Shown here piece after piece: positions 1-41,063 of a stretch of DNA of 41,063 nucleotides (position 1 is its first letter; each line of letters begins with the position of its first letter). A program made the translations under genes and the position numbers. The notes beneath the pieces are model-generated. The model had not been told where the DNA came from. It did no database searches and worked only from the letters and a program-made list of their open reading frames with translations. Source of the stretch: Levilactobacillus humaensis. GTDB lineage: Bacteria; Bacillota; Bacilli; Lactobacillales; Lactobacillaceae. The stretch is from positions 1 to 41,063 of the forward strand of contig NZ_BROB01000022.1 in assembly GCF_024345185.1 (NCBI RefSeq), read 5' to 3'.

Positions 1-47
1 TTCTTGGTCGTTAAGTAATTGTACCCGCTATGGGTCTTTTTATTCAA

Positions 48-218
48 TTAGTGTTGCACTTCGATTGTAAATTCGTCGGAGACAAAAAGATTGCCACTGT
101 TGATATAGGAACGGACATTTGTGAAGCCAGTCGCGGTGAGTTGGTTTCTGAGCTGAGCCATCGGGACACGGTGATTACCACCAACATTGATGCCCCTTAA
201 AAGAAGGAGATAATCCAT
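48..218 (-). pseudogene. Truncated DUF1697 family protein (N-terminal remnant)
   Basis: The first 56 codons read MDYLLLLRGINVGGNHRVPM and continue into a segment ending SYINSGNLF, the hallmark N-terminus of DUF1697 proteins, which are normally about 170-180 residues. The frame then stops at a TAA (48-50) after EVQH, so over two thirds of the domain is missing. The 47 bases between the stop and the window edge show no continuation in another frame, although the edge prevents a full check. The ATG at 218 is preferred because the homology starts there; an upstream TTG at 254 would only add 12 unrelated residues. DUF1697 has no firmly assigned biochemical role. Probably a decayed gene. Confidence 0.7.
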
Positions 219-457
219 CAAACAAGACCATCCTTTATCGGTTATTCCGGTCAATTATAATCTATTGTTTCCTTATGGAAATAACAACACCTCTAACGTT
301 AAGCAAAAGGCTTACTTTTTGCAAGCGCTTTATGCTGGAAATTTGATTTTCCTGTTCGGGGTAGAGTGGGTGACCAATCAAACGGAACCTCTTGAGAAGC
401 AGTGGCCAGTTTCGAGTGGTACAATCCGGGCGATCCATTTGGAGGGATGTGAGTGCC

Positions 458-1123
458 ATGCGCGTTAATATTTTGCAACATACACCGGAAGAAGGTCCCG
501 GTGCGATTCGAATCTGGGCTCACGACCGGGGACATAAGGTCTTCGTCTACCATCCAGCGCAACACGGGAAGTTGCCAACGGTAGATGAGACCGATCTGTT
601 GGTCGTCTTAGGTGGACCGATCAGTCCCAATGATTCGGCCCCCTGGATTGCCGCGGAACGTGAGCTGATGCGACAGATGATGGCTGCCCATAAGCCTATA
701 TTTGGCGCTTGTTTCGGTGCGCAACAGATAGCCAAACTCATGGGAGCTAAGGTCAGTCCGGCCCCGGCAAAGGAAGTCGGTTGGGCGCCAGTCAAACGTC
801 TGACGACGGTGATCCCGGGCATTCCCAAGACTATGACTGTGCTGCACTGGCACCAAGACCGCTTTGACCTCCCGGCAGGGGCGATTCGGTTATTTGAAAG
901 CGATCAGATCGACAATCAGGGGTTACTGGTCAACGGCAACGTCATCGGCCTGCAGTTCCACCTCGAAGTCATGGAAGATAATGTCTACACGATGGTCGTC
1001 AACGATGGCGACTACGTCCGGGGATCGGTTCTCAATCAAACGGCACAGGACGTGGCAGACTTCCCGATTCCAGCTGAGAACTTTTTGGTTATGGCGAGGT
1101 TGTTGGATTTTATTACAAAGTAG
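458..1123 (+). CDS. Class I glutamine amidotransferase (GATase1), GMP synthase-like
   Basis: A 221-residue stand-alone GATase1 domain. The nucleophile elbow FGACFGAQQ places the catalytic Cys at about residue 85, and GLQFHLEV gives the His168/Glu170 pair, so the triad is complete. LGGPISPNDSAPW near residue 52 is the usual oxyanion-strand region. Family knowledge: such proteins release ammonia from glutamine or act as gamma-glutamyl hydrolases; with no synthase domain or partner gene nearby the substrate is unknown. The ATG at 458 follows GGAGGGA (441-447) at good spacing, so longer upstream in-frame versions are unlikely. A structured repeat begins 10 nt after the stop. Confidence 0.85.
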   Translation: MRVNILQHTPEEGPGAIRIWAHDRGHKVFVYHPAQHGKLPTVDETDLLVVLGGPISPNDSAPWIAAERELMRQMMAAHKPIFGACFGAQQIAKLMGAKVSPAPAKEVGWAPVKRLTTVIPGIPKTMTVLHWHQDRFDLPAGAIRLFESDQIDNQGLLVNGNVIGLQFHLEVMEDNVYTMVVNDGDYVRGSVLNQTAQDVADFPIPAENFLVMARLLDFITK

Positions 1124-1132
1124 AAGAATGCT

Positions 1133-1247
1133 AAAAAAGGCGGTTATCCGGCGAGCATTAACGGTGATAGTCGGATAATCCCGGGCTTGGATTATTTGAC
1201 TATCAGTGTTAAGCGGAGCTGACTGCCCTTTTTCACACGTTTCGACA
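1133..1247 (+). repeat. Structured 3'-end repeat, copy A (family 1)
   Basis: Begins about 10 nt after the amidotransferase stop codon. It has an outer arm GGCGGTTA (1139-1146) pairing with TGACTGCC (1220-1227) and an inner 16-bp hairpin GATAGTCGGATAATCC (1166-1181) with GGATTATTTGACTATC (1189-1204), loop CGGGCTT. It ends with CACACGTTTCGAC, shared with the copy at 26872-26988. The left GTGTGACA of the other copies is degenerate here. G-T pairs in the stems make sense only for RNA read from the + strand. Confidence 0.8.
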
Positions 1248-1258
1248 GTGTGAATTCA

Positions 1259-1296
1259 AAGGAACCGTACCAAGCCGGTACAGTTCCTTATTTTTG
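1259..1296 (+). terminator. Rho-independent terminator
   Basis: GGAACCGTACC (1261-1271) and GGTACAGTTCC (1277-1287) form a hairpin with one C-A mismatch and an AAGCC loop, followed by a TTATTTTT tract. It terminates the amidotransferase transcript beyond the structured repeat. Confidence 0.8.
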
Positions 1297-1362
1297 TAAC
1301 TTCAGTCAAATCACTCGGAACGCTGCCTACAAAGCCTTGAACTAGGCCCAAATAATGATGGA

Positions 1363-1398
1363 TTAAACCGTTTAACCCGAATTCAATGGTGGTATACT
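1363..1398 (+). promoter_or_regulatory. Promoter with palindromic operator for the ADP-ribosyltransferase gene
   Basis: TATACT (1393-1398) is a good -10 box. The expected -35 position is covered by the perfect odd palindrome TTAAACCGTTTAA (1363-1375), so a repressor or CcpA/LacI-type protein could control this promoter. Related AAACCGTTT cores occur near 25228 and 29320. The regulator is not identified. Confidence 0.45.
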
Positions 1399-1460
1399 TA
1401 AATTAACTTCAAGTGGCTGAAACGCTACAAGGAGTGGGGGTTTCGGAGGAGGAGTTAGAA

Positions 1461-2408
1461 GTGAATACATACAAACGCTTTGTGGCCTTAACTATGGTGG
1501 GCCTTACCTTAGGTGGTGGTGTCCTGGGAGCAGAGACTGCCAGTGCTAAGTCCAAGGTTTACACGATTACTGATCGGACCAGTCAAACGACCACGCCGGG
1601 AACCACGCAGGTTGTGACAGACCGAGACGTTAGCGCCCGATCGGCCACAACCGATGAGACAGTCACAATTCCTAAGAATACTGCGCTGACGATCATGAGT
1701 CATCATGAGGGTCGGACCAAGGTTGCAGTGGGCGATAGTAACCAGCCCTTGTGGGTGAACAACCTGGCCGCAGTGACCTACAGTACTCAGAAAATCACGA
1801 TTTCCAAGCAGGCGAGAAAGAAGCTGAATCGACAGTCTCGCAAGTGGTATAAGACACTCAGTAAGCGACAACGCCAGGTACTCGGTCGCTATACCGGGGA
1901 GGGCTCAGACGCCATTAACAACGTTCTAAGGAAGCCTAAGAAGCGTTCGACTGTGCAGTCACGGCAACGCGTCAAGGACCTGAGAGCGGCTCTCAAGACG
2001 TTTAAACTCAAGCAACCGATGACTGTCTACCGCGGCACCTCGGACTGGATTGTGAATCTGTCGCTAGGAGGAAAGAAGTTAAAGCCGGGAGCCGTTTACC
2101 AGGACCCTGGTTTTGCCTCGACCACGCTGAGTAAGTCCGTGGGAACTGACTTTATGTCCGAAGATTTATTGAAGGTTAATATGCCGGCCGGCTACCACGG
2201 GGCGTATCTGAATCCAATCTCCGAATATGAGGGAGAATACGAGTATCTCCTGAATCCGAATACCAAGTTAGTGGTGACTAAGATTCAGAAGGTCACGATT
2301 AAGGGGCGGCTAAAGGTTACGCTTAAATATGGTCAGCACAAGCATACTTCAACGGTCAATGAAAATCAGCGGTATCGCTTGATTACCATGAGTTTGATGA
2401 ACAAATAA
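1461..2408 (+). CDS. Secreted ADP-ribosyltransferase exoenzyme (iota-Ia/VIP2-like)
   Basis: A 315-residue exported protein. Residues 1-29 form a signal peptide (charged start, hydrophobic LTMVGLTLGGGVLG, then ETASAKS). Residues 30-110 are a Thr-rich, possibly SH3-like segment. The C-terminal half has the R-S-E set of arginine-specific mono-ADP-ribosyltransferases: VYRGT (R191), GFASTT (S220), and EGEYEYLLN with the ExE pair E259/E261. YTGEGSDAINNVLR (about 144-157) matches the helix typical of clostridial and Bacillus binary toxin A chains. All expected catalytic residues are present. The GTG at 1461 follows GGAGGAGGAG (1446-1455), so longer forms are unlikely. No translocation component or immunity gene is adjacent; target unknown. 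Confidence 0.85.
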   Translation: MNTYKRFVALTMVGLTLGGGVLGAETASAKSKVYTITDRTSQTTTPGTTQVVTDRDVSARSATTDETVTIPKNTALTIMSHHEGRTKVAVGDSNQPLWVNNLAAVTYSTQKITISKQARKKLNRQSRKWYKTLSKRQRQVLGRYTGEGSDAINNVLRKPKKRSTVQSRQRVKDLRAALKTFKLKQPMTVYRGTSDWIVNLSLGGKKLKPGAVYQDPGFASTTLSKSVGTDFMSEDLLKVNMPAGYHGAYLNPISEYEGEYEYLLNPNTKLVVTKIQKVTIKGRLKVTLKYGQHKHTSTVNENQRYRLITMSLMNK

Positions 2409-2412
2409 CAAG

Positions 2413-2444
2413 AATTGGTTTCTCGATGAGGAACCAATTTTTTT
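2413..2444 (+). terminator. Rho-independent terminator
   Basis: AATTGGTT (2413-2420) pairs with AACCAATT (2432-2439), followed by a T run. It closes the ADP-ribosyltransferase transcript. Confidence 0.85.
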
Positions 2445-2453
2445 ATGGGATTG

Positions 2454-2511
2454 TTGACTTTTTTGAAAAGTGATTGTATACTCACCTTATCGAGTAAGTA
2501 ATTACTCACTC
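2454..2511 (+). promoter_or_regulatory. ABC exporter promoter and TetR-type operator
   Basis: TTGACT (2454-2459), a 17-bp spacer and TATACT (2477-2482) form a near-consensus promoter. Directly downstream, positions 2492-2511 form a 20-bp dyad centred on GTAATTAC (arms GAGTAAGTAA and TTACTCACTC, one mismatched pair). Size and position fit a TetR-family repressor site; the obvious candidate is the TetR gene at 4563. That link is inference. Confidence 0.7.
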
Positions 2512-2544
2512 ATCTAAATTTATAAAGCTTTGGGAGGTATTATT

Positions 2545-3267
2545 ATGGGACAAGCAATTATTGATTTACAACATTTAGCCAAGAAGTTTGGCGATGAAAC
2601 GGTATTGAAGGATATCAACCTCACCGTCAACAAGGGCGAGATTGTCGGTTTAATTGGACCTTCTGGGGCCGGTAAATCGACGGTCATCAAGGTCACGTTG
2701 GGCATGGAAGTTGCCAGTGGCGGTTCTGCTAAGGTCTTTGACACTACGATGCCGAATCGCCAATTGTTGGGGCGGATTGGCTACATGGCGCAAACGGATG
2801 CCCTGTACGATGCCTTGACCGGAAAAGAAAATCTGGTATTTTACGGCAAGATGAAGGGAATTGAAAAGTCCCAGATGGCGGCCGAGGTTGAACATGCGGC
2901 TAAAGTGGTTGATTTAACTAAGGACCTGAACAAACGGGTCTCTGGCTATTCCGGTGGGATGATGCGGCGGTTATCGCTGGCCATCGCACTGCTTGGTAGT
3001 CCTGAGTTATTGGTTTTGGACGAACCGACCGTCGGAATTGACCCAGCCCTGCGTCGTCAAATCTGGGCGGAACTCGATCGGATTAAGAGCGAGGGTCGGA
3101 GCATTCTCATCACGACTCACGTGATGGACGAAGCCGAATTAACCGATCGGGTGGCCTTGCTGCTAGATGGTAAGGTCATGGCTTTTGACGAACCTGGGGT
3201 GTTGAAGAAACAGTACGATGTGCCGACGATTGAAGATGTCTTCTTAAAGGCGGAGGGTGTTGAATAA
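2545..3267 (+). CDS. ABC transporter ATP-binding protein (drug/ABC-2 exporter type)
   Basis: A 240-residue nucleotide-binding subunit with Walker A GPSGAGKS (about 38-45), a Q-loop in YMAQTD, signature SGYSGGMMRRLSLA and Walker B LLVLDEPTVGID followed by an H-loop (TTHVMDEAE). The SGGMMRRL form is typical of ABC-2 exporters of the DrrA/YhaQ class. ATG 2545 follows GGGAGG (2532-2537). The stop overlaps the permease ATG by one base, so the two form a translationally coupled pair. It powers export of an unknown, probably hydrophobic or toxic, compound, with dyad control at the promoter. Confidence 0.9.
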   Translation: MGQAIIDLQHLAKKFGDETVLKDINLTVNKGEIVGLIGPSGAGKSTVIKVTLGMEVASGGSAKVFDTTMPNRQLLGRIGYMAQTDALYDALTGKENLVFYGKMKGIEKSQMAAEVEHAAKVVDLTKDLNKRVSGYSGGMMRRLSLAIALLGSPELLVLDEPTVGIDPALRRQIWAELDRIKSEGRSILITTHVMDEAELTDRVALLLDGKVMAFDEPGVLKKQYDVPTIEDVFLKAEGVE

Positions 3268-4487
3268 TGAGAACAATTGCAATTATGAATCGGGTTCTAA
3301 AAGAACTCTTTAGAGATAAGCGGACGTTGGCCTTAATGTTCCTGGCCCCCGTCCTGGTCATGTTATTGATGAGTGTGATCTTCAACACGAACTCATCGAC
3401 AAATGTGAATGTCGGTACGGTTGCCGTAACACAGAAGCTCAACAAGGAAATGGGCAGTATCAAGCACGTTGACGTCAAGTCCTACGATAGCAAGGCGGAT
3501 GCCAACAAGGCGTTAAAAGATGATAAGATTGATGCTATTATCAAGAAAAACGGGAAGAACTTTAGCCTGACCTATGCCAACACGGATTCCTCTAAAACGG
3601 CGGCCGTTAAGTTGGCCTTTAAGAATGCGTTGACGGCAACGAGTATTGACCAGTTAAAGTCTGCGCTAAAGAAGAGTACCAAGGCCACGGTTAAGCTCCA
3701 GGCTCAGCTGATTGCCATGCAGAAGCAACAGGCCGCAGCGAGTTCGGCGAGTCAGACCGCTGGTGCAACTACGGCCACTCAGAAGGCCGCTGCCACCAAG
3801 GCCACGTCGACAAATCATGCAACCAAGAGTACTAGTCAGACGACGCCAAAGATTACCAATCACTACGTATACGGGGATAAGGACACCGGCTTCTTTGCCA
3901 AGATGGTGCCAATCCTGATGGGCTTCTTCGTCTTCTTCTTCGTGTTCCTGATTTCGGGGATGGCACTGCTGAAGGAACGGACGACAGGAACCCTAGACCG
4001 GTTGTTAGCAACGCCAGTTAAGCGGTCTTCCATCGTCTACGGGTACATGTTAAGCTACGGGATTCTCGCCGTCATTCAAACGATTGTGATCGTTCTGGTC
4101 ACGGTTTGGTTATTGGGCATCGAGGTTGTTGGGAACTTAGTGAGTGTGATTTTGATTAACTTGCTGTTGGCTCTCGTGGCGCTGGCCTTTGGGATTCTCC
4201 TGTCTACCTTTGCCAACTCCGAATTCCAAATGATGCAATTTATTCCACTGGTCATCATTCCCCAAGTCTTCTTCTCTGGCTTAATTCCGCTGGATTCGAT
4301 GGCTAGCTGGGTCAGTGATATTGCCTACATCATCCCACTAAAGTACTCGGGAGATGCAGTTAACGCGATTATCATGCGGGGTACCTCGATCTTCGACCTA
4401 GGTGGCGACATCTTAGTACTGTTAGGTTTCTTGGTGGCCCTGACCATTCTCAACATTGTTGGCTTACGGCGGTACCGGAAAGTCTAA
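3267..4487 (+). CDS. ABC-2 type permease with large extracytoplasmic domain
   Basis: A 406-residue ABC-2 membrane protein. TM1 lies at about residues 18-40 (TLALMFLAPVLVMLLMSVIF). An extracytoplasmic loop of about 170 residues follows, ending in a low-complexity Ala/Thr/Gln stretch (about 150-195). Five further TM segments span about 213-400, with the family's FFSGLIPLDSM-type segment near 335. The layout matches the DrrB/YhgE-like ABC2_membrane_3 group. It pairs with the ATPase through the ATAATG overlap. The substrate cannot be read from the sequence. Confidence 0.88.
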   Translation: MRTIAIMNRVLKELFRDKRTLALMFLAPVLVMLLMSVIFNTNSSTNVNVGTVAVTQKLNKEMGSIKHVDVKSYDSKADANKALKDDKIDAIIKKNGKNFSLTYANTDSSKTAAVKLAFKNALTATSIDQLKSALKKSTKATVKLQAQLIAMQKQQAAASSASQTAGATTATQKAAATKATSTNHATKSTSQTTPKITNHYVYGDKDTGFFAKMVPILMGFFVFFFVFLISGMALLKERTTGTLDRLLATPVKRSSIVYGYMLSYGILAVIQTIVIVLVTVWLLGIEVVGNLVSVILINLLLALVALAFGILLSTFANSEFQMMQFIPLVIIPQVFFSGLIPLDSMASWVSDIAYIIPLKYSGDAVNAIIMRGTSIFDLGGDILVLLGFLVALTILNIVGLRRYRKV

Positions 4488-4562
4488 CAAAATCACGAAC
4501 ATTCTTTAGAATAATCGCGTATAATGGTGTTTTGACAGGAATCTATGAAAGGAGTGACCAGC

Positions 4563-5201
4563 TTGGAACCACCAATTTTTGATAATTATCGTGATTGGCT
4601 CGACCATCAGAAAATGCCTAAGGGCAAGAAGGCCGCGTTGATTACCGCGATGCGGCTCTTCTCTGAGTCTGGATTTGATGGGACGTCGACGGTTCAGGTC
4701 GCCAAAGAAGCGGGGATCAGTCAGGCCACCATCTTTAAATACTTTCATACCAAGCAAGATTTGTTGATGGCAATTGTCCAACCAGTTCTGGAACACTTCT
4801 TTCCAACTTACCGCGACGAGTTCTTCAGAGGTATCGCAAAACGAAAGACGCTAACCGAGATCGTTCATTTCATTGTAACTGACAGGTATCATTTTATTAA
4901 ATCTAATGAGCAAGCTGTCAGGATCATCGCGGTGGAAATGATGACTAATGCCGAGATGCGCCAGGCTTTCGCTAAGGTCGTTGAGAGTGAGGACTTTAAC
5001 TTTCTCCAAGAACTCATTCAATTTTTCTACGATACCGGTGAGCTGCGTGACGACGTTGATGCCGCTGGTTTGCTTCGCGTGATTGCCGGGCAAATGATGG
5101 TTTACATCATCCAAGGGACCTACGTGCCAGCATTGTTGCATGGTGAGCAGGAAGAGTTAGAAATTATCACGAATCAGATTGTTCGAACGCTTAAAAAGTA
5201 A
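4563..5201 (+). CDS. TetR/AcrR family transcriptional regulator
   Basis: About 212 residues. After an unusual 20-residue N-terminal extension comes a classic TetR helix-turn-helix: KKAALITAMRLFSESGFDG, then STVQVAKEAGISQATIFKYF and HTKQDLL. The C-terminal ligand domain is divergent. TTG at 4563 is chosen because AAAGGAG (4548-4554) lies 8 nt upstream; the in-frame ATG at 4545 would lie upstream of that site. TATAAT (4520-4525) may be its own -10 box. It follows the ABC exporter and probably represses it through the dyad at 2492-2511, by analogy with TetR-controlled exporters. Confidence 0.85.
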   Translation: MEPPIFDNYRDWLDHQKMPKGKKAALITAMRLFSESGFDGTSTVQVAKEAGISQATIFKYFHTKQDLLMAIVQPVLEHFFPTYRDEFFRGIAKRKTLTEIVHFIVTDRYHFIKSNEQAVRIIAVEMMTNAEMRQAFAKVVESEDFNFLQELIQFFYDTGELRDDVDAAGLLRVIAGQMMVYIIQGTYVPALLHGEQEELEIITNQIVRTLKK

Positions 5202-5205
5202 GCTG

Positions 5206-5243
5206 AACGGCTAGTTTTCCCATTTGGGGGCTAGCCGTTTTTT
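5206..5243 (+). terminator. Rho-independent terminator
   Basis: AACGGCTAG (5206-5214) pairs with CTAGCCGTT (5231-5239) and runs into a T tract. It separates tetR from the MFS genes. Confidence 0.85.
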
Positions 5244-5312
5244 AGTTTGTCGTGTAAGGTAGACTATAAAACTAAAAACGAGACGTTTGGCGTCATTAAG
5301 GAAGGATTTACC

Positions 5313-6500
5313 ATGACCAAGTACCGGTTACAAACGATTATCTTTGTTCTCACCTCATTCATGTTAGGCTGCAACGAGTTCATTGTCGTTGGGGTGATCT
5401 CAGACATTGCCAAGACCCTGAGTGTTTCGGTAGCCACGGTGGGCTATCTGGTGACGATCTATGCCACGGTATTTGCCGTTAGCACGCCGATCATTACGGT
5501 TCTGACAAACCGATTCAGTCGCTATAAAGTCTTCATGGTACTTATGGCTATCTTTCTGCTGGGAAACACCTTGAGTGGTTTTGCCACGACTTATGGGTTA
5601 CTGATTGCGGCGCGGATGACGACGGCCGTGGTGGCTGGGGCCATTGAGTCCTTTATCATTGCCTTTGCAAACGACATTGCACCACGTGACAAACGGCCGA
5701 TTCTAATCGCCTGGATCTCGGCCGGATTCAGTATTGCTTCCGTCATTGGGGTGCCGATCGGGACAGCAATCAGTACCGCTGACAGCTGGCACACGGCCTT
5801 CCATATCATCTCGGTAATTACCCTGGTAACCTACGCGCTGTTAGCCTGGTTGCTACCACGACACGTCGATCAGAGTACCGGGAGTGTTAAGGAACAGCTG
5901 GTTTTTCTGACCGACAAGCGGGTTTATTTGGCAGTTGGGCTCAACCTGACCATGGCGGCCACGATGTACGCGTACTACACCTATATTCGACCCCTGATTA
6001 CGGAGGGCCTAGGATTCAGTGTTTCCAGTCTGAATTGGCTCCTCTTTATTCTGGGAATTATGAGTATTATCAGTAATCGCTTGTCAGGAACCTTGGCCGA
6101 GCGCGATGGTTTGCGGGTGATTCCCTGGTTTTACATTGCTGACATTGTGTTGTTATTACTCCTGCCGCTGGCGCTGGACCACGCTTTCTTGGGATTTGCC
6201 ATCCTGCTAGCCCTTGCGCTGATTGTGACCATTGCCGGGGCACCGCTTCAGATTCACTTCCTGGATGTGGCGGCGGAAAGCTATCCGCAAGCCATGATGT
6301 TGGCCGCGGCGGTCAATCCCATCTTCTTTAACGTGGGGATCTCGGTCGGGTCGGCCACAGCCTCCGTGCTTTTGAACCATGCCGGACTGAAGAGCCTGAG
6401 TTTTGGGGCAATTGCTTATGCCGTGATTTCATTGATTCTGGTGGTCGTCTTGAACCACGAAATGGCGAAGCGGCGGCAGTTACGATCGTTTAATCATTAA
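5313..6500 (+). CDS. MFS transporter, DHA1/AraJ-type efflux protein (paralogue 1)
   Basis: A 395-residue major facilitator with about 12 hydrophobic segments and a central cytoplasmic loop around residue 195. The N-terminus (FMLGCNEFIVVGVISDIA) and VGYLVTIYATVFAVSTPI are typical of the AraJ/PbuE/CmlA drug-H+ antiporter 1 group, whose members export sugars, purines or drugs. ATG 5313 follows TAAGGAAGG (5297-5305). The next gene is a close paralogue over its full length, so this is a tandem duplication. Substrate unknown. Confidence 0.87.
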   Translation: MTKYRLQTIIFVLTSFMLGCNEFIVVGVISDIAKTLSVSVATVGYLVTIYATVFAVSTPIITVLTNRFSRYKVFMVLMAIFLLGNTLSGFATTYGLLIAARMTTAVVAGAIESFIIAFANDIAPRDKRPILIAWISAGFSIASVIGVPIGTAISTADSWHTAFHIISVITLVTYALLAWLLPRHVDQSTGSVKEQLVFLTDKRVYLAVGLNLTMAATMYAYYTYIRPLITEGLGFSVSSLNWLLFILGIMSIISNRLSGTLAERDGLRVIPWFYIADIVLLLLLPLALDHAFLGFAILLALALIVTIAGAPLQIHFLDVAAESYPQAMMLAAAVNPIFFNVGISVGSATASVLLNHAGLKSLSFGAIAYAVISLILVVVLNHEMAKRRQLRSFNH

Positions 6501-6606
6501 AAAATAAGTGGTGACGTTTTCATGAGTCGTCACCGGAGAATTTTCCTGAGGGATCGTGTAAGCTGAACTATATGACTAACTAGACCGACTCAGAGGAGAA
6601 ACTATT

Positions 6607-7788
6607 GTGAATAAGTATCGTTGGCAGGCCATCGTGTTCGTTTTGGTGGCCTTTATGCTGGGATGTAATGAATTTATTGTGGTCGGTGTGCTCTCCGATA
6701 TTGCCCAAGAGTATCAGGTGCCGGTCGCCACGGTGGGGTATTTGGTAACGATCTTTGCGACGGTTTATGCCGTCAGTACGCCATTTGTGACGATTCTGAC
6801 CAGTCGTTATAGCCGCTACAAGACGCTGATGGTCTTGATGGGGGTATTTTTACTCGGGAATACCTTGAGTGGCTTTGCTATGAATTATCCAGTCCTGCTG
6901 GTGTCACGGATGGTGACGGCTATGGTGGCGGGTGCCATTATCTCCCTCATCATGACCTTTGCGAGCACGATTGCCCCGCGGGAGAAACGGGCAGGGCTCG
7001 TGTCTTGGATTTTCGCTGGATTTAGCATCGCTTCCGTCTTCGGGGTGCCGATCGGGACGGCCATTAGTACCAGTTACAGCTGGCACGACGCCTTCTACCT
7101 GATCTCTGGGATCAGTGCGATTACCTGGGTCTTATTGGGGTGGCTCTTGCCACGCCAGGTAGAACAGGTTCAGGGCAGTATTCGCAATCAACTGGTGTTA
7201 CTAAAGGACCGTCGTATCTACGTGGGGATTGCCCTGGTACTCTTTACGGCGGCGACAATGTACGCGTACTATACCTACATCCGACCACTGCTGACGACGG
7301 CTCTGGGCTTTAGTAATGAGAGTCTAAATTGGCTATTGTTCCTGATTGGGATTATGAGTATTATCAGTAACCGTATTTCGGGGATGCTGGCCGAGCGCAA
7401 TGGATTGCGGATCATGCCACGATTCTACATTGCGGACATTATCTTATTAGCTGTCTTGCCATTTGCTCTGGGTTCAAAAGTCTTGGGACTAGGGATCCTG
7501 CTAGTGATGAGTCTGATTGTCACAGTCATCAATTCCCCAATCCAGATTCATTTCCTTAACATTGCGGAAGAGGAATATCCGCAGTCGACCGTGTTGGCCT
7601 CATCATTGAATTCAATCTTCTTTAACTTTGGAATTTCGCTGGGGTCGGCCACGGCTTCGGGGATGCTGGGAACGGTCGGACTGCGCTATATTAGCTGGGG
7701 AGCGGCTGTCTACGCTGCCATCTCACTGGGATTGGCATTGACCTTAAACCGCGTCATTCGCTGGCACAGACAAACCAGTTCCCTTTAG
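6607..7788 (+). CDS. MFS transporter, DHA1/AraJ-type efflux protein (paralogue 2)
   Basis: A 393-residue, 12-TM major facilitator, collinear with its upstream neighbour and identical over long blocks (for example YLVTIFATVYAVSTP, IMSIISNR and SASGMLG-type positions). It starts with GTG at 6607 after AGAGGAGAAAC. The intergenic segment before it repeats a motif found before paralogue 1 (CGTGTAAG then ACTATA), so the upstream control region seems to have been duplicated with the gene. Substrate unknown. Confidence 0.87.
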   Translation: MNKYRWQAIVFVLVAFMLGCNEFIVVGVLSDIAQEYQVPVATVGYLVTIFATVYAVSTPFVTILTSRYSRYKTLMVLMGVFLLGNTLSGFAMNYPVLLVSRMVTAMVAGAIISLIMTFASTIAPREKRAGLVSWIFAGFSIASVFGVPIGTAISTSYSWHDAFYLISGISAITWVLLGWLLPRQVEQVQGSIRNQLVLLKDRRIYVGIALVLFTAATMYAYYTYIRPLLTTALGFSNESLNWLLFLIGIMSIISNRISGMLAERNGLRIMPRFYIADIILLAVLPFALGSKVLGLGILLVMSLIVTVINSPIQIHFLNIAEEEYPQSTVLASSLNSIFFNFGISLGSATASGMLGTVGLRYISWGAAVYAAISLGLALTLNRVIRWHRQTSSL

Positions 7789-7839
7789 AACGGGCTCGCG
7801 TTAAGCTAGAATGTGAGATTGCGTTTAGGAGGTTCACTC

Positions 7840-8682
7840 ATGACAGAAGTACAGACAGTCACATTAAATGATGGTTTTGAAATGCCCGCCATTGGGTTAG
7901 GCACGTATCAGGTTCGTGGTGGTCAAGGGGTCAATCAGATTCTGGCGGCCATTAAGGACGGGTATCGAAGCTTGGACACGGCCACGAATTATGACAACGA
8001 GGGAGCCGTCGGTGAAGCCATTCGCCGGTCGGGCTTGCCACGTTCGGCCTTCTTCGTGACGTCAAAATTACCCGGTAAGTATCACCAGTATGCCAACGCC
8101 ACCATGTCGATTCAGGAGTCCCTGTATCGCATGGGACTCGACTACTTTGACTTATTTCTGATTCACTGGCCATTGCCCAAGCGGGACCACTACGTTGAAG
8201 CTTGGCAGGCCATGATCGATGCGCAGACTCGCGGGTTGATTCGTTCAATCGGGGTGTCAAACTTTGAGCCCGAGCATCTAGACCGGTTGATTAAAGAGAC
8301 CGGGGTGACGCCAGCCGTGAACCAATTGGAGGTTCATCCTTACTGGACTCAGGAACGGATGGTGGCTGAAGACCAGAAGCGGGGCATTGTGACCGAAGCC
8401 TGGAGTCCATTGGGACGCGGAAGTGCAGCTCTAAAGGAACCCTTGATCCAGCACTTGGCAACTAAGTATGGCAAAAACGTTGGTCAAATTGTGCTCCGCT
8501 GGCACACACAACGGGGGATCGTGCCGATCCCTAAGGCTAGCAACTTGGTTCACCAACGTGGGAACCTCGACATCTTCGATTTCAGTTTGGAACCAGAAGA
8601 GGTAGCGGCAATTACGGCTCTCAGCCGAGTTGACGGGCGGATCGACAATCAGGATCCTAATGAATATGAGGAATTCGACTAA
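7840..8682 (+). CDS. Aldo/keto reductase (2,5-diketogluconate/glyoxal reductase type)
   Basis: A 280-residue NADPH-dependent AKR with the full tetrad: Asp46 and Tyr51 in SLDTATNYDNE, Lys76 in VTSKLPG and His109 in FLIHWP. IRSIGVSNFEPEHLDRL and the C-terminal VPIPKASN cofactor-binding segment are standard. It resembles the AKR5/YvgN group that reduces small aldehydes and ketones. ATG 7840 follows TAGGAGG. A TAGAAT box near 7808 could be its own -10; otherwise it is read through from the MFS gene 51 bp upstream. Confidence 0.9.
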   Translation: MTEVQTVTLNDGFEMPAIGLGTYQVRGGQGVNQILAAIKDGYRSLDTATNYDNEGAVGEAIRRSGLPRSAFFVTSKLPGKYHQYANATMSIQESLYRMGLDYFDLFLIHWPLPKRDHYVEAWQAMIDAQTRGLIRSIGVSNFEPEHLDRLIKETGVTPAVNQLEVHPYWTQERMVAEDQKRGIVTEAWSPLGRGSAALKEPLIQHLATKYGKNVGQIVLRWHTQRGIVPIPKASNLVHQRGNLDIFDFSLEPEEVAAITALSRVDGRIDNQDPNEYEEFD

Positions 8683-8718
8683 TTTTTACCGACCAATTGA
8701 ATAATCAAGCGACGAATG

Positions 8719-8755
8719 AATGGTGTGAACAAAATAAGTTCATACCATTTTTGTT
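8719..8755 (+). terminator. Rho-independent terminator
   Basis: AATGGTGTGAAC (8719-8730) pairs with GTTCATACCATT (8738-8749), with one G-T pair, followed by TTTTGTTT. It ends the aldo/keto reductase transcript. Confidence 0.85.
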
Positions 8756-9045
8756 TGCAACCGAAATCAATCATCAGTTAATTCCCTAAACCTCGCATTG
8801 ATCGGGCTAGATCACTAGTGGTGACAGCGACGCAGAGAAGTCAATCACGATAGCCGCTAAAAGTGGGGTTGAGTGTTCATAAAATGAAACGTCAAATGGA
8901 TGAGCACTCAGGACTCGCCCTTTTACAGAAGTCGTTATAGTGGGGGCTGAAGCGGAATAGAAGAGTAGTTTTTAATTCGGTAAGCTTTGATCCCCATAAT
9001 GGAGCAACCCACTGTGGGGGTGTTGGTGATTGGAGGAGGATGACG
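8756..9045. other. Intergenic region before the adhesin gene
   Basis: No credible ORF. The segment should carry the adhesin promoter, but no convincing -35/-10 pair is seen. CCCCATAATGG and CCCACTGTGGG near 8990-9020 are short self-complementary patches of uncertain meaning. GGAGGAGG at 9032-9039 is the adhesin ribosome binding site. Confidence 0.4.
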
Positions 9046-11265
9046 ATGAAAAGGAAGATTTGGCCCATCATTTTTGGACTAGTGATGGCACTGACCGTCT
9101 TCCTTACAGGCGGGTTCATCACCAGTGGCGTGACGGCCCACGCCGCTGAGTTAATGGTATCAGGTCTCACCGGAAACGATCCGACCCTTACCGATCTGCA
9201 AGGGAGCAAGGTTCCTTTAGGGAGCGAGTTAAGTAAGTGGAACAGTTATGAAGTTAATTACACTTGGGGGATTCCCGATGGGGAAGCCATCCAAGCAGGC
9301 GACACGGTATCAGTGACGTTACCACCTAGCGCGGTGGCGAGCCAAGATATCTCGGTTAGTTTGAAGGATGATTCTGGACGAGTCGTCGGCACTTTTACGA
9401 TTAAAGCTGGTGAAAGTACCGGTACTATCACGTTTAACGATGTCTTAGGTCAGTCCGCTACTAACCGTGGTGGTCACCTGCAGTTCTATGTGACTGGGAC
9501 TAATGAGAATGAAAACCTAGGCCATGATTGGGGAGTTAACAAGGTTGGCTGGATTGCCGATCGAAATGCAGATGGGTCACCCTCAAAGCTGACCTGGAAC
9601 ATCGCGTTTAACCCCAATGGCATGGCAATGGGAACCGCGGTTATCACGGATACGTTAGGTCCTAACCAAACTTATATTCCCGGCAGTGTCTATGCCGAGA
9701 CTGGTAAGTATGGTGAAGATGGCGGGTTCGTTGCCGATGGGACCGTTACCCCTGAGGTTGAGGGCAAAGGGAACACCCTGATCTTTACGTTCCCAGACGT
9801 TACCAAAGCCGTTAATATGACGTATCAAACGACGCCTAATGATGTGAGTGAAAGTGAGATTTGGACGAATACCGCTTCACTGAATGGTCAATATGTGACG
9901 GCCCAAATTACTTGGGGCGGCAGTGGTAGTGGCAATGGTTCCGACCATCAGTATGGTGAAGTTCTCTTAACCAAGACCGATAAGACGACTGGTGCTAAGC
10001 TTGCTGGCGCGACCTATACGCTAGAAGATAGCAATGGCAAGGTCTATGGGTCAGGGTTAGTCACCGATGCCGACGGGAACATTTCATTCGCTAGCCTGCC
10101 TGCCGGTGATTACAAGTTCATAGAAACGGCGGCCCCAGAAGGTTACACGTTGGATGCAACGCCAATCACGTTCACCATTGTGAAGGGTGAGACGGCGACG
10201 GTCGACGTTTCCGCTGAGGACACGCCAACACCGGTTGTTCCAGATTCCGGCGAGGTCGTTTTAACCAAGACGGACAAGGATAGTGGTGCTAAATTAGCCG
10301 GGGCAGTCTACACGTTGAAGAAGAGCGATGGCACCGAAGTGGCTTCAGGTTTAACAACCAATGCCGAGGGTGTCTTGACCTACAAGGGGTTGGCCGCTGG
10401 CGACTACGAGTTAGTTGAAACGGCAGCCCCAGCAGGCTACACGTTAAATGAAACACCGATTACCTTTAGCATCGGGAGTGGGTCAACGGCCGCAGTGGAT
10501 GTTTCCGCCGAAGACGTTGCCGATCACGATGATGAAGAGCCGGTTGGCAAGGTCGTTTTGACCAAGACGGACAAGGCGACTGGTAAAAAGTTAGCCGGTG
10601 CTGTTTACAACTTGTTAGACGGCAATGGTGAAGTCATGAAGTCAGACTTGACGACAGATGCCGATGGGATTATTCAGGTCGATGGTCTCGCCGCTGGAAA
10701 CTACCAGTTCGTTGAAACGAAAGCGCCAGCAGGCTACCAGCTTGATAAGACACCGATTGCCTTTACCATTAGCAGTGATGGAATGGCAGCAGTCGCAGTG
10801 ACTGCCGAAGATTCAGCGACTACGCCAGGCGGTGGCGGCGAGGCTCCTGGTGGGACAGTACCACCAGTTACCACGCCACCTACCGGACCAACGACACCGG
10901 AACCAGGGCCAGAACCAACGCCAACGCCAGAACCAAATCCGACGCCAACGCCAAATCCAAACCCAACGCATCCGACGGCACCAAAGCCACCAGTAGCGCC
11001 AACGACGCCAACTCATCCAGGGACTACAACACCAGAACCAGGTAACACGACGGGGTCTGGGAATCAGCATCCGGCCACTGGTGGTGCAGGCAACACGGCA
11101 CCAACGACTGGTCAGACGAGTTCTAGTCATGCTACAAGCACCTACACCGGTCAGACGTTACCACAGACTGGGGAACGTTCAGCAAAGCCATTAATTGTGG
11201 CCGGGTTGGCCTTCCTGTTAGCCTTAACGACTGGCGGCTGGGTTGTTTGGGAACGGCGTTACTAA
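9046..11265 (+). CDS. LPXTG-anchored adhesin with three SpaA/Cna_B repeats
   Basis: A 739-residue surface protein. The signal peptide covers about residues 1-35 and ends near TAHAAE. The N-terminal half (about 36-300) resembles the collagen-binding/SdrG-like adhesin fold, with TNTASLNGQ near its end. Three SpaA prealbumin-like domains follow (about 303-400, 402-500 and 505-600). Each begins with a VLTKTDK-like strand whose Lys can form an isopeptide, and contains the ETAAPxGY/ETKAPAGY motif carrying the partner Glu. A Pro/Thr-rich stalk of about 100 residues leads to LPQTG (705-709), a hydrophobic segment and WERRY. ATG 9046 is preferred to 9040, which abuts the ribosome site. No sortase gene is adjacent. 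Confidence 0.9.
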   Translation: MKRKIWPIIFGLVMALTVFLTGGFITSGVTAHAAELMVSGLTGNDPTLTDLQGSKVPLGSELSKWNSYEVNYTWGIPDGEAIQAGDTVSVTLPPSAVASQDISVSLKDDSGRVVGTFTIKAGESTGTITFNDVLGQSATNRGGHLQFYVTGTNENENLGHDWGVNKVGWIADRNADGSPSKLTWNIAFNPNGMAMGTAVITDTLGPNQTYIPGSVYAETGKYGEDGGFVADGTVTPEVEGKGNTLIFTFPDVTKAVNMTYQTTPNDVSESEIWTNTASLNGQYVTAQITWGGSGSGNGSDHQYGEVLLTKTDKTTGAKLAGATYTLEDSNGKVYGSGLVTDADGNISFASLPAGDYKFIETAAPEGYTLDATPITFTIVKGETATVDVSAEDTPTPVVPDSGEVVLTKTDKDSGAKLAGAVYTLKKSDGTEVASGLTTNAEGVLTYKGLAAGDYELVETAAPAGYTLNETPITFSIGSGSTAAVDVSAEDVADHDDEEPVGKVVLTKTDKATGKKLAGAVYNLLDGNGEVMKSDLTTDADGIIQVDGLAAGNYQFVETKAPAGYQLDKTPIAFTISSDGMAAVAVTAEDSATTPGGGGEAPGGTVPPVTTPPTGPTTPEPGPEPTPTPEPNPTPTPNPNPTHPTAPKPPVAPTTPTHPGTTTPEPGNTTGSGNQHPATGGAGNTAPTTGQTSSSHATSTYTGQTLPQTGERSAKPLIVAGLAFLLALTTGGWVVWERRY

Positions 11266-11283
11266 CGTCATATGCAGGTTAAT

Positions 11284-11321
11284 AAATGACGAGTTTACCC
11301 AGCGGGCAACTCGTCATTTTA
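11284..11321 (+). terminator. Rho-independent terminator
   Basis: AAATGACGAGTT (11284-11295) pairs with AACTCGTCATTT (11308-11319), with a short T tail. It closes the adhesin gene. Confidence 0.8.
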
Positions 11322-11480
11322 TGTCACTACTTATAATGGGATTAACTATGATCGCATGGAATAATGTGCTACACTAAGTTGGAATAATTTGGCGACTCGA
11401 TATTTGGATAAGTAGTTTATTCTACCAGCCGTTCAAGGTATAATTAGTTGAGAATACGAGACTTTAAATGAGGCGAAAAC

Positions 11481-12047
11481 ATGGTAAAACGACGAGCATT
11501 AACCCAAGATATTGTCTTGGAGAAGGCCAATCAGCTGATCGCAGAGAATGGGATTGAGAACCTCACTGTCCGAGCTTTAGCTGATGCTCTAGAAATTCGG
11601 CCCCAATCCGTTTATAACTATGCGGATAGTCTGACCGATCTCCTGGACCAAGTGGGATTACGCTTCGTTCAGCAACTGGCGGATCAGCTAATGCGGCGGT
11701 TAGTGGGGGTTGGCGGCAAGGAAGCTCTGATGGTCTTTGCTCAGGAATTTCGGGAAGGTTGTCGAAAACAACAACATCTCGCGCCCATCCTGATGGATCC
11801 TAATGACATGCGCCAGTTAAAACGGACCCATGAAGCGTTGATGACGCTTTATCTGCAAATGTTTAAGAGTTTACATCTGGTTGGTGGTGACGAGGAGGGC
11901 CTCGTTGCGTCAATGCTTTATCGCTCGACGCTATTCGGTTTTCTGGTTCAGGAGTTTGGCGGTTTTTTGAATATTTCACAACGGAAGATTGACACGCGAT
12001 TCATTCAAACCATGCAGCTCGCCATCGATCAAATAAATCCAAAATAA
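11481..12047 (+). CDS. TetR/AcrR family transcriptional regulator
   Basis: 188 residues. The N-terminal DNA-binding domain reads ALTQDIVLEKANQLIAENG, then ENLTVRALADALEIRPQSVYNY and ADSLTDLLD. The C-terminal segment (YRSTLFGFLVQEFGGF) resembles the WHG-type TetR ligand domain. ATG 11481 is preceded by GAGGCG. It stands between two LPXTG protein genes and could regulate either, but no shared operator was recognised. A convergent terminator separates it from the LRR protein gene. Confidence 0.85.
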   Translation: MVKRRALTQDIVLEKANQLIAENGIENLTVRALADALEIRPQSVYNYADSLTDLLDQVGLRFVQQLADQLMRRLVGVGGKEALMVFAQEFREGCRKQQHLAPILMDPNDMRQLKRTHEALMTLYLQMFKSLHLVGGDEEGLVASMLYRSTLFGFLVQEFGGFLNISQRKIDTRFIQTMQLAIDQINPK

Positions 12048-12051
12048 ATTA

Positions 12052-12099
12052 AAAAATCCATTCGGACACTGATTAAGTTCAGTGTTCGGATGGATTTTT
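12052..12099. terminator. Bidirectional terminator between convergent genes
   Basis: A long stem (12052-12072 with 12079-12099) has an A-rich left flank and T-rich right flank, so it can act on both strands. It serves tetR (+) and the LRR surface protein gene (-). Confidence 0.85.
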
Positions 12100-12115
12100 A
12101 GGTTACTAGAGTAAG

Positions 12116-14344
12116 TTATTCATGACGCTTGCGACTCAAGCCAAGACCTAAAGTTGATAAGGCCACGGCAACACCGGCAGCAATGACTGAGACGGCACTT
12201 TGCTTTTCACCGGTTTGTGGTAAAGTCGTTGCGTTTTGGTGGTTAGTCTTGGATGTGGCTAACTTGGTTGCGGTCACCTGAGCGGCCTGACCATGAGTCT
12301 TAACAATTGTGCTGGTCGTGGTCTTGTGGCCAGTGGCTTTGACACCCTTGGCCTTATCACCAGCAGTGATGTTGACAACGTGGTTGCCTTTGTCAGTGGT
12401 TGGTTCAGTAGGGTCAACGATCTGGTCGCCATCCCCGCCAGTTACCACTTGGTCACCGTCGCCGTCAGTAATTGGCGTCGTTGGGGTGACGGGCGTTGTT
12501 GGTTCCGTCGTACCAGGATCCGTGGTTGGATCGGTTGGGTCTGTGGTCCCGGGGTCAGTAGTTGGATCGGTTGGGTCGGTGGTGCCGGGATCAGTGGTTG
12601 GATCGGTTGGGTCTGTCGTGCCGGGATCAGTGGTTGGATCGGTTGGGTCCGTCGTGCCAGGGTCGGTACTTGGATCGGGATCCGGATCAACTGGCGTGAC
12701 ATCATCGACGATTGTGAAGGTGACGTCCGTTTCCGCTTGGTAGTTGTTAGTTGTGACAACGGTGATCGTGTAGGTCCCGGCCGGAATGGGCGTTCCATTG
12801 GCCTTGTAAACGAAGCCTAATGGATTGTCTGGATCCGGATTATTCCAGAAGTATAAAGGCAAGGCGCCTTCTGTGATAGCCTTGTACTTAGCAGTTGGAT
12901 CAATGTTACCGGCGAGGTCTTGGGAACCGAAGAGCAGGCCACTAATTGGATCAAATGTGGACATTGCTGGTAGTTCGGAAAGCTTGTAGGTTCCGCCTTG
13001 GATTGTTTGTTTGGAAGTCCAAGTGTTTAGCAGATGGTCATCATTAAAATTGGTGGTAAAGTGGTTCCCACCGATGAGCAACGTGCTAAGGTTGGTGTAA
13101 CCAGATAAGTCAGGTAACTTGCCACTAAGGTCATTGTCCTCCAGATAAAGCGCTTGTAATTTTGGAAATCCACTAAGATCAGGGAAGGCACCCGAGAGCT
13201 TGTTATCACTGAATTGTAAGTACAAGGCTTCTGGTAAACTGCCGATATCAGTGAGAGCTCCGGTCATAGCATTAAAATCGAAGTTAACGTTAATCAGTTG
13301 GGTGTAGGCCGAAAGATCTGGCACATTACCAGTTAGGTTGTAGTGATTGATGCTAAGATACTTTAATTGGGTATTTTGACCCAGATAAGTCTTCATAAAG
13401 GTACTAGCATCTTGAGCGGGCATCGGTGTGTTTTCTGGAACAGTCAATGCTAGTGTTGTCAGTTTTGGTGCGAAGGAAAAGTCAATCATGTGTTCTGGGG
13501 CGATAGCCTTTTTAGTCAAAGTGAAACCGTCTAAGTTCGTGAGATATTGAATTCCAGTGAAGTCAGTGGGTAGGTCACCAGTATAACCATAATCAGTCAA
13601 TGAAGTGATTTTGGAGAGATAGAGGAATAAGTTACTCGATGTGATGTAAGCACCTTTATTAAAGAACTTAGCGGCATTAATAACCCAAGCCCGCATAGCA
13701 GGATCGGGCATCCATTCGGTGGCATCGACACCCATGATGTCAGGTAAGGTTGCGGCCTTCACTAAAGCGCTCCGAGATAACAGAGACGTTGGTAAAACTG
13801 AAGAGAATGATTGAACCTTTTCAACGGTGTCGTCAGATGATTCTTTGATAGGTGCAGCTTCTTCTTTAACATCGTCTGTTTGAGTGGTTGCGACTTCAGG
13901 TGTTTCTTGAACGTCCTTCTTCACTTCAGAAACATTGTTGTCAGAAACTGGTGCATCTGATTTAGTGGTATCCGAGTCGTCCTTAGTTGCTGGATCGGAT
14001 ACCTTTTTTTCAGTGTTGTCTTTTTCAGTATCGGTCTTAGTTTCAGTATCAGTTTCAGTATCAGTTTCAGTATCTGTTTTAGTATCTGCGTTACTTTCAG
14101 ATGTATCTTCTTTGGTATCACTGGACGCCTTCAAGGTTGCTTGATTAGACTGTTCAGAGCTGGAATCGCTTTCATTTTCGGTTTGTGGCGTTGCGGCGGG
14201 GGTGGTGTCAGCATTAGCAGTGACGCCCATGCCAGTCATCCCTAAGCCTAAGGTTGCAACAGTGATGCAAGCGAAGACCCAGTTCTTGCCTGCCTTGTAA
14301 CTCTTAAAGTGTTCCTTAGTTTCAACGTTAGCTTGCTTCCTCAT
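12116..14344 (-). CDS. LPXTG-anchored leucine-rich-repeat protein with KxYKxGKxW signal peptide
   Basis: 742 residues. The N-terminus carries the KxYKxGKxW-type export signal (KSYKAGKNW) and a hydrophobic stretch ending near TANAD. Residues about 50-190 are Ser/Thr/Asp/Glu-rich and disordered, with TDTE repeats. Residues about 200-480 contain an LRR-like domain with LSGAFPDLSG, LSGKLPDLSG and LTGNVPDLSA units resembling plant-like LRRs. After about residue 520 comes a beta domain (TYTITVVTTNNYQ), then DPTTDPGTT repeats, a His/Lys/Thr-rich linker, LPQTG (708-712) and a membrane anchor. GAGGAGG precedes ATG 14344. Likely a wall-bound adhesion or matrix protein; ligand unknown. Confidence 0.9.
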   Translation of the reverse strand: MRKQANVETKEHFKSYKAGKNWVFACITVATLGLGMTGMGVTANADTTPAATPQTENESDSSSEQSNQATLKASSDTKEDTSESNADTKTDTETDTETDTETKTDTEKDNTEKKVSDPATKDDSDTTKSDAPVSDNNVSEVKKDVQETPEVATTQTDDVKEEAAPIKESSDDTVEKVQSFSSVLPTSLLSRSALVKAATLPDIMGVDATEWMPDPAMRAWVINAAKFFNKGAYITSSNLFLYLSKITSLTDYGYTGDLPTDFTGIQYLTNLDGFTLTKKAIAPEHMIDFSFAPKLTTLALTVPENTPMPAQDASTFMKTYLGQNTQLKYLSINHYNLTGNVPDLSAYTQLINVNFDFNAMTGALTDIGSLPEALYLQFSDNKLSGAFPDLSGFPKLQALYLEDNDLSGKLPDLSGYTNLSTLLIGGNHFTTNFNDDHLLNTWTSKQTIQGGTYKLSELPAMSTFDPISGLLFGSQDLAGNIDPTAKYKAITEGALPLYFWNNPDPDNPLGFVYKANGTPIPAGTYTITVVTTNNYQAETDVTFTIVDDVTPVDPDPDPSTDPGTTDPTDPTTDPGTTDPTDPTTDPGTTDPTDPTTDPGTTDPTDPTTDPGTTEPTTPVTPTTPITDGDGDQVVTGGDGDQIVDPTEPTTDKGNHVVNITAGDKAKGVKATGHKTTTSTIVKTHGQAAQVTATKLATSKTNHQNATTLPQTGEKQSAVSVIAAGVAVALSTLGLGLSRKRHE
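12505..12672 (-). repeat. Tandem 36-bp coding repeats (TDPTDPTTDPGT units)
   Basis: Four to five near-identical 36-bp units inside the LRR protein gene encode a 12-residue Asp/Pro/Thr unit. They form the wall-spanning stalk. In-frame tandem repeats of this sort often vary in number between strains by slippage. Confidence 0.8.
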
Positions 14345-14841
14345 GATGATTTCCTCCTCAATTGCTGTGAAATTATTTCGCCCTAGTCATTGGTTACTCT
14401 TTTTACCACACATTAGTTAATGTGGACAATCTTTTCTACAACTTCATTGTACGCTTTTTTACAGGTAATTCAAGCTTAATCATAAAGGGAGAAAACTAAT
14501 TCGTGGGTTATTCTTAGTTACGTGAAATTAAACCGGTTTACCGTTGTAAAATAAGCATTTAGCAGTTCTTGTCTTGCAACACTCACTTGAGAATAACAGG
14601 AATAACTCGCCAGCTGACCACATTTTTAACTAATTGCGTCATTCGAATAAAATGATAATTGCAGTCGTATATAAGTCATGGTGTGTTTGTTATATTTCTT
14701 TACTTAATGCCAAATGAATTTGAAAAGTCCGAATCTTTATCAGCGGTTAAGCCGGCTTTTTCAAAAAATGGGATCGTTAAACTGTTGGTCAATGATATCT
14801 TCAGCTATGATTGAACTGATAAAAATATTTTGTCTTTTGTC
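14345..14841. other. Intergenic region between divergent LRR protein and merR genes
   Basis: No credible gene. A minus-strand promoter for the LRR gene is likely: ATTGTA (14446-14451, -10 TACAAT on the minus strand) and ATTCAA (14468-14473, -35 TTGAAT), 16-bp spacer. CACATTA/TAATGTG (about 14409-14424) could fold in its leader. TAAACCGGTTTA (14529-14540) is a perfect 12-bp palindrome and a possible operator. The remainder is AT-rich with nothing recognisable. Confidence 0.5.
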
Positions 14842-14872
14842 TTGACTTAAAGTGCACTCGAAGGTGTTTACT
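14842..14872 (+). promoter_or_regulatory. MerR-type promoter with 19-bp spacer
   Basis: TTGACT (14842-14847) and TTTACT (14867-14872) are separated by 19 bp, the overlong spacing used by MerR activators, which distort the DNA to align the boxes. The spacer contains the dyad AGTGCACT with flanking CTTAA/CGAAG arms. It controls the merR-cupin-decarboxylase operon and so is probably autoregulated. Confidence 0.75.
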
Positions 14873-14904
14873 AGGGCTTGTAAGGCATTCAAGGAGGCGT
14901 CGTT

Positions 14905-15339
14905 GTGGCAGATAAACAGTACCGAATCGGTGAATTTTCAAAATTGGTGGGTCTGTCGACCTACACTTTGCGTTACTACGAGGACCAAGGCTTGATCGTT
15001 TCCCAGCGTGATGGAAATGGCGTTCGTTATTATACAGAGAATGATATTCAATGGGTTGGTTTTATCCTGCATCTCAAAGGAACTGGACTCCGTCTAAATG
15101 ATCTCAAACGTTACGTTCGACTGCGAGCTGAAGGTGACAGCACGATCACTGAGCGGCGTGACATGCTACAGAAGACTAAGGATGATGCGGAAGCCGATAT
15201 TGCTGAGCTTCAGATGCATCTCAAGGTCCTCATCCGGAAGATCGACTGGTATGACGGCAAGGTCGATCACACGATTGACGACTCCGAGAGTTTCCATGAC
15301 TATTTACAACAATTCAATGACACGAAGGAGAATAAATAA
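14905..15339 (+). CDS. MerR family transcriptional regulator
   Basis: 144 residues. The N-terminal winged helix reads YRIGEFSKLVGLSTYTLRYY, EDQGLI and GVRYYTENDIQW, followed by a dimerisation coiled coil (about 85-125). No cysteine motif for metal binding is present, so it belongs to the stress/aldehyde/drug type (AdhR-like) rather than the metal sensors. GTG 14905 follows AAGGAGG (14891-14897). Its stop overlaps the next ATG by one base (AATAATGG), giving translational coupling with the cupin gene. The 19-bp-spacer promoter upstream fits self-activation. Confidence 0.9.
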   Translation: MADKQYRIGEFSKLVGLSTYTLRYYEDQGLIVSQRDGNGVRYYTENDIQWVGFILHLKGTGLRLNDLKRYVRLRAEGDSTITERRDMLQKTKDDAEADIAELQMHLKVLIRKIDWYDGKVDHTIDDSESFHDYLQQFNDTKENK

Positions 15340-15749
15340 TGGCTAAGAATGAAGATATTAAAAATGGTGTGATTTTCCCAGCAGGTGACAAGAACGAGGC
15401 TTACCAAAAGTTCTTTACCGGTCAGAGCTACTTACAAGGATTAGTGAGTGACCCTGACGTCAGTGTGGGTGTTGGTAACGTGACCTTTGAACCTGGTTGC
15501 CGGAATAACTGGCACATTCATCACAATGGTTTTCAAATTCTGTTGGTTACTGGTGGTGAAGGCTGGTATCAAGAAGACGGTCAACCTGCCCGGCGCTTAC
15601 ATCCCGGTGATGTCGTGGTTACCAAGGACGGCGTTAAGCACTGGCACGGTGCTACCAAAGATAGCTGGTTCAGTCACATCGCCATCACGGCAGGTACCCC
15701 AGAATGGTTGGAACCCGTCGACGATGCTCACTACAACGCATTAGACTAG
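15339..15749 (+). CDS. Cupin domain protein
   Basis: A 136-residue single-domain cupin. Motif 1 NNWHIHHNGFQILLVTGGEG gives metal ligands among His59, His61 and His62 with Gln66, and motif 2 HPGDVVVTKDGVKHWHG supplies a further His. Such cupins often sit beside carboxymuconolactone decarboxylase genes, as here, and are thought to act in detoxification of quinone-like or peroxide compounds; the actual substrate is unknown. It is the middle gene of a MerR-controlled operon. Confidence 0.88.
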   Translation: MAKNEDIKNGVIFPAGDKNEAYQKFFTGQSYLQGLVSDPDVSVGVGNVTFEPGCRNNWHIHHNGFQILLVTGGEGWYQEDGQPARRLHPGDVVVTKDGVKHWHGATKDSWFSHIAITAGTPEWLEPVDDAHYNALD

Positions 15750-15763
15750 GAGGCCTGAATCTC

Positions 15764-16084
15764 ATGGCAAAGAAGCAAACAGCAGGTCGCGACAACTTAG
15801 GTGACTTTGCCCCTAAGTTCGCAGAACTCAATGATGACGTTTTATTCGGTGAAGTTTGGTCGCGTGAGGACAAGCTCTCCGCCCATCAACGGAGTCTGAT
15901 TACCATTTCAGCCCTGATCTCCGCCGGAAACTTTGAACAACTCCCAGCACACCTGAAGATTGGCAAACAAAACGGGATCACCAAGGATGAAATTGCCGAA
16001 GTGATTACTCACTTGTCCTTCTACGTGGGTTGGCCCAAGGCCTGGTCCGCATTTGGGATCGCCAAAAAGGTCTTTACAGATTAA
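15764..16084 (+). CDS. Carboxymuconolactone decarboxylase family protein
   Basis: 106 residues covering the helical CMD fold: DKLSAHQRSLITISALISAG, LPAHLKIGKQNGITKDEIAE and VITHLSFYVGWPKAW. No CxxC is present, so it is not an AhpD-type peroxidase; it matches the gamma-CMD decarboxylase-like branch. ATG 15764 follows AGGAGG; an earlier in-frame ATG at 15704 lies inside the cupin gene and is rejected. Third gene of the MerR operon, 14 bp after the cupin stop. Confidence 0.88.
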   Translation: MAKKQTAGRDNLGDFAPKFAELNDDVLFGEVWSREDKLSAHQRSLITISALISAGNFEQLPAHLKIGKQNGITKDEIAEVITHLSFYVGWPKAWSAFGIAKKVFTD

Positions 16085-16094
16085 GAAATGAAAC

Positions 16095-16130
16095 AACGCC
16101 CGAGAATGGTTAAGTTCTCGGGCGTTTTGT
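16095..16130 (+). terminator. Rho-independent terminator
   Basis: AACGCCCGAGAA (16095-16106) pairs perfectly with TTCTCGGGCGTT (16115-16126), then TTTGTG. It ends the MerR operon. Confidence 0.9.
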
Positions 16131-16259
16131 GTCGCCATCAAATCAGTTGTCAGGTCAAAATTAATGACTTGGGTTATTTTGGACGACAAATAATTTAGTT
16201 TGCGAGATAATTAAAGGTAATTAGAATGTCGTGATCTTTTTAAAAAGGGAGTTGTAAGT

Positions 16260-17390
16260 ATGCATAAACGTCGGTTAATGGGAGTCGTTATCGGTATCGG
16301 GTTGGTTGTAGGACTGGTAGCTGGCATTGCGACTGTTCGTCCAACAGCTAGCGAGGCCAAGACCAATGCAGCAGTGACCCAGTATCAGCAGTGGCGTAAG
16401 GCCTATGTGGCCGGGTCATCCCAGAAGTACGTGAAGAGTAACAATGGTCAGGGGAAGACAACGGCGCTTTCCGAAGGTCAAGGCTATGCCATGTTGGCGG
16501 CCGTCCTGGCTGCCAAGAAGGGCGCCAAGACCCAGACCACGTTTAATCAATTCTATAAATACTATCAGTCTCACCGGGTATCCAGCAAGGTGCCGCTGAT
16601 GCAATGGCAACAGACCAAGCGCTCCGGTAAGATGACCAGCAAGGGGTCCCAGAAGAATAGTGCGACCGATGGAGATTTGGATATTGCCTACGCTCTCATC
16701 CTTGCCGACAAGCAGTGGGGAAGCCGCAAGACCAACTATAAGAAGGCGGCCAAGTCATTGATCAAAGCTATCAAGCAAAAGGAAATCAACAAGACAACCT
16801 ATCTGCCAACCATGGGGAATTGGGCAACATCGAGTTACGATGTCAGCAAGCTCCGGACGGCGGATCTGATGACCGGGTACTTTAAGACCTTTGCCAAATA
16901 CACCAAGGATAAGACCTGGAACAAGGTGGCTAAACAGAGTCAAGTGGCCGTGAAGAAACTCAGTGCGCGTCACAAGACCGGGTTATTCCCAGACTTTATC
17001 TTTGCGACCAAGAAGAGTATCAAACTCAAGGCCGTTAAACCGTATACGATTGAGTCGGGGACGGATAACCAAGTCGGCTACAATGCTTGCCGGGTGCCTT
17101 GGCGCTTAGCTCAGACCTATAAGATTAGCAAGGATAGTGTCACCAAGAAAGCCTTGAAGAAACAGCTGGCCTTCTACAATAAGAAAAAGAAGATTACGGC
17201 GGTTTATACCGTGAGCGGCCGGGCCGTCAATAGCTACGAGAATACGGCGTTCACCGCACCGGTTCACGTGGCCGCTAAGACGATGGGTTACAAGAGTTTA
17301 ACCAAGAAGACTGCTAAGCAGTTACCGAAGAAGATTGAAAAACGCAACTACTTCTCGGCAACCTTACAGGTGGTCACGGCACTACAATAG
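16260..17390 (+). CDS. Secreted glycoside hydrolase family 8 enzyme
   Basis: 376 residues with a signal peptide or anchor (about 1-34, ending near SEAKT). The GH8 signature is clear: SEGQGYAM carries the proton donor Glu72, and ATDGDLDIAYAL carries Asp137/Asp139, the region of the catalytic base. The rest fits the (alpha/alpha)6 barrel at about the usual length. GH8 members cut beta-1,4 glucans, lichenan, xylan or chitosan, or act with cellulose synthesis as BcsZ; no bcs genes are near, so the substrate is open. Lys-rich composition suggests binding to acidic polymers. The ribosome site AAAGGGAG precedes ATG 16260. Confidence 0.88.
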   Translation: MHKRRLMGVVIGIGLVVGLVAGIATVRPTASEAKTNAAVTQYQQWRKAYVAGSSQKYVKSNNGQGKTTALSEGQGYAMLAAVLAAKKGAKTQTTFNQFYKYYQSHRVSSKVPLMQWQQTKRSGKMTSKGSQKNSATDGDLDIAYALILADKQWGSRKTNYKKAAKSLIKAIKQKEINKTTYLPTMGNWATSSYDVSKLRTADLMTGYFKTFAKYTKDKTWNKVAKQSQVAVKKLSARHKTGLFPDFIFATKKSIKLKAVKPYTIESGTDNQVGYNACRVPWRLAQTYKISKDSVTKKALKKQLAFYNKKKKITAVYTVSGRAVNSYENTAFTAPVHVAAKTMGYKSLTKKTAKQLPKKIEKRNYFSATLQVVTALQ

Positions 17391-17399
17391 AGTAATAGA

Positions 17400-17455
17400 G
17401 TGCGACAAAAGGCGGTTATCAGGTTTAAACGGAACCAGCTGCCTTTTGTCGCACG
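17400..17455 (+). repeat. Structured 3'-end repeat, copy B (short form, family 1)
   Basis: Starts 10 nt after the GH8 stop. GTGCGACAAAAGGCGGTTA at the left and GCTGCCTTTTGTCGCAC at the right form a stem of about 15 bp. The inner hairpin of copies A and C is replaced by a short AT-rich loop. The C-G pair in GTGCGAC/GTCGCAC replaces the T-A pair of copy C (GTGTGAC/GTCACAC), a compensatory change. GTTTCAGCCATA follows, like GTTTCGACCATAG after copy C. Confidence 0.8.
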
Positions 17456-17481
17456 TTTCAGCCATAGAAATTTAACGAATC

Positions 17482-17508
17482 AGACCGGGCAATTGTCCGG
17501 TCTATTTT
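17482..17508 (+). terminator. Rho-independent terminator (GH8 gene)
   Basis: AGACCGG (17482-17488) pairs with CCGGTCT (17497-17503), followed by ATTTTTA. Confidence 0.8.
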
Positions 17509-17513
17509 TATGC

Positions 17514-17550
17514 AAAAAAAACGATGGTCAACTCGGAAGTTGATCATCGT
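17514..17550 (-). terminator. Rho-independent terminator (GH25 gene)
   Basis: ACGATGGTCAACT (17521-17533) pairs with AGTTGATCATCGT (17538-17550). The run of A at 17514-17520 is the T tract on the minus strand. Confidence 0.88.
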
Positions 17551-17562
17551 CAGAATTACTCT

Positions 17563-18525
17563 TTATTTGTAAGGAGTCACGTAGTTCTTTTGGGAAGTAA
17601 CGTAGTGACCGTTGGTTAATTGGTAACGGTAAGAGCCCTTGTTGTTCTTAACAACGGCCTTAACGGCTAACTTCTTACCAGCCTTGATCCGCGTCTGTGA
17701 GATCCGTTTGTTCTTAGTGAACAACGTCGACGTGTATTCGAAGATTGGTTTCTTAACCGTGACACCCTTAGCGCCATCTAAAGACTTGTAGTAGCTAGGC
17801 TTAGCCTTGGCCTTGTGGGTCATGGAACCCGTGAACCACTTGTCAACCGTGGACTTGTCTAAGACCTTGTTCAAGTCGACGTTACCGCTGATTCCGGATA
17901 CACGGCCAGAACTGGTGTATTGCCAGAGATCAACGGACGTCCCGGAAACCTTAGGCTTGTAAGAACTGTACTTGGCAATCCAAACACCATCGAACTTGCT
18001 GAAGTTCAGCTTATGATAGTTGGCGTAGTATTCACCGGCATACATGATTAAAGGCTTGTCGGTTAACTTACGCATCGTCTTTAACCAAGCATTGACGTAG
18101 GTTTGTTCCTTGTTCTTAGCGGAAGGCATCCGTTTTTCTTCATCCAAAACGAAGAACTTTGTGTTCTTGTTGCTCCGCTTATAGAAGTCTTTGGCTTCAT
18201 TCTGGGCATCCTTCACACTCGTGAATTCAGCGAACATGTATTGGCCAAATGGAACGCCATACTTGTGGGCACCATTGGCGTTGACGTTCCGCTTGCTGTC
18301 AACCATGTAACCAGCGTCACCCTTGCTCCCATGTTGCACGCGGATGATCGCGTACTTCAGATCCTTGGAAGCTTTCTTCCAGTTGATGTTTCCTTGATAT
18401 TGCGAAATGTCAGCAACCTTTTTAGCTGCGGCATCGGCCTTAGTCGTGCTGAGCCCTACACCCACAGCGAGAACGGCGGCGAAGGCGGCAATACCAACAC
18501 TCAATTTATGTAACTTATTAGACAT
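17563..18525 (-). CDS. Secreted GH25 lysozyme (muramidase) with C-terminal wall-binding region
   Basis: 320 residues. The signal peptide ends near residue 33 (STTKADAAAKK). The GH25 domain (about 36-225) contains VADISQYQG with catalytic-region Asp39, the FFVLDEE motif (Asp128, Glu129, Glu130) and VDLWQYTSSG near its end. Residues about 245-320 (FEYTSTLFTKNK, YVTSQKNYVTPYK) look like a lactobacillar SLAP/SH3-like wall-binding domain. It cleaves MurNAc-GlcNAc bonds, probably in wall turnover or autolysis. ATG 18525 follows GAGGAGG; a start at 18543 would overlap that site. Confidence 0.92.
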   Translation of the reverse strand: MSNKLHKLSVGIAAFAAVLAVGVGLSTTKADAAAKKVADISQYQGNINWKKASKDLKYAIIRVQHGSKGDAGYMVDSKRNVNANGAHKYGVPFGQYMFAEFTSVKDAQNEAKDFYKRSNKNTKFFVLDEEKRMPSAKNKEQTYVNAWLKTMRKLTDKPLIMYAGEYYANYHKLNFSKFDGVWIAKYSSYKPKVSGTSVDLWQYTSSGRVSGISGNVDLNKVLDKSTVDKWFTGSMTHKAKAKPSYYKSLDGAKGVTVKKPIFEYTSTLFTKNKRISQTRIKAGKKLAVKAVVKNNKGSYRYQLTNGHYVTSQKNYVTPYK

Positions 18526-18757
18526 AAAATACTTCCTCCTCAATCTTTGCCTTCATTGTACACGGTATGGCCGGCTAAAAGGTTACCACAGGTTTACAGT
18601 TGATTACATTTAGATTTCAGCCTTGAAAGGTCGGGATACATGGAGCCGGTAAATGGTGGATGTTACCGAGGGTGTTGGGGATGATTAACCGGCGCCTAAG
18701 TCATCAGACTGTCATCTGTTGTGTGAAGAACTGGTAAATGTTGGGCATTTTGTCATG

Positions 18758-18785
18758 AAAAAAGCGCGGCTCACGGCCGCGCTTT
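18758..18785 (-). terminator. Rho-independent terminator (metalloprotease gene)
   Basis: AAAGCGCGG (18761-18769) pairs with CCGCGCTTT (18777-18785). The A run from 18758 serves as the T tract on the minus strand. Confidence 0.85.
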
Positions 18786-18800
18786 CAGTGAGATTTAAGT

Positions 18801-19727
18801 TTAGTGAGCAGCGGCATAGACTTTTAATGCCAACTTGGCCCGGTTCTTATCGGTTGTGGTGATTGGATTGTATTTAGACAAGCCAGCCTTAACCTTCTTG
18901 TAACTGTAGACATTGCTGTTGCCACTCTCAAAGTACATGAGATCGGCCTTCTTCGGGGAGTGGTTCAACCCGAGCACGTGTCCCAATTCGTGAGCCACGG
19001 TGCTGGCATATTCGTACTTACGGCCAGTCTTGGCGACACTATTGACGCCTTTGACTTCCTTCTTCAAAGTGTCGTAAGCGGGCAGAGAAGTTTCAACCGC
19101 CGCTGCCTCGGTGTTGAAGAGGCTTTGGTAATTGTCGTAGCTTGTCGTGATACCCTTGGCAGCCAAATTAGCTTTGGCTTTGGCTTCAATGGTCTTCGCA
19201 TACTTCTTGTAGAAGGCGTCATTGAGTTGATTAGTCATGGAAACGGCAATATTTTGCGTCTCGTCACGGTAGTAGGACCACCGAACTTGAAGCTTCTTCT
19301 TGCCAGGCGTCCACCAAGCGTCACTTTGGTCGGACTTGGTTGGTTTAGCTTTCGAGATGGAGAGCGTCAGGGTGTGGTTCTTCTTTGAGCCCTGAACAAA
19401 TTCCTTTTTCCCAAGCTTCTTATTCCAATAGTTCATGGCGATCTTCGTACTACTCTTGAGGCTTGAATCACTGGTGTTGATCCAAACTGTGGCACGCCCG
19501 TTCTTCTTCAATGCCGACTGGGCATCGTAGGTGAGCTTATAGCGTTTAGCCAATTTGCGGGCATTCTTACGGTAGTAGCTCTTGGACTTCTTCAGTGTTG
19601 TCGCTGACGGGTTCACACTGGCGGCATGTGCCGTCACGGTGCTGGTCGAGATCACGGGTGTAATCAGTAGCGCCGCAGCCGCAGTCACGAGTAGTGAACG
19701 GATTCCTAAATGGTGTGTTCGATGCAT
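18801..19727 (-). CDS. Secreted matrixin-type zinc metalloprotease
   Basis: 308 residues with a signal peptide ending near TAHAAS (about residue 36). The zinc site HELGHVLGLNH places His246, Glu247, His250 and His256, and ADLMYF supplies the Met-turn Met264, as in metzincins of the M10A/matrixin group. VWINTSDSSL and MNYWNKKLG are the N-terminal strands and helix usual for these domains. No canonical cysteine-switch propeptide is seen. ATG 19727 follows GAGGAGG. A large insertion (about 165-235) lies before the zinc helix. Substrate unknown; a surface or environmental protein is likely. Confidence 0.88.
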   Translation of the reverse strand: MHRTHHLGIRSLLVTAAAALLITPVISTSTVTAHAASVNPSATTLKKSKSYYRKNARKLAKRYKLTYDAQSALKKNGRATVWINTSDSSLKSSTKIAMNYWNKKLGKKEFVQGSKKNHTLTLSISKAKPTKSDQSDAWWTPGKKKLQVRWSYYRDETQNIAVSMTNQLNDAFYKKYAKTIEAKAKANLAAKGITTSYDNYQSLFNTEAAAVETSLPAYDTLKKEVKGVNSVAKTGRKYEYASTVAHELGHVLGLNHSPKKADLMYFESGNSNVYSYKKVKAGLSKYNPITTTDKNRAKLALKVYAAAH

Positions 19728-19944
19728 GAGTTTGACCTCCTCAATTCCCCAAAACGTCATGTTTACAATAGCATAGCCTTTTCCCCGTAACGGGTCAAGC
19801 AAAGAAGGCCCCAAATAGTTTGGACATTAACCCTATGATACCGGGGTTAGTGGGGTGAATTATTTACGGTGTGAGAACAAATGTTCGGGAACTTTATTTG
19901 TAAATCTGGTATAGTAAACTTAACAATAAAAAGGGGGCTTTTCA

Positions 19945-20505
19945 GTGGTTAAGCGGTGTACCTGGGTGTCTGATTCACCTTCTATGCAGGATTATCATGA
20001 TGAGGAGTGGGGGCGACCGGAGCATAATCCCCAAAAACTATTTGAGCTGTTGAGTCTGGAAACCTATCAGGCCGGATTAAGTTGGCAAACCGTGTTGAAT
20101 AAACGGGCGGCCTTCAAGACGGCTTTCTACGACTATGATCTGGCTAAGGTAGCGGCCATGACCCCCGCTGACATTGAACGGCTCTTGACCAATGCGGCCA
20201 TCATTCGTAACCGTCGCAAGTTAGAGGCAACCGTGGCCAATGCCCAAGCGATCTTAACTTGGGACGACCCGGCGGACTTTGCCAGTTGGCTGTGGGCGTT
20301 CGTCGACGGTCAGCCCATTCGACATACCATTCATTCGATGGCTGATTTGCCAGCAACTACCGATTTATCAAAACAAGTGGCCCGCGAGCTGAAGAAGAAG
20401 GGGTTCAAGTTTGTCGGTCCGGCGACGGTTTATTCTTTTTTAGAGGCCGCCGGACTGATCAATGACCACGAATTGAGTTGTGATTGGGCACCAGAAAAGC
20501 AATAA
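19945..20505 (+). CDS. tag: DNA-3-methyladenine glycosylase I
   Basis: 186 residues, nearly collinear with E. coli TAG. It keeps the zinc-snap ligands Cys5 (RCTW), His18 (YHDEEW), His175 and Cys179 (NDHELSC), and the base-recognition Glu39 in LFELLSLETYQAGLSW. KKKGFKFVGPATVYSF is the conserved C-terminal helix. It excises 3-methyladenine from alkylated DNA to start base-excision repair. GTG 19945 follows AAGGGGG. sbcD starts 16 bp after its stop, so tag-sbcD-sbcC probably form a repair operon. Confidence 0.93.
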   Translation: MVKRCTWVSDSPSMQDYHDEEWGRPEHNPQKLFELLSLETYQAGLSWQTVLNKRAAFKTAFYDYDLAKVAAMTPADIERLLTNAAIIRNRRKLEATVANAQAILTWDDPADFASWLWAFVDGQPIRHTIHSMADLPATTDLSKQVARELKKKGFKFVGPATVYSFLEAAGLINDHELSCDWAPEKQ

Positions 20506-20521
20506 GGAAGGACTAAGATAA

Positions 20522-21652
20522 ATGCGCTTTTTACATACAGCAGATTGGCATATTGGTAAGAAGCTTCATGGCTACGACCTCTTGACGGAACAGCGAGACG
20601 CCTACCGTCAGATTAAGGCCATTGCTGAAGCGGAGAAGGTTGATGCCATCGTGATCGCTGGGGATCTATACGATCGGGCACTACCTAGCGAAGATGCGGT
20701 GACCGCGCTTGATGACATGTTGGTGGATCTGAACCGTCAGGAGCATTTCCCCTTACTTGCAATCAGTGGCAATCATGATTCTGGTGTCCGATTGGGCCAG
20801 GGAAGCGACTGGTTTAAGAGTACCGCGTTCTACCTCAATACACGCTTAAAAGATGCCTTTACGCCAGTTGTTATGGACGGCACCCAGTTCTTCTTATTGC
20901 CCTATTTTGAACCGTTCGCGGCTCGTCAATATTTCGAAGATGAGAGCCTGAAAACGGTGGAACAAGCCATGCAAAAGGTTGTGGCCAAGATGGTCGCTAC
21001 CTTCGATCCGCAGATGAAGCACGTGTTGGTCGCGCACTTCTTTGCTGCCGGCAGTACCCATACCGATTCAGAAACGCAGGTCCAGGTTGGGGGACTAAAT
21101 GCTGTTCCGGTAGACCTGTTGCGTGATTTTGATTATGTCGCCTTGGGGCATTTACACCGCAAGGAGGCTTTACAGAATGAACCCACGATGAAGTACAGTG
21201 GGTCACCATTGAAGTTTTCAACGAGTGAATCGCTGGACACCAAGGGCGTCTGGATTGTCGATACGGCCACTGATCCCGTGACGGTCACCTTTAAACCATT
21301 GAAGCCATTGCATGATCTCGTGGTGTTACGGGCATCTTTCGAAGAATTAATGGATCCCGACAAGGTCTTTTCAGTGACACCAGATGACTTTGTGGCGATT
21401 GAGCTGACCGATACAGCCCCAATTGCCAATGTGATGCAACGGCTCAAGACCCGTTTCCCTAAAGTAATTGAGTTGCACCGAATCAATCAAATTGACGTGG
21501 CCCCGAAAACTCTCGACATTGATCAGGTGCAACAGGACCCCTTAACTTTATTGGGAGACTTTTTCGAAACGGTCACGCAACATCCACTGACGGATCAACA
21601 GGAGACATGGGCCAAAAAAGCCTATCAACGCGCTCAGAAAGAGGAGGGGTAA
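20522..21652 (+). CDS. sbcD: Nuclease SbcCD subunit D
   Basis: 376 residues of Mre11-type calcineurin-like phosphoesterase. The metal motifs are in order: MRFLHTADWHIGK, VIAGDLYDRALPS, ISGNHDSGVR, LVAHFF and YVALGHLHRKE. A C-terminal capping domain follows. With SbcC it forms the SbcCD complex that opens hairpins, trims protein-blocked ends and processes cruciforms. ATG 20522 is at the family start. Only 3 nt separate its stop from sbcC. Confidence 0.95.
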   Translation: MRFLHTADWHIGKKLHGYDLLTEQRDAYRQIKAIAEAEKVDAIVIAGDLYDRALPSEDAVTALDDMLVDLNRQEHFPLLAISGNHDSGVRLGQGSDWFKSTAFYLNTRLKDAFTPVVMDGTQFFLLPYFEPFAARQYFEDESLKTVEQAMQKVVAKMVATFDPQMKHVLVAHFFAAGSTHTDSETQVQVGGLNAVPVDLLRDFDYVALGHLHRKEALQNEPTMKYSGSPLKFSTSESLDTKGVWIVDTATDPVTVTFKPLKPLHDLVVLRASFEELMDPDKVFSVTPDDFVAIELTDTAPIANVMQRLKTRFPKVIELHRINQIDVAPKTLDIDQVQQDPLTLLGDFFETVTQHPLTDQQETWAKKAYQRAQKEEG

Positions 21653-21655
21653 GCC

Positions 21656-24600
21656 ATGCGTCCGTTAACTTTACATTTACAATACTTCGGGCCTTATCGC
21701 GACGAAGAAATTGATTTTCAAAAATTCGACAATCCACTCTTCTTGATTAGTGGGAAGACGGGGAGTGGGAAAACCACTATTTTCGATGGGATGTGCTATG
21801 CCCTCTTTGACCAGTCCTCCGGAGTCGATCGAGAACCGACGTCGATGCGGTCTGATTTTGCCACGACCGAGGATCATACGCGGGTAACGTTCACCTTTAG
21901 CCATCGTCATCGGGACTACCGGATCATTCGAGAACCCGCGCAAACACTGAAGAAAAAGCGAGGATCCGGAGTTACCAATGCCCCAGCCAGTGTGGAACTG
22001 ACTGTTTTCGAGAACGGCACAGAGACCAAACAACTGACGAAGGCCAATCAGGTTCGGCCATTCTTACAAGATCTGCTTCAAATGGATGGCAAGCAGTTCG
22101 CTCAGATTGTTTTGCTCCCACAGGGCAAGTTCCGTCAGTTCTTGGTCGCGCCTAGTGACGAGAAGGCGGCTGTGCTGGAACAACTTTTTAACACGGAAAT
22201 CTTTGGCTTATGGGCCGATCAACTGAAGGCCCAATTGCGAACTGAGCAGGATAAGAATAAGGAAACCGATCGGGACCGGGAACAGGTTCAATCTAGTCTG
22301 ATTTGGACACCGGAGAATCAAGAGGCGGCGGAGACAGCTATCGCTCAGGCACAGACAGACACGGTCTTGACGCTGATGGCGGACCAGCAGACAGCTACTC
22401 AAGCCGCCGAAACGGCCGCTAAGGGTCAGGTTGCGACTGCTAACAACCAAGTCACAGCCTTGACCCAACAGGATACGCGCGAAGAGCAGTTGCTGAAAGA
22501 CCAAAAGGAACTGGAAAAACAGTTACTGCGACAGCAACAATTGAAAGACCGCGAGCCGGAGATGCAGGTGAAACGCGTTGCCAGCCAACAACTGGAACGC
22601 ATCCAGGCTATTCAACCGCAGTGGACCACCAGAGCCAGCGCTCAGCGGGACCTTGACAAGCGAAAGGCCGCAGCGGAGAAATCAGTCCTTGAACTGACAG
22701 CAAAGCAGAAAAAGTTTAAACAAGCGCAAGAAAATCAAAAAGCGGCAACTAAAATTGAAACGCGTTTGACTGAAGCCAAGGCCAATTTGACGGCCCGCGC
22801 TAAGATGATGCCAATTTACGAAAAAGTTGCCGACCTGACGAAACAATTAAAAGCTGCTCAGACAGCCAGTAAACAAGCCGAGGCTACCGAGTCGGAACTA
22901 ACAAAGAATGGTCAGCAGACGCAAGCACAACTCAAACAGCAACTAGCCATCACGGAAACTCAGACTGAGCACTATCAGGAACAACAGCGGCTCAGCAAGC
23001 GTGAGGTCGAGTTGAATGACTGGCAACGTCAAGTTCGTGGGATTCAGGACGCCGATCAAGAGATCGCGACGACGGAGAAAAAAGTTGCCACGGCAAAGTC
23101 AAGCTTAGACCAGGCACAACACGAGTATAAAGCGAGCCAGGCGCGATTCGAAGAGTTGAATCAAGAACTCTTGGAACATCAGATTGCTCAGTTAGCGGCT
23201 CAGCTCGAGCCAGGTCGACCATGTCCCGTTTGCGGGTCTGTGGATCATCCGCATCCAGTGGTTGTCACTGATTCGGCGGTGACCGAGGCGGAAGTGAAGG
23301 CTGCCCGGCAACATGCGGAAGATCGTCACACGCAGGTCACGCGATTAGACACCAAACTCAAGGCATTAGTGACCACATTAGCCGATCAGCAGAAGAGCCG
23401 TGAAGTGAATGTGACCAAGTTAATTGCGGCCGTATCGACAAGCGATGACGAGCTGGGCACCTTTGCTGACTGCCAACAGCGTGTGACCGATCTGGTTGCA
23501 ACCTATCAAGCGGCTGTTGCCAAGAATGACCGGGCACTAGCAGAAATCAAGAAGGCCCAAACACAGGTTGCACGTTTACAAAGCGATGCGGAACAGTTAG
23601 AGCAAATGATCAAGGATGCTCAGAAGGCGCGTCAGGATAAGGCGGCTGCCGCTGATCATTTGGAAGTTCAAGTGACCACACAGCGTGAGGCTTTGCCTGA
23701 AGATGCGTCAACCTTGGCGGAGTTTAAGGCACAGGATCAGCAGTTAAAACAGCAGTTAGATACCGATCAAAAGTTGTGGGATGACTGTGTTCAAGCCGTT
23801 AAAACGGCGTCAGATGCTGTGACCGTGGCCACTACTGAACGAGATGGGGCAGCTAAGGAATACAACGCGAGTCAGCAACGACTCACGACAGCGCAGGCCG
23901 AATTGAAGGCGGCGATTGCTGAGCAAGGTCCTGAGTTGACCGCGTTGGCAGAAGACGCAATTGCCGAGCTGTTACCACAAGTGACGACCTTGCCGCGATT
24001 GCGGCAACAACTCACTGATTTCCAACAGCAACAAGCACAGGTTAAAACGAGTATTACTGATCTGAAGAAGCGAGTTGCCGATCGGCCACAGCCTAATCGG
24101 GAACAAACCCGCAACGACTTGCACGATGCCCAACAGCAGGTAACGGCACTGCTGGACCAACAACACCAATTGACCGATCGCTGGCAGACTAATGACCGTT
24201 ACGTCAAACAGCTACAGAAATTGGTTGCGAAACAGGTTGCTGCGGTTCAAAAGACGCAGGCTCTCAATGAATTGGTCGGTGTGACCAATGGGGATGGTCC
24301 GAATAGCAAGCTGGGCTTGGAACGTTACGTGTTGCAAACCTATCTACGACAAATCTTGCAGGTTGGTAATCAACGACTTCAGCAATTGACTAACGGCCGC
24401 TACCAGTTCTTGGTCGACGAGAGTCCGGCCACCTACAAGAAAAAATCTGGACTGGAAATCAACGTCTATGATGACCACGTAGGCGAACAACGAAGTGTCC
24501 ACACCTTGTCCGGTGGGGAGAGTTTTATCGCCGCTCTGGCCTTAGCATTGGCCCTAGGTGAGGTTATTCAGCGCACCACAGGCAGTGTAGATGTCGAAGC

Positions 24601-24805
24601 CTTATTCATTGATGAAGGTTTTGGGTCATTGGATGAAGATGCCCTCATGACGGCTCTGAACTCGCTTGAGAGTGTTGAGGGACAGAATCGGATGATTGGG
24701 ATTATCAGTCACGTCAGTGAACTGCGAGAACAGGTGCCTAACCAGTTGCAAGTGGTTAGCAACGGGAATGGTGAGAGCCAGATTACCTATCAAATCGAAG
24801 ATTAA
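21656..24805 (+). CDS. sbcC: Nuclease SbcCD subunit C (Rad50-like ATPase)
   Basis: 1049 residues with the Rad50/SMC layout. Walker A is ISGKTGSGKTT (about 31-41), a long coiled coil follows, and the zinc hook CPVC sits at 523-526. A second coiled coil leads to signature LSGGES (951-956) and Walker B (VEALFIDEGFGSLDED, about 979-994). Gln- and Ala-rich coils are normal for the family. It is the motor and tether for SbcD in double-strand end processing and hairpin cleavage, a role of note here because the flanking DNA is rich in inverted repeats. Confidence 0.95.
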   Translation: MRPLTLHLQYFGPYRDEEIDFQKFDNPLFLISGKTGSGKTTIFDGMCYALFDQSSGVDREPTSMRSDFATTEDHTRVTFTFSHRHRDYRIIREPAQTLKKKRGSGVTNAPASVELTVFENGTETKQLTKANQVRPFLQDLLQMDGKQFAQIVLLPQGKFRQFLVAPSDEKAAVLEQLFNTEIFGLWADQLKAQLRTEQDKNKETDRDREQVQSSLIWTPENQEAAETAIAQAQTDTVLTLMADQQTATQAAETAAKGQVATANNQVTALTQQDTREEQLLKDQKELEKQLLRQQQLKDREPEMQVKRVASQQLERIQAIQPQWTTRASAQRDLDKRKAAAEKSVLELTAKQKKFKQAQENQKAATKIETRLTEAKANLTARAKMMPIYEKVADLTKQLKAAQTASKQAEATESELTKNGQQTQAQLKQQLAITETQTEHYQEQQRLSKREVELNDWQRQVRGIQDADQEIATTEKKVATAKSSLDQAQHEYKASQARFEELNQELLEHQIAQLAAQLEPGRPCPVCGSVDHPHPVVVTDSAVTEAEVKAARQHAEDRHTQVTRLDTKLKALVTTLADQQKSREVNVTKLIAAVSTSDDELGTFADCQQRVTDLVATYQAAVAKNDRALAEIKKAQTQVARLQSDAEQLEQMIKDAQKARQDKAAAADHLEVQVTTQREALPEDASTLAEFKAQDQQLKQQLDTDQKLWDDCVQAVKTASDAVTVATTERDGAAKEYNASQQRLTTAQAELKAAIAEQGPELTALAEDAIAELLPQVTTLPRLRQQLTDFQQQQAQVKTSITDLKKRVADRPQPNREQTRNDLHDAQQQVTALLDQQHQLTDRWQTNDRYVKQLQKLVAKQVAAVQKTQALNELVGVTNGDGPNSKLGLERYVLQTYLRQILQVGNQRLQQLTNGRYQFLVDESPATYKKKSGLEINVYDDHVGEQRSVHTLSGGESFIAALALALALGEVIQRTTGSVDVEALFIDEGFGSLDEDALMTALNSLESVEGQNRMIGIISHVSELREQVPNQLQVVSNGNGESQITYQIED

Positions 24806-24825
24806 GCGTTTGGTCGTCAGACGCC

Positions 24826-24860
24826 AAAAAGAGTCGCGGATGTTGTCCGTGACTCTTTTT
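24826..24860. terminator. Terminator after sbcC
   Basis: AAAAAGAGTCGCGGA (24826-24840) pairs with TCCGTGACTCTTTTT (24846-24860) around TGTTG, with one mismatch. A and T tracts on both sides make it potentially bidirectional. Confidence 0.88.
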
Positions 24861-24863
24861 AAT

Positions 24864-25085
24864 GAAAAGTGTTTCGCAAACTACCGGGGCTGTTACCAGA
24901 AAAGGAGGGGGAACTCGGGTCGCTAGACGGGAACATAGCCCTCGCTTGTAGTGGATAGGCCGATCTCGCCAGGTAAGTTGGTTGAGCAGCATTGAAAGCC
25001 GTACCCGGGTTGTTTTTACTGGTAGCGAAGCAGCCAGCCGGACAATCCCCTTGGGGGTAGTTGGGGTCAAACCGAAACACTTTTC
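24864..25085. repeat. 220-bp element bounded by 13-bp perfect inverted repeats
   Basis: GAAAAGTGTTTCG (24864-24876) is exactly inverted as CGAAACACTTTTC (25073-25085). Inside are further partly complementary stretches (TTACCAG with CTGGTA; CTCGGGT with ACCCGGG) and a local hairpin around AATCCCCTTGGGGG. The interior is more GC-rich than its flanks. It may be a long imperfect hairpin RNA or a non-autonomous mobile element. No target duplication is obvious and no protein is credible. Confidence 0.55.
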
Positions 25086-25210
25086 ACCGCTAAGCATAAC
25101 CGATGGGTTGCGAAATGAATATTCGAGAACACGAGATTCGAGAAAATTGGTCAGTTTTGCCGGTGAACTTCTAACGGTGACCTAATTTTTAGCGGACATG
25201 ATCACCCCAG

Positions 25211-25297
25211 ATAATCGTTAGTGGCTTAAACCGTTAAACGGTGTGATGACGCGGTTGACCACTGTTTTTAAAGAATAGTTATATAATCAACGATTAT
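25211..25297 (+). promoter_or_regulatory. Promoter region of the acylase gene with two dyads
   Basis: TATAAT at 25282-25287 is a strong -10 box; the nearest good -35 (TTGACC, 25255-25260) has a 21-bp spacer. ACCGTTAAACGGT (25230-25242) is a perfect odd palindrome upstream. ATAATCGTT (25211-25219) and AACGATTAT (25289-25297) form an inverted pair flanking the whole promoter. These are candidate regulator sites; no regulator is identified. Confidence 0.45.
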
Positions 25298-25362
25298 GCG
25301 TGCATAACGTCTAGTTTAGGTTTAGAATAATGGATAATTATATTAGAAACGGGATGATTTTG

Positions 25363-26346
25363 ATGTGTACTAGTTTGACCTATGAAAATAGTCAAGGTGA
25401 TCATTTTTTGTCACGGACCATGGATTTTGCCTTTGAATTAGGTGGCCAACCAATCTTTATGCCTCGTAACCAGAAAATCCAGGGGGATGCTGGTGCCTTC
25501 ACCACGAAGTACGGTTTCGTAGGAGCTGGACGTAATCTGAAACACTACATCTTTGTTGATGGGGTCAATGAATTTGGCCTGGGTGCTGCTGCGCTCTACT
25601 TCTCACAATATGCGAAGTACGTTAAGGAAGCCGCCGCTGACAAACTCGGCATCGCCCCACATGACCTGGTTGCCTGGGTCTTAGGAAACGCCAAGAGTGT
25701 GGCCGATCTCCGCGAACTGATTCAAAACGTTCAACTCGTGGACGTCCCGGTCTCCTTGCTAGGTCTGACAACACCCTTACATTTCATCTTTAGCGATCCA
25801 ACCGGAGAGACAACTGTGTTGGAAGCCACGAGTGACGACCTTCACCTCATCGATGATCCAGTCGGCGTGATGGCGAACTCGCCACAGCTGAGCTGGCACT
25901 TACAGAATCTTAGTACCTATGGCACGCTCGTTGCGAGTCAGCGACCACTGCATAACTATGAAGGCTTCGAGTTGGCAACACAGGGTCCCGGTACTGGTGC
26001 TTTAGGGATGCCTGGGGATTATACCTCACCATCTCGGTTTGTTCGGACCGTCTTCAACAAGCATTACAGTGAAGCAGCGGCAGATACGCCGACTACGTTG
26101 AATTTATTACAACATTTAATGGACAGCGTGACGATTCCTAAGGGTGTTAAGCTCAAGGACGACGGCGCCAGTGACTACACGCAGTACCGGGGCTACATGG
26201 CCTTGGATGACCGTGCCTACTACATGGAACCTTACGACAACTTGGAACTTCAAGGGGTCAAAATGACGGATGAAATGTTAAACAATTGGGATACACCAGT
26301 TGAGTATCCTTTGGATCATCAGGTTCACATTAATAATTTAAACTAA
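25363..26346 (+). CDS. Choloylglycine hydrolase family acylase (penicillin V acylase-like)
   Basis: 327 residues, an N-terminal-nucleophile hydrolase. Met-Cys at the start (MCTSLTYE) gives Cys2 after Met removal. FLSRTMDFAFELGG supplies Arg18 and Asp21, VNEFGLGAAALYF and MANSPQLSW carry the Asn residues, and SPSRFVR the catalytic Arg. Recalled similarity is closest to B. subtilis YxeI and the L. plantarum proteins first named Bsh2-4 that act as penicillin V or N-acyl-homoserine-lactone acylases rather than strong bile salt hydrolases. The start is fixed by Cys2; the ribosome site (CGGGA) is weak. Cytoplasmic, as no signal peptide is present. Confidence 0.88.
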   Translation: MCTSLTYENSQGDHFLSRTMDFAFELGGQPIFMPRNQKIQGDAGAFTTKYGFVGAGRNLKHYIFVDGVNEFGLGAAALYFSQYAKYVKEAAADKLGIAPHDLVAWVLGNAKSVADLRELIQNVQLVDVPVSLLGLTTPLHFIFSDPTGETTVLEATSDDLHLIDDPVGVMANSPQLSWHLQNLSTYGTLVASQRPLHNYEGFELATQGPGTGALGMPGDYTSPSRFVRTVFNKHYSEAAADTPTTLNLLQHLMDSVTIPKGVKLKDDGASDYTQYRGYMALDDRAYYMEPYDNLELQGVKMTDEMLNNWDTPVEYPLDHQVHINNLN

Positions 26347-26363
26347 TCAAAGCTGGTGGGTAG

Positions 26364-26810
26364 ATGAGTGATTTTCAACAAAAGTCTTTTCAAGAATTAA
26401 CGACGGCCGAACTCTTTGAGATTTATCGGTTACGGACCGCGGTCTTCGTCGTGGAGCAAACCTGTGCCTATCAAGAGGTGGACGACTTGGATCTGACTGC
26501 CCAACATCTGTTCACGCAGGCACCCGATGGTAAGATTCGGTCGTATGCTCGGCTGATGGATGAACAGAATCAGGTTCGCATTGGCCGGGTCGTGGTCGCA
26601 CCTGACGCTCGTGGTAATGGTAGTGGACGCGAACTCGTGGCCCAAGCCATCGCTGCCTGCAAGGAAACGTATCCCGATGCTGGTCGAATCATCATTCAGG
26701 CGCAAGCTTACTTGCAAAAGTTCTATGAGTCCTTCGGGTTTCAACCGATTAGCGATGTCTACTTGGACATCGGTATTCCTCATCTCGACATGATCCTGCC
26801 ACTTAAATAA
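26364..26810 (+). CDS. GNAT family N-acetyltransferase (ElaA-like)
   Basis: 148 residues. IYRLRTAVFVVEQTCAYQEV is the ElaA-type N-terminus, RIGRVVVAPDARGNGSGREL is the acetyl-CoA pyrophosphate-binding motif A, and YLQKFYESFGFQPISDVYLD is motif B. The acyl acceptor is unknown. It lies 17 bp after the acylase stop, so the two are probably co-transcribed. ATG 26364 is preceded by GGTGGG. Confidence 0.9.
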   Translation: MSDFQQKSFQELTTAELFEIYRLRTAVFVVEQTCAYQEVDDLDLTAQHLFTQAPDGKIRSYARLMDEQNQVRIGRVVVAPDARGNGSGRELVAQAIAACKETYPDAGRIIIQAQAYLQKFYESFGFQPISDVYLDIGIPHLDMILPLK

Positions 26811-26814
26811 CCAC

Positions 26815-26851
26815 AAAAAAATTCCTGAGACAAAAGTCTCAGGAATTTTTT
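26815..26851. terminator. Bidirectional terminator
   Basis: ATTCCTGAGAC pairs perfectly with GTCTCAGGAAT around AAAA, flanked by A6 and T6. It serves the GNAT gene on + and could stop read-through on -. Confidence 0.9.
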
Positions 26852-26871
26852 GCGCTCCGAACGTCTATGGT

Positions 26872-26988
26872 CGAAACGTGTGACAAAAGGCAGTCAACTC
26901 CGCTTAACCCCGATAGACAAACAATCCAAGACCGGAATTGTTCGTCTATCGACGTTAATGCTCATTGACTAACCGCCTTCTGTCACAC
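26872..26988 (-). repeat. Structured 3'-end repeat, copy C (full form, family 1)
   Basis: Read on the minus strand it starts 11 nt after the beta-glucosidase stop. The outer stem is GTGTGACA/TGTCACAC extended by AGAAGGCGGT/ACTGCCTTTT with G-T pairs. The inner 16-bp hairpin uses plus-strand 26912-26927 and 26935-26950. It is closely similar to copy A; the differences in the inner stem keep pairing (T-A to A-T and T-A to C-G). It ends CACACGTTTCGACC. Confidence 0.85.
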
Positions 26989-26999
26989 GCTAACTAAAG

Positions 27000-29249
27000 T
27001 TATTTGCGTTGGTTGGCGAGACTGATAAAGTCGGCCACAAACGTTTCCGGCACACCGGTGGCCACTAGGGCCCGCAGTGGCATGTTGAGGAACATCAGGT
27101 TTTGGGTCAGCTGTGGCTGATCATCTTGTTGATCGCTGAATCCGAGGGGATTGTTGGCGCCCAGTGGTTTGAGAACCGTGTTTTTAAATTGGTCCAACAG
27201 CTTGTGGTCGCGAACGATCGTGGTCAGGTAGGTCTCCATGGTGATGGGGGCCGGCGAGTTCTTGAAGTCCATGGTCAACTTGGTCTGGAGGCGAATATCA
27301 CGGGAGGATTGCCCGACCATGATTTCGTAATCGCCAGAGTCTGCTTGCCAACGGTGCTTGCTATCACACCACCAACTGAAGTCTTTGCGACTGAGTTTGA
27401 GGGTGACGGTCTTGGTTTCGCCAGGTTCCACGGCAACCTTGGTAAAGGCCCGCAGTTCCTTGGTTGGCATTGGCACGTGGGAAGAGTGGTTGGCTACATA
27501 GAGTTGTGGCACGGCCTTCCCGGCAACATCGCCGGTATTGGTGACGTTGAACGTTACCGTTGCCCCGTGTTCATCCTGGTCGACCGCGAGATCGGTGAGC
27601 TCAAATGATGTGTAGCTGAGCCCATAGCCGAATGGATAAAGGACATGCATTTCGTGGGTATCATAGTAGCGGTAACCCATGAAAATTCCTTCCGTGTAGT
27701 ATTCATGTTGGGGATCCTGGCCAAAGGTTGGTGCCATTGGCGTATCAGTTAAACGAATGGGGAAGGTTTCGGTCAAGTGACCAGATGGGTTAACCTGACC
27801 AGTCAAGACGTCCCAGGTCGCTTCACCCACGGCCTCACCGGCCAGGTAGGTTTCAACGACAGCAGTGACCGAGTGAATCCAGGGCATTTCAACGGCCGAT
27901 CCATTTTGCAGGACAACCGTGGTGTGGGCGTTAACACGACCCAGACTGCCGATTAGATCGGTTTGATTTTCTGGTAACATCAGGGAGTTCTTGTCAAAGC
28001 CTTCGGACTCATCACTGGCAGGATAGCCGGCGAAGATGATCACGTGATCGGCTTCCTTAGCGGCGGTCAGGGCTTCCTGAACCAAGTGGTCGTCGGTTTC
28101 ACTCTGATCTAACCGATAACCAGGATAGTAGGTTGCGTCTAGCCCAGTATTTTTAAGAGCTTCCAATGGCGTAACTAAGTTAGATGGATTAACGTATGAG
28201 CTGCCGGCTCCTTGGTAGCGGGGATTCTCGGCGAGTTCCCCAATGACGACGACCTTACCGGATGTCTTGGGGTGTAGCGGTAATTCTTCATCGTGGTTCC
28301 GTAACAGAACGATACTGTCGTCCGCAATTTCGCGGGCAAAGGTGTGGTGTGCCTGATGGTCGTAGTCACCAGCGGTGGTCTGTGGGGCCCAGTCGTCGAT
28401 GAGGTGGAGGATGTGGCGGACGGCTTTATTCAGAGTTCCTTCGTCCAGTTCACCGGTTTCGATGGCCCGCAAAATTTCATCGATCGAGGTTTGACCCTTA
28501 CCAGGCATCTCGAGGTCGAGACTGGCTCGTAAGGCCCGTGCGTGGTTGGCCACGGCGCCCCAGTCAGACATGACGGCACCGTGGAAGCCCCATTCGTCTC
28601 TTAAAATGTCACGTAAGAGGTGGTGATTTTCGGAGTTCAAGACGCCATTAACCTTGTTATAAGACGTCATGATGCTGGCAGGACGAGCTTTCTTCACGAT
28701 AATTTCAAAGGTTCTTAAGTAGAGTTCACGGAGCGTCCGTTGGGACATGTCACTGGAGGCCGTGAACCGTTGATTTTCACGGTTGTTGGCGGCAAAATGT
28801 TTGACGGCGACGCCCACGTGTTGGGATTGAACGCCGCGGACGTAGGCACTGGCGAGTTTACCAGCGACCAAAGGATCCTCGGAGAGATATTCGAAATTAC
28901 GACCGCCGAGGGGCGAACGTTTCAGATTAACGCCGGGTCCCAAGAGGAGACTGACCTGTTCGGCACGGGCCTCTTGCCCGAGGTGTTCACCGAGGCGTTG
29001 CATGAGAGATTGATCCCAAGAACTAGCCGTGAGGGCTGCCGAAGGATAGGTAATGGCGGTCACGGAATCCGTGATGTCACCAGCATCTGCCCCTGGTTTT
29101 TGCTTACGGAGTCCAGAAGGGCCATCCGTTAACATGAGGGCGGGAAGCCCCAGCCGATCAATAGCGGCGGTGTACCAGAAATTCTTACCGGAGACCAGTG
29201 CGGCCTTCTCGGGTAACGTGAGTTCAGCAAGCGTGCGTTCGATGTCCAT
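27000..29249 (-). CDS. Glycoside hydrolase family 3 beta-glucosidase
   Basis: 749 residues, cytoplasmic (no signal peptide). The N-terminal GH3 barrel contains LMLTDGPSGLR, VAVKHFAANNRENQR and the nucleophile Asp in GAVMSDWGAV. The C-terminal GH3 domain starts near DSIVLLRN and includes FAGYPASDESEGFDKNSLMLP. A fibronectin III-like domain (about 560-650, GYRYYDTHEMHVLYPFGYGL then TVTFNVTNTG) follows. A 70-residue tail (TMETYLTTIVRDHKLLDQFK) is often seen in lactobacillar members. It likely hydrolyses imported beta-glucosides. ATG 29249 follows AAAGGA. AAACCGTTT 70 bp upstream is a possible CcpA site. Confidence 0.92.
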   Translation of the reverse strand: MDIERTLAELTLPEKAALVSGKNFWYTAAIDRLGLPALMLTDGPSGLRKQKPGADAGDITDSVTAITYPSAALTASSWDQSLMQRLGEHLGQEARAEQVSLLLGPGVNLKRSPLGGRNFEYLSEDPLVAGKLASAYVRGVQSQHVGVAVKHFAANNRENQRFTASSDMSQRTLRELYLRTFEIIVKKARPASIMTSYNKVNGVLNSENHHLLRDILRDEWGFHGAVMSDWGAVANHARALRASLDLEMPGKGQTSIDEILRAIETGELDEGTLNKAVRHILHLIDDWAPQTTAGDYDHQAHHTFAREIADDSIVLLRNHDEELPLHPKTSGKVVVIGELAENPRYQGAGSSYVNPSNLVTPLEALKNTGLDATYYPGYRLDQSETDDHLVQEALTAAKEADHVIIFAGYPASDESEGFDKNSLMLPENQTDLIGSLGRVNAHTTVVLQNGSAVEMPWIHSVTAVVETYLAGEAVGEATWDVLTGQVNPSGHLTETFPIRLTDTPMAPTFGQDPQHEYYTEGIFMGYRYYDTHEMHVLYPFGYGLSYTSFELTDLAVDQDEHGATVTFNVTNTGDVAGKAVPQLYVANHSSHVPMPTKELRAFTKVAVEPGETKTVTLKLSRKDFSWWCDSKHRWQADSGDYEIMVGQSSRDIRLQTKLTMDFKNSPAPITMETYLTTIVRDHKLLDQFKNTVLKPLGANNPLGFSDQQDDQPQLTQNLMFLNMPLRALVATGVPETFVADFISLANQRK

Positions 29250-29318
29250 ACGTTCAAATCCTTTCTACTTTTTCAGCTAGTCCTAGTATACCGTTTTCCC
29301 GGAAGTGATGTTAGTAAG

Positions 29319-29360
29319 GAAACCGTTTCTTTTGACAAAGCCTGGCAAATAGCGTACCTT
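29319..29360 (+). promoter_or_regulatory. Promoter of the Cys-leader/peptide-binding gene with adjacent cre-like palindrome
   Basis: TTGACA (29332-29337), 17-bp spacer and TACCTT (29355-29360) form a good promoter. GAAACCGTTTC (29319-29329), directly upstream, is an exact odd palindrome close to a CcpA cre site. It lies between this promoter and that of the divergent beta-glucosidase (minus-strand -10 TATACT at 29285-29290), so one site could serve both. Confidence 0.6.
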
Positions 29361-29405
29361 TAAATTTGTGCAATCCATTTAATAACTAAAAGTAAGGAGG
29401 AAACC

Positions 29406-29513
29406 ATGATGTTAGCCAACGTACGCCACAATCAAATGACGGTCACTGCATGTTGCGAATGTAACATGACTATTTGCGTTGGGTTAAATCGTGATTTCCA
29501 GGCAAACCAGTAG
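29406..29513 (+). CDS. 35-residue Cys-rich leader peptide (putative attenuation peptide)
   Basis: A short ORF with a perfect AAGGAGG (29394-29400) five bases before ATG 29406. It starts MMLANVRHNQ and carries four Cys codons in nine positions (TACCECNMTICVG; codons 16, 17, 19, 24), ending in TAG at 29511. It lies about 40 nt after a strong promoter and 33 nt before a perfect 16-bp terminator hairpin, the classic arrangement of a transcription-attenuation leader. Ribosome stalling at Cys codons would signal cysteine shortage and free bases 29501-29508 for antitermination. It could instead be a small functional metal-binding peptide. Confidence 0.65.
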   Translation: MMLANVRHNQMTVTACCECNMTICVGLNRDFQANQ

Positions 29514-29524
29514 ACCTACATAAC

Positions 29525-29592
29525 GACAACGATTGTTGTCACTGTAGCGGGTTTCCTCTCACGATTGACTGTGAGAGGAAACCCGCTTTTTT
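29525..29592 (+). terminator. Attenuator: 16-bp terminator hairpin with upstream small hairpin
   Basis: GCGGGTTTCCTCTCAC (29547-29562) pairs perfectly with GTGAGAGGAAACCCGC (29571-29586), followed by six T. GACAAC/GTTGTC (29525-29540) is a small hairpin just before it. GGTTTCC (29550-29556) in the left arm can alternatively pair with GGCAAACC (29501-29508, one bulged C) at the end of the leader ORF, giving a possible antiterminator. The next gene starts 59 bp later. Confidence 0.75.
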
Positions 29593-29650
29593 GTTTATGA
29601 GTTTAGGGGATTGCACACCACTAAATTGAGGAAAAGGGAGCGTTAATGTT

Positions 29651-31291
29651 ATGAAAAAATGGACCGGAATCGGATTAGTTGCTGCAGTAGTCGCCATGGG
29701 ATTGGGTCTGGCTGCTTGTGGGCAATCGTCATCATCAGCGACGCCCCAGCAAGACTTAAAGTTACCAGCGACGGCACAACTGGATACGATCGATTTGGCT
29801 AAGGCCACGGGTTATGGTCAGACCGGGAACGTTTTTGAAAGTTTCTATCGGTTAGGCAAGGACGGTAAGGTGGCCCCGGGATTGGCGGATTCCGCTAAGA
29901 TGTCCAAGGACAAGAAAACCTGGACGTTCCACATCCGCGACAACGCCAAGTGGAGTAATGGCGATCCTATCACGGCGCAGGACTTCGTTTATTCCTGGCG
30001 ACGGACGTTGACGCCAGCCACCAAGGCTTCCTACACGACGATGTTCTCCGGAATTAAGAACGGGGATAAGATTATCGCTGGTAAGGCCGATCCCAGTGAG
30101 ATTGGGATTCACGCCAAGAACAAGCACACGGTTGTTATCGAATTAGATAAGCCGATTGCCTACTTTAAGATTCTGATGGCATACCCGTTATTTGCCCCAC
30201 AAAATGAAAAGGTCGTCAACAAGTATGGGAAGAAGTATGCCACTAAGTCCGAGTACATGGTGTACAGTGGACCGTTTAAGATTACCAACTGGAGTGGGAC
30301 TGGGAATACCTGGTCATTCGTCAAGAACAACCATTACTGGGACAAGAAGGTTGTGAAGTTAAATAGGATTAGCTACCAGGTGGTTACTAATCCGCAAACG
30401 GGGTTGAGCCTGTACCAGAACAAGAAGCTCGACTTCGCACAGCTCTCGACGGAGCAAGTTAAGAACTATAAGAACAACAAGGAATTCAAGGAGTATCCTT
30501 ACTCCATCGTGATTCACCTGAAGTACAACTTTCAAGATGCTGATAAGGAAAAGCGGCGTATCATGAATAATCAGAACATCCGCCAAGCAATTGCCTTATC
30601 GATCAATCGCAGCCTGTTAACCAAGAAGGTCTTGGGGGATGGTTCTGTGACCCCTACTGGTTTTGTGGCTAGTGGTCTTGCCAAGGATCCGAAGACGGGT
30701 GAAGACTTTGCCAAGCAACAAGCCGTTAAGAATACCACAGCCTACAACCCAACTCTGGCGAAGAAGAAGTGGGCGGCTGGTTTGAAACAGCTGGGACTGA
30801 AGAAGGTCAAGCTGAGTATCATGGCTGGAAATGATGATGTCGCTGCTAGTACCGTTACCCAATATTTGAAGGGAACGTTGGAAAAGAACCTACCTGGTTT
30901 TGACCTCACGATTCAAAACGTTCCGGCTTCAGTCGCCCAATCACGGGCAACGAGTGGTGACTTTGACCTCTTCCTCTCCCACTGGGGAGCCGACTTCAAC
31001 GATCCCATTTCCTTCATGCAGATTCCAACGAGTTCCAACGCTTTGAACTATGGCAAGTGGTCCAACAAGACTTACGATGCCTTGATCGACAAGGCCCAGA
31101 ATCAAGATGCTGGGAACGACGAGGCGCGTTGGCAGGACATGGTTCAGGCCGCTAAGCTCATCAACAAGGAACAGAGCTTTACGCCCCTTTATCAGGCTAA
31201 TTACGCCTACCTCCAACGGTCCACGGTCAAGGGTGTGATTCATAACACTGCCGGGACTCAGTGGAGTTACAAGTACGCTTACGTTAAATAG
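29651..31291 (+). CDS. Oligopeptide ABC transporter substrate-binding lipoprotein (OppA/SBP_bac_5)
   Basis: 546 residues. The lipoprotein signal has lipobox LAAC with lipid-bearing Cys at about 23. The SBP_bac_5 domain covers the rest, with KTWTFHIRDNAKWSNGDPIT and AQDFVYSWRRTL as the family signature and NIRQAIALSINR in the middle. No permease or ATPase gene is adjacent, so it must use Opp subunits encoded elsewhere. The preceding Cys-rich leader and attenuator suggest a role in uptake of cysteine-containing peptides, comparable to Listeria CtaP; that link is inference. ATG 29651 follows AAAGGGAG. Confidence 0.9.
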   Translation: MKKWTGIGLVAAVVAMGLGLAACGQSSSSATPQQDLKLPATAQLDTIDLAKATGYGQTGNVFESFYRLGKDGKVAPGLADSAKMSKDKKTWTFHIRDNAKWSNGDPITAQDFVYSWRRTLTPATKASYTTMFSGIKNGDKIIAGKADPSEIGIHAKNKHTVVIELDKPIAYFKILMAYPLFAPQNEKVVNKYGKKYATKSEYMVYSGPFKITNWSGTGNTWSFVKNNHYWDKKVVKLNRISYQVVTNPQTGLSLYQNKKLDFAQLSTEQVKNYKNNKEFKEYPYSIVIHLKYNFQDADKEKRRIMNNQNIRQAIALSINRSLLTKKVLGDGSVTPTGFVASGLAKDPKTGEDFAKQQAVKNTTAYNPTLAKKKWAAGLKQLGLKKVKLSIMAGNDDVAASTVTQYLKGTLEKNLPGFDLTIQNVPASVAQSRATSGDFDLFLSHWGADFNDPISFMQIPTSSNALNYGKWSNKTYDALIDKAQNQDAGNDEARWQDMVQAAKLINKEQSFTPLYQANYAYLQRSTVKGVIHNTAGTQWSYKYAYVK

Positions 31292-31309
31292 CATTTAGGT
31301 GTGTGTGAA

Positions 31310-31500
31310 TTGGCCGCCTGCGGCTGCCAGGGATTCCGCCTGCTGTGGGGACGCTTCAGCCTAAAAACCAGGCTTCTCGCTCGATTTGAAGCCACGAAGA
31401 CCACATGTCTTCAAAGTCGCCCGTGATGTAAGGCCGAGAAACGCACTCGGTCTAACATCACCACCACGGCCGGCTCCATCCCTGGCCTCCTCCGGCTAGG
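31310..31500 (+). repeat. GC-rich structured repeat, copy 1 (family 2)
   Basis: About 190 bp, repeated at 40629-40818 in the same orientation, here 19 nt after the peptide-binding gene. Paired segments are CCAGGGAT (31327-31334) with ATCCCTGG (31478-31485), GATGTAAGGCCGAG (31425-31438) with CTCGGTCTAACATC (31446-31459, one A-A mismatch), GGCTTC with GAAGCC (31371-31376, 31388-31393), and GAAGAC with GTCTTC (31396-31401, 31407-31412). Stem differences from copy 2 are mostly compensatory, and G-T pairs favour RNA from the + strand. Confidence 0.85.
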
Positions 31501-31745
31501 ATAGTAGGTTGCCACAACTAGGACTGTCGTAAGTTCTACTTGATCATGGGAAACCGGTGACTAGCCGGGTCACTGACAGTTGGTGAAGTTGCTTTCACCA
31601 TGTTTCGATTGGTTTTTAAGGGCGTAACGTAATTAAATTTTTAGATTCGTGAAAGGACGCCGATGCTGTTGGCGTCCTTTTCCACTTTACAGTGACCGGT
31701 GAGTCCCGTTACAATTAAGTGAGATTAAAGGGAGAGGGCAGACTG
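31501..31745. other. Intergenic region before the tag paralogue
   Basis: No gene seen. AAAGGACGCC (31652-31661) and GGCGTCCTTT (31671-31680) with following T form a clear terminator, probably for transcripts coming through the structured repeat. GGGAGAGGG near 31730 is the ribosome site of the next gene. Confidence 0.6.
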
Positions 31746-32294
31746 ATGGCAATCGGACCGAATGATGGTCGCCAATTTGAGACAGATGGTGCCGCGGAGT
31801 ATGATGCCTACTTTGGCACGCCAACACATGATGACCACGTGTTATTCGAACTGTTGACGGTGGGTGTTTTTCAAGTTGGTCTGAGTTGGCAGGCGGCAGC
31901 TAGCAAGTTGCCAGTTTACCGGCAAGTCTTTGACGGCATGGCAATTCAGCCAGTAGCGGCCATGATTGATGAATTGGCAATTCCAGAAATTGCGGCGTTT
32001 CCGGGGATGATTGGTAATCATCGTAAGATTCAGGCTGTGCTCCGGAATGCCCGTGCTATTCTCAAGGTTCAGCAGCAGTTCGACAGTTTTTCCGCCTATC
32101 TGTGGGCCTTTGTGGATGGGACGCCATTGCTCTTACCAGCGCCGGAGCGTGACGCGGTGGCTCATCAGTCGACCCTGGGGAGTGCTGTGGCCAAGGACAT
32201 GAAACGCCGTGGATTTAGCTTCGTGGGGCCAGTGGTGACCCACATGTTTCTGCTAGCTGCGGGAATTCTACGAGAGCCCGACACACGCGATTAA
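31746..32294 (+). CDS. Divergent DNA-3-methyladenine glycosylase I-like protein
   Basis: 182 residues, recognisable as a Tag paralogue by LFELLTVGVFQVGLSWQAA, IGNHRKIQAVLRNARAIL, YLWAFVDGTP and MKRRGFSFVGPVVTHMF. The zinc-snap is gone: no N-terminal RCxW Cys, the YHD His is replaced (EYDAYFG), and the C-terminal His/Cys pair is absent. The base-recognition Glu (LE in true Tag) aligns with Gly. It may act on another lesion or not be a glycosylase. ATG 31746 is chosen for its ribosome site; 31719 would add nine unrelated residues. A canonical tag lies 12 kb upstream. Confidence 0.8.
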   Translation: MAIGPNDGRQFETDGAAEYDAYFGTPTHDDHVLFELLTVGVFQVGLSWQAAASKLPVYRQVFDGMAIQPVAAMIDELAIPEIAAFPGMIGNHRKIQAVLRNARAILKVQQQFDSFSAYLWAFVDGTPLLLPAPERDAVAHQSTLGSAVAKDMKRRGFSFVGPVVTHMFLLAAGILREPDTRD

Positions 32295-32406
32295 GTGAAA
32301 ATTAGGTGAGAATTCACGAGAACCTGAAACCGATTTATTTGGGGCGCTGGCTGGCCAGAGCCGCTGGGACGGGATCCGTTATGAATAAATTTATTGTCGA
32401 TTGTGC

Positions 32407-32435
32407 TTGACACCGAATTAGAATTGCATTAGACT
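32407..32435 (+). promoter_or_regulatory. Promoter of the met T-box/metQNI transcript
   Basis: TTGACA (32407-32412) and TAGACT (32430-32435) with an exact 17-bp spacer. The T-box leader begins a few bases downstream. Confidence 0.8.
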
Positions 32436-32441
32436 TGCTAT

Positions 32442-32738
32442 TAAATTAAGCGATTGAAAACAATGTGATCAGGAGAGTAACCACCGTCAATGGTTTCAAG
32501 AGAGCTCGCGATTTGCTGAAAGCGGGTAACCCACGGCGGGGTGAAGATGGCCTGAAATGAATTGGTACCGCTGAGTCTTTTCGATGAAGTGGTAATGCTT
32601 GGCACTCATTATCGTGCACGCACTTTAAGGCGCAAGCTGGCGAGTGTTAATGAGGGGTCGGCATAGTCTGACTTGAATTAGAATGGTACCACGACAGAGT
32701 TCGTTTCTATTAAATTAGAAGCGGACTCTTTTCTTTTG
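32442..32738 (+). promoter_or_regulatory. T-box riboswitch (methionine-specific)
   Basis: Stem I begins with the AAGAGAGCTCGCG and GCTGAAAGCGGGT elements (about 32498-32527) common to T-boxes. The likely specifier is ATG (32557-32559, in GAAATGAAT), a Met codon followed by A. AATGGTACCACG (about 32682-32693) is the T-box sequence whose TGGT bulge pairs with the tRNA 3' end. A terminator follows: GAGTTCGTTTCT (32697-32708) with AGAAGCGGACTC (32717-32728) and a T-rich tail. Uncharged tRNA-Met would stabilise the antiterminator and turn on metQNI. Confidence 0.88.
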
Positions 32739-32802
32739 GTCATTGTTTTCAATCGCTAGCTTCAAAATAAATTCTTTAAAAGGGATAAAGGGGATTTTGA
32801 AT

Positions 32803-33609
32803 ATGAAGAAATCATTTAAACATTTTAGTTGGCTATTATTACTGTTAGTTCCACTGTTGATTGTGTCTGGTTGTGGCAAGTCCAGCAGCAACAAGACGAT
32901 TAAAGTCGGGATCATGGGTTCCGATGAAAAGATCTGGAAGCCCGTTCAAAAGAAGTTGAAGAAGGAAGGGGTCAACATCAAGTTGGTGACCTTTACCGAC
33001 TACAACCAGCCTAACGCAGCCTTAACAAACCATGAAATTGCCCTCAACTCGTTCCAACACACGTACTTCATGGATCAATGGAACAAGGCCCACAAGAGCA
33101 ACATCGTTTCGATTGGGAAGACTGTCCGCGCACCACTACGTCTCTACTCCAAGAAGGTTAAGAGCGTTGCTGATATCAAGAAGGGCGACCAAATTACGAT
33201 TCCTAACGACTCAACTAACGAAGGTCGGGCCTTACACTTGCTTCAATCAGCTGGTCTGATTAAAGTGGACGGTAGCAAGGCATTACCAACGCCTAAGGAT
33301 ATCACCCAGAACAAGTTGAACTTGAAGATTACCCCAGTCGATGCCGCTCAGACGCCACGTTCCTTAACGGATGCCGCTGGTGCCGTTATCAACAACGAAT
33401 TCGCTGCCGAAGCGAAGTTGCCAAACAGCGAAACTATTTACAAGGAAAAGATTAACAAGGCTTCAATTCCTTACATTAACATCATTGCCACGAACAAGGC
33501 TGACAAGAACAACAAGACTTACAAGAAGATTGTGAAGGCTTACCAGACCGAAGCAACGAAGAAGTTATTGAAGAAGTACTACCACGGATTAACCATCCCA
33601 GCTTGGTAA
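32803..33609 (+). CDS. metQ: Methionine ABC transporter substrate-binding lipoprotein
   Basis: 268 residues of the NlpA/MetQ family. Lipobox VSGC is at about residues 20-23. IKVGIMGSDEKIWKPVQKKL, EIALNSFQHTYFMDQWN and IPNDSTNEGRALHLLQSAGLI are the family signatures for the methionine-binding lobes. It delivers L-methionine (possibly also D-methionine or peptides) to MetNI. ATG 32803 follows AAGGGGA; the longer form would overlap the T-box terminator. First gene of T-box-metQ-metN-metI. Confidence 0.93.
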   Translation: MKKSFKHFSWLLLLLVPLLIVSGCGKSSSNKTIKVGIMGSDEKIWKPVQKKLKKEGVNIKLVTFTDYNQPNAALTNHEIALNSFQHTYFMDQWNKAHKSNIVSIGKTVRAPLRLYSKKVKSVADIKKGDQITIPNDSTNEGRALHLLQSAGLIKVDGSKALPTPKDITQNKLNLKITPVDAAQTPRSLTDAAGAVINNEFAAEAKLPNSETIYKEKINKASIPYINIIATNKADKNNKTYKKIVKAYQTEATKKLLKKYYHGLTIPAW

Positions 33610-33668
33610 CAGACTGCGATTTCTAAGTTAAAATTAGCCGGCATAAGGCGAGTAAGGAGCACGAAGAT

Positions 33669-34730
33669 TTGACTAACGAAGCGATTATTGAGTTAAAAAA
33701 TATCGACGTCACTTTCCATAATAAGGGACAGACCGTCAACGCCGTGAAGGATGTGTCATTGACCGTCAATCGCGGAGACATTTATGGGGTAGTGGGTTAT
33801 TCCGGTGCGGGGAAGAGTACGCTCGTGCGGGTCATTAACCGGCTTCAGCCACCGACTGCCGGCACCGTTGTGGTGAACGGCCAAGATATCTTACACCTGA
33901 CGCCCCGAAAACTACGGGCTGCCAGAACTAAAATTGGGATGATTTTCCAACACTTTAACCTGATGGATTCGCGGACGATTGCGGACAACGTGGGCTATCC
34001 CTTACGTTTTCGTTTATCTAAGAAGAATCGGCAGGAGAAGGTGGCGCATCTCTTGGATCTCGTTGGTCTGAGTGAAAAGGCCAACGACTATCCCGCCCAA
34101 CTCTCCGGTGGTCAGAAGCAACGGGTAGCCATTGCGCGAGCGTTGGCCAACGACCCCGAGATTCTGATCAGTGATGAAGCGACGAGTGCCTTGGATCCTA
34201 AGACCACGTCCTCCATCCTGGAACTGTTGAAGCGATTGAACAAGGAGCTCGGTCTCACGGTGGTGCTCATCACCCATGAAATGGAAGCCGTTAAGGAAAT
34301 CTGTAACAAGGTTGCCGTGATGGAGTCCGGTGAAATCATCGAACGGGGCGACCTGGTCTCGATCTTCAGTCAGCCGAAGAAGCCATTGACGCAAGACTTC
34401 ATCAACACGGCGACACAGATTAATCAGGCCCTGGAAAAGATTTACAAGCAGGCCAGTGCCCTCCATTTGAGCGATCATCAACAGTTGGTTCAGCTCCAGT
34501 ACGTGGGCGCAAGTACCGATGCGCCGCTGATTACGGAACTTTACAAGCGATACGATGTAGTTTCAAACATTTTATATGGGAACGTGGAAATCTTACAGAA
34601 CACGCCACTGGGTAACTTGATCGTGGTGATGTCTGGTGAACCGGATAAGTTGCAAGACGCTTGGCAGTATTGCCAGGATGCCGGAATTAAGATTACCCAC
34701 TTGAAGCCCACGGATTCGGAGGTGGCTTAA
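33669..34730 (+). CDS. metN: Methionine ABC transporter ATP-binding protein
   Basis: 353 residues. Walker A is GYSGAGKS (43-50), signature [15 protein letters not shown] and Walker [16 protein letters not shown]-terminal NIL domain (about 265-345, [19 protein letters not shown]) is the allosteric methionine-sensing domain of MetN. It starts with TTG at 33669 after AAGGAGC. MetI starts immediately after its stop codon. Confidence 0.95.
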
Positions 34731-35414
34731 TTGAGTTGGTTTGCTAAATATTTTCCTAATGCCGTTACGATGAAGAGTGACTTTATTCAAGCCACTGGTG
34801 AGACGCTGTATATGACGCTGATTACCGCTGTGGTGGCGGGGATCCTCGGACTGGTTATCGGGGTGGGCTTAATTGTCACCCAACCCGGTGGTATCCTAGA
34901 GAACCGCATCATTTACAACATCTTTGATAAGATCGTCAACCTCTGTCGGTCGATTCCGTTCGTCATTCTGTTGGCCGTGATTGCGCCCTTAACACGGTTG
35001 ATCGTGGGGACTGCCATCGGGACAACCGCAGCGATTGTGCCCTTGGTGATTGGGTCCGCCCCGTTCTATGCGCGGCAGATTCAAAATGCCTTGGCAGAAG
35101 TTGACCACGGGGTGATCGAGGCGGCTGAATCGGTTGGTTCCGGTCCCATGGGGATTATCTTCCGGGTCTATCTCAAGGAAGGTCTGGCCGATATTATTCG
35201 TTCCTCCGTCCTAACGCTGATCAGTTTGATTGACCTGACCGCTATGGCTGGTGCCATTGGTGGGGGTGGCTTGGGGAACCTGGCCATCAACGTCGGTTAC
35301 AGTCGGTTTGAAACGGACGTGACCGTCTTGGCCATGTTAATCATCTTAGTCATTGTCTTTGCTATTCAATTAGTGGGTGACCTGTTGGCCCGTCGCGTGG
35401 ACCACACGGCTTAA
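34731..35414 (+). CDS. metI: Methionine ABC transporter permease
   Basis: 227 residues, five TM segments. The EAA loop EAAESVGSGPMGIIFRVYL contacts MetN. The MetI-type N-terminus (FIQATGETLYMTLI) and IGGGGLGNLAINVGYSRF confirm the assignment. It begins with TTG at 34731, directly abutting the metN stop, with GGAGGT inside the end of metN. Last gene of the T-box operon, closed by a strong terminator. Confidence 0.94.
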   Translation: MSWFAKYFPNAVTMKSDFIQATGETLYMTLITAVVAGILGLVIGVGLIVTQPGGILENRIIYNIFDKIVNLCRSIPFVILLAVIAPLTRLIVGTAIGTTAAIVPLVIGSAPFYARQIQNALAEVDHGVIEAAESVGSGPMGIIFRVYLKEGLADIIRSSVLTLISLIDLTAMAGAIGGGGLGNLAINVGYSRFETDVTVLAMLIILVIVFAIQLVGDLLARRVDHTA

Positions 35415-35431
35415 CCGCTATTAAAAATTCG

Positions 35432-35470
35432 AAAAGGAGAGCTGGGAATGTTTCCCACTCTCCTTTTCCT
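35432..35470 (+). terminator. Rho-independent terminator (metQNI)
   Basis: AAAAGGAGAG (35432-35441) pairs with CTCTCCTTTT (35458-35467) and TGGGAA with TTCCCA inside, with one bulged C. Confidence 0.88.
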
Positions 35471-35604
35471 ATGAAGTCTGTTAACTGGCAAACGGGGTAA
35501 CCTAAAAAGTTTTAGAAACCGCGATTTTGTTGCCAAATTCTAATGATTTTTAGGTAAAATAGAAAAATTAAAAACACACGCGTGACGTGAGAGAGAAAGG
35601 ATTC

Positions 35605-36546
35605 ATGGGCTTGAAAAAAACAGGATCAGCAACCGAAAACGTCGTCAAAGGAATTTTCTGGGCGACCGTTGCGTCGGCAATGTTTGGAGTATCGGGGACG
35701 GTGCTTCAGTTCATCTCACAGGGACAATCGATTCCCACAAGTTGGTTCCTATCTGCTCGGACGATGGGGGCCGGGGTCACCTTACTCATTATCAGTATGA
35801 TTATGTATGGCAAAGAAACGTTTACCATCTTTAAGAGTTGGCGGGAGATCGGGTTGGTTGTGGCGTATGCCATCTTTGGACTGGGGGCCAACCTGTTGAC
35901 GTTTTACATTTCCGTTCAAACGGGGAATGCCGCTGCGGCCACGATTCTTCAGTATTTGAGCCCGCTGTTTATCGTGCTGGGAAGTCTGCTGTTTAAGCAT
36001 GTGCGGCCGTTACGAAGTGATTTGATTGCCTTTGCCGTAGCCATGCTCGGGGTATTCCTAGCGATTACCCGCGGGAACATTTCACAACTGGCTATTCCGT
36101 TTGATTCCCTGTTGTGGGGGATTGGTTCCGGAATTACCGCGGCCTTTTACGTGGTGTTGCCACGGCCATTGGTTCGTGATTATGGTCACCAACCCATTAC
36201 GGTCTTGGGCTGGGGAACCTTCATTGCTGGGGTGATTTTCAATATTCACCAACCAGTTTGGGTGCACACGCCACCTTTGACGAGTACACTCTTGATGTCG
36301 ATGGCGACGGTCATTATCATTGGAACGATCCTGCCATTTGCCTTGCTTTTGTACAGTACCCACTTCGCACCGTCTGACGTGATTAGTATCGTCGATGCCG
36401 TGCAACCCGTGATGACCTTCGTGCTCTCGATTATTTTCTTAGGATTGAAGATCTCCATCGCTGAAGTTGTCGGCTCCGTCTTGGTTATTGTGGCCATCTA
36501 CCTGCTCCAACGTGGGCGGCGGAAGATTGTTGAGAAAGATTTTTGA
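35605..36546 (+). CDS. EamA/DMT superfamily transporter
   Basis: 313 residues with ten predicted TM segments in two EamA repeats (about 20-150 and 165-305). LTFYISVQTGNAAAATILQYLSPLFIVLGS and DVISIVDAVQPVMTFVLSII are the typical conserved fourth-helix regions. Family members export amino acids or metabolites; the substrate is not evident. ATG 35605 follows GAAAGGA. The histidine phosphatase gene begins 15 bp after its stop, suggesting a two-gene transcript. Confidence 0.9.
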   Translation: MGLKKTGSATENVVKGIFWATVASAMFGVSGTVLQFISQGQSIPTSWFLSARTMGAGVTLLIISMIMYGKETFTIFKSWREIGLVVAYAIFGLGANLLTFYISVQTGNAAAATILQYLSPLFIVLGSLLFKHVRPLRSDLIAFAVAMLGVFLAITRGNISQLAIPFDSLLWGIGSGITAAFYVVLPRPLVRDYGHQPITVLGWGTFIAGVIFNIHQPVWVHTPPLTSTLLMSMATVIIIGTILPFALLLYSTHFAPSDVISIVDAVQPVMTFVLSIIFLGLKISIAEVVGSVLVIVAIYLLQRGRRKIVEKDF

Positions 36547-36561
36547 CGGGAGTGAGCGAAA

Positions 36562-37188
36562 TTGACAACTTTTGATTGGGTTCGTCACGGTCAAACGCAG
36601 GCTAATGTCGACCAAGTCTTTCAGGGACAATTGGACACGGCGGCCACGCATCTGACTGTTCGCGGTTTACAACAGGCCGAGCAGCTCGCGCAGGCCTTAC
36701 GGGCAGTTAAGTATGACCGTGTCGTCAGCAGTCCCTTGCATCGTGCTCGGCAAACGACTGCCGCATTAACGCAAGTAATCCCGGTAGTTCCCGAATTCGA
36801 TGAACGCTTACAAGAGGCCGACTATGGCCAGTGGAGCGGTCAAACGTATGCGGCTGTTAGTGCCGAGTACGCGGCGTCCTTTGATCCCGTGACGCGCGAG
36901 GTCTTACCGGATGAATTGGTCAACGTCGGTGGTGAATCATATCTGATGATTCAGCGGCGGGTCGGGCAATGGCTGGCCGAGCAAGTCGTGGATCATCCCG
37001 ACGATCACGTTCTCGTGGTGAGTCACGGGTTGACGATTAAGACGCTGGCGCTTCTCACGTTGGGTGCGCCGGCAACGGCCGCGTTACCCGAGCCTAGTAA
37101 TACTAGCGTGACGCGGATGACCATTGATCCGGCCACGGGCCGACGTTACTTGCGATTCTACAATGTGGGAACTGGCAACTTTAACTAA
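36562..37188 (+). CDS. Histidine phosphatase family protein (phosphoglycerate mutase-like)
   Basis: 208 residues. DWVRHGQTQANVDQ carries the phospho-accepting His9 in the RHG motif, SSPLHRARQT supplies the second Arg, LQEADYGQWSG the acid region and VVSHGLTIK the second His. It resembles the broad-specificity GpmB/CobC-type phosphatases of lactobacilli; the substrate is unknown. It starts with TTG at 36562 after GGGAGTGA. Confidence 0.9.
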   Translation: MTTFDWVRHGQTQANVDQVFQGQLDTAATHLTVRGLQQAEQLAQALRAVKYDRVVSSPLHRARQTTAALTQVIPVVPEFDERLQEADYGQWSGQTYAAVSAEYAASFDPVTREVLPDELVNVGGESYLMIQRRVGQWLAEQVVDHPDDHVLVVSHGLTIKTLALLTLGAPATAALPEPSNTSVTRMTIDPATGRRYLRFYNVGTGNFN

Positions 37189-37197
37189 AATAACTGT

Positions 37198-37234
37198 AAA
37201 AAAATAACCTCGCCAATCGGCGGGGTTATTTTTT
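37198..37234. terminator. Bidirectional terminator
   Basis: AAAAAATAACCTCGCC pairs with GGCGGGGTTATTTTTT around AATC. It serves the phosphatase gene (+) and the convergent small gene (-). Confidence 0.9.
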
Positions 37235-37247
37235 AGTTGAATGTCGA

Positions 37248-37463
37248 TTACTTCTTGAGGTTGTCTTCAACGTAAGAACGAACTTCATCGTCGCTCTTCG
37301 CATCCATTTCCTTCATCGAAGCTTCAGTTTTATCAGTGTCATGTCCATTGGCTTCCATGAAGTGGTCCCACAATGCGTCACGAACAGGCAGAGCCTGGTC
37401 GGACCAGTCGAACGCTTCACTCATTTTTTCATCCAATAAAGCAGTCTTTTCAAAATCAGCCAT
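37248..37463 (-). CDS. Small acidic protein of unknown function
   Basis: 71 residues, rich in Asp and Glu, probably helical and cytoplasmic; no signal or TM segment. It starts MADFEKTALLDEKMSEAF and ends EVRSYVEDNLKK. I do not recognise a family. A good GGAGGT (minus strand, 37472-37477) lies 8 bases before the ATG, and the gene ends at a strong terminator, so it is very likely expressed. It is monocistronic, divergent from the aldo/keto reductase at 37673. Confidence 0.75.
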   Translation of the reverse strand: MADFEKTALLDEKMSEAFDWSDQALPVRDALWDHFMEANGHDTDKTEASMKEMDAKSDDEVRSYVEDNLKK

Positions 37464-37672
37464 AACCAATTACCTCCAAAAAGAATTTGGGGTCAGTGGA
37501 ATTTGTGATTAGCATGAATCTCACCGGCTTCATTTTTAATGTTAGTCCTTTTAAGTGAGAATGGTAAATATTTTGTTTAAATGATCCGCTAGGTCTATTG
37601 ACGATGTTTGATAAAAACGGCAGAATGAGAGATATCAGAGTGGCAAGAGACTGCCAGAAAGTGGTGTGTGGT

Positions 37673-38656
37673 ATGGAATACCGACAACTCGGTAAGACTG
37701 GTTTCAAGATTAGTGAAGTGTCATTAGGAACATGGCAATTAGGATCAAAATGGGGCGACCCATTCGACGAGAATGATGCCCAAAACACCTTATCCGCTGC
37801 TTATGACGCCGGGGTAAACTTTTTCGATACCGCTGATATCTATCAGGACGGGTTGAGTGAACGGGCCTTAGCCACGTTTATTAAAGGCAAACGCGATAAG
37901 GTTTTCGTCTCCACTAAGGTGGGGCGTAAGCTTGATCCGCACGTGGCTAGTGGCTATACGCCCGCCAATATCACAAAATTCGTGGAGGAAAGTCTGCGAA
38001 ACTTGGATGTCGATGCTTTAGATAACGTGCTCTTACACTGTCCACCAACCGCTGTGTATTACACGCCAGAAGTCTTCTTCACCCTCGATCAATTGAAAAA
38101 GGCTGGGAAGATTAAGAATTATGGGGTCAGTGTGGAACGGGTCGAAGAGGCGATGAAGGCCTTAGACTACGACATCTCGGCCGTTGAAATTATCTATAAC
38201 ATGTTTCGTCTACGGCCCGCCGACCGATTTTTCAAGATGGCGCAGGAACAGAATGTGGGTATCATTGCCCGAGTTCCTTTGGCCAGCGGCTTGTTGAGTG
38301 GTAAATATACCCTGGATACGGCGTTCGGCAAGGCCGACCACCGCAACTTCAACCGTCATGGGGAAGCCTTCGACCAAGGGGAAACTTTCTCCGGCGTGGA
38401 TTACGCAACCGGTGTGCGTGCGGCCGATGAACTTAAGGAACGCCTGCACGCAGGCGATCACTTGGCCCAGATGGCCTTACGTTATATTCTGATGGCTGAT
38501 GCCGTTAGCACAGTGATTCCTGGGGCGTCTAAGCCAGAGCAGATCAGCCGTAACGTGGCCGCTGCCGATGTCCCTGCCTTTACGCCTGAACAGATGGTGA
38601 TTGTGCGCGACGTCTACGATAAATACATCAAGGATCCAGTTCAATATCGCTGGTAA
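37673..38656 (+). CDS. Aldo/keto reductase (IolS/YajO-like)
   Basis: 327 residues. Tetrad residues are Asp52 and Tyr57 (FFDTADIYQDG), Lys82 (STKVGRK) and His122 (LLHCPP). The C-terminal cofactor segment VIPGASKPEQISRNVAAAD is typical of the long AKRs of the AKR11-13 type. The N-terminus MEYRQLGKTGFKISEVSLGT fixes ATG 37673, but there is no good Shine-Dalgarno, unlike nearly every neighbour. TTGACG around 37595 with CAGAAT near 37618 is a weak promoter candidate. Substrate unknown; likely reduction of small carbonyl compounds. Confidence 0.88.
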   Translation: MEYRQLGKTGFKISEVSLGTWQLGSKWGDPFDENDAQNTLSAAYDAGVNFFDTADIYQDGLSERALATFIKGKRDKVFVSTKVGRKLDPHVASGYTPANITKFVEESLRNLDVDALDNVLLHCPPTAVYYTPEVFFTLDQLKKAGKIKNYGVSVERVEEAMKALDYDISAVEIIYNMFRLRPADRFFKMAQEQNVGIIARVPLASGLLSGKYTLDTAFGKADHRNFNRHGEAFDQGETFSGVDYATGVRAADELKERLHAGDHLAQMALRYILMADAVSTVIPGASKPEQISRNVAAADVPAFTPEQMVIVRDVYDKYIKDPVQYRW

Positions 38657-38660
38657 AATA

Positions 38661-38706
38661 AAATGGTCATCAGCCACGTTGAAAGACGTGCTGATGACCA
38701 TTTTTA
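38661..38706. terminator. Bidirectional terminator
   Basis: AAAATGGTCATCAGC pairs with GCTGATGACCATTTT, continuing to ACGT/ACGT, with A and T tracts on both sides. It separates the aldo/keto reductase (+) and gcvH-like (-) genes. Confidence 0.92.
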
Positions 38707-38707
38707 G

Positions 38708-39082
38708 TTAGTCGGCTTGAAGTTCTAGAACCCAATTGGCCGCCTGATCATTGGTGTTGATGGTTTCGGGATTATCCATCAGGGTTTCATTAATCTTCAC
38801 GACGGTGCCAGCGGTCGGCGTCTGGAAGTTCTGAACGGCCTTGTCACTCTCGACCTCGAGAATGTCATCGCCAGCCGCCAGATGATCACCACTCAGGATG
38901 GGGAGATCCACGAAACTCAGAGTACCCATCTGTTTACGGGCATCGTTAGCCAGGCCCAGACGATAGTGACCTTGGTCACGCTGTTCCAGCCAGACGCCAT
39001 CCGTAATGGTCAGCTCCGGCGCCGTCTGATGGCGGTGTTGCCACCAGGTCGTGAGTCGTTGCCAAATTGTTTGTGTCGCCAT
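38708..39082 (-). CDS. GcvH-like lipoyl-domain protein
   Basis: 124 residues, somewhat shorter than true glycine cleavage H protein. LANDARKQMGTLSFVDLP and EVESDKAVQNFQTPTAGTVV match the H-protein lipoyl hammerhead; Lys81 is the expected lipoylated residue. Lactobacilli usually lack the full glycine cleavage system and no gcvP or gcvT is nearby. It may act in lipoate relay, as GcvH-L does in Gram-positives, with the divergent lipoate ligase 140 bp away. ATG 39082 follows AAGGAGC. Confidence 0.85.
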   Translation of the reverse strand: MATQTIWQRLTTWWQHRHQTAPELTITDGVWLEQRDQGHYRLGLANDARKQMGTLSFVDLPILSGDHLAAGDDILEVESDKAVQNFQTPTAGTVVKINETLMDNPETINTNDQAANWVLELQAD

Positions 39083-39223
39083 CGCAGTTCGCTCCTTCTT
39101 AATCGTGCCTTCAGTATAGCCTTTAATCAGCGAGCCTGACAACTGGAATCCCTTGAGAATTGGAACGGGGAGAGGGTTATGCTAAACTACATTTATTAAG
39201 TTGAAACCAAGGGAGTTGACACG

Positions 39224-40264
39224 ATGTTTCTTATTGATACCAATCGAAATGGTCAAGCGGTTACGGACGCTGTGGTGAACCAATCTATTGATAATTATTT
39301 GGTCAATGATCTCAAGTTACCGGGACATGGTTTCATGATGTATGTCAATCAACCAGCGGTTATCGTCGGCATCAATCAGAACGTGGCGGCGGAAGTGGAT
39401 TTTCACTACCTCGCCGATCAGAACGTTCAGTTGGTCCGCCGAACCTCTGGCGGGGGTGCCGTCTACCACGATGAACGGAACTTGATCTTCGAACATATCG
39501 TGAATGGCGATCCCAAAGATGGTTCAGTCTTTGGCGACTACGCCATCTTCGCCGATCCTATCTTAAGGGCATTAAAGGCCATGGGCGTGTCAGACCTTGG
39601 TATTCGCCAGAAGAGTAATCTCGTGGTTGGTGAAAAGAAGTTCTCGGGGATGACCATGTTTAAAAGTGGCGAGGGCTACGCTGCCGGGGGGACTATCATG
39701 TATGATCTCAACGTTGATGCGGCGCACCACGTCTTATTGCCGGTGACCAAGCATGCGCATCGTGGGGTGTCTTCCAATCGCGTAGCCATCACGAATCTCC
39801 GCCAATACCTGGCGCCGGCCTATCGTGACCTGACAATCCAAGAATTTAAGACGGCCTTACTGTGTCATATTTTTAAGGTAGATCGCTTAGACCAGATTGA
39901 AACCTATCATCTGACAGATCGAGACTGGTCAGTGATTGATCAGCGGCTCGCGGAGAAATATCGAACTGATGCCTGGAATTATGGGGCCAATCCTGGCTTA
40001 CGGGAGTATCGCCGTTGCCAGTTAGCAAGTGGTGATCTCCATGTGAACTTTACCCGTCACGCGGGTCAGTACCGACGCGTGGCCTTATTTGGGACGGTAG
40101 GGACGCCAACTGAATTGGCAGCGATTGCTGAACAACTGATGGGGCAACCAGCCACGATAGCGGCGGTCACCCCGGTGTTGTCAGCCGCTGCTGAACGTGG
40201 TGTGCTGGCGGCTAGCGATGTCGCTATCGTCGCGTCGGCTTTGACTAAGGAGGATAACGAATGA
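39224..40264 (+). CDS. lplA: Lipoate-protein ligase
   Basis: 346 residues. RRTSGGGAVYHDERNLIFE (72-90) is the lipoyl-AMP-binding loop and GEKKFSGM holds the catalytic Lys (about 139). The C-terminal domain of about 90 residues is the LplA accessory domain. It attaches scavenged lipoate, through lipoyl-AMP, to lipoyl domains such as the GcvH-like protein next door or 2-oxoacid dehydrogenases. ATG 39224 follows AAGGGAG. Its stop overlaps the next gene's start by four bases. Confidence 0.92.
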   Translation: MFLIDTNRNGQAVTDAVVNQSIDNYLVNDLKLPGHGFMMYVNQPAVIVGINQNVAAEVDFHYLADQNVQLVRRTSGGGAVYHDERNLIFEHIVNGDPKDGSVFGDYAIFADPILRALKAMGVSDLGIRQKSNLVVGEKKFSGMTMFKSGEGYAAGGTIMYDLNVDAAHHVLLPVTKHAHRGVSSNRVAITNLRQYLAPAYRDLTIQEFKTALLCHIFKVDRLDQIETYHLTDRDWSVIDQRLAEKYRTDAWNYGANPGLREYRRCQLASGDLHVNFTRHAGQYRRVALFGTVGTPTELAAIAEQLMGQPATIAAVTPVLSAAAERGVLAASDVAIVASALTKEDNE

Positions 40265-40575
40265 AGGGCAAATATGCCGTGAATCAATATATAGGGGTGC
40301 CGGTAGCGGCCAACGCCTCGGGACAATATGAAATTAAGCGGGAACCAGATGGGGATTTCAAACTTCATTCCTGGCGAACCGGGAAACACAGTAAGGGCAA
40401 ATATCAGGGGGTCGGGCAGATTTTCCTGACAGAAAACAACCTCAAGGTGGCCGTGGTGGCGGCTTCCCCTGTGCCATTCAAGGAACGCCACCAGTTTACG
40501 CCAATGCAACGGCTGACGAGTGAATTCGTTGGTCCAGATGTTCTTGAATTGGCCCAGTCGCAGTTACCGAAATAG
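40261..40575 (+). CDS. Small unknown protein translationally coupled to lplA
   Basis: 104 residues, basic, no TM or signal. It begins MKGKYAVNQYIGVPVAANAS and contains KHSKGKYQGVGQIFLTENNL; I do not recognise a family. Its ATG overlaps the lplA TGA (ATGA), with GGAGG (about 40250) inside lplA as ribosome site, so its synthesis is coupled to the ligase. That context suggests a role in lipoate metabolism or lipoylation, which is inference only. Confidence 0.75.
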   Translation: MKGKYAVNQYIGVPVAANASGQYEIKREPDGDFKLHSWRTGKHSKGKYQGVGQIFLTENNLKVAVVAASPVPFKERHQFTPMQRLTSEFVGPDVLELAQSQLPK

Positions 40576-40628
40576 AAATATTGGAGCTGTAATCGAAGGG
40601 ATTATGGCCCTTTTAATTTAGGCTAAGA

Positions 40629-40818
40629 TTGGCCGCCTGCGGCTGCCAGAGGTTCCGCCTGCTGTGGGGACGCTTCAGCCTGAAGGGCGGGCTTCTCGCT
40701 CGATTTGAAGCCCCGCCAGAAGCGCGGGTCTTCAAAGTCGCCCGTGCTGTAAACTGGAAAAGGCACCAGTTAACACCACCGCCACGGCCGGCTCCATCTC
40801 TGGCCTCCTCCGGCTAGG
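40629..40818 (+). repeat. GC-rich structured repeat, copy 2 (family 2)
   Basis: Second copy of the 31310-31500 element, same strand, 54 nt after a stop codon. Paired segments are CCAGAGGT (40646-40653) with ATCTCTGG (40796-40803) and TGTAAACTGG (40748-40757) with CCAGTTAACA (40766-40775), keeping the A-A mismatch of copy 1. GGCTTC/GAAGCC (40690-40695, 40707-40712) is extended by GGCG/CGCC with one bulged C. Most stem differences from copy 1 are compensatory, while loop TCGCTCGATTT is unchanged. Confidence 0.85.
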
Positions 40819-40860
40819 GGAGTTGTTAGTGATTATATTGGTGTGCATGACAAAGATATA

Positions 40861-40899
40861 AACGGTTTGTCTGACCCTTACAGGATCAGACAAACCGTT
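40861..40899. terminator. Strong hairpin, probable terminator
   Basis: AACGGTTTGTCTGA (40861-40874) pairs perfectly with TCAGACAAACCGTT (40886-40899). The T tail is poor (CCAGTTTTC), so termination is likely but not certain. Confidence 0.6.
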
Positions 40900-41002
40900 C
40901 CAGTTTTCACAGGTACCTAGGCAACATAACGATTTGGCTAATAAAATTAGAATTAGATCGCAACAAAAAATCCTGACCGAAAGTATGGATCTATGATATT
41001 TG

Positions 41003-41036
41003 GTGTTGATGGTAAATCCATCAACACCATTTTTGT
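41003..41036 (+). terminator. Rho-independent terminator near window end
   Basis: GGTGTTGATGG (41003-41013) pairs with CCATCAACACC (41019-41029), followed by ATTTTTG. No gene is seen between 40819 and the window edge, so it may end read-through from the lplA unit or belong to an element cut by the edge. Confidence 0.75.
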
Positions 41037-41063
41037 ATAATAAAAGGGCACATCACCATTGTG

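Follow-up and report, generated by a model that had tools for sequence, protein, structure and literature searches.

A large, apparently uncatalogued family of ~190-base folding extragenic repeats in Lactobacillaceae

Two groups of described repeats come closest to the element analyzed here. Excerpts from two accounts of REP sequences and REPINs portray these as high-copy extragenic foldbacks with over-represented inverted doublets, lying mostly between convergent or co-directional genes and near the 3′ end of the upstream gene; singles are viewed as doublet remnants, and the populations are persistent (PMC3116915; PMC3733652). The bcr1 and other bcr repeats of the Bacillus cereus group, in an excerpt of the paper that describes them, are chromosomal, interspersed repeats of 150–170 bp with a conserved fold, often located in UTRs and termed MITE-like (PMC3446304). 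Here we describe what is apparently a large and uncatalogued family of folding extragenic repeats, ~190 bases long, in Lactobacillaceae. A search of the open-access PMC literature (subscription papers fall outside this scope) found no paper on it.

The window, meaning the whole 41,063-nt stretch of Levilactobacillus humaensis DNA that was analyzed, contains two copies of the element (Table 1). Two copies with long invariant blocks had been noticed at 31310–31500 and 40629–40818; both are there, with a mean column identity of 87% over 235 columns (flanks included), and the stem swaps quoted in that original prediction are present in the sequence. Copy 1 starts 20 nt 3′ of the stop codon of an SBP_bac_5 (solute-binding protein) gene (29651–31291), and copy 2 starts 55 nt 3′ of the stop codon of a DUF7671 gene (40261–40575), itself preceded by a lipoyl ligase gene (39224–40264). 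The sense orientation downstream of genes reported earlier holds for both. In each copy, the two ends pair mutually and also form direct repeats. Conservation extends ~20 nt beyond the 3′ end of the element (77 copies).

Several other features of the window were recorded. A terminator-like hairpin, GGACGCC...GGCGTCCTTTT, lies at 31650–31684, ~155 nt 3′ of copy 1, and relatives without an intact copy have it too. The stretch from copy 2 to the contig end contains an inverted repeat, AACGGTTTGTCTGA...TCAGACAAACCGTT, at 40870–40909. The repeat affects assembly: the contig ends ~245 nt 3′ of copy 2 (40817–41063), and at the matching place genome G032 carries the second, inverted half of a doublet (L170: 3322–3502, − strand), so the window assembly probably broke at the repeat. 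Elsewhere, two genes (9040–11265 and 12116–14344) encode cell-surface proteins, a SpaA/collagen-binding-type adhesin and an LPXTG-anchored protein with a KxYKxGKxW signal. Two adjacent, visibly similar transporter-like ORFs (5247–6500 and 6607–7788; 417 and 393 aa) are apparently tandem paralogs.

Table 1. Element copies in the window and the parts of copy 1
Feature	Position	Strand	Details
Element copy 1	31312–31498	+	Covariance model R2, 180.4 bits
Element copy 2	40631–40816	+	Covariance model R2, 176.4 bits
P1 closing stem, 5′ strand	31316–31334	+	Contains CCAGGGAT at 31327–31334; covariation, model R2
P1 closing stem, 3′ strand	31478–31496	+	ATCCCTGG at 31478–31485; covariation, model R2
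P2, 5′ strand	31338–31347	+	GCC, GCTGTG; covariation, model R2
P2, 3′ strand	31465–31474	+	CACGGC, GGC; covariation, model R2
P3	31348–31422	+	GGG 31348–31350 pairs with CCC 31420–31422; encloses arms A and B
Arm A	31358–31374	+	Inner stem AGCC/GGCT; outer part paired only in other subfamilies
Arm B	31382–31419	+	CGATTTGAAG...CTTCAAAGTCG; recurrent C-U mismatch (AAGCC/GGTCTT motif)
Arm C	31423–31461	+	GTGATGT...ACATCAC; inner stem GGCCGAG/CTCGGTC
3′ extension, conserved among copies	31499–31518	+	Consensus RGATYG....TT..C....AAC
Left 14-mer	31312–31325	+	GGCCGCCTGCGGCT; near-direct repeat of right 14-mer
Right 14-mer	31484–31497	+	GGCCTCCTCCGGCT

Modelling of the element shows that a single strand would be able to fold into a closing stem (P1/P2), a three-pair stem (P3) bearing arms A and B, and a separate arm C. 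When copy 1 was folded as RNA, its z-score was −5.76, and 0 of 200 dinucleotide-preserving shuffles did equally well; for copy 2 the corresponding values were −2.74 and 3 of 200. Folding copy 1 as DNA gave a z-score of −4.73. For covariation analysis, 314 hits were reduced to 148 full-length copies, of which 118 scored above 60 bits, 115 were unique and 42 remained at 88% identity; removal of 3 with large indels left the 39 Levilactobacillus copies of alignment A2. Stem-breaking copies, which the original prediction had set against its own claim, did not occur among these non-redundant copies: 88.0% of 2500 cells pair under the named structure (66 pairs, six helices). Both-sided changes were seen in 45 of the 66 pairs. 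There were 301 two-sided cells, versus 85.4 ± 8.8 in shuffles and at most 63 in slid-structure controls, and all five covariation measures were matched by 0 of 500 shuffles, although the copies are related, homogenised and exchange segments, such that these counts do not equal independent events. Base pairing is thus conserved while the letters vary, and the compensatory change first proposed from two copies holds in the larger set.

Covariation was strongest in arm C, where 15 of 15 pairs have changed on both sides. Arm A pairs in only 65.1% of A2 cells, since the subfamily of the window copies leaves the outer part of this arm unpaired. Unpaired letters and the recurrent C-U mismatch in the arms are conserved, and internal mismatches and junction letters are kept across genera. 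In other genera whole stems have been exchanged for different letters, with the model matched over its full length. Genomes G121 (L389–L396), G194 (L380–L388) and G169 (L397–L399) each hold a near-identical copy set with the same layout in different letters, the copies in G121 and G169 being shorter. These sets are candidates for recent activity or strong homogenisation.

The repeat was at first taken to have two copies, but there are ~120 non-overlapping copies in 1,096,826 bases (1.10 Mb) of the 2.37-Mb L. humaensis genome. This count comes from a scan with covariance model R2, built from 39 Levilactobacillus copies, which gave 170 matches at E ≤1e-5; 150 were aligned, and 120 were left once overlaps, mostly antisense shadows of the same copies, had been removed. 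A 19-nt invariant block occurs 52 times with at most 2 mismatches (49 exact; 24 forward, 28 reverse), versus 0 occurrences of its reversed control, and a DNA search of the same genome returned 40 matches, the best 40 of 74 candidates. The exact block was found in at least 101 stretches of GTDB contigs, with Levilactobacillus in all among the matches listed. A DNA similarity search likewise suggested restriction to one genus (25 of 98 genomes, 1 of 48 genera). The covariance model search of Lactobacillaceae, proposed as a check on the original prediction, overturned this: copies are present in 49 of 201 genomes and 10 of 40 sampled genera. Within Levilactobacillus the element is found in 34 of 35 genomes. 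Order-wide, 11 of 295 genomes were positive, and all 11 belong to Lactobacillaceae. Two nearly complete genomes were also scanned: of 150 candidates scored, 138 matched in G028 and 121 in G014, and antisense shadows may be included in these counts. At the other extreme, G031 has one weak R2 match and G021 none, while their relatives have scores of copies; sampled genes of G031 are about 87–94% similar to those of L. humaensis (87 and 90%). Both are natural near-total losses.

Carriage by plasmids or phages was rejected, since the element had no match in PLSDB or INPHARED, and the exact 19-mer, the sole query used there, had none among the viral contigs of IMG/VR. That the element matches no RNA family, as originally stated, agrees with the Rfam search: neither the window nor seven loci of other subfamilies had a match at gathering score, and the best hit at E ≤10 was to atpB on the opposite strand (13.3 bits versus a cut-off of 37.4).

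Copies tend to occur as inverted doublets. In L. humaensis, 31 of 32 neighbours at most 600 nt apart are tail-to-tail inverted ('+ −', 3′ ends facing), and 62 of the 120 copies belong to such doublets, whose spacers measure 42–335 nt and lose conservation ~20 nt out. The same arrangement was seen for 27 of 30 neighbours at other Levilactobacillus loci (150 aligned copies of 243 matches), for 8 of 8 at loci of other genera, and for 19 of 21 within 800 nt in G028 (100 copies among the matches listed). Placement among genes was assessed with a simple ORF caller (ORFs ≥110 aa). Elements occupy 33 of 125 convergent gaps, 35 of 631 tandem gaps and 8 of 131 divergent gaps in L. humaensis, so convergent gaps are enriched (26% versus 5.5–6%). 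Seven of the 120 copies overlap an ORF of ≥110 aa by >60 nt, and six of these ORFs are merely 109–128 aa. Doublets lie in 16 convergent, 10 tandem and 3 divergent gaps, with 2 unplaced; convergent genes (16 of 29) therefore explain the inverted mates only partly. Singles comprise 17 convergent, 21 tandem sense, 8 tandem antisense and 7 divergent copies, with 5 unplaced. In all 17 convergent and in 20 of the 21 tandem-sense cases, the single has its nearer gene on the 5′ side, at a median distance of 18–36 nt, compared with 180–363 nt for the 3′ side. Erosion of one half of a doublet would produce just such an asymmetry. Among 30 copies from other genera, 29 were placed (10 convergent, 8 tandem sense, 7 tandem antisense, 4 divergent), and on present evidence, from rough ORF calls, the sense bias is not general across genera. 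A bias relative to replication-fork direction was also considered and rejected: 54 of 100 and 26 of 50 listed copies run with the fork.

Comparisons between genomes show that element sites persist vertically. Where the site could be found, elements of L. humaensis had a same-strand match in 17 of 20 cases in G032 and 11 of 18 in G008 (several of the latter partial); in the reverse direction, 18 of 18 G032 and 9 of 9 G008 elements were matched at the orthologous L. humaensis site. Yet among chosen ortholog pairs (14 for G032, 7 for G008; partial copies excluded), the ortholog ranked as best match in no more than 7 and 3 pairs, respectively, a paralog in the same genome often being closer. Across 58 copies, almost all combinations of variant blocks are seen. 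The copies are homogenised and mosaic, a case of concerted evolution through the exchange of segments. Three sites in G008 retain just the left 14-mer GGCCRCCTGCGGCT between the flanks as a scar, and the remaining losses are internal deletions (some alignments were poor automatic ones, read by eye). Downstream of the lipoyl ligase gene, there are sense matches in G032 and weak ones in G009, G014, G027 and G029, and G031 has a decayed element 3′ of this gene, which indicates that G008 lost its copy there. Copies near the gene in G007, G011, G020 and G026 are on its 5′ side. We saw no insertion into a clean site and found no target duplication; the non-occupied sites displayed, several with unreadable alignments, included no clean empty site. 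Support for a mobile structured element, an alternative named in the original prediction, thus comes from the dispersal of copies, from which mobility is inferred.

Taken as a whole, we read the element, with a probability of roughly 0.5, as a Lactobacillaceae family of non-coding, extragenic foldbacks in high copy number, which behaves as an oversized REP/REPIN-like family and is kept preferentially at gene 3′ ends. A folded single strand (ssDNA, either lagging-strand or excised, or else RNA from read-through) would be recognised by a trans-acting factor that once spread doublets. Singles would be doublets with one half lost or eroded, and recombination between copies would keep the family uniform. 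The sense half may be preferentially kept at gene 3′ ends, being useful or least harmful there; possible benefits are supercoil absorption, blocking of read-through or 3′-end protection. We hold more tentatively to a larger claim, that cloverleaf-like foldback doublets at transcription ends and a dedicated trans-acting factor, which spreads and polices the foldback, form a two-part system throughout Lactobacillaceae. If this were true, G031, G021 and similar lineages would be natural losses of that factor.

The element might instead be a functional structured RNA, either acting in cis at 3′ ends (to stabilise mRNA, provide a processing site or assist a terminator) or giving rise to sense small RNAs. 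Copies often stand in sense orientation right after stop codons: 57 of the 62 hits of ≥60 bits were placed, 35 convergent and 13 tandem-sense versus 7 tandem-antisense and 2 divergent, and sense is favoured among tandem singles (21 versus 8). The conserved unpaired letters and the recurrent C-U mismatch of the arms would also suit an RNA. Against it, antisense copies, divergent copies and inverted doublets all occur, and no Rfam family matches. A simple 3′-UTR model is weakened by doublets between tandem (10 of 29) and divergent (3 of 29) genes as well as by the lack of sense bias in other genera (rough ORF calls). Of the 48 sense copies, 21 have a predicted terminator after the element, 13 have one between stop codon and element, 1 has both and 13 have none that was found, by an insensitive scan that misses, for example, the one 3′ of copy 1. 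With at least 14 of 48 sense copies behind the predicted terminator of the upstream gene, and about half of copies in inverted doublets, the independent RNA once proposed was not borne out. In a functional RNA, one would expect G-U pairs to be much better tolerated than A-C. Within the window's two copies, G-T pairs do appear only when the element is read as + strand RNA, as originally argued, and in A2 two pairs are frequently G-U on this strand (21 of 38 cells for pair 33–174 and 10 cells for pair 132–157). Across the family, however, the strand argument fails, because there is no G-U excess over A-C: A2 interior pairs comprise 1092 Watson–Crick, 41 G-U and 41 A-C cells (20 G-U versus 41 A-C without pair 33–174), and the well-formed pairs of the 42-copy alignment comprise 1986, 31 and 36, respectively. 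This equality points to a DNA-level constraint or palindrome correction more than to RNA, and we consider a functional RNA somewhat doubtful.

A neutral fossil would account for other aspects of the data. Here, the stems of an old mobile repeat would be kept complementary by hairpin template switching and gene conversion, not by selection, consistent with the concerted evolution and mosaic blocks, the decay and scars, the near-total loss in G031 and G021, and the near absence of G-U/A-C intermediates (94% Watson–Crick in well-formed pairs). But template switching should also repair the recurrent mismatches, which, like the junction letters, are conserved across genera. Placement at 3′ ends is non-random, and at orthologous G032 sites the median identity of the element (0.936) exceeds that of the upstream (0.856) and downstream (0.749) flanks, though conversion can produce this. 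We rate neutrality as unlikely. Far less probable still is a conventional insertion sequence or MITE of which the element would be a pair of ends: its many copies and inverted doublets would fit, but no target duplications or clean empty sites were seen among the sites displayed, the ends of each copy pair mutually and form direct repeats, spacer conservation stops ~20 nt out, and our searches of plasmids, phages and viral contigs gave no match.

Scores of copies of one intricate fold thus sit at gene ends in many lactic acid bacteria, and the fold is missing from the libraries searched. The family would be a tractable model for the persistence, homogenisation and loss of bacterial repeat populations, and it opens to experiment the question of whether repeats of this kind work at the level of DNA (topology, recombination) or of RNA (3′ ends). 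As near-total loss has occurred in two genomes of the genus, the missing factor could be approached by comparative genomics.

Among known systems, Weinberg-type candidate structured RNAs in Rfam share with the element a conserved multi-stem fold with covariation, but no family attains its gathering score for the window or the seven loci of other subfamilies. The bcr repeats, compared by description, are likewise interspersed Firmicute repeats with a conserved fold; unlike them, the present family spans several genera, forms inverted doublets and has a multi-arm fold. Differences from REP/REPIN are several. Their hairpin is 20–40 bp, whereas this repeat measures ~190 nt and forms several helices; a GTAG or CGTC tag is not evident at its ends as aligned; and it is confined to Lactobacillaceae in the samples searched, homogenised and site-stable. 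Unlike in P. fluorescens REPINs, doublets here are no better conserved than singles, many partners scoring 50–110 bits. A link to the Y1 transposase (RAYT) was rejected, since Y1_Tnp genes and copies do not co-occur among 35 genus genomes: Y1_Tnp is present in 23, including copy-poor G031, and absent from 12, among them copy-rich G002, G011, G016, G030 and G032. As the Y1 RAYT is the mechanistic hallmark of REPINs, we regard the repeat as REPIN-like and do not file it as a REPIN. What it shares with REP/REPIN is a high-copy, extragenic, palindromic character, over-representation of inverted doublets, a preference for gene 3′ ends and convergent gaps, and a persistent population.
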